A stretch of DNA of 32,040 nt from Acidobacteriota bacterium (GTDB lineage Bacteria; Acidobacteriota; Thermoanaerobaculia; Thermoanaerobaculales; Thermoanaerobaculaceae), in assembly GCA_004298115.1 (NCBI GenBank), contig SCRJ01000152.1, positions 1 through 32,040 on the forward strand. The letters are read 5' to 3'. The translations under genes were made by a program, and so were the position numbers. Positions within the stretch are counted from its first letter, which is position 1, and each line of letters starts with the position of its first letter. The notes beneath the pieces were generated by a model. It worked only from the letters and a program-made list of their open reading frames with translations, was not told where the DNA came from and did no database searches. Below are positions 1 to 32,040 of this stretch, in pieces.

Positions 1-1026
1 GGCACCGACCTGTTGACGATCATGCGGGGAGCACCCAACGTTCGCGCCTCAGCCGGGGCCGTGACCAGCTTCCTGCCCGAGGACCTGCCGTTCATCGCGA
101 GTTTGCCCGGCGTCGCCATGGTGGTTCCCGAGACGAACTCGTCTGCGCTGCTGCGCTTTGCCGATCAGGACTTGACGGTCACGGTGGTAGGGACCGGGGA
201 GGACTTCCCCCTGGTGCACGACTGGCCGGCGCAGTCCGGCGTCTTCTTCTCGGCGGAGCAAGTGATGCGCTATGCCCAGGTCGTCGTGCTCGGGACGACG
301 ACGGCGAAGAACCTGTTCCCCAATGACACCAACCCGCTCGGCCAGTACGTGATCATCGGCAGCGCGCCGTTCATGGTCATCGGCGTCCTGAGCAGCAAGG
401 GTGTGACCGCGCGGGGAGACGACCAGGACAACTCCGCCTGGTTGCCGTACACCACGGCCGGGGCGCGCGTCTTCGGGCGACGCTTCTTCAACAATATCGT
501 CGTGAGAGTGAAGCCGGGCGCGGAAATGGACGTCGTGCAGGCCGGGCTCCATACGTTGCTCCTCACCCGCCATCGCAAGGAGGACTTCAACATCCGGAAC
601 ATGGCCGACACGATCGAGACGGCCAGCGCGACGCAGAACACGCTCACGTATCTGCTGGCTGCGATCGCCGTGATCTCGCTCGTCGTCGGCGGCATCGGCG
701 TGATGAACATCATGCTGGTCTCGGTCACCGAAAGAACCCGCGAGATCGGCATCCGCATGGCGATCGGCGCTCGCAGCTTCGACGTGATGTTTCAATTCCT
801 GACCGAGGCCGTGATGGTCTGCTTCATCGGCGGGATGGCGGGCGTCGCCGCCGGGATCGGCGGCGGCTTGGCGACCTCGGCGATCGCAGGCTGGCGCGTG
901 ATCTACACGGTCCCACCGATCGTGATCGCCTTCGCGTGCGCGTTCGTGACGGGCATCGTGTTCGGTTATCTTCCGGCCAGGAAGGCCGCACGGCTCGACC
1001 CCATCGAAGCGCTGGCTCGGGAGTAG
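1..1026 (+). CDS. MacB-type ABC transporter permease, C-terminal part (5' truncated by window)
   Basis: The reading frame is open from base 1, so the start lies upstream; the TTG at 13 is inside the gene. About 341 residues are visible. The first two thirds (to about nt 640) is the extracytoplasmic MacB-type periplasmic core domain. Three membrane segments follow at roughly nt 643-717, 802-882 and 916-978, the FtsX/MacB C-terminal permease layout. The cytoplasmic loop at nt 736-774 reads TREIGIRMAIGAR, a family hallmark that contacts the ATPase, and the end (PARKAARLDPIEALARE) is the standard MacB/LolC-like terminus. Known members work with a MacA-type adaptor and an ATPase in export of macrolides, peptides or lipids, or in mechanotransmission; the substrate cannot be read here. 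Partners are presumably upstream, outside the window. Confidence 0.9.
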   Translation, partial: GTDLLTIMRGAPNVRASAGAVTSFLPEDLPFIASLPGVAMVVPETNSSALLRFADQDLTVTVVGTGEDFPLVHDWPAQSGVFFSAEQVMRYAQVVVLGTTTAKNLFPNDTNPLGQYVIIGSAPFMVIGVLSSKGVTARGDDQDNSAWLPYTTAGARVFGRRFFNNIVVRVKPGAEMDVVQAGLHTLLLTRHRKEDFNIRNMADTIETASATQNTLTYLLAAIAVISLVVGGIGVMNIMLVSVTERTREIGIRMAIGARSFDVMFQFLTEAVMVCFIGGMAGVAAGIGGGLATSAIAGWRVIYTVPPIVIAFACAFVTGIVFGYLPARKAARLDPIEALARE

Positions 1027-1360
1027 AAACGCCGTGCGCGATTCGTCGTCCACGAAAGGGAGGAGCGCCTGGCGCGCGACGGGGACTCGGTCGTGCCGCC
1101 GCCATGGACCTGCGCAAGGCCGGCAACGGGACGGGGCCGTACGGACACTCGCATGACCGCCTGTTCCGCCTCGGGTGAACCGAGGACCTGGATTGAGGCG
1201 GTGAACCTGGGAGACGGGCCGCCCGGCTCGGGGAGGAGCCAGCCCGTCAGGTCGAATTCTTGGAGCTCGTTGCGTACTGCACCGGGCCGGGCAGCTGACC
1301 GGGAGCGTTGGGCGGACAGGAACGGTCCACGGCACCCACTCCTGGAGAAGGAGGAAGACA
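1027..1360. other. 334-bp gene-free spacer
   Basis: This stretch between the permease and the hydrolase holds no reading frame that looks like a protein. The only clear structure is a nested hairpin at 1213-1248. It ends in the ribosome binding site of the hydrolase gene (GAAGGAGGAAG, 1347-1357). No convincing promoter was recognised. Confidence 0.5.
1213..1248 (+). other. Nested hairpin (possible terminator or leader structure)
   Basis: Outer arms GACGGGC (1213-1219) and GCCCGTC (1242-1248) pair perfectly. Inside them GGCTC (1225-1229) pairs with GAGCC (1236-1240). There is no T-run after it, so an intrinsic terminator for the permease is uncertain. It could instead be part of the leader of the hydrolase gene, which starts 112 bases downstream. 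Confidence 0.35.
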
Positions 1361-2185
1361 GTGAGCACGATCTCGATGAAGGACGGTACGCAGATCTATT
1401 ACAAGGACTGGGGCGCAGGAGAGCCGGTGGTGTTCAGCCACGGCTGGCCCCTGAGTGCGGACAGCTGGGAGGCTCAGATGGTGTTCCTGGCCTGGAACGG
1501 CTATCGCTGCATTGCCCATGACCGTCGCGGCCATGGGCGGTCGAGCCAGCCCTGGAGTGGCAACGAGATGGACACCTATGCCGACGACCTCTCGGAGCTA
1601 ATCGAAGCGCTCGACCTGAAAGGGGCCGCCCTGATCGGCTTTTCCGCGGGCGGCGGCGAAGTGGCCCGCTATATCGGCCGCCACGGCACGAAACGGGTGG
1701 CCAAGGCCGCGCTGATCTCCGCCGTCCCGCCGCTGATGCTGAAGACGGCGGCCAATCCCAGCGGATTGCCGATTGCGGTGTTCGACGAGATCCGCCTCGG
1801 GTCCCTCGCCGATCGCTCGCAGCTCTACAAGGATCTCGCCAGCGGCCCGTTCTTCGGCGCCAACAGGCCCGGCGCCAAGGTCTCACAGGGCGTGATGGAC
1901 TCGTTCTGGCTCCAGGGGATGCAGGCCGGGCACAAGAACGCCTTCGACTGCATCAAGGCGTTCTCCGAAACGGATTTCTCCGAGGACCTCAAGAAGTTCG
2001 ACGTGCCGACCCTAGTCGTTCACGGCGACGACGACCAGATCGTACCGATCGGTGCCGCCGCTCTGCGCTCATCGAAATTGGTGAAGAATGCCACCCTCAA
2101 GATCTACGCCGGCGCACCCCACGGCGTCGCGTATACGCACAAGGACCGGCTCAACGCCGACCTGTTGGCTTTCCTCAGGACCTGA
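1361..2185 (+). CDS. Alpha/beta hydrolase, non-haem chloroperoxidase/arylesterase-like
   Basis: 274 residues, the usual length for the cofactor-free bacterial haloperoxidase/esterase group. The GTG start is supported by GAAGGAGG just upstream. The oxyanion-hole region is FSHGWP (25-30). The nucleophile elbow is GFSAGG with Ser95; the acid is Asp225 in HGDDDQIVP; the base is His254 in GAPHG. No signal peptide, so cytoplasmic. Family members hydrolyse esters or lactones and can make peracids from carboxylic acids and peroxide; the physiological substrate cannot be told from sequence. It stands alone between the MacB-type gene and a minus-strand cluster, so context gives no pathway. Confidence 0.88.
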
Positions 2186-2643
2186 GGTCGCCATGCCGGC
2201 GATCGCACCGGCCGGCCGTCAAAGAACGGAGCGGCCGACGGACCGTAGGCGGCGCAACCGCTGAACCGACTGCCGCGCCTGCAATCGATCAGCTCTCTTG
2301 GATCGAGCGTGGCGAGACCGGATTCGGCCTCCCAGAGAGGCAGGAACGCCCGGTGCGCAATCGTGACGGGCTCGCCCGGCTCGCCGGGCCCGCCGGGACC
2401 TGCGGCAACGTTATCGACGCATCGAGGACGGGGGGCCACCACGGCCGAAGCGCCCCCGGGATGCGTTCCACGGGCATGGCGAGCGCAGCGGGCCCGCGGC
2501 TGCACAGGCCCGATCCGCATCGAGAGCGCTCCATGGGCAGATGCCGCTCCCGGCCTCCGCGTCGCTCCAACGCCCGGCGCGGGCCAATTGAAACCGGGCT
2601 CAGGGCCGGAGTGGGAGCCGACGCCGGGACTTGGGCACGCGGC
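2186..2643. other. 458-bp region without a recognisable gene
   Basis: Several frames stay open here because of high GC, but none resembles a known protein or has a convincing ribosome binding site. Short GC palindromes occur: CGGCCG repeats at 2213-2218 and 2232-2237, which may help end transcription of the hydrolase gene, and CCCGGC/GCCGGG at 2375-2388. A frame encoding a short Gly-Pro-rich stretch is judged to be chance. Confidence 0.4.
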
Positions 2644-2736
2644 TCAGTACCGTCTGCTCCTGTAGTAGTAGCCGCCTCCCCCGCCAAACAGAAGGACCAA
2701 TACGACGATCAGGATGATCAGCGTGGTCGAGCTCAT
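2644..2736 (-). CDS. 30-residue single-span membrane protein, glycine/tyrosine tail
   Basis: This short frame starts at ATG 2736 behind a strong ribosome binding site (GGGAGGAG, about 2740-2747). The product has a short polar N-terminus (MSSTT), a hydrophobic segment (LIILIVVLVLLF, 6-17), five glycines, three tyrosines and a basic end (RSRRY). It therefore looks like a tiny inner-membrane protein with its basic tail in the cytoplasm. It lies 81 bases downstream of the DUF2950 gene on the same strand and is probably the last gene of that cluster. Similar Gly/Tyr-ended mini-proteins are annotated as hypothetical in many proteobacteria-like genomes. Function unknown. Reality is supported by the Shine-Dalgarno and coherent topology, not by known homology. 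Confidence 0.65.
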   Translation of the reverse strand: MSSTTLIILIVVLVLLFGGGGGYYYRSRRY

Positions 2737-2817
2737 GACTCCTCCCTGCCTTTCCGGGCCATCTCGAGCCCGCTCCTCTGCCGCCGGCGTCGAGCCGGGC
2801 GCCGATTCCCCGACCGC

Positions 2818-3870
2818 CTATTGCGCCTCGACCAGCTTCCAGCTCGGGTCGGGGTCGTACTCGGTGATCGCGGCGGCGAGCGTGGCGGTGTCGGAGCCCA
2901 GGTTCTTCTCGTACACGCGGCCCTGCTGGTTGACGATGAACGTCATGACGCCCGAGCTGCCCCACTTGGCGGGGTATGCGATCAGCGCGTAGCCGGCGAT
3001 CATGTTGCCGTTGATGACGTAGCTGAACTTGCCCCCAGGCGCATACGGCCCCTGGGCCTTGAGGATCTTGTAGAAGTACCCGTGGTACGGAGAGCGCTTC
3101 GGCGCGTCGCCGCTCTTGGCCACGCCCAGTTGGTAGCCCTCCTCCTGGGCCTGTGCCACCAGGCTCCCCATCGGGCTCGGTTGGCCGCCCTCGGGGACCT
3201 CCCAGTAGAGGCCGTTGCGCTCGCCCGGCGTGCTGATGAACTTCTGCGCGTAGACGGCGAGGCCGTCCTCGGACGCGTCCTTCGCCTGGGTGTAGTACTC
3301 CCACTGCGCCACCACGTAGGCGCGGCACGTCGCGATCGTGGAAAGCTCGCTCTCGCCGATCCTCCGGTTCGAGATCTCCTCGATCCCCGCGGCGGTGTCG
3401 AAGCGCCACTTCTTTCCGTCCTTGACGATCGGGATCGGCGACGGCCAGTGCTCCGTGCCGACGACGAGCGTGTACGTCGCGTCGTCGACCTTTTCGACCG
3501 CCGCGTACTCGTCGAGGTCGGCGGCGAACTCCTTGAGCGCGTTGGCGTCGGCGACCGGGTCGCCGGACATCAGCTGCTCGTGGTCCGGCCCGAAGATCGC
3601 AGCCAACGCCGGATGGTCGCCGGCCTTCACCGCCTTCACGAGCGCTTGCAGAGCCGCTTCGGGCGTGGCGAAGCGTTCCTGCTTCGGCGCCGTCCGCGCC
3701 GCAGCGAGCACCGAAGCGGCGCATAACGTCCCGATCGAGAGGCAAGCCAGCAGCGCTCGCGAAATCGGGACGCGAAGGGGAAGTTCCCTTGACCTCGTCG
3801 GTTGTGGCATGCCCATACGCTCCATCCCTTTCCCACCCTCAGGCCGTGTCGGCTCGCAGTGTGTCGTCAT
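2818..3870 (-). CDS. DUF2950 family exported protein
   Basis: Up to 350 residues, recognised as DUF2950 from the N-terminal RFATPEAALQALVKAVKAGD and AIFGPDHEQLMSGDPVADA, and the C-terminal HGYFYKILKAQGPYAPGG and YALIAYPAKWGSSGVMTF. A hydrophobic stretch (ALLACLSIGTLCAASVLAAA, about residues 40-59 of the longest form) preceded by arginines is an export signal, so the protein is likely periplasmic. The start is uncertain: ATG 3870 has a weak ribosome site, while ATG 3825 and 3816 give a more normal signal length, and 3816 follows GGAG closely. It begins 13 bases after the DUF3300 stop, so the two are probably co-transcribed; these families often sit together. Biochemical role unknown. Confidence 0.88.
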   Translation of the reverse strand: MTTHCEPTRPEGGKGMERMGMPQPTRSRELPLRVPISRALLACLSIGTLCAASVLAAARTAPKQERFATPEAALQALVKAVKAGDHPALAAIFGPDHEQLMSGDPVADANALKEFAADLDEYAAVEKVDDATYTLVVGTEHWPSPIPIVKDGKKWRFDTAAGIEEISNRRIGESELSTIATCRAYVVAQWEYYTQAKDASEDGLAVYAQKFISTPGERNGLYWEVPEGGQPSPMGSLVAQAQEEGYQLGVAKSGDAPKRSPYHGYFYKILKAQGPYAPGGKFSYVINGNMIAGYALIAYPAKWGSSGVMTFIVNQQGRVYEKNLGSDTATLAAAITEYDPDPSWKLVEAQ

Positions 3871-3883
3871 GGTCGCCCCCAGC

Positions 3884-5053
3884 TCAATGCTTGTTCCCGT
3901 CCTTCTTGTCCTTCCTTTGAATCACAGGCGGGCGCGGACGTTGCTTCACCACCTCGCGGCGCACGACCGGGGCCGGAATCGGCCGAACCAGCGCGCGACT
4001 GGTTTGGCCGCGCTGGCTGATCACACGCGGATCGAAGACGCCTCGAACCGGGTTGAACGCCGGCGCCACCGGCACGTGGACCTGCACGGGCGGTTGCGGC
4101 AGATGGCCGCGGAAGTCGTTGATCCTCCGGTCGGTGGTGTCGATGTTGCGGGTGATGATCTTGTTGGGGACCGACACGCGCCACGGCTGAACCGGCGCAC
4201 GGTAGGGCTGAACCGGCGGTTGTGTCACGACGCGAGTGTTGGCGCGGAACTTGTTGAAGTTCGTCGTGCGATGAACGTCGTCGTAACGGTTCAGCGCGCC
4301 GTAGTTCACCCGGCGATCGAGGACCCTGCGGTTGATCACGATCGTCCGATAGGTGTTGTTCACGTAGATGGGGTTGGGCCGGATGTACTGGCGGCTGCGC
4401 CCGATCCATCCCCGGTCGCCTTCCCAGCCGTGATAGAAGACGCGGTGCTGGCCCCAGTCGAAGTCGAAGTTGAGCCACGCCCCGATGAAGAAGCGGGCGC
4501 CGAAGTACAGCGGCGCCCGGGCGAAGAAGACCACCGCCGGGTCGTACTGCGGCACGTACAGGTACTGGGGCTGCGCCGGCCACAGCTCGATCTCGCCGCC
4601 CGAGTCGACGACCTGGATCTCCGAGGTGGAGTAGAGGTTGCCGGCCCGTTGCGCCTGGGCGCGCAGCCGCTGGATCGAGGCCATGACGTCGGTGGACTGA
4701 TAGGCGTACGCCTGCCCCAGGGCCGTCGTCCAGTCGAGTTTGTCGGCCATCATCGCCACGACGGTCGGGTAGTGTGCGACCGCCTTGACGCTGACGTCCC
4801 ACCACTGCCCGTCCACGTCGCCCGGGTTGGGGTCGGCGCGGACGAAGCGGGCCGCATCGTCGATCTGGTCCGGGAAGGTTGCCGCGACGAGGACCTGCGC
4901 CAGCAGCGGATCGGGGTACAGCGCGATCGGCGCCAGCAGGTTGTCGAGCTGGTCGGGCGAGAAAGCTTCGTACTGCGAATACCCCTGCGCCCGGCCGAAC
5001 GAGGTGAAGACCGCCGAACAGATGATGAGCGAGACGGCCAGAATCTTTCCCAT
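3884..5053 (-). CDS. DUF3300 family exported protein
   Basis: 389 residues from ATG 5053, chosen because AGAAGGAGA lies just upstream and the product then opens with a clean signal peptide (MGKILAVSLIICSAVFTSFG, cleavage near GRAQG). The DUF3300 core follows: LDNLLAPIALYPDPLLAQVL, then WWDVSVKAVAHYPTVVAMM, then LWPAQPQYLYVPQYDPAVVF. A tryptophan/tyrosine-rich stretch around FDFDWGQHRVFYHGWEG leads into a basic, Pro/Val/Arg-rich low-complexity tail ending KDKKDGNKH. Likely periplasmic or surface-associated. First gene of the DUF3300-DUF2950-small protein cluster. No biochemical function is established for the family. Confidence 0.9.
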   Translation of the reverse strand: MGKILAVSLIICSAVFTSFGRAQGYSQYEAFSPDQLDNLLAPIALYPDPLLAQVLVAATFPDQIDDAARFVRADPNPGDVDGQWWDVSVKAVAHYPTVVAMMADKLDWTTALGQAYAYQSTDVMASIQRLRAQAQRAGNLYSTSEIQVVDSGGEIELWPAQPQYLYVPQYDPAVVFFARAPLYFGARFFIGAWLNFDFDWGQHRVFYHGWEGDRGWIGRSRQYIRPNPIYVNNTYRTIVINRRVLDRRVNYGALNRYDDVHRTTNFNKFRANTRVVTQPPVQPYRAPVQPWRVSVPNKIITRNIDTTDRRINDFRGHLPQPPVQVHVPVAPAFNPVRGVFDPRVISQRGQTSRALVRPIPAPVVRREVVKQRPRPPVIQRKDKKDGNKH

Positions 5054-5103
5054 GGCGTGTGTCTCCTTCTGCGAACGTTCACGATTCCGTACGCCGCACC
5101 GGT

Positions 5104-5673
5104 TCACAGCGTGACGCGGACCCCGGCGCTGACCGCGTTGATGTCCACATCCCGGAGTTTGTACTTCTCCCACTCGGCCAAGACCGAAAGCTTGCCGAAG
5201 TTGAACCGCAAACCGGCACCGTAGAACGGGTCATGCCCGTGGTCCGTCCCGGCCTCGAAATGCGGGTCGGTCGCGGTGCCGGTGAGCGCCACGTCGGTGC
5301 TCCAGTACATGTAGCCGCCCTTCGCGTAGAGCGTGACGAGAGGGCCGATCGGGATCCGGCCGGTGAGGGCGGCGGTTGCGGTCTTGGCGTCGTACCCAAC
5401 CCGCGTGCTGCCCCCCGCCGAGGTGATCACGCCGTCGAACTTGCCGAAGTTGACCCACGCGGCCTCGACCCCGAGGAAGACAGGAAACTCATAGCCCAGG
5501 AAGAACTTGTACGAGTTTCTCGTCTCATCTACGACGGTCGCGTTGATCGCCGCGTGACTCAAGGCGCCACCAAGATAGAAGCCCTGCGCCGCTGCCGGCC
5601 GGATCGCGCCGAGCCCTGCAACCACGACGACCGCGCCCAGAACAGTCGCTCGCGCAATCAGGTTCGCCTTCAC
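5104..5673 (-). CDS. Outer-membrane beta-barrel protein (OmpA-like porin fold)
   Basis: 189 residues from GTG 5673, chosen because GGAGGTGGAG precedes it directly and the product starts with a proper signal peptide (VKANLIARATVLGAVVVVAG, cleavage after PAAA before QGFYLGG). An upstream in-frame start at 5838 would add a Ser/Gly-rich stretch with no likely function. The mature part is alternating-pattern beta strands: FYLGGALSHAAIN, YKFFLGYEF, VEAAWVNFG, LVTLYAKGGYMYW, FYGAGLRFNF, LSVLAEWEKY, INAVSAGVRVTL. This fits the small 8-strand OMP beta-barrel family. It ends in Leu rather than the more usual Phe/Tyr/Trp. Role unknown; 50 bases separate its stop from the DUF3300 start on the same strand, so they may share a transcript. 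Confidence 0.82.
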   Translation of the reverse strand: MKANLIARATVLGAVVVVAGLGAIRPAAAQGFYLGGALSHAAINATVVDETRNSYKFFLGYEFPVFLGVEAAWVNFGKFDGVITSAGGSTRVGYDAKTATAALTGRIPIGPLVTLYAKGGYMYWSTDVALTGTATDPHFEAGTDHGHDPFYGAGLRFNFGKLSVLAEWEKYKLRDVDINAVSAGVRVTL

Positions 5674-5685
5674 CCTCCACCTCCA

Positions 5686-5706
5686 GGTCCCGGGTCCCCG
5701 GGGTTC
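5686..5706. repeat. Short heptad array (3 x 7 bp)
   Basis: Three successive 7-bp units ggtcccg, ggtcccc, ggggttc lie directly upstream of the beta-barrel gene. They match the style of larger heptad arrays at 10224, 24031, 26250 and 30123. Confidence 0.45.
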
Positions 5707-5735
5707 CCCAGTGCCGACGCCCCCAAAACAACCAC

Positions 5736-5777
5736 CCGACTCGATGGATTTCACAGCCGACTCGATGGATTTCACAG
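5736..5777. repeat. Perfect 21-bp tandem duplication
   Basis: Two identical adjacent 21-bp units, 5736-5756 and 5757-5777 (each begins ccgactcgatgg and ends atttcacag), sit 63-104 bases upstream of the beta-barrel GTG. The segment is outside the coding region if the start at 5673 is right. It may be a duplicated operator or simple slippage product; no palindrome is evident within a unit. Confidence 0.7.
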
Positions 5778-5875
5778 TGTGCCCTCTTTCTCGGTCAACG
5801 TCGAATCTAGCCCTCTGGCGGCGCGTGGGATAGCGCATTTTGTACCCGGGATCGGAGGCGTGAATTAGGTAGGAA

Positions 5876-6217
5876 CTACCCGGCGGTTGGCCCGCGGTCC
5901 CCTCGTTGTCGGCCCGCCGGAGTGGCGGCGCCGAAAGTGTCCGAGCGGGCGGCCTGCGCGGTCATTCCGAGGGTTCGAAGACGGCGCTTGGCGCTCGCCG
6001 GCCGCATCGTTGCGGGTTCGGAAGCGGCCCGTCGCCCGTTCGCTGCGCCCCGCAGATCCGCTGCGCGCAGCTCCTCGATCCGGTCGCGCAGGCCGGCGGC
6101 ATCCTCGAACTCCAGCCGCTTCGCCGCCGCCTCCATCTGCTTCTCGAGCTCGGCGATCGCCTTCGCGAGCGAGGCCGGGTCGGTGATCTCGGCCTCCCTC
6201 ACCCGCCGTGTCAGCAG
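5876..6217 (-). pseudogene. Displaced fragment of the uvrB 3' end (UVR motif)
   Basis: Bases 6067-6206 align without gaps to 7794-7933 of the intact uvrB gene on the same strand, with about 129 of 140 identical by hand count. The encoded segment [19 protein letters not shown] and following residues is the UvrB C-terminal UVR helical hairpin; only four residues of about 43 differ, all conservative or charge swaps. After ELRA a 2-base deletion relative to uvrB removes the original stop, so the frame runs on to 5876 in unrelated sequence. There is no Walker A or helicase part. The fragment might still be translated from GTG 6202, but is best read as a remnant. It starts where the HD-GYP gene ends. 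Confidence 0.8.
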
Positions 6218-7494
6218 GTGGCCGGGCCGATCCGACCCAGGAAGCTCTCGTACGCTATCTTGGCGCGGCCCTGCGCCTGCGCCCTTTCGGCGTTCAGGTC
6301 GGCGGCGTGGGCGCCGACGAGAGCGGTGAGGTCAGCGTCGAGGGCGCCGCCGCCCATCCGCCTCAGGATGCGCACCACGGCCGCGGCGTCCATGCCGCTC
6401 CGGTACGGACGGTCCTCGGTCAAGGCCGTGAAGACGTCCGCCACGGCCACGATCCTGCTCTCGAGGGACAGGCTCTCCCCTCCGAGGTGGAACGGGTAGC
6501 CCCGGCCGTCGATGCGTTCATGGTGGTAGGAAGCCCAGGCGACGATATCCTCCGGCACGCCGGACGCCCTGAGGATCCGGTAGGTCTCGTAGCTGTGGGC
6601 CTGGACCCGCAGGTACTGCGGCGCGGTCAGCGCGCCGGGCTTCTCGAGGAACTCCACGGGGACCGAGACCTTCCCGAGGTCGTGCAGGTGGCCGGCCACC
6701 TCGAGGGCCTCGACGCGGTCTCCCGGCAACCCGCAGAGGTCTCCGATCGCTTTGCACATCGCGGCCACCCCGCTCGTGTGGGTCGAGGTGAAACGGCTGC
6801 GAAAGTCGATGAGCCGGCAGAACAGCTCGGCGAGCGGCCCGAGCTCGACCGCCTCGGAGGGCAAGTCTTTCCACCGGTCGAGCCAGGAGTCCGTTTCCAC
6901 GGAGTCCCGGGTCTCGAGCCAGAAACCCGTCCGCGCGGCGACGTCCAGGAGCGCGTCGACGGGGGCGGGGGCGAAGACCTCGCCGCGCTGCAGCCTGATC
7001 ACCCTGCTCACGCGTGACGCCTGTTGCAGCAGGTCCGTGCCGGGGCCGAGCACGACGGCGAGACGGTCGGCCAGATGGAGGATATGGCTCGCGGCGGGGA
7101 CTCCGACGCCTCGTTCCCCGTGTCCGCGGCCCGGGCGCCATTCGACGTGATGAAAGCGGATCGCGCGTGCCACCTCCCGCAGCGGCCCGAACCCCCGCAG
7201 GAGCTGGTACCCGACCTCGCCGTGCTCGGCGTGGCCGGGCGAACGCTCGGACGGCTCCTCGAACCTCATCAGCGCCAGGCGCTCGGTCAGGGAGAGGGCG
7301 CCGATGTCGTGCAGCAGGCCCGCCAGCATCAGCGTGCGCACCTCGGCGTCGGAGAGCCCCATGGCCTGGCCGATGCGGCCGGCGAGTACGGCCACCCACC
7401 GATGGTGCAGGTGCAGGGCGGGGTCCATGAGGTCGATCGCGGTGGACAGGCCCGCGATGAAACCTACTCGGGATACTGCGTTCCCGAAGTCCAC
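6211..7494 (-). CDS. Tandem HD / HD-GYP domain protein (putative c-di-GMP phosphodiesterase)
   Basis: 427 residues from GTG 7494, or 443 from ATG 7542. GTG 7494 is preferred because GGGGAGGGG lies directly before it and the extra N-terminus would be low complexity. An N-terminal HD domain has HH (30-31), HD in GLLHDIGAL (62-63) and a distal HH near 114. The C-terminal HD-GYP domain has HD in GHLHDLGKVSVP (271-272) and HHERIDGRGYP (324-334), followed by RIVAVADVFTALTEDRPYR. HD-GYP proteins hydrolyse cyclic di-GMP (or cGAMP) at a two-metal site; the metal and GYP residues are present, so activity is plausible. No membrane segment or receiver domain. Downstream of uvrB on the same strand, 273 bases away; its stop lies at the edge of the displaced uvrB tail. 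Confidence 0.87.
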   Translation of the reverse strand: MDFGNAVSRVGFIAGLSTAIDLMDPALHLHHRWVAVLAGRIGQAMGLSDAEVRTLMLAGLLHDIGALSLTERLALMRFEEPSERSPGHAEHGEVGYQLLRGFGPLREVARAIRFHHVEWRPGRGHGERGVGVPAASHILHLADRLAVVLGPGTDLLQQASRVSRVIRLQRGEVFAPAPVDALLDVAARTGFWLETRDSVETDSWLDRWKDLPSEAVELGPLAELFCRLIDFRSRFTSTHTSGVAAMCKAIGDLCGLPGDRVEALEVAGHLHDLGKVSVPVEFLEKPGALTAPQYLRVQAHSYETYRILRASGVPEDIVAWASYHHERIDGRGYPFHLGGESLSLESRIVAVADVFTALTEDRPYRSGMDAAAVVRILRRMGGGALDADLTALVGAHAADLNAERAQAQGRAKIAYESFLGRIGPATC

Positions 7495-7518
7495 GGCCCC
7501 TCCCCGAGCGGAGGGGCC
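7495..7518 (-). promoter_or_regulatory. Hairpin covering the HD-GYP ribosome binding site
   Basis: GGCCCCTCC and GGAGGGGCC pair perfectly over 9 bp around a 6-base loop (7504-7509), with the 3' arm (minus-strand sense) ending immediately before GTG 7494. The purine-rich ribosome site is inside the stem, so translation would need melting of the hairpin. If translation starts at ATG 7542 the hairpin would lie within the coding sequence. Confidence 0.45.
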
Positions 7519-7767
7519 ACCCCGCCCGTGGGCCGTCGTCATCGTCCTGCCGGCGCCCCCCGGTCCGCTGGCTCCGCCCGAGCCGCACGCGCGAGCGCGC
7601 CTCGGCCGCTCGCGTCCACTCTCTCGACCGGTCTCATCGTAGCGCCGTACCGGAGGCAGTCAAGGCTCGGCCTCGGGACGACCCGCCGGCGCCGAGCGGG
7701 CATGGCGCGTGGGCGCCGGGTCCGGCGCCCGCCGACCCCATGGCGCTCCGCGGACGCACCTGGCGCG

Positions 7768-9771
7768 CTACGTCTTGTAGATCTGCTGCGCCCGCAGCTC
7801 TTTGATGCGGTCGCGCAGGCCGGCCGCTTCCTCGAACTCCAGCCGCTTCGCCGCCGCCTTCATCTGCTTCTCGAGCTCGGCGATCGCCCTGGCGAGCGAC
7901 GCCGGGTCGGTGATCTCCGCCTCCCCCACCCGCGGCGGCAGTAAACCCGCGTCGTGGTAGTCGAGGTTGGAGAGCTGCAGCAAGGGGCTCGCGATGTCCT
8001 TGATGATGCTTGCCGGCTCGATGCCGTGCTCGCGGTTGTACGCCTCTTGAGTCGCGCGCCGCCGGTTCGTCTCGGAGATCGCCTTGGCGAGCGAGTCGGT
8101 CATCCGGTCGGCGTAGAGGATCGCGGTGCCGTGGACGTTGCGCGCGGTGCGCCCGATCGTCTGCACCAGCGACGTCGTGCTGCGCAGAAACCCTTCCTTG
8201 TCGGCGTCGAGGATCGCGACCAGCGAGACCTCGGGGAGGTCGAGACCCTCGCGCAGCAGGTTGATGCCGATCAGCACGTCGAACGCCCCGCGCCGCAGGT
8301 CGGCCAGGATCGCGGTGCGCTCCAGCACCTCGACCTCGCTGTGCAGGTAGCGCACCCGCACGCCGAGCTCGGCGAAGTACTGCGTGAGGTCCTCGGCCAT
8401 GCGCTTCGTCAACGTGGTCACCAGCACCCGCTCGCCGACGGCGACGCGCTCGCGGATGCGCGCGAGCAGGTCGTCCACCTGGCCCTGCGCCGGCTTGACC
8501 ACGATCTCCGGGTCGAGCAGGCCGGTCGGGCGGATGAGCTGCTCCACGACCTCGCCTTCCGAGTGCTCCAGCTCGTAGGGGCCCGGCGTCGCGGACACGA
8601 ACAACGCCTGGTGGATCCGCCCCTCGAACTCCGCGAACGTGAGCGGGCGGTTGTCGAGCGCCGACGGCAGCCGGAACCCGAACTCGACGAGGGTCTCCTT
8701 GCGCGAGCGGTCGCCGTGGTACATCCCGCGCACCTGCGAGACCGAGACGTGCGACTCGTCGACCACGAGCAGCCAGTCCTCCGGAAAGTAGTCGAGCAGC
8801 GTCGGCGGCGGCTCGCCGGCCTTCCGGCGCGTGAGGTGGCGGGAGTAGTTCTCGATGCCGTTGCAGTAGCCGAGCTCGGCGAGCATGTCGAGGTCGAACA
8901 TGGTGCGCTGCGCCAGGCGCTGCGCCTCGAGCAGCTTGCCGGCGGCGGTCAGCTCCTTGCTGCGCTCGTCCAGCTCGGCGCGGATGTCCACCAGCGCCTC
9001 GTCGATCACCTTGCGCGTGACGACGTAGTGCGAGGACGGGTAGACCGCGAGGCGCGAGTCCACCTCCTCGAGCACGGTGCCGCGCAACGGGTCGATGCGG
9101 CGGACGCGCTCGACGGTGCGGTCGAAGAACTCGACGCGCACCGCGTGGTCGTCGTAGGGCGGGTAGATCTCGAGCACGTCGCCGCGCACCCGGAACGCGC
9201 CCGGCACGAGGTCGAGCTGCGTCCGCTCGTACTGCATCGCGACGAGCTGGCGCAGCACCGCGTCCATCCCCGGCGCGCCCCCGGGCTCGAGCAGGAGGAG
9301 CATGCCGTAGTAGGCGGAAGGGTCGCCGAGGCCGTAGATGCACGACACCGACGCGACGATCAGCACGTCGCGCCGCTCGAACAGCGCGCGCGTCGCCGAC
9401 AGGCGCAGGCGGTCGATCTCCTCGTTGATCGAGGTCTCCTTCTCGATGAAGGTGTCGGAGGACGGCACGTACGCCTCGGGCTGGTAGTAGTCGTAGTAGG
9501 AGACGAAGTACTCGACCGCGTTCTCCGGGAAGAAGGACTTGAACTCCTGGTAGAGCTGCGCGGCGAGCGTCTTGTTGTGCGAGAGCACCAGCGTCGGACG
9601 GTTCAACCGCTCGATCATCTTGGCGACGGTGAACGTCTTGCCGGAGCCGGTGACGCCGAGTAGCGTCTGCGCGTACACGCCCTGTTCGAAGGAGCGCACC
9701 AGACGCTCGATCGCCGCCCCCTGGTCGCCGGCCGGCGCGAACGGCGCCGCGAGCTTGAACGATTGGCTCAA
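7768..9771 (-). CDS. uvrB: UvrABC excinuclease subunit B
   Basis: 667 residues, normal UvrB length. UvrB loads from UvrA2B onto damaged DNA, verifies the lesion with its beta-hairpin and recruits UvrC for incision. Visible: Walker A GVTGSGKT (39-46), beta-hairpin region [16 protein letters not shown] (92-107), Walker B VVDESHV, helicase motif [17 protein letters not shown], motif V/VI region [17 protein letters not shown] and QTIGRTARN, and the C-terminal UVR hairpin [20 protein letters not shown]. The start is TTG 9771, fixed by homology ([17 protein letters not shown]) and by GGGGGGGAG upstream. The TTGA overlap with the previous gene's stop implies translational coupling. A longer open frame extends upstream but is out-of-frame sequence of that gene. 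Its last 140 bases are repeated at 6067-6206. Confidence 0.97.
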
Positions 9772-10184
9772 TTCGGCAGCTCCCCCCCGCCTTCGGCGCA
9801 CAGGCCGCCCGAGAGCACCTCGATCCGGTCGAGCGCCTCCGGGCTCACCCGCCCGGCCCTGACCGCGTCCGTGCACGCTCGCGCCAACTCCCCGAGGCGG
9901 CGCTCGTCGAGGCGCCCGGTCCGCGCCTCGCGCACCACGCAGTCGAGGCGGCGGCAGAGCTCCTCCCGCCGGGCCGGCGCCAGGTCGGCGGGGAGCGCCG
10001 CGACGACGCGGGTGGTGACGCGCTGCAGCCCCCACGCCAGCACGCGCCGGGCGGAGAACACGCCCGCCAGGAGCGCCAGGAACAGGAGGGCGACGACCAC
10101 GCCGCCCCCGATTCCGGCCCAGCGCAGCCACCCCGGCGGCTGCTTCGCACCGCCCGGGTACGCCTTCGGAAGTCGAAACTCCAT
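9768..10184 (-). CDS. Small single-span membrane protein of unknown function
   Basis: 138 residues from ATG 10184. A short basic/proline N-terminus is followed by one membrane segment (about 22-43, [20 protein letters not shown]) and a soluble helical domain rich in Arg/Ala with four cysteines ([37 protein letters not shown]). Not recognised as a named family. Its stop TGA overlaps the TTG start of uvrB (TTGA), so it is the upstream gene of a coupled pair. No good ribosome site precedes its ATG; it starts only 17 bases from the chance element TGCTAGCGT, a possible -10, suggesting a very short leader. No evidence that it takes part in DNA repair beyond position. Confidence 0.7.
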
Positions 10185-10223
10185 CGCAACACGCTAGCAC
10201 GCGCCGCGCCCCGCATCTACGGC

Positions 10224-10304
10224 GTGGTCCGTGGCCCGTGGTCCGTGGTCCGTGGTCCGTGGCCCGTGGTCCGTGGTCCGTGGTCCGTGGTCAGTGGTCA
10301 GTGG
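10224..10304. repeat. Heptad minisatellite, 11 full units
   Basis: Eleven consecutive 7-bp units plus gtgg: gtggtcc (x7), gtggccc (x2) and gtggtca (x2). The array is intergenic, between the uvrB upstream gene and the penicillin-binding protein gene. The single open frame across it codes only for a repetitive Val-Arg-Gly-Pro-Trp string and is not regarded as a gene. Related shorter arrays occur at 5686, 24031, 26250 and 30123. Confidence 0.9.
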
Positions 10305-10691
10305 CTGCGCCGGCCGCAGGCCGAGCGGCTCCTTGCCCCTCCCTCGAAGACGAAGAGGTCAACGATAGGCAGGGATTCGCCACTTGGGGCGTGTAGCCGC
10401 GCCGCCGAGAGTGGTAGGGGCCAGCTATCACACTTTGGTGCCAGCGGCATGACGATTGGGGAGCCATCTCGCTCGGCCGGCGGACCCTCGCTGCCGAACC
10501 GCGAACAAAGTGTGATACCTGGCCCCTGGCTAGGAGGACGAGGCGGTCGGACCGGAGTGTGGCCGGAGGCCACATGAGGATCCGAACCGCCGCAGCCCGA
10601 CAACGCAGATGGTCCGCTATCGGCGGCGCCCACCGGCGGCGCTTTTGCGAGGTGCTTGACACGGTGGGGGGGCACCGTCAAGCTCCGCGGG
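10305..10691. other. Gene-free spacer carrying an inverted-repeat element
   Basis: Apart from the 110-bp inverted-repeat element at 10417-10526, this spacer shows a hairpin GTGGCC-GGA-GGCCAC at 10559-10573 and an imperfect hairpin CTTGAC...GTCAAG around 10655-10682 just before the penicillin-binding protein start. The latter contains TTGACA but has no partner -10 hexamer. No protein-coding frame is supported. Confidence 0.45.
10417..10526. mobile_element. 110-bp inverted-repeat element (MITE/REP-like)
   Basis: Arms 10417-10437 (ggggccagctatcacacttt and g) and 10506-10526 are reverse complements at 20 of 21 positions, flanking a 68-base centre with no open gene. Size, intergenic position and near-perfect terminal repeats suggest a non-autonomous miniature element or a REP-type sequence moved by a Y1 transposase. 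No target-site duplication is apparent and no transposase is in the window, so mobility is inference. Confidence 0.5.
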
Positions 10692-13097
10692 ATGGGCAAG
10701 GCTCTCCTCCGCTGGCTCCTGGTCGGCGCCTTCATCGGTCTCGGGATCGGGGCCGTGATCGGCCTCGTGCTGTCGCGGTTCGTGGACCTCCCGGCGGTCG
10801 AGGCCCTCACCACGTACCGTCCGGCGGCGTCGACCCACGTGTTGGCGCGCGACGGCTCGACGCTCGGCTCGTTCGCGGCCGAGCGCCGCATCCCGGTGGG
10901 CAGCGAGGAGATCCCGTCGGTCTTTCGCGACGCCGTGATCGCGGTCGAGGACGCCAACTTCTACCGCCACACCGGCGTCGACCCGCAGGGGATCGTGCGC
11001 GCCGCCCTGCGCAACCTGATCACGGGGCGCTGGTCGCAGGGCGCGTCGACGCTCACGCAGCAGCTCACGCGCTCGCTCGGGCTGCTCTCGCGGGAGAAGA
11101 AGCTCGCCCGCAAGATCAAGGAGATGCTCCTCGCGATCGAGATCGAGCAACGCTTCTCCAAGGACCAGATCTTCACCATGTACGCCAACCAGGTGAACTT
11201 CGGCCACGGCAACTACGGCGTCGAGGCCGCGTCCCGGTTCTACTTCGGCAAGTCGGCCAAGGAGCTGACGCTGCCCGAGGCGGCGCTGCTCGCCGGCCTG
11301 CCGCAACGGCCCGGGGAGCTGTCGCCGATCGACTACCCGAAGCGCGCCCTCGAGCGGCGCAACCACGTGCTCGACCGCATGCTCGCCGAGAAGTACATCG
11401 ACAAGGCGGCGTGGCAGGCGGCCCGCCAGGCGCCGCTCGGGGCGTCGGCGCACCACGACCGCAACGTGACCGCCGCGTATTTCGTCGAGGAGGTCCGCCG
11501 CTCGATCGAGAGCCGTTTCGGCTCCAAGAAGATGCTCGAGGGCGGTCTCGAGATCGACACCACGCTCGACAGCAAGCTGCAGGCGCTGGCCGAGGACGCG
11601 CTGCGCGAGGGGCTGGTCGGGGTGCAGGAGCGTCTCGGTTGGCCGGGCGCGCGCCGCAACGCCCTCGCCCTCGGCGTGCGGGACCCCAGCGAGTACCGCG
11701 ACGACAGCTGGCCGTTCATCCGCTGGCGCAAGGACGAGCTCGTCTACGCGGTGGCGACCGACGTGCAGGCGACGAGCGCCGCCTTGCTGATCGCGGGGCG
11801 CCCCGCGGTCCTGCCGGTTGCGGGCGCCAGCTGGACCGGCCGCACGAACCTCCTGCGCCTGCTCCGGCGGGGCGACGTCGTGCTCGTGCGCCTGCAGGCG
11901 ATCCCTGCCGCCCGGACGCAGCCGCTGACGGTGGCCCTCGTTCCCGAACCGAAGGTCGAAGGGGCGATGGTGGTGCTCGACAACCGCACCGGCGCGATCC
12001 TGGCGCTCGTCGGCGGGTTCGACTTCGGCCGCTCGCAGTTCGACCGCTCGATGCAGGCCAAGCGCCAGTGCGGTTCCGCGTTCAAGCCGTTCGTGTACCT
12101 CGCGGCGTGGGAGCACGGCTTCTCGCCCGCCGACATCATCTTCGACGGCCCCGCGTTGCTGCCCGACGACAAGGGCCTCAACACGTACGTGCCACTCAAC
12201 TACGAACGCCGGTACGAGGGGTTGGTGACGTTCAGGCACGCGTTCGAGCACTCCCTCAACGCCTCGGCGGCGAAGATCCAACAGCTCGTCACCGGCCAGG
12301 CCGTCATCGACGTCGCGCACCGCCTCGGGGTCAAGGAGCCACTTGCGCCTTACTCCTCGCTCGCCCTCGGCACGTTCGAGCTGCCGCTGCTGGAGCTGAC
12401 CTCCTCCTACAGCGGGATCGCGAACCGCGGCCAGCTCGCCCAGCCGTACTTCATCGCCCGCGTCCGCGACGAGGAGGGCAACGACATCCTCACGACGAAG
12501 CCCACGGTGCGCCAGGCGGTCCGCGAGGACGTCGCCTACCTCATGACGCACGTGATGGAGGGCGTGATCCAACGCGGCACCGCGGCGGCGGCCGCGTCCC
12601 TCCCGGGCCACCTCGCGGGCAAGACCGGCACCACCGACCGCTTCACCGACGCATGGTTCATCGGCTTCTCCCCACGCATCACGTGCGGCGTCTGGATCGG
12701 ACGCGACCTGAAGGAGCCGATCGGCAACCACATGACCGGTGCGGTGGCGGCGTTGCCGACCTGGATGCAGTTCATGAAGGGGTACATGGAGGGGCAGAGC
12801 GACGCGGTGCGCCAGGAGGAGTTTCCGGTCCCGGCCGGGGTGACCCTCCTCCCGATCGACAAGAACACCGGTCTGCGTGCGATCCCGCTCTGCGGCGACG
12901 CGGTGATCCTGGAGTCGATCCCCACCGGCCGCGAGCCGATCGAGTGCAGCGCCGCGGCGCACGCCCTGGTCGCGCTCCCGTGGCTCCAGCAACTCGCCCA
13001 CTACACCCCGAGGCCGGGCGAGCCGCCGACCACGCCCGAAGCGATCGCGGCCGCCGACCTCAAGCTGGCCGAGGAAGCGCAGAGCGGCCGCCGCTGA
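10692..13097 (+). CDS. Class A penicillin-binding protein (PBP1A family): glycosyltransferase 51 and transpeptidase
   Basis: 801 residues from ATG 10692; a TTG at 10656 would only add 12 residues before the membrane anchor. It polymerises lipid II and cross-links peptidoglycan in the periplasm. Layout: N-terminal membrane anchor (7-30), GT51 domain with catalytic Glu86 in AVEDANFYRH, QGASTLTQQL (116-125) and ERFSKDQI-like RFSKDQIFTMYANQ, then a linker and an OB-like region (about 350-420). The transpeptidase domain follows, with SxxK at Ser462-Lys465 (CGSAFKP), SxN at 521-523 (HSLNAS) and KTGT at 644-647. All catalytic motifs are intact. Convergent with the thioredoxin-like gene, 16 bases apart, with a small GC hairpin at 13098-13110. 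Ribosome site weak. Confidence 0.95.
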   Translation: MGKALLRWLLVGAFIGLGIGAVIGLVLSRFVDLPAVEALTTYRPAASTHVLARDGSTLGSFAAERRIPVGSEEIPSVFRDAVIAVEDANFYRHTGVDPQGIVRAALRNLITGRWSQGASTLTQQLTRSLGLLSREKKLARKIKEMLLAIEIEQRFSKDQIFTMYANQVNFGHGNYGVEAASRFYFGKSAKELTLPEAALLAGLPQRPGELSPIDYPKRALERRNHVLDRMLAEKYIDKAAWQAARQAPLGASAHHDRNVTAAYFVEEVRRSIESRFGSKKMLEGGLEIDTTLDSKLQALAEDALREGLVGVQERLGWPGARRNALALGVRDPSEYRDDSWPFIRWRKDELVYAVATDVQATSAALLIAGRPAVLPVAGASWTGRTNLLRLLRRGDVVLVRLQAIPAARTQPLTVALVPEPKVEGAMVVLDNRTGAILALVGGFDFGRSQFDRSMQAKRQCGSAFKPFVYLAAWEHGFSPADIIFDGPALLPDDKGLNTYVPLNYERRYEGLVTFRHAFEHSLNASAAKIQQLVTGQAVIDVAHRLGVKEPLAPYSSLALGTFELPLLELTSSYSGIANRGQLAQPYFIARVRDEEGNDILTTKPTVRQAVREDVAYLMTHVMEGVIQRGTAAAAASLPGHLAGKTGTTDRFTDAWFIGFSPRITCGVWIGRDLKEPIGNHMTGAVAALPTWMQFMKGYMEGQSDAVRQEEFPVPAGVTLLPIDKNTGLRAIPLCGDAVILESIPTGREPIECSAAAHALVALPWLQQLAHYTPRPGEPPTTPEAIAAADLKLAEEAQSGRR

Positions 13098-13113
13098 CCG
13101 GCGCCGCCGGGGC

Positions 13114-13563
13114 TCACCCCTTCTGGACGATGGTGGTCAGTTCCTGGAGGAACGGGCCGGGCTCCATGTAGCCGGGGATGCGGCCGATCTCGCTGCCGGA
13201 CGGATCGAGGAAGATGATGGTCGGAAACCCGTCCACGTTGAAGCGCGCGGCCGCGTCGCGGCCGTCCTTCTCGGCGTTGAGCCGGACGGTCACCACGCCC
13301 TGCAGCGCTTTCTGCACGCTGCCGTCGGCGAACGTGGTCTCGTCCAGACGCCGGCACCACTTGCACCAGTCGGTGTAGAAGTCGACCATCACGACCTTCT
13401 TCTCGTTGCCGGCCCGCGCCAGCGCGGAGGGCAGGTCGCGCTCCCACGCAACCGCCGATGCGCCTCCACCCGCGGCCACCTGGGAGCCCCCGCCGCAGCC
13501 GGCAGCGCACAGCCCGACCATTGCCGTCAACAACACCCCGCTCCAGATCAACCCTCGTGACAT
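13114..13563 (-). CDS. Thioredoxin-like lipoprotein (DsbD C-terminal-like)
   Basis: 149 residues from ATG 13563. Signal peptide with a lipobox-like AAGC ending at Cys23, then a Gly/Ala-rich tether, then a thioredoxin fold. The redox motif is WCKWC (Cys67, Cys70) in VDFYTDWCKWCRRLDE, as in the C-terminal domain of DsbD and Thioredoxin_7 proteins; the cis-proline is Pro114 in DGFPTIIFLD. It is likely membrane-anchored in the periplasm and reduces or relays disulfides. A much longer open frame continues upstream but is shadow sequence of the next gene. The ccm locus about 2.4 kb away has no ccmG, so this protein is a candidate apocytochrome thiol reductant; that link is inference. Confidence 0.9.
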   Translation of the reverse strand: MSRGLIWSGVLLTAMVGLCAAGCGGGSQVAAGGGASAVAWERDLPSALARAGNEKKVVMVDFYTDWCKWCRRLDETTFADGSVQKALQGVVTVRLNAEKDGRDAAARFNVDGFPTIIFLDPSGSEIGRIPGYMEPGPFLQELTTIVQKG

Positions 13564-13640
13564 GATCCCCCCGGCTCCATACTTTGCCACACCCCGCCCG
13601 GCGTTAACAAACCGGCCGCGCGCGGCATTCTCGCGCCGCC

Positions 13641-15875
13641 CTACCCGCCGAACGGCAGCGGCCGCCCGGCCGGCACGTACCACACCCGTTCGACCGCCAC
13701 CCCCAGCGACCGGGTATCGCGGCCCCCCGGCACGAAGGTGCTGCTCGACAGCTCGAGGCGAACCCGGCCCGTGCGCGCCAGCTCCGGCGGCACCGGCAGG
13801 GCGACGGTCGCCGGCTCGGGTCCGACGGTCACGGACGCCTGGCCGCCGCCCAACCGGATGACCACCGTGGCCGGCTGCGCGCTCGGCGCCAGCAACTCGA
13901 TCGCGACGAGCCCCGCTCCGGCGGGGAACGTGAACGCGGCGTGCGCGCCGGTCCAGGCGGCGAGCCGCGGCGGGTTGCCGAGCACCTCGGCCGGGTAGGT
14001 CCCCTCCGCTTCGGCGCAGGCTCCGAGCAGCGAGGCGCGCTCCGGGACGAAGGTGACCACCGGCCCGACGTGCGGCGGCGCCTGCAGCGATACGTCGAAG
14101 ATCCGCAGCGCGAGCGCCCGGTCGTCCCCCCTCGAACCGGCCTCCGCGCCGAGACCGAGTTCGACCCAGAGCAGGTTCGGGGAGGTCGCCGCCGCCGGGA
14201 CCGGAATCGGGATGACCTGCGTTCCGGCCGAGACCCGGCCGCTCCAGGTGCGTACGCCGTCCACTCGCGCCTCGGCCGGGACGTCGTGCAGGCTCGGGTG
14301 GACCTCGACGGCCAGGGCGAACGTCCCCGGGCCGCTCACCCGCGGCGCCAGCAGGTCGGCGCGGTCGCCGCACCAGACGAACCGTCCGGTCCCCTCGAAC
14401 TCGACCGGCGACCCGCCGCGGGCCACCAGCACGGGGTTCTTGACCAGGCGCACGCGCAGGAACCGCTCCTGCGAGAGACGCTGCACCGCCGGCTGCCGGC
14501 ACTCGTACGTCATGACCTGCGAGATCGGGCACGGCAGGTCCTCGCCCGGCTCCTCGGCCAGCAGCCAGAACGGGGCCCCGGCGATCCGCGGGCCGGCCCG
14601 ACGCATCTCGGTCAGGCGGAGGGAGTCGACGGGCAGCCGCCCGCTGATGGCGGCGAGGTTGCGGAAGGAGAAGAGCTGATCCTCGTAGATCAGGACGCCC
14701 GGTCCCTCGCTCGCGGCCGCGGCGAGCGCGGCGACCACCGGTAGCCGGTGGCGGTGAATGTGCCACACCGCGGGGAACCCCCAGCCGACGGCCGCGACGA
14801 GGCCGACACCCGACGCCGCGATGCCGGCCGCGCGCGAGCGGCCGAGCCGGGCGGCCCCGGCCACGGCCGGCGTCGCCAGCAGCAGCCACACCAGCACCCA
14901 GTACCGGGGGTAGTTCCGGTTGTCCATGAACTCCAGCACGAACACGAGCGTGGCGCCGGCGAGCGCGCCCGCCCACCAGCGCCCGCCGAGGGCGCGCCTC
15001 CACCCCCACCACCCGACCGCCGCCAGCACGAGGAGGAGCGCCGCGAACGCGGGCGTGCCGAGGCCGCGCACGAAACCGATGCTCGCCAGCGCCCACGACT
15101 CGGTGCCGAGGGTGGCGAAGTGCTCGCCGGCGTGGGCCTCACTGACCTCGAGGAGCATCCCCCAACCGCCGGCGGCGAGCGCCGCCGGCACCATCACCCC
15201 GGCCAGCACGGCGCCGCCCGCCGCAACGCCGGCCGCGACGAGGCGCGGCTCGCGCCGGACCCACCAGGTGGCCAGCACGACCGCGAGGATGAAGAACGGC
15301 GCGAGCGGCGGGCGCACGAGAGCGGCGCAGGTCACCGCGACCACCCCGGGGACGAAGCCGTCGCGGCCCCCCCGCAGCCAGAGCGCGAACCCGATCACCG
15401 CCAGGGCCGCCGAGGGCGTCTCGGACAGGGCGCGCCCGGCGTGGAACCACACGCCGGGGATGAACGCGGCCAGCGCCGCCCCGGCGAGGGCCACCTTGCG
15501 CCCGGCGACGCCTTCCCACAACCCGACGAGGGCCCAGATCGCGACGACCGAAAGGAGGGCGCTCGCCACCTGCAACGCGACGAGCGGGTCGGCGACGCCG
15601 AACTTGCGCACGGTCTTTCCGATCGCGATCCAGAGCGGGAAACCGGGCGGCAGCGGCATGTGGCGGGCGGGGTCGAAGTCGAGGACGCCGCAAGCCATCA
15701 GTGCCTCGTCCTGCTCCCACGGCCCCGCCGGGAGCAGCAGCAGGCGCGACGCGGCGACGGCGGCGAGCGCCGCCGCGCTGGCGGCGGCCGCCGCGGCCGC
15801 ACCGCCGACCGGCAGCAGCGGCCAGGGGAAGACCCGCGCCGCCAGGCGCCCGAGACGTGCCGGAAGCGGCTTCAC
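13641..15875 (-). CDS. GT-C-like membrane glycosyltransferase with C-terminal extracytoplasmic domain
   Basis: 744 residues from GTG 15875 (no strong ribosome site). Residues 1 to about 370 are multi-spanning: N-terminal Ala/Leu-rich helix, a first loop with acidic GPWEQDEALMACG (51-63), and helices up to VGLVAAVGWGFPAVW. The acidic residues E54, D56 and E57 right after the first helix are where GT-C/PMT_2 (family 39-type) enzymes keep their catalytic acid, and HMPLPPGFPLW resembles the following loop. The C-terminal half (about 380-744) has no membrane spans and is beta-rich, apparently extracytoplasmic. It may transfer a polyprenyl-phosphate sugar to protein or lipid, but no family was firmly recognised. 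Divergent from ccmA, with 69 bases between them. Confidence 0.7.
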   Translation of the reverse strand: MKPLPARLGRLAARVFPWPLLPVGGAAAAAAASAAALAAVAASRLLLLPAGPWEQDEALMACGVLDFDPARHMPLPPGFPLWIAIGKTVRKFGVADPLVALQVASALLSVVAIWALVGLWEGVAGRKVALAGAALAAFIPGVWFHAGRALSETPSAALAVIGFALWLRGGRDGFVPGVVAVTCAALVRPPLAPFFILAVVLATWWVRREPRLVAAGVAAGGAVLAGVMVPAALAAGGWGMLLEVSEAHAGEHFATLGTESWALASIGFVRGLGTPAFAALLLVLAAVGWWGWRRALGGRWWAGALAGATLVFVLEFMDNRNYPRYWVLVWLLLATPAVAGAARLGRSRAAGIAASGVGLVAAVGWGFPAVWHIHRHRLPVVAALAAAASEGPGVLIYEDQLFSFRNLAAISGRLPVDSLRLTEMRRAGPRIAGAPFWLLAEEPGEDLPCPISQVMTYECRQPAVQRLSQERFLRVRLVKNPVLVARGGSPVEFEGTGRFVWCGDRADLLAPRVSGPGTFALAVEVHPSLHDVPAEARVDGVRTWSGRVSAGTQVIPIPVPAAATSPNLLWVELGLGAEAGSRGDDRALALRIFDVSLQAPPHVGPVVTFVPERASLLGACAEAEGTYPAEVLGNPPRLAAWTGAHAAFTFPAGAGLVAIELLAPSAQPATVVIRLGGGQASVTVGPEPATVALPVPPELARTGRVRLELSSSTFVPGGRDTRSLGVAVERVWYVPAGRPLPFGG

Positions 15876-15928
15876 GCCCGGAGTCTAGCATCGGGGTCGG
15901 GGCGCCTGCCGGGCGACCGGGGCGGCGT

Positions 15929-15934
15929 GATAAT
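15929..15934 (+). promoter_or_regulatory. Putative -10 element of the ccm operon
   Basis: GATAAT within GTGATAATCT ends 10 bases before ATG 15945. No clear -35 is visible. Transcription would start about 15940-15942, giving a leader of only a few bases; no Shine-Dalgarno precedes the ATG, consistent with a near-leaderless mRNA. Confidence 0.4.
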
Positions 15935-15944
15935 CTCGACGACC

Positions 15945-16571
15945 ATGGCGGGGATCTCGGTGGAGTTCTCGAGGGTGGGCAAGCGCTTCGGCGCGCGGCC
16001 GGTGCTGGCCGCGGTGTCGGGCACGCTGCGCCCGGGCGAGGTGCTGGTCGTCGCGGGCCCCAACGGCGCGGGGAAGTCCACCCTCCTGAACATCCTGGCC
16101 GGGGTCTTGCGGCCCTCGCGAGGTGCGGTGTCGTACCGCCGCGGGGACGTCGACGTGCCGCGGCGCGACTGGTTCGAGAACCTCGGGATGGCGTCGCCGG
16201 ACATGGCGGTGTACGACGAGCTCTCGGCGCTCGAGAACCTCCGCTTCTTCGGCCGCCTGCGCGGCCACGCCGTCGCCGACGCGACGCTCGGCGGGCTGCT
16301 CGAGACGCTCGGCCTGCCGGCGCGCGAGCACCATCGCCCCGTGGGGACGTACTCCTCCGGGATGAAGCAGCGGGTCAAGCTGGCGCAGGCGGCGCTGCAC
16401 GCGCCGGCGGTCCTCCTCCTCGACGAGCCCTCGTCGAACCTCGATGCCGCCGGACACGAGGCGGTGGCGGCGCTGGTCGCCCGTTTCCGCCCCCACGCGG
16501 CGGTCGCCGTCGCCACCAACGACCCACGGGAGATCGCCTGGGGCGATGCGCGCCTCGACCTTGCTCTCTGA
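15945..16571 (+). CDS. ccmA: Cytochrome c maturation ABC transporter ATP-binding protein
   Basis: 208 residues from ATG 15945; an in-frame GTG at 15927 is an alternative. CcmA dimer powers the CcmAB(CD) complex that releases holo-CcmE. Visible: Walker A GPNGAGKS (38-45), Q-loop region around MASPDMAVYDELSALENL, signature YSSGM (136-140), Walker B VLLLDEPSSNLD (156-167). The switch-loop histidine expected after the last beta-strand appears to be Asn (VAVATNDPRE, Asn192), a substitution seen in some ABC-2-type ATPases. Identity as CcmA rests mainly on the downstream ccmB and ccmC. Its 3' end overlaps ccmB by 26 bases. Confidence 0.9.
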   Translation: MAGISVEFSRVGKRFGARPVLAAVSGTLRPGEVLVVAGPNGAGKSTLLNILAGVLRPSRGAVSYRRGDVDVPRRDWFENLGMASPDMAVYDELSALENLRFFGRLRGHAVADATLGGLLETLGLPAREHHRPVGTYSSGMKQRVKLAQAALHAPAVLLLDEPSSNLDAAGHEAVAALVARFRPHAAVAVATNDPREIAWGDARLDLAL

Positions 16572-17235
16572 GAGCCTCGCCGTCCTCGGCAAGGAGCTCA
16601 TCTCGGAGCTGCGCAGCCGCGTCGCGCTCAACGCGATCGGCCTGTTCGGCGTCACCACGTTGATCGTCGTCGCGTACCAGATCGGCCCGTACCAGATCCA
16701 GGAGCAGGACCGCCCGCACCTGCTCTCGGCCCTGCTCTGGATCATCCTGTTCTTTGCCGCCACCTCCGGCCTCTCGCGGGTGTTCGTCAAGGAGGAGGAC
16801 GCCCACACCGCCAAGGCGCTGCGGCTGGCGGCCCGGCCGCTCGCGGTCTTCGCCGGCAAGTACCTGTTCAACCTGATCTTGCTCATTGCCCTCTTCACCC
16901 TCATCGTGCCGCTGTACTGCGCCCTCATGGGGTACGCCGTGCGCGGCGTGGCCGGTCTGGTGCTGGTGCTGGCGGCCGGGGCGGTGGCCCTGGCGGCAAC
17001 CGCGACGATCGTCGCGGCGATCATCGCCCGCGCGTCGGGCTCCACCACGCTTTTTGCTATCCTCTCGGTGCCGCTGGTGTTGCCGCTTCTCGTGATGCTG
17101 ATCCAGGGGACGCGGGCGGCGGCGGCGAGCGCCGAGTTGGCGGCCGTCGTTCCGGCCCTGCAAGGGGTGGTTTCGCTAGGGGGTGCCGTCTTGACCGTGT
17201 CCGTGTACCTGTTCCCGGTGGTGTGGCATGACTGA
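16546..17235 (+). CDS. ccmB: Haem exporter/cytochrome c maturation membrane protein CcmB
   Basis: 229 residues from ATG 16546, which lies inside the end of ccmA and gives the usual CcmB length. The N-terminus LAVLGKELISELRSRVALNA is typical of CcmB, followed by about six membrane helices (for example LLSALLWIILFFAATSGLS, YLFNLILLIALFTLIVPLY, GLVLVLAAGAVALAATATI and the C-terminal GVVSLGGAVLTVSVYLFPVVW). FVKEEDAHTAKALRLAARP is the conserved cytoplasmic loop. CcmB is the permease partner of CcmA. It overlaps ccmC by 8 bases. Confidence 0.93.
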   Translation: MRASTLLSESLAVLGKELISELRSRVALNAIGLFGVTTLIVVAYQIGPYQIQEQDRPHLLSALLWIILFFAATSGLSRVFVKEEDAHTAKALRLAARPLAVFAGKYLFNLILLIALFTLIVPLYCALMGYAVRGVAGLVLVLAAGAVALAATATIVAAIIARASGSTTLFAILSVPLVLPLLVMLIQGTRAAAASAELAAVVPALQGVVSLGGAVLTVSVYLFPVVWHD

Positions 17236-17914
17236 CACTCGCGTGAGGACCGCCCTGCACTGGCTGCTGGGGGCCTGGATGGCGCTGGTGATCGCGGCGG
17301 CGTTCTTCTGGGCGCCCGCGGCGGCGGGGTTCAAGGGAGAGTCGTCCCGGATCGTCTTCTTCCACGTGCCGCAGGCGTGGGTCGCGGTGCTGGCGTTCTG
17401 CGTCAACCTGGTGGCGTCGTTGCGCTACCTGCGCACCCGGAACCCGCTCGACGACGCGCGCGCCGCGGCCGCCGCCAGGCTGGGCCTGATCTTCTCGCTG
17501 CTGGCGACGGTCACCGGATCGATCTTCGCGAATGTGATGTGGAACTCATTTTGGAACTGGGACCCGCGCGAGGTCTCGATCGCGATCCTGCTCCTCGTTT
17601 ACGCCGCCTATTTCGCACTGCGGGAAGCAGTTCCGGACGAGGAACGGCGCGCGAGCCTGGCCGCGGCGTACGCCATCCTGGCGTTCGTGACGATGCCGTT
17701 CCTGGTCTTCGTCGTGCCGCGTATCTACTGGTCTCTGCACCCGGATACGATCATCGGCGCCACCGGCAAGCTCAAACTCCAGATGGAATCGAGAATGCTG
17801 CAGACCCTCTTCGGCTCGTTAGTGGGATTTACTGGACTGTTCTTTTGGTTGTACACTCTGGACGTTCGGCTGGCGCGGGTGCGGCTGGCGCGTCGAGAGC
17901 GCGAGGAGGAGTGA
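17228..17914 (+). CDS. ccmC: Cytochrome c maturation haem handling protein CcmC
   Basis: 228 residues. CcmC binds haem at its tryptophan-rich periplasmic loop and delivers it to CcmE. Six membrane helices are visible. The WWD-type loop is WNSFWNWDPREVS (105-117), and the two conserved flanking histidines are His46 (FFHVPQAW) and His171 (YWSLHPD), the haem axial ligands in this family. The C-terminus is charged (RLARREREEE). It starts inside the ccmB stop region (GCATGACTGA) and is followed 3 bases later by ccmD, so translation is coupled. Confidence 0.95.
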   Translation: MTDTRVRTALHWLLGAWMALVIAAAFFWAPAAAGFKGESSRIVFFHVPQAWVAVLAFCVNLVASLRYLRTRNPLDDARAAAAARLGLIFSLLATVTGSIFANVMWNSFWNWDPREVSIAILLLVYAAYFALREAVPDEERRASLAAAYAILAFVTMPFLVFVVPRIYWSLHPDTIIGATGKLKLQMESRMLQTLFGSLVGFTGLFFWLYTLDVRLARVRLARREREEE

Positions 17915-17917
17915 GCG

Positions 17918-18037
17918 ATGCCAAACGCTGAGAGCCTGATCTGGGTCGCGGCGGTCACCGTGGTGATCTGGCTCGGGATTTTCGCGTACTGCCTCGCCCT
18001 CGACCGGCGTGTGCGCCGGCTGGAGGAGGAGCGATGA
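17918..18037 (+). CDS. ccmD: CcmD-like small membrane protein
   Basis: 39 residues: short polar start, one membrane helix (about 8-27, IWVAAVTVVIWLGIFAYCLA) and a basic amphipathic tail (DRRVRRLEEER). Size, topology and place between ccmC and ccmE are those of CcmD, which stabilises holo-CcmE release from CcmC. GAGGAGGAGTGAGCG upstream supplies the ribosome site. Its stop overlaps the ccmE start (ATGA at 18034-18037). Confidence 0.85.
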   Translation: MPNAESLIWVAAVTVVIWLGIFAYCLALDRRVRRLEEER

Positions 18038-18435
18038 ACCGCAGAGCGGTGTGGACGATCGCAGGCCTGGTGGCGATTATCGCCTTCGTCGCCTTTGGCG
18101 CCGGGGCGTTCAAGTCGAACCTCACGCCGTACGTCAGCTTCCAGCAGGCCCGCTCGACCGCCGACGCGGTCCAGGTCGCGGGCCAGTTGGTGCAAGGCTC
18201 CGACCGTTTCGACGCGGCCACCTCCCGCCTGATGTTCAGCATCCGAGACGAACATGGCGACGTCATGCGCGTCGCCTACAAGGGGCTGAAGCCCGGAAAC
18301 TTCAACGAGGCCACCCAGGTGGTGGCGATCGGCCGGTTCCACGGCGGCACGCTCGAGGCCGAGAAGCTGCTCGTGAAGTGCCCGTCCAAATATCAGGGGA
18401 TCGAGGAGAAGGAGTCTCGCACCAGCTCCTCGTGA
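18034..18435 (+). CDS. ccmE: Periplasmic haem chaperone CcmE, CxxxY type
   Basis: 133 residues. N-terminal membrane anchor (about 6-26) then the CcmE OB-fold: VQVAGQLVQGS, RLMFSIRDEHGDVMRVAYKG, QVVAIGRFHGGTLEAEKLLVKC. The haem-binding site is CPSKY (Cys116 to Tyr120), that is CxxxY in place of the classical HxxxY, so haem would attach through Cys rather than His. That variant is known from archaea and sulfate reducers that use Ccm systems without CcmH (System I*). The C-terminus after the site is short (13 residues) and polar. Strong ribosome site GGAGGAGGAG lies within ccmD. Confidence 0.95.
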   Translation: MNRRAVWTIAGLVAIIAFVAFGAGAFKSNLTPYVSFQQARSTADAVQVAGQLVQGSDRFDAATSRLMFSIRDEHGDVMRVAYKGLKPGNFNEATQVVAIGRFHGGTLEAEKLLVKCPSKYQGIEEKESRTSSS

Positions 18436-18477
18436 TGTCGGCGGCGCCGGCGCGCCGTGAAGAACCAGGGGGGGAGT

Positions 18478-21036
18478 ATGTTTCTACCGGGTGCCATCGC
18501 GATGTGGGTGGCCTTTTTCGCCCTCGTCGCGTCCACGTTCTTCTATTTCCGCACCGTGCGTGGCCACGAAGAGGCCCGCGCGTGGGCGCGGCAGCTCTAC
18601 GGCCTGGCCACCGTTGCCATCCTCATCGCCGGCGGCGTGCTCGTCTATCTGATCCTCGCCCATGACTTCCGGGTGCACTACGTCTACTCGTACTCCGACC
18701 TGTCGCTCCCCAAACCGTACCTCATCGCCACCCTGTGGGCCGGGCAGGAAGGCAGCTTCCTGCTCTGGCTGATGTGGGGCATGGTCGTCGGCCTGCCGCT
18801 CATCCGCTACGCCAGGCACTACGAGGAGCGCACCATGGTGGTTTACAACGTGGCGCAGCTCTCGTTGGTGCTGATCCTGCTGAAACAGTCCCCGTTCCGC
18901 TTCATCTCGGACCTCTCCTCCGGGCAGGTCCCGCTCGACGGGCAGGGGCTCAACCCCCTCCTCCAGAACCCCTGGATGACCATCCACCCGCCGATCATGT
19001 TCCTGGGCTACGCCGCCACGGCCGTTCCGTTCGCGCTGGCGGTCGCGGCGCTGTGGGGCCGGCGCTACGACGAGTGGACCAAGGCGGCCCTGCCGTGGGG
19101 TCTGGTGACGGTGGTCACGCTCGGGTGCGCCATCCTGCTCGGCGGCTACTGGGCCTACGTGACCCTCGGCTGGGGCGGCTACTGGGGTTGGGACCCGGTG
19201 GAGAACGCCTCCCTCGTCCCCTGGATCGCCTCGGCCGCGCTGGTGCACGGGATGATCCTGCAGCGGGCGCGTGGGCGGTTCCGAAAACTCAACTTTTCGC
19301 TCGCGATCCTCGCCTACGTCCTGGTGGTCTACGGGACGTTCCTGACCCGCTCGGGCGTGCTCGCCGACTTCTCGGTGCACTCGTTCGTGGACCTCGGCAT
19401 CACCGGCTGGCTGGTGGCCAACCTCGCGGGGGCGCTCGTCATCGGCTTCGGCGCGCTGGCGTGGCGCTGGCGGGAAATCCCGACGCAGCAGGGCGACGAG
19501 CCGTTCCTGTCGCGCACGGTCTTCTTCGTCCTCGCGATCGCCGCGCTCTTGGGGACCGCCGCGATGGTGCTGTTCGGAACGTCCACGCCGCTCATCACGC
19601 GCCTGGCGACCAAGCCGTCCCAGGTGGGTCCGGCGTTCTACAACCGCGTGGTCCTGCCGATCGGCATCGTCCTGGCCGCGCTGCTCGGGACCGTCCCTTT
19701 CCTGCAGTGGAAAGGCGCCGCCAAGGACTTCCGCAACCGCTTGCTGCTCTCCGGCGGGCTGGCGGCGGTCGCCACCGGCGTCGGGATCGTCGCCGGGGCG
19801 CGCGGCGTGCTCTACGTCACGTTCCTTCTCCTCGCGATCTTCGCGTTCTTCTCCAACCTGCTCAAGACCTGGGATGAGGCCAGGCAGGGGAAGATACGCT
19901 CGGCCGGCGGCTACCTCGCTCACGTCGGGCTCGGCCTGATGCTGGCGGGGATCGTCATCTCGTCCGCGTACGACCGCTCGCAGAAAGTCGTGCTGCCGTT
20001 GGGGCAGAGCCGGCAGGTGATGGGCTACACCCTGACGTTCAAGGGGGTGGACAAGCCCACCCCGACCGCTCGCGACGCCATGCTCGTCGAGGTCCAGGAG
20101 AAGGGCGGCCGCACGTACGTGGCGCGCCCCCACCTCTTCCGCAACGAGAAGTCGAACCAGCTCGTCGCCAACCCCGACGTCCACATGCAGCTGACCCACG
20201 ACGTCTACGTCTCGCCGATCGAGTTCGACCCCGGCCGCCCTCCCGAGAACGGCGACGCGCTGGACCTCGGCAAGGGCGAAACCGGCAAGGTCGGGCCGCT
20301 CGCCGTCACCTTCGACGGCTTCGACATGTCCGCCGCGCACGGCGAGGACCCGCAGAAGGTGGCGATCGGGGCCCACCTCACCGTCAAGGGGCCGACCGAG
20401 ACGCAGCAGCTGACGCCGTTCCTGCGCAGCGCCGGTGATGGCGAGTTCGTCGGGGACCCGGTGGCGATCGCCGGCTACAAGGACGCCACGGTGGCGCTCA
20501 ACGGGATCAACGCCAACACCGGGCACGTGCGCCTCGCGGTGACCGGGTTCGGTGCCGGCGTCGCGAAGAGCGCCGTGCTCCACCGCGGGGAGACCCTGAC
20601 CTACAAGGGCGTGACGCTCACCTTCGACGACTTCGACCTCTCGGATTTCGACCCGCAGGCCGGCAAGATCAACATCGGGGCGGTGCTCAAGGTCGCGAGC
20701 GGCGGCAAGACGAGCGAGATCACGCCGTTCTTCCACAGCGGCGCGAACGGCGAGAGCCACGACGACGCCGAGGTCCCGGGCCTCCCGGGCGTCAAGGTCC
20801 GGACGGGTCGCATGAACCCGAACGAGAAGACGGTCGAGATCCAGGTCCTCGACCCGAAGGCGCCGCCGGACGAGGGCGTGCCGATGCAGTTCTCGGTGGA
20901 CCTCACGATCAAGCCGATGATCGGTCTGCTCTGGGGCGGACTCGTGGTCCTGTTGGCGGGCGGCATCATGGCGACGATCCGCCGCGGCGAGGAGTTCTCG
21001 ACGGCGGCCGCCGGGCGCCCCGGCGCCGGCGCCTGA
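18478..21036 (+). CDS. ccmF: Cytochrome c haem lyase subunit CcmF, with enlarged periplasmic domain
   Basis: 852 residues from ATG 18478 (GGGGGGGAG just before it; GTG 18457 is an alternative). Typical CcmF is about 650 residues. Multi-spanning N-terminal part with TIHPP (His170), the haem-handling WWD loop GWGGYWGWDPVENASLVPW (231-249), His257 (LVHGMI) and His301 (SVHSFVD). These residues are the conserved ligands of the family, which attaches haem to apocytochrome c. After helix AHVGLGLMLAGIVIS (481-495) comes a roughly 320-residue periplasmic region with an internal repeat (607-687 and 711-790), then a final helix (815-833). No ccmG or ccmH follows. Starts 42 bases after ccmE. Confidence 0.95.
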   Translation: MFLPGAIAMWVAFFALVASTFFYFRTVRGHEEARAWARQLYGLATVAILIAGGVLVYLILAHDFRVHYVYSYSDLSLPKPYLIATLWAGQEGSFLLWLMWGMVVGLPLIRYARHYEERTMVVYNVAQLSLVLILLKQSPFRFISDLSSGQVPLDGQGLNPLLQNPWMTIHPPIMFLGYAATAVPFALAVAALWGRRYDEWTKAALPWGLVTVVTLGCAILLGGYWAYVTLGWGGYWGWDPVENASLVPWIASAALVHGMILQRARGRFRKLNFSLAILAYVLVVYGTFLTRSGVLADFSVHSFVDLGITGWLVANLAGALVIGFGALAWRWREIPTQQGDEPFLSRTVFFVLAIAALLGTAAMVLFGTSTPLITRLATKPSQVGPAFYNRVVLPIGIVLAALLGTVPFLQWKGAAKDFRNRLLLSGGLAAVATGVGIVAGARGVLYVTFLLLAIFAFFSNLLKTWDEARQGKIRSAGGYLAHVGLGLMLAGIVISSAYDRSQKVVLPLGQSRQVMGYTLTFKGVDKPTPTARDAMLVEVQEKGGRTYVARPHLFRNEKSNQLVANPDVHMQLTHDVYVSPIEFDPGRPPENGDALDLGKGETGKVGPLAVTFDGFDMSAAHGEDPQKVAIGAHLTVKGPTETQQLTPFLRSAGDGEFVGDPVAIAGYKDATVALNGINANTGHVRLAVTGFGAGVAKSAVLHRGETLTYKGVTLTFDDFDLSDFDPQAGKINIGAVLKVASGGKTSEITPFFHSGANGESHDDAEVPGLPGVKVRTGRMNPNEKTVEIQVLDPKAPPDEGVPMQFSVDLTIKPMIGLLWGGLVVLLAGGIMATIRRGEEFSTAAAGRPGAGA

Positions 21037-21073
21037 GAGGGAAGGTCCCCGGACGCGCAGCCGGGAGCGGCGA

Positions 21074-21088
21074 GGGGCGCGCCGCCCC
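21074..21088 (+). terminator. Possible terminator hairpin after ccmF
   Basis: GGGGCG (21074-21079) pairs perfectly with CGCCCC (21083-21088) around CGC, 37 bases after the ccmF stop. Only a TTT follows at 21095-21097, so it would be a weak intrinsic terminator. Confidence 0.3.
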
Positions 21089-21123
21089 CGCGCGTTTGCC
21101 TCGCGCCCGCACGGTGCGACCGC

Positions 21124-21152
21124 TTGGGCCCGCGTTGCACCGCGGGTATACT
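21124..21152 (+). promoter_or_regulatory. Sigma-70-type promoter for the LON-domain gene
   Basis: TTGGGC (21124-21129) and TATACT (21147-21152) are separated by exactly 17 bases. TATACT matches the -10 consensus at five of six positions. Predicted transcription start about 21158-21160, only 2-4 bases before ATG 21162, with no Shine-Dalgarno; the mRNA should be nearly leaderless. Confidence 0.6.
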
Positions 21153-21161
21153 AATTGGGCA

Positions 21162-21764
21162 ATGCGAGGCGTTTTCCTGCTTCCCCTCTACCCGTTGCAG
21201 GGTCTCGTCCTGCTTCCCGGCGAACGCTGCACCGTCCCGTCCGCGGGCGGCGACCGCCGCGCCGTGCTGGCACGCGCCCGCGACCACGGCGGCGCGGTCG
21301 TGGCGTCGCTCGCCGACGGCGAGTCGGTGCACGATGTCGGAGTCACGGCCATCCTGGGCGAGAGCGGCGAAGGGGCGGCCTCCCTGCACGGCGTGAGCCG
21401 GTGCCGTCTGGTCTCGCTCCAGGCCGACGACGCCCTGATGGTCCGGGCCGAGCGCTTTCCCGAACCGGAGATCGAGGGACCGCGGGCCGCCCGTGTCGGC
21501 CGGCTGCTTGGCGCCCGCTACGAGCGGCTGTGCGCGCGCCTCGGCCGCGAGGCCGCCGTCGCCGCGTCGTTCGACCTCACCGCGCTCACCTGGCGCGTCA
21601 CGGCGGACCTCGGCATGCCGGCGGAGCAGCAGCAAGGTTTCCTCAACGTCCCGGACCCGCTCTCACGCGCCAGGCTCCTGTTGCTGGCGGTACGGGAGTA
21701 CGAGCGCCGCGAGCGCTTCCTCCGCGGGTGGGCCCACCTCCGCACCACGAACCCTTGGAACTGA
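21162..21764 (+). CDS. LON substrate-binding-domain protein (stand-alone)
   Basis: 200 residues from ATG 21162. The N-terminus FLLPLYPLQGLVLLPGE is the hallmark start of the Lon N-terminal (LON/PUA-like) domain, followed by beta strands (AVVASL, GVTAILGE, LVSLQADDALMVRAERFPEPE) and a helical C-terminal subdomain (ARLLGARYERLCARLG to the FLNVPDPLSRARLLLLAV hairpin). There is no AAA ATPase or Ser-Lys protease domain, so it is not Lon itself. Such stand-alone proteins are of uncertain role, possibly binding unfolded segments or acting as adaptors. It is followed 9 bases later by the HEPN-like gene and probably forms a two-gene operon with its own promoter. Confidence 0.85.
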   Translation: MRGVFLLPLYPLQGLVLLPGERCTVPSAGGDRRAVLARARDHGGAVVASLADGESVHDVGVTAILGESGEGAASLHGVSRCRLVSLQADDALMVRAERFPEPEIEGPRAARVGRLLGARYERLCARLGREAAVAASFDLTALTWRVTADLGMPAEQQQGFLNVPDPLSRARLLLLAVREYERRERFLRGWAHLRTTNPWN

Positions 21765-21773
21765 CGGACACCT

Positions 21774-22796
21774 ATGGCCAAACTCGACGCCAACCTCGAC
21801 GCCTGCCAGCTCTCCAGCGATCTCCTGCTCCGTCTGCGCAAGATCGTCCGGGAGAGCCTGCGCTCAACCCACGGCTCGAACTGGGAGGAGACCGGGATCC
21901 CAGGCGAGCTCCGGGAGTTCCTCACGCAGCGACAGGCGCGCGAGGCGAGCATCAACTGGAACCTCTCCGACAGCGTGGACGCGCTGGACTTCGCCGGCTT
22001 CGTCAACCTCTACGACATCATCGCCGCCGCCCCCCATCTGCTGCAACGCTTCCTCCCGCTCGCGCCGGATGCGCACATGCTCAGGATCAGGTTCCTCGAG
22101 CTCGACACCATCCTGAACCGGATCGCGTACGCGCGTCCGATCTCCGAGTCCGATCTCGGCTTCCTCGTGAGCTTCGAGGAGCGTCTCAAGCGGACGACGA
22201 GCGCCCCTCCGCCCGCCGTGGCAACGGACGACGCACCCAGGGCTCCTCGGGAACGGGTCGAAAGGGTCGAACGGGCCGAGCCGGCCGAGCGGGCCGAGGC
22301 CGCCGCGCCGCCTCGCGCTCCGGCCGCGGCGCCGAAACCCACTGCCGGAGCGGCGCCGCCGGAACCCGCAGCGGAACCTGCCCCGGCCCCTGAACCGAGC
22401 CCCGCGCCCGAGCCTGCCGCCGCGGTGCCCACCGCCGCTCCGACGCTCGGCCCCAAAGAGATCGAGGCCGCCCTCAAGCGCGGCGACAGTGCGGTCATCC
22501 TGACCGCGATCTACCAGGAGGTGACGTCGCTCGCCGACGGGCTCTGGAACGGCTCCGTGGTTTCGATGCAGACCCGCACCTGGGAGAGCGTCAGGGAGTC
22601 GCCGTGGTACCGCAACCAGTTCGTCAAGCTGGGCCTCAAACCGATCTCCGACTTCTTCGGTCTGTTCGAAGCCGCCAAGGAGAAGATGCAGGCCGGCACG
22701 TCCCGCAACGAACTGCAGGAGTTTCTCAAGGAGCACAGCTTCGTGCAGGTGCTGCTGGCGCTCAAGGAGCTCTTCCGCCACCACGTGCGGCGGTAA
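21774..22796 (+). CDS. Unknown protein with apparent degenerate Swt1-like HEPN domain and C-terminal helical domain
   Basis: 340 residues in three parts. Residues 1-140 are helical and resemble Swt1-type HEPN domains (LRKIVRESL, ALDFAGFVNLYDII, then FLELDTILNRIAYARPISES). The position of the HEPN RNxxAH nuclease motif reads LNRIAY (114-119): Asn is kept but Arg and His are replaced, so RNase activity is unlikely. Residues 142-223 are an Ala/Pro/Glu linker with a 9-bp DNA periodicity (ERV ERV ERA). Residues 224-340 form a second helical domain (IYQEVTSLADGLWNG, WYRNQFVKLGLKPISDFFGL) not recognised. Soluble, no signal peptide. Second gene after the LON-domain protein; function unknown, and the HEPN assignment is by eye. 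Confidence 0.72.
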   Translation: MAKLDANLDACQLSSDLLLRLRKIVRESLRSTHGSNWEETGIPGELREFLTQRQAREASINWNLSDSVDALDFAGFVNLYDIIAAAPHLLQRFLPLAPDAHMLRIRFLELDTILNRIAYARPISESDLGFLVSFEERLKRTTSAPPPAVATDDAPRAPRERVERVERAEPAERAEAAAPPRAPAAAPKPTAGAAPPEPAAEPAPAPEPSPAPEPAAAVPTAAPTLGPKEIEAALKRGDSAVILTAIYQEVTSLADGLWNGSVVSMQTRTWESVRESPWYRNQFVKLGLKPISDFFGLFEAAKEKMQAGTSRNELQEFLKEHSFVQVLLALKELFRHHVRR

Positions 22797-22833
22797 CCGG
22801 CCGCGTTCGCCGCGGCACGGCGACGGCGGCCGG
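22797..22833. terminator. Candidate bidirectional terminator hairpin
   Basis: CCGGCCGC (22797-22804) pairs perfectly with GCGGCCGG (22826-22833); inside, CGCCG pairs with CGGCG. It begins immediately after the HEPN-like gene's TAA and lies between convergent genes. There is no T-run, so the type of termination is open. Confidence 0.45.
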
Positions 22834-22852
22834 CGGCGCCACGCCACGCCCT

Positions 22853-23968
22853 TCAGCCGAGCCGATCGCGCAGATGCTCCTCCAGCCGGTCGAGCGTCGC
22901 GGAGAAGCCTCCGCGGCCCAGGCCGATCCGGAGGTGCTCCCCCGGGTACTCGAAGACGCCGGCCGGCACGATCATCACGCCGGTGCGCTCGAGGGCCTCC
23001 CGGCAGAAACGCTCGACCGGCTCATCACCCAGCCAGCCGGGGAACGCGACCGGCCCGGCCGCGGGGGCGAGCCAGGCGAAGAGGTCCGCACGCCGGGCGA
23101 AGAACCTCGCCGCGACCGCGAGGTTGCCGGCGACGATCTCGCGGTTGCGCTGGAGGATCGGCTCGCGACTCCGGAGGGCGATGATCCCGAGAATCTCGCT
23201 CGGCGCGCTGCTGCAGATCGTCGTGTAGTCCTTGAAGGCCAGCCATCGGCCGGGCAACGTGCGGTCCCGGGTTGCCAGCCACCCCACCCGCAGACCGGGG
23301 AGACCGTACGCCTTGGACAGCCCCGCCAGGGAGATCCCCTTCTCGTACAGGTCGCACACCGCGGGCAACCGTGCGCCCGGCTCGTACTCGAGCAACCGGT
23401 ACATCTCGTCCGAGAACAGGTACAGGTCTCTCGCGCGCGCGAACTCGACGATCGCGTCGAGCTCCGGGCGCGTCAAGGTGTGGCCGGTCGGGTTGTGGGG
23501 GAAGTTGATCACCAGCATCCGGGTGCGCTCGTCGACCAGTCGCGCCAGGCGGCCGAAGTCGAGCCGCCAGCCGTCACGCTCGGGCTCGAGCTCCCAGCGC
23601 GTCACACCGCAGCCGATGTGGCGGGCGACCTCGTACAGCGACTGGTACGCCGGCGCGACCACGACCACGCCCTCACCCGGCGCCAGCAGCGTCTGCATCG
23701 CGATGAAGATCGCTTCCTCGGGGGCCGCGATCATCACGCCGTCGGCGGCGATGCCGTCGTACATCCCGGCGACCTCGGCGCGGAGGAGCGGATGCCCCGC
23801 CGTTTCGGTGTACCCGAGCCGCAGGTCGCGCCACAGCTCCAGGGACGCGGGGGTCGCCATGCGCAGCAGCTCGTCCATGCCCAGGCTCTCGCAGTCCGAA
23901 GCGCTGAGCAAGCCGGCCGCCTTGAACTCGTACTCCGCGAAGTAACGCTCCAGCAAGAACGGTCGCAC
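22853..23968 (-). CDS. PLP-dependent aminotransferase, class I/II
   Basis: 371 residues from GTG 23968, selected over TTG 23992 because GGGGAGGGAG sits 6-7 bases upstream. Fold type I enzyme: substrate/phosphate region YTETAGHPLLR (53-63), NFPHNPTG (155-162) with the PLP-ring Asn, Asp/Tyr in SDEMYRLLEY (186-195), Schiff-base Lys219 in AGLSKAYGLPGLRVGW, and the carboxylate-binding Arg near LRIGLGRGG. The pattern is that of aspartate/kynurenine-like aminotransferases in the capreomycidine synthase/MalY neighbourhood; the amino-acid substrate cannot be deduced. It stands alone, convergent with the HEPN-like gene. Confidence 0.88.
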   Translation of the reverse strand: MRPFLLERYFAEYEFKAAGLLSASDCESLGMDELLRMATPASLELWRDLRLGYTETAGHPLLRAEVAGMYDGIAADGVMIAAPEEAIFIAMQTLLAPGEGVVVVAPAYQSLYEVARHIGCGVTRWELEPERDGWRLDFGRLARLVDERTRMLVINFPHNPTGHTLTRPELDAIVEFARARDLYLFSDEMYRLLEYEPGARLPAVCDLYEKGISLAGLSKAYGLPGLRVGWLATRDRTLPGRWLAFKDYTTICSSAPSEILGIIALRSREPILQRNREIVAGNLAVAARFFARRADLFAWLAPAAGPVAFPGWLGDEPVERFCREALERTGVMIVPAGVFEYPGEHLRIGLGRGGFSATLDRLEEHLRDRLG

Positions 23969-24030
23969 GGGCCACTCCCTCCCCGGACGCAACGCTACAC
24001 CAACGACCGGGGGCCGCGCACGGAAAGAAC

Positions 24031-24058
24031 GTGGTCAGGGGTCCGTGGCCCCTGGCCG
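24031..24058. repeat. Short heptad array (4 x 7 bp)
   Basis: Successive units gtggtca, ggggtcc, gtggccc, ctggccg, the same family as the 10224 array, in the spacer between the aminotransferase and the histidine kinase. Confidence 0.6.
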
Positions 24059-24089
24059 GAGGACGGCGACGGGATCGGTGGACGTCCGC

Positions 24090-26174
24090 TCACGGATCCG
24101 GGGTCGCCCCGGCCTCGAGCACGTGGCGAAGGACGCGGGCAAGGACCGCCACGTCGAAGGGCTTCTGCAGGAAATGCACCGCGCCGCCGGCGAAGAGGTC
24201 GCGCGCCAGCTCGTCGGGCGCATAACCCGACATCACGACCACCTGCAGACCGGGCCAGCGCTCGCTCAGGCTGCGCGCCAGCTCGAGCCCGGAGGCGCCG
24301 GGAAGACGGAAGTCCGTGAGGAGGACGTCGAACCCGGTGGCGCCGTCGACCGCCGTCGCCTCCTCGCCGGTTGCCACCGCCGTCACCCGGTAGGAGAGCA
24401 TGGAGAGCAGCTCGGTGAGGCCCCGCCGTGCGCCTTCCTCGTCCTCGACCAGCAGGATCCGCTCGTTGTGGCCGGCCGGGGCGCCGTGGGACATCTCGAC
24501 CGGCTCCATCGCTGCAACGGGCCGCGCGGCGGCTCCCCGCGGCAGCAGGATCTGGAACGTGGAGCCGCGACCCACCTCGCTCTTGACCTCGATCCGTCCG
24601 CCGTGCTCCTTGACGATGCCCCAGACGACCGCGAGGCCGAGGCCGGTGCCCTTCCCTGGCGCCTTGGTCGAGTAGAACGGGTCGAAGATGCGGTCGCGAA
24701 CCTCATCCGACATCCCGGTCCCGGTGTCGCGCACGGACACGAGCACGTCGTCGCCCCGAGCCTCCGCCGAGACGGCTACGGTCCCACCCGCCGGCATCGC
24801 GTCGCGGGCGTTGACGACGAGGTTTGCCAGGACCTGGCTCAGCTGACCGGCATCGCCTTCGACCGGCAACGGCCGGTCCCCGGGCTCGACCCGCAGCGTG
24901 ATCGTCTCGGGAAGGACGCGGCGGAGCATCGAGCTCTGTTCGACGACCAGGGCCGCGAGGTCGACGGTCTGCCATTCGGCCGGCGTCTGCCGCGAGAAGA
25001 GCAGGATCTGGCGGGTCAGCTGCGCCCCGCGCCGAACCTGTGCTTCGATCTCGCCGAGCGTCCGCTCCAGAACCGGACTGGACGCGGGCAGCGCCCCGGC
25101 CTGCAGTCGCGCAGCCTGGACCGCGGACAGCGTCGCCTGGAGCAGGTTGTTGAAATCGTGAGCGATCCCGCCGGCCAGCGTCCCGACCGCCTTCATCTTC
25201 TGCGCCTGACGGAGTTGCCCCTCCAGCCGTCGACGTTCCGACACGTCGTGAGCTACGGTCACACGGCCGCGGCGGCCTTCGAACGTGATGCCGTGGGAGG
25301 CGAGTTCGACCTCGAAGACGCGGCCGTCCCGGGCCCGGTGGCGCTGGCCCGGCCGTTCCTCCTCGCCGGAATCCGGGCGCGCCCGGGCGGCATCCGCCTC
25401 CATCGGCGGGTGGTCATCGACCGGCCAGAGGTCCCGGATCGTCATGGCCAAGAGCTCTTCCCGCGAATAGCCGTAGTGATCGACCATCGCATCGTTGACC
25501 GCGAGGAAGCGGAGCGTCTCGAGGTCCCACACCCACATCGGCAGCGGGTGAGCGAGGAAGAGGTCGCGGTAGCGCGCTTCGCTCTCGCGCAACGCCGCCC
25601 GGCCCCGGGCCTGCTCCTCGAAATCCTGGAAGAGAAGGCAGGCGGACACCGTCGCCAGCGGGTAGAGGAGGAGGATCGACGGGCCGAGGTGCAGCATCAC
25701 GGATGGACCGGCCCACCCCGGCAACGCGACGATGCACGCCAGCATGACAACGTGGACGAGCACGCCGACGGCCACGAAGAAGCGGGCTCCGCGCGGCCAG
25801 CCTCGCCGCCGGCGCACCGTCTCCGCGGCCGCGCCGAGCGTCGCCGCTTCCACGATGACGGCCAACCCCATGACCGTTCCCGCCCCGCCGAGAGCCAGTC
25901 GGTACGCGGCGCACGCGAGCGCCGCCGTCCCGGCCACCACCGGTCCCCCGAAGATACCGGCTACGGCGAGGATGACCGAACGGCCGTCGAAGATGATGCC
26001 GGGCAGGAGCCGAACCGGCGTGGCCATGCCGACGACGCCGACCGCGCCGAAGAGCAGACCGGAGAGGATGCGGCGCCGCAGCGTGGTCTGCCGGGCCCGC
26101 GCGCCGATGCGCTGGAAGAGAGCAGCGAGCGCGACGAGCAGCGCGAGGTTCTGGACGAGGGCGAGAACGATCAC
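24090..26174 (-). CDS. Hybrid sensor histidine kinase: 5TMR-LYT, PAS, HisKA, HATPase, receiver
   Basis: 694 residues from GTG 26174. The N-terminal membrane sensor (about 1-185) carries the 5TMR-LYT signature (VRLLPGIIFDGRSVILAVAG, then FGGPVVAGTAALACAAYRL). A PAS domain follows (about 198-315), then HisKA with phospho-acceptor His339 in GGIAHDFNN, then HATPase_c with N-box NLVVNARDAM (451-460), G1 DTGTGM (483-488) and G2 GKGTGLGL (508-515). The C-terminal receiver has acidic VEDEE (576-580), phospho-acceptor Asp621 in LLTDFRLPG and Lys671. No DNA-binding output domain and no adjacent response regulator, so its output must act elsewhere. The ligand is unknown; 5TMR-LYT proteins are linked to envelope and murein signals. 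Confidence 0.93.
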   Translation of the reverse strand: MIVLALVQNLALLVALAALFQRIGARARQTTLRRRILSGLLFGAVGVVGMATPVRLLPGIIFDGRSVILAVAGIFGGPVVAGTAALACAAYRLALGGAGTVMGLAVIVEAATLGAAAETVRRRRGWPRGARFFVAVGVLVHVVMLACIVALPGWAGPSVMLHLGPSILLLYPLATVSACLLFQDFEEQARGRAALRESEARYRDLFLAHPLPMWVWDLETLRFLAVNDAMVDHYGYSREELLAMTIRDLWPVDDHPPMEADAARARPDSGEEERPGQRHRARDGRVFEVELASHGITFEGRRGRVTVAHDVSERRRLEGQLRQAQKMKAVGTLAGGIAHDFNNLLQATLSAVQAARLQAGALPASSPVLERTLGEIEAQVRRGAQLTRQILLFSRQTPAEWQTVDLAALVVEQSSMLRRVLPETITLRVEPGDRPLPVEGDAGQLSQVLANLVVNARDAMPAGGTVAVSAEARGDDVLVSVRDTGTGMSDEVRDRIFDPFYSTKAPGKGTGLGLAVVWGIVKEHGGRIEVKSEVGRGSTFQILLPRGAAARPVAAMEPVEMSHGAPAGHNERILLVEDEEGARRGLTELLSMLSYRVTAVATGEEATAVDGATGFDVLLTDFRLPGASGLELARSLSERWPGLQVVVMSGYAPDELARDLFAGGAVHFLQKPFDVAVLARVLRHVLEAGATPDP

Positions 26175-26495
26175 CGCGCATCCCGTGTGATTTCGTGCAT
26201 CTCCGGCACATCCCTCCGGACCAGCTCGTGCTCGCTAATCTACCATGTCGGCCCGTGGTCCGCGGTCGGAGGCCGGGGTTCGGGGCTCGAGCTCCGCGCC
26301 GGCGCGATTCGTCGTCGCCGGTCCGTGCCGCGCCGCCGCGAGTGCTCCCTCGAAGTCAGAAGCAGCCCCCGGCGGGCGCGCCCCACAGCGAAACCGACGA
26401 TGCCGACAGGCAGGATGAGGGTGCAAACCGGCGCCGCGCATGCCTGCCTGCGGCCGGACGGACGGTTCGCCTCCGGCGGCGTCCCGGCGAGGGCG
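26175..26495. other. 321-bp gene-free spacer
   Basis: It lies between the histidine kinase and the methyltransferase, both minus strand. It contains the heptad array at 26250-26291. One minus-strand frame (around 26330-26450) would encode a hydrophobic stretch (LILPVGIVGFAVG) but has no start codon or ribosome site, so it is left unannotated. Confidence 0.45.
26250..26291. repeat. Heptad array (6 x 7 bp, diverged)
   Basis: Units ggcccgt, ggtccgc, ggtcgga, ggccggg, gttcggg, gctcgag keep a 7-base period while drifting in sequence. It joins the ggtccgt style of the 10224 array to the ggttcgg style of the 30123 array. Confidence 0.6.
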
Positions 26496-27899
26496 CTACG
26501 GCTTGCGCGCGACCAGCAGGTAGTCGCGCGGGGCGGACAGCCACCCGTCCAGCTTCGCCGCCAGCTCCCGTACGGCTTCGGGCTGGGACGGGGCGGCCAG
26601 CGCCTGATCGGGCGGGAACGGGTGCAAGAACCTCGTCTCCACCACCTCGAGCCCGAGCGCTCTGACGACGAAGGCGAGCGCCTCGGGATGCACCGGGGCG
26701 CGATGGGTCGGGTCGAGCCAGAACAGCCCGGCGCCGACGCGCAGCGACTCGGGGTTCGGGCTCTCGATCATCAGGATCCCGCCCGGCCGCAACGCCGCGG
26801 CGGCCGCTTCCACGAGCGCCATCCATCCGGCCGCCGGGAAGTGCTCGACGATGTGGATCGCCGTGACCGCGCCCAGGCTCCCCGGCGCCGACGCGCGCAG
26901 CGCAGCGATGGCCTCATCCTCCTCCACCGTGAGGGCGAGCCGCCGGCACGCTGCGACCATCGCCGGATCGGCGTCCACACCGCGCGCCTCGACGCCCGCG
27001 TCCCGCAGCGCCTCGAGCAGCTCGCCCCGGCCGCAGCCGAGGTCCAGCACCGGCGCCGCGGTCCCCAGCAGACGGACGTGCTCCGCGGCGCGACCGAGGA
27101 TCTCGCCGCGCTCACCGCGGAACTCGTCCGCAAAGGCGCGCGACGCCGCCGCGACCGCGGCCGGGATGCGCGCCTCGACATCCGGCGCGACGGCGACGTG
27201 CAACGGCTCGTGGCGCGCGACGCGCTCCGCGAGCCCCGCCACCTCGGCGAGCTCCTCGTGCAAGCGCTCGACGAGGGCGTCGGTGCGCGCCGCCAGCGCC
27301 GGTAGTCGCCGGTCTCGCAGCTCCTCGGCGAGCGCCTGGACGCCGGCGATCGTCGCCGGGGCGGCGTCGATGGCTCGCTGCAGCCGTTCGATGCCGGCCT
27401 CGGCCTGGGGGAGGCGGGTGTCGCGCAGCGATTCCACCTCGCGCTGCAGTGCCTCGGCGGCGCGTTGCAGCCCCGCGAGCGCGGCCTCGCCCGCCGGCAC
27501 CCGCGTGTCCCGTAGCGACTCCACCTCGCGCTGCACCGCGGCCGCCGCCTTGCTCGCACCGTCGACCCCGTCGGCGAGCTGCAGGAGCCGCCGGTCGCGC
27601 ACCTCTTCGAACTCGCTGCGGGTGAGGAGGTAGGCCTCGCGCAGGTCGACGATCGCCGCCGCCTCCCGATCGAGACGGGCGTCGAGGCGGCGCTGCAACT
27701 CGGTCGTGCCGGCCGCTTCGCGCTGCACGCCGCCGGCGAGCGCCGTGGCGGCAGCCAGATCTCCGTCGATCCGCTCGAGCTCCGGCCACAACACCGCTCT
27801 GGTCGCCCGCCGCAGCAGCCGCAGCAACCATCCCTGCCGGCCGCGCTGCGGCTGCGGTGGGGTTCCTGCCGCGCCCGCGGGGGGGTGGCCGTCGCTCAC
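26496..27899 (-). CDS. SAM-dependent methyltransferase with long N-terminal coiled coil
   Basis: 467 residues from GTG 27899, beginning 6 bases after the rplI stop. Residues 1-40 are basic/proline-rich with an amphipathic helix (WLLRLLRRATRAVLW) that may touch membrane. Residues 40-235 are coiled coil; two adjacent 29-residue units (122-150 and 151-179) share QREVESLRDTR. The class I methyltransferase domain follows: motif I VLDLGCGRG (284-292), Asp309 in GVDADP, post-I IHIVEHFP (348-355) and the motif LRPGGILMIESPNPES. FWLDPTHRAPVHPEAL resembles methyltransferases acting on surface polysaccharide ends. Such coiled-coil fusions can act as molecular rulers (compare WbdD); that role is inference here, with no polysaccharide cluster nearby. 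Confidence 0.85.
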   Translation of the reverse strand: MSDGHPPAGAAGTPPQPQRGRQGWLLRLLRRATRAVLWPELERIDGDLAAATALAGGVQREAAGTTELQRRLDARLDREAAAIVDLREAYLLTRSEFEEVRDRRLLQLADGVDGASKAAAAVQREVESLRDTRVPAGEAALAGLQRAAEALQREVESLRDTRLPQAEAGIERLQRAIDAAPATIAGVQALAEELRDRRLPALAARTDALVERLHEELAEVAGLAERVARHEPLHVAVAPDVEARIPAAVAAASRAFADEFRGERGEILGRAAEHVRLLGTAAPVLDLGCGRGELLEALRDAGVEARGVDADPAMVAACRRLALTVEEDEAIAALRASAPGSLGAVTAIHIVEHFPAAGWMALVEAAAAALRPGGILMIESPNPESLRVGAGLFWLDPTHRAPVHPEALAFVVRALGLEVVETRFLHPFPPDQALAAPSQPEAVRELAAKLDGWLSAPRDYLLVARKP

Positions 27900-27905
27900 G
27901 GCGGC

Positions 27906-28376
27906 CTACGCCTCGCTTCCCTGCCCCTGTTTCTCGGCCTCGGACCGGACGTGCACGGTAACCGGCACTCGCACCTCGCGGTGGAGCTTGACCTCCGCCG
28001 TGAACGTGCCGACGCGCTTGATGTGCTCGAGCGCGATCCGCCGCCGGTCCACCGCGAGGCCCCGCGCGGCGAGCGCATCGGCAACATCGGAGGAGGTCAC
28101 CGAGCCGTACAGGGCGTCGCCCTCGCCGGAGCGGCGGACGAACGTCAACTCGATCCCGGCGAGCTGACCGGCGATGTGCTCGGCTTCGCCCTTCTCCTTC
28201 GCCTGGGCCTGCTCCCACCGCCTGGTCTCCTGCTTGTAGCGGGCCAGGTTGGCGGACGTCGCTTCATACGCGAGTCCCTTCGGGATCAGGTAGTTGCGCG
28301 CGAAGCCCGGCTTCACCTCGAGGGTCGCGCCGCGTTCGCCGAGCTGGTCCACATGGTCGTTGAGTATCACCTTCAT
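27906..28376 (-). CDS. rplI: 50S ribosomal protein L9
   Basis: 156 residues. N-terminal MKVILNDHVDQLGERGATLE and VKPGFARNYLIPKGLAYEAT are the L9 signature, followed by the connecting helix and the C-terminal domain (LYGSVTSSDVADALAARG, then HIKRVGTFTAEVKLHREV). The end is slightly extended (SEAEKQGQGSEA). GGAGGACGTGAAGC precedes the ATG, which overlaps the DUF2232 stop (ATGA, 28373-28376). Part of the S6-S18-DUF2232-L9 cluster. Confidence 0.98.
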   Translation of the reverse strand: MKVILNDHVDQLGERGATLEVKPGFARNYLIPKGLAYEATSANLARYKQETRRWEQAQAKEKGEAEHIAGQLAGIELTFVRRSGEGDALYGSVTSSDVADALAARGLAVDRRRIALEHIKRVGTFTAEVKLHREVRVPVTVHVRSEAEKQGQGSEA

Positions 28377-29329
28377 GCTTCACGTCCTCCGTCGTCTGCT
28401 CCACCCCGGCGCAGGCGGAAGAATGTATCGGCCAGGCCGAGGGCCGAGAACACCAAGGCCACCGGAACCTGCAGGGCGAACACCATGACGCCCAGCCGAA
28501 CCCACCGGTTCTCACCGAACCGGCGCCCGAGGTAGAAAAGGATAATAGCGAGCCCGTGTACGAAATACAACCCGAGCACCGTCACCAAGAGGTTCGCAGC
28601 CAACCACTTGGCCGGCTCCGGCGCGAACACCCAACCGAGGCCGCCGAGGGCGAACCCGACCGGCAACCACTCGTCCGAGGTGTACACCTGGAACGGCTCC
28701 GCGCCCCGACCCATGCCGAGGAGAGGCAGCCGCGGCCGCAGCCACAGCGCCGCCGTCAAAACGTACAGCGCGGCAAACGAGGGCGCGAGGTAGGCGGCCA
28801 TGCGCAGCGCCTGCGCGACCAGCTCCTCGCCACCGGTGCCCTCGCCCAGCATCTTGACGAGGCTCCCCGCCCCACCGCCCGCGTGGGTGAACGCCTGCGT
28901 CAGGGCGTCCGCCGGCGCCGCCGGGTACGTCGCCGCCGTCATGACGGCGACGGAGATTCCCAGCGCCACGAGCGCGACGACCGCGGCCCACCGCCCCGTG
29001 CTCCACGGCCGCCGCAGCCAGGTTTCCACCGAGACGGCCGGCCACACCGCCACGAGCAGGTAGCCGGCGGCCGCCGCCACCATCCACGGCTGCTGCCAGA
29101 CCAGGACGGCCCCCACGAGCGCGACGGCGACCCATCCCCAGGCCAGGAACGACGGCCGGCCCGTCGCCACGACGTGCACCAGCGGCAGCGCCGCCAGCAA
29201 GGCCAGGAACACACCGGCGAGCGGCAGCAGGGGCAGGCTCGCGAACACCAGCAGCGAAAACAAACCCGCCATCCCCGGGCCGACAAAACGCAGGGATGGC
29301 GGTTTGGAAGGAGGCGCGGCCGAAGCCAT
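28373..29329 (-). CDS. DUF2232 family multi-pass membrane protein
   Basis: 318 residues from ATG 29329 (GTG 29332 directly before it is possible). About eight hydrophobic segments: GLFSLLVFASLPLLPLAG, FLALLAALPLVHVV, FLAWGWVAVALVGAVLV, AAVVALVALGISVAVMTAAT and others, with a central soluble-looking stretch (AFTHAGGGAGSLVKMLG) and a C-terminal region with DEWLPVGFALGG and LYFVHGLAIILFYLGRRFG. This is the DUF2232/YybS pattern, and the position between rpsR and rplI is where that family sits in many genomes. Function unknown. It overlaps rplI by 4 bases. Confidence 0.85.
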   Translation of the reverse strand: MASAAPPSKPPSLRFVGPGMAGLFSLLVFASLPLLPLAGVFLALLAALPLVHVVATGRPSFLAWGWVAVALVGAVLVWQQPWMVAAAAGYLLVAVWPAVSVETWLRRPWSTGRWAAVVALVALGISVAVMTAATYPAAPADALTQAFTHAGGGAGSLVKMLGEGTGGEELVAQALRMAAYLAPSFAALYVLTAALWLRPRLPLLGMGRGAEPFQVYTSDEWLPVGFALGGLGWVFAPEPAKWLAANLLVTVLGLYFVHGLAIILFYLGRRFGENRWVRLGVMVFALQVPVALVFSALGLADTFFRLRRGGADDGGREA

Positions 29330-29342
29330 CACCAGCGCTCTC

Positions 29343-29573
29343 TCAGTCTCCCAGGAACGGCAGCAACGCCATCAGGCGGGCGCGCTTGATCGCCCGGGTC
29401 AGCTTGCGCTGGTAGATCGGGTTCGTGCCCGACACGCGGCGGGGAAGGATCTTGCCCGACACCGGGACGTACTGCCGGATGAGGTCGATGTCCTTGTAGT
29501 CGATGTACTCGATCCCCTCGGCCGTGAACTTGCAGGTCTTCTTGCGCTTGACGAAGTACTTTTTCTTCGACAT
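29343..29573 (-). CDS. rpsR: 30S ribosomal protein S18
   Basis: 76 residues: [65 protein letters not shown], all typical of S18. It has a single Cys, so no zinc-ribbon pair. It begins one base after the rpsF stop, with GAGGAGGCGTGAG as ribosome site. Binds S6 on the small-subunit platform. Confidence 0.98.
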
Positions 29574-29574
29574 C

Positions 29575-29985
29575 TCACGCCTCCTCGCCGGTCCGGGGGA
29601 CGGCGGCGACCGCGGCGGCCGCAGCGCGCTCCTTGGCGGCGCGCTTGGCGGCCTTCTGCTCGGCGCGCACCTTGGCCATCTTGCGCGCCCGCTGCATCTC
29701 GCGATCCAGGTTGAGGTTGAGGAAACGCAGCACCTGGTCCGAAAGCCGCAAGCGGTACTCGAGCGGCTTGACCACCGTGCCGGGGGCCTCGTACTGCCAG
29801 AAGATGTAGTAGCCCTCGCGCTTGTGCTTGATGAGGTAGGCGAGGATGCGCTTGCCCCACACATCCTCCTTGACGATCGTCGCGCCTTCCTTGGCGAGCA
29901 ACTCCTTGACCTCGCCGAGGAACGCCGAGCGTTGCTCGTCGTCCAGGGATGCGTCGAGGATGACACCGAGTTCGTACAGCGGCAT
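29575..29985 (-). CDS. rpsF: 30S ribosomal protein S6
   Basis: 136 residues from ATG 29985, with AAAGGAGAG upstream. The S6 core is [56 protein letters not shown]. The C-terminus has an Ala/Lys/Arg-rich extension (about residues 100-136, including [18 protein letters not shown]), longer than in many bacteria. First gene of rpsF-rpsR-DUF2232-rplI. Three small hairpins precede it. Confidence 0.98.
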
Positions 29986-29998
29986 GGGCTCTCCTTTC

Positions 29999-30051
29999 GG
30001 CCTTCGGCCCCCGCATCGAGGCGGGAGCAAGGAACCCGCCATGCCTGGCGG
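29999..30051 (-). promoter_or_regulatory. rpsF leader with three consecutive hairpins
   Basis: Reading the minus strand toward rpsF: TGGCGG/CCGCCA-type stem at 30036-30051 (6 bp, 4-base loop), CCCGC/GCGGG at 30010-30025 (5 bp), and GGCC-GAA-GGCC at 29999-30009, the last one abutting the ribosome site. S6-S18 operons are often autoregulated by a leader RNA bound by S6:S18; whether the first stem with its flanking CCG/AAC bases matches that motif could not be confirmed. Confidence 0.35.
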
Positions 30052-30122
30052 AACGGGAATTCTAGACCAAACGCCGGGAAAAGCAAGCGGCGTCGAGCCA
30101 GGGCTTCGGGTATGACAACGAC

Positions 30123-30146
30123 GGGGTTCGGGGCTCGGGGTTCGGG
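30123..30146. repeat. Short heptad array (3 units plus ggg)
   Basis: Units ggggttc, ggggctc, ggggttc, ggg, in the 233-bp spacer between pth and rpsF. Same 7-base period as the arrays at 5686, 10224, 24031 and 26250. Confidence 0.65.
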
Positions 30147-30218
30147 CAAAACGAAGACATGATCCGCCGTCGGTGGTCCGACGCGGCCGCGCCGTCCGCT
30201 GGTCGCCCCCTGGAGGGG

Positions 30219-30797
30219 CTACTCGGAGGTGGCGGCGACTTGGTTGAACTGCGTCGCCGCGCGACCGACCCCCACCCGCAACGCCGCCTCGACGCAGTCG
30301 GCGGCGCGCGCCACCATCTCGTCGACGGCCGCCAGCTCATCCGGCTCGAACGGCGCGAGCACGTACTCGGCGAGGTCGTCCCAGGGGCGGTCGCCGCGGA
30401 TGCCGAGGCGCAGGCGGGGAAACGCCTCGCCCACGGCTTCGACGATCGAGCGCAGGCCGTTGTGCGTTCCTGCGCCTCCGCGCGGGCGCAGCCGGATCTG
30501 CCCGAGCGCGAGGTCGACGTCGTCGACCACCACCAGGCACTCGGCGGGGACGAGCTCCTCGCCCTCGCAGAACAGGGCGACGGCGTCCCCGGAAAGGTTC
30601 ATGTAGGTCTGCGGCTTGACCAGATAGGTGGGCCGGCCGCCGCTGCGCCGCACCAGCTTCGAGCGATAGCGGCTGCGCCAGACGTCGAGCCGCCAGCGCC
30701 GCGCGATTTCGTCCACGACCCGGAAGCCGATGTTGTGGCGGCCGCCCGCGTACTCCGCGCCCGGATTGCCGAGCCCGACGACCGCCCCGATGCTCAT
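30219..30797 (-). CDS. pth: Peptidyl-tRNA hydrolase
   Basis: 192 residues. Cleaves peptidyl-tRNA released from stalled ribosomes. GLGNPGAEYAGGRHNIGF carries Asn11 and catalytic His21; KPQTYMNLSG carries Asn67; VVVDDVDLALG carries Asp92; GAGTHNGLRSI carries Asn113. All catalytic positions are intact, and the length is normal. It starts 18 bases after the rplY stop on the same strand; a ribosome site is weak, so reinitiation from rplY is plausible. The commonly adjacent ychF is absent here. Confidence 0.97.
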   Translation of the reverse strand: MSIGAVVGLGNPGAEYAGGRHNIGFRVVDEIARRWRLDVWRSRYRSKLVRRSGGRPTYLVKPQTYMNLSGDAVALFCEGEELVPAECLVVVDDVDLALGQIRLRPRGGAGTHNGLRSIVEAVGEAFPRLRLGIRGDRPWDDLAEYVLAPFEPDELAAVDEMVARAADCVEAALRVGVGRAATQFNQVAATSE

Positions 30798-30815
30798 GTG
30801 TCCGAGGTGCCAGGA

Positions 30816-31493
30816 CTACTCGGCGTCCCCGCTCCCCTCCTCGACGGCCTTGCCGCGCTTGATGACCTCGGGCTCGGTGGCCTCCTCGCCGGCGGCGGCC
30901 GCTTCCGCGGGCTTCGCCTCCTCGACTTCCTTGGCGTGGGTCTTGACCGTCACGATCATCTTGCGGGGATCGTCGAGGAGCCTGACGCCTTCCGGGAGCG
31001 GCAAGTCGGCGGCCGCGATGTGGTGGCCGAGTTCGAGGTTGGTGACGTCGACGCGGAACGACTCCGGGATCGCCTCCGCCGCGCACTCGATGTGCACCGT
31101 GCGGCCGACCCAGTCGAGGAAGCCGCCGACCTTGACGCCCGCGGCCTCGCCTTCGACCACGATCGGGATCTCGACCTTGAGACGCTGGCCCTTGATGACG
31201 CGGATGAAGTCGAGGTGGGCGTACTGCCGGGTGAGGGGGTCGATCTGGGCGTCACGCACCATCGCGTGGCGCTCCTGCTTGGTGCCCTTCATCTTGAGCA
31301 GGAAGACCGTGTTGCGCCCCTTCTCCTGGCGCAGCAACTCGGTCACCGTGTGGCGGTCGAGCGCCACCGCAACCGATTCCTTGTCCTTGCCGCCGTACAC
31401 GACCGCAGGGATCAACCCCTCCCGGCGGAGCTTCCGGTTCGCGCCTTTACCGGTGGAGCCGCGCCGCTCCACTTCGATCACGAGTTCGTCCAT
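30816..31493 (-). CDS. rplY: 50S ribosomal protein L25 (CTC/TL5 type)
   Basis: 225 residues from ATG 31493, behind a perfect GGAGGT with 7-base spacing; an upstream in-frame start at 31520 is rejected. The N-terminal 5S rRNA-binding L25 domain (VIEVERRGSTGKGANRKLRR, LIPAVVYGG, AHLDFIRV near 100) is followed by the C-terminal TL5/CTC beta domain (VKVGGFLDWVGRTVHIECAAEAIPESFRVDVTNLELG, read in pieces) and a Glu/Ala-rich tail. This two-domain form is typical outside Enterobacteria. Co-oriented with prs upstream and pth downstream. Confidence 0.97.
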   Translation of the reverse strand: MDELVIEVERRGSTGKGANRKLRREGLIPAVVYGGKDKESVAVALDRHTVTELLRQEKGRNTVFLLKMKGTKQERHAMVRDAQIDPLTRQYAHLDFIRVIKGQRLKVEIPIVVEGEAAGVKVGGFLDWVGRTVHIECAAEAIPESFRVDVTNLELGHHIAAADLPLPEGVRLLDDPRKMIVTVKTHAKEVEEAKPAEAAAAGEEATEPEVIKRGKAVEEGSGDAE

Positions 31494-31536
31494 GACACTT
31501 ACCTCCGACCTCGGGGCCAAGCCACAAGGGGCGAGT

Positions 31537-31565
31537 ACTCTACCACAGCGACGGTCAACAGTCGA
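31537..31565 (-). promoter_or_regulatory. Possible promoter for rplY-pth
   Basis: On the minus strand TCGACT (31560-31565) and TAGAGT (31537-31542) are 17 bases apart, each matching the sigma-70 hexamers at four of six positions. It overlaps a small GGTC/GACC dyad after the prs stop. Weak evidence; prs, rplY and pth may simply share one transcript. Confidence 0.3.
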
Positions 31566-31571
31566 CCGCCG

Positions 31572-32040
31572 CTAGACGAAAAGGCTCGAAACCGACTTCG
31601 CCTCGTGGATCCGGCGGATCGCCTCGCCGAGCAGCTCGGCGACCGAGAGCTGGCGGATCTTCCCGCTGCCGCGCGCCTCGTCGCTGAGGGGGATCGTGTC
31701 GGTGACCACGACCTGCTCGACCACGGACGCCTCGATGCGCGCCACCGACGGCCCCGACAACACCGGGTGCACCCCGGCGGCCAGCACCCGCGCGGCGCCG
31801 CGCTCGGCGAGCACCTCGGCCGTCTTCACGAGCGTTCCGGCGGTGTCGATGATGTCGTCCACGATCACGCAGGTCCGCCCCTGGACGTCGCCGATGATGT
31901 TCATGACCTCGGCCTGGTTCGGGCTGGTGCGCCGCTTGTCCACGATCGCCAGGCCCGCCGACAGGCGCTTGGCGAAGGCGCGGGCGCGCTCGACGCCGCC
32001 GGCATCGGGCGAGACCAGCACGAGGTCGGGGAGCTGCAGG
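31572..32040 (-). CDS. prs: Ribose-phosphate pyrophosphokinase, C-terminal part (start outside window)
   Basis: The frame is open through base 32040, so the N-terminal half lies beyond the window; ATG 32021 is an internal Met-like position (a GTG codon within [13 protein letters not shown]). Visible: [36 protein letters not shown] (flexible-loop region), the PRPP-binding [13 protein letters not shown], and the terminal [23 protein letters not shown]. The enzyme makes PRPP from ribose-5-phosphate and ATP. The first gene of the minus-strand prs-rplY-pth group; 78 bases separate it from rplY. Confidence 0.97.

Follow-up and report, generated by a model that had tools for sequence, protein, structure and literature searches.

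A HEPN-like protein lacking the catalytic motif is conserved across an order of Acidobacteriota and paired with a stand-alone LON protein in one family

At the tail of an Acidobacteriota ccm gene cluster lies a two-gene unit whose second product, P2, is by its sequence a HEPN-superfamily protein that has lost the RNxxxH catalytic motif. P2 is conserved across the order, and in one family it is preceded by a small LON-domain protein, P1. The LON-P2 pairing does exist, but it is a secondary feature, and what has been conserved is P2. The DNA analyzed, referred to here as the window, was the whole 32,040-nt contig SCRJ01000152.1 of assembly GCA_004298115.1, and the parent genome is 4.0 Mb in size and 96% complete. 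A CcmF-like gene (18478..21036, + strand) lies 5′ of the pair and, as judged from gene order and conservation, ends a conserved cluster of presumed ccm genes. P1 (21162..21764, + strand), delimited by its reading frame and its match to PF02190, is a 200-residue stand-alone protein of the LON substrate-binding domain type. P2 (21774..22796, + strand), delimited by its reading frame and conservation, starts on the same strand 9 bases after the P1 stop codon and has 340 residues, which comprise an N-domain resembling a degenerate Swt1/PDC-M34B-type HEPN (residues 1–140, 21774..22193, + strand, from profile and alignment), an Ala/Pro-rich linker (approximately residues 141–222, 22194..22439, + strand, from composition and variability), and a conserved, four-helix-bundle-like C-domain (residues 223–340, 22440..22793, + strand, from model and conservation). 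The reading frames bear out the coordinates, strand, 9-base gap, and three-part P2 layout given in an earlier note on this DNA. Because both genes are under purifying selection and there is conservation across the order, what is observed here is not a product of chance.

What is the P2 N-domain? P2 has no Pfam or NCBIfam match, and both collections in their present form miss the P2 family; likewise, nothing in the genome of the window matches PF18731 (HEPN_Swt1) at E≤1, nor does any member of the P2-family profile. However, P2 alone matches the PADLOC profile PDC-M34B (E=7.2e-11), with homology over approximately 105 residues of the N-domain, and divergent members of the P2 family match this profile as well. 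A P2-family profile built from 32 P2 homologues retrieves L093 (8.3e-13) and L094 (2.6e-6), which are HEPN proteins from other families in the phylum. L093 passes PF18731 with 50.6 bits (cut-off 27.5), matches PDC-M34B with 226 bits, and adjoins a DUF5343 (PDC-M34A) gene. In the alignment, the P2 motif LNRIAY (residues 114–119; 22113..22130, + strand) takes the place of the RNxxAH of intact relatives, falling opposite RNFIAH in L093, RNPAKH in L094, and RNSLAH in L111, and a common Arg follows in each case. On the strength of the PDC-M34B match, the profile connection to L093 and L094, and the motif alignment, we assign the P2 N-domain from its sequence to the Swt1/PDC-M34B group of the HEPN superfamily. 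The earlier note had made its Swt1-type HEPN reading of the P2 N-terminus depend on a HEPN profile match; such matches exist, and PDC-M34B and the P2-family profile support that reading, with PF18731 itself missing P2. The structure models, all of single chains, were computed from shallow alignments (5 and 4 sequences) drawn from the window and related loci. Of five AlphaFold models of the N-domain, one was confident (pLDDT 82), and it consists of helices throughout. Its weak structural matches include AbiF and HEPN toxins (Z 6.4, 4.5, and 4.0), but TBK1 and other unrelated folds score equally well, and the model is not decisive alone. At E≤0.001, Foldseek matched neither the N-domain nor the C-domain to a PDB structure. 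Another HEPN-like protein is encoded in the same genome (L122, G000:C179, 3–1133); it has RKSVMH where RNxxxH is expected.

The catalytic motif RNxxxH (R-x4-6-H) is intact in none of the 36 P2-family sequences inspected and is kept in six related HEPN proteins of the phylum; the loss is therefore family-wide and old. At the ccm locus of the family to which the window belongs (f1), LNRIAYAR or a similar sequence occupies the motif region; the sister family (f2) has RAKLGRAR, REKLALAR, and the like there; genus g6 has AQKLGHGH or HEKLAGLR; and other variants occur in P2 paralogues. The Arg and His of the motif are never both in place among the 36. The change from RNxxAH to LNRIAY that had been proposed for P2 is confirmed by the alignment with RNFIAH and RNSLAH. 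The accompanying claim that Arg and His are lost holds in this genome but does not extend to the sister family, which keeps Arg and loses Asn/His, or to two g6 proteins, which keep His without Arg. Because the HEPN superfamily includes recognised motif-less members (Anantharaman et al. 2013, PMC3710099), the motif loss denies P2 membership among the RNases, not homology. Could the domain still cleave RNA through other residues? A HEPN family can have a different set of active-site residues, and a lack of the motif need not prevent a HEPN protein from acting as a toxin (Anantharaman et al. 2013, PMC3710099); moreover, R22, R106, and E109 vary little or not at all within the P2 family. However, LNRIAYAR, RAKLGRAR, and AQKLGHGH differ by subfamily and present no single replacement set at the site, and HEPN domains without conserved polar residues are treated as binding domains (PMC3710099). 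We consider it improbable that P2 is still an RNase.

The linker, in which 50 of 82 residues are Ala or Pro, varies in length and sequence. In the C-domain, residues W270, W278, F294, F334, and E249 are invariant across the order. The C-domain model (pLDDT 86) resembles generic four-helix bundles only, including Psb27, chemoreceptor domains, and designed bundles (best Z 8.6), in keeping with the unrecognised helical C-terminal domain of the earlier description, and its conservation spans the order. Weak matches of P2 to SSI, DnaX-like, PspA, and MinC proteins lie mostly on the Ala/Pro linker and were rejected. We also attribute to chance a profile match to a cytochrome c555 trimer (3.5e-8 as the sum over three repeats), which covers 42 columns; the P2 of the window contains one Cys only and lacks CxxCH. 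In the same comparison a single-domain cytochrome scored 14.8 bits (E=0.15).

Of the 36 other genomes examined from the order, 32 encode P2, and the four without it are 66–90% complete; P2 is absent from all 23 genomes in the rest of the class. Several genomes contain two copies. From this distribution we conclude that P2 has been inherited vertically as a core gene and does not show the patchiness of a defence gene. Pairs of PDC-M34A (DUF5343) and PDC-M34B (HEPN) are thought to be phage-defence or toxin-antitoxin modules, and the unit described here could be another: P2 shares with PDC-M34B, a PADLOC candidate defence HEPN whose partner at L093 is PDC-M34A, both N-domain homology and a two-gene layout. 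However, P2 has no RNxxxH, which is lost throughout its family, and carries an extra linker and helical C-domain. Its partner is a LON protein, not DUF5343; P1 has no PADLOC match and no M34A/DUF5343 match, and the adjacent M34A gene that is present at L093 is missing at P1/P2. Furthermore, P2 is near-universal in the order, not sporadic, its loci are conserved within each family, the plasmid search gave no match to it, and PHROGs returned nothing useful for it. A defence or toxin-antitoxin function is thus very unlikely.

Two other groups invite comparison with P2. The Swt1-like HEPN proteins (PF18731; Abi2/Swt1 group, Anantharaman et al. 2013) are linked to it through the bridging relative L093, which passes PF18731, and the Abi2/Swt1 group already has inactive members, for example eukaryotic Swt1 (PMC3710099); P2 differs from them in falling below PF18731 and in having no PIN, AAA+, or WW domain. 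Many of the MtlR-type regulatory HEPN proteins are motif-less and tied to one operon, and they have been proposed to be non-catalytic regulators (PMC3710099). P2 is likewise a motif-less HEPN, but it belongs to another HEPN family, has no mannitol link, and has a C-domain. With P2, a HEPN from a family of defence-type nucleases has become, without the motif, a core gene fixed throughout a bacterial order, and, with motif-keeping relatives available for comparison, what motif-less HEPN domains bind becomes directly testable. Fast-evolving P2 paralogues (L079, L083, L088, and L089) occupy another conserved location, close to a PLD-like protein and to genes with the look of citrate synthase.

Residues 7–174 of P1 match PF02190 almost in full (profile positions 2–195 of 200; E=4.9e-5). 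The window copy scores 23.8 bits, under the Pfam cut-off of 28.7, and its orthologues in the same family score 31.8–45.6 bits, above it. Judged by these scores P1 is a LON-domain protein, for which the cut-off is passed at family level only, via the orthologues, and the stand-alone LON domain of the earlier note is upheld. P1 consists of the LON domain only, with no AAA+ or Ser/Lys protease domain, and does not qualify as a Lon protease; three further LON-domain genes in the same genome have open frames of 802–983 codons, as expected for Lon proteases. P1 is similar to the stand-alone LON substrate-binding domain proteins (PF02190) in its full-length LON match without the AAA+/protease part, and differs from them in that it forms a divergent subgroup tied to P2, with the window copy below the cut-off. 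Our literature search found no paper that pairs LON with HEPN, and none on DUF5343-HEPN or PDC-M34.

How tightly is the LON protein bound to P2 in evolution? P1-like LON proteins occur in 11 of the 16 other genomes of family f1, which is Thermoanaerobaculaceae-like, and were not found in the sister family, where only Lon-sized proteins match. Each of them is encoded immediately 5′ of P2 or of what remains of it, so that the pairing, which the earlier note would have given up had it been confined to this genome, recurs in 11 others of the same family. Intact LON-P2 pairs are separated by 9 (most), 13, 3, or 1 bases. In two genomes of the same genus (G002 and G005), P2 lies without LON 203 bases after ccmF. 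All of the ccm-locus P2 proteins form one clade in the tree (100/99), and G002 and G005 are nested inside it; LON was therefore gained once and lost once. Because these two genomes and the whole sister family have P2 without LON, LON cannot be essential to P2. The dN/dS values are 0.21–0.37 for LON, 0.14–0.24 for the P2 N-domain, 0.26–0.33 for the P2 C-domain, and 0.13–0.22 for CcmF; the linker, at 0.31–0.64, is the fastest-evolving part of P2. In G014 (L064, ~8754–10280; a single MAG), LON is interrupted by an in-frame stop, P2 is disrupted by a frameshift and a stop, and the adjacent ccm genes are open; this damage reflects either joint decay or MAG error.

These observations bear on whether P1 and P2 came to be neighbors at the ccm tail by chance of genome history and are co-transcribed without any joint work. 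That sister-family P2 genes have no LON neighbor, and that G002 and G005 lost LON but kept P2, would be expected under such a history, and since the pair arose once, its conserved adjacency counts as one event. However, the 1–13-base gap stays while LON identity drops to 38–47%, every P1-like LON adjoins P2 or its remnant, and the two genes appear to have decayed together in G014. We judge chance adjacency to be a plausible explanation, though not a probable one.

With slightly better than even confidence, we propose that P2 is a non-catalytic HEPN adaptor and that its LON neighbor is a translationally coupled accessory subunit. This proposal fits a core gene with family-conserved loci in which the motif is lost everywhere and the N- and C-domains are kept. 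P2 would act as a cytoplasmic pseudo-RNase adaptor. Its HEPN N-domain, minus the R-N-x3-H set, would be retained for dimerisation, for binding RNA or protein, or for both, which agrees with the published view of HEPN domains without the motif as binding domains (PMC3710099), and the floppy Ala/Pro linker would bear the four-helix C-domain, which would dock a partner. The LON protein would have been added once, directly upstream of P2 in one family; the short gap suggests translational coupling, and LON would most likely join the P2 complex and contribute a peptide-binding surface. We infer the dimerisation of P2, its binding of RNA or protein, its contact with LON, and the process served, as well as the scaffold or RNA-binding role suggested in the earlier note. 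A bolder version, which we offer tentatively and think more doubtful than not, is that P2 is a pseudo-RNase belonging to the core genes of this order alone, that it descends from a HEPN nuclease of the defence type and was domesticated to serve as a scaffold or RNA receptor, and that one family gained a LON subunit to yield an undescribed LON-HEPN complex, possibly tied to cytochrome c biogenesis.

Finally, P2 might itself act in electron transport or cytochrome c biogenesis, for instance by regulating the expression of ccm genes or multihaem cytochromes. P2 comes after the ccm cluster in family f1, and 11 of approximately 17 main-copy loci in the sister family lie beside a 21–23-haem cytochrome, most of them also with a NapC/NirT protein. 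However, the paralogues and several loci of the sister family are without such neighbors, and P2 shows no apparent signal peptide or membrane segment. We consider this role unlikely, and the link of P2 to cytochrome c is a possible lead. At the sister-family loci in question (L071, L072, L074, L077, L078, L080, L082, and L084–L087), the P2 homologue is beside a cytochrome of ~970–1050 residues with 21–23 CxxCH motifs, and a 5-haem NapC/NirT protein is often encoded between the two. Elsewhere in the window, a 1086-codon open frame (24045–27305, + strand) runs antisense to a histidine kinase (24090–26174, − strand) and a methyltransferase (26496–27899, − strand) and is most likely a high-GC artefact.
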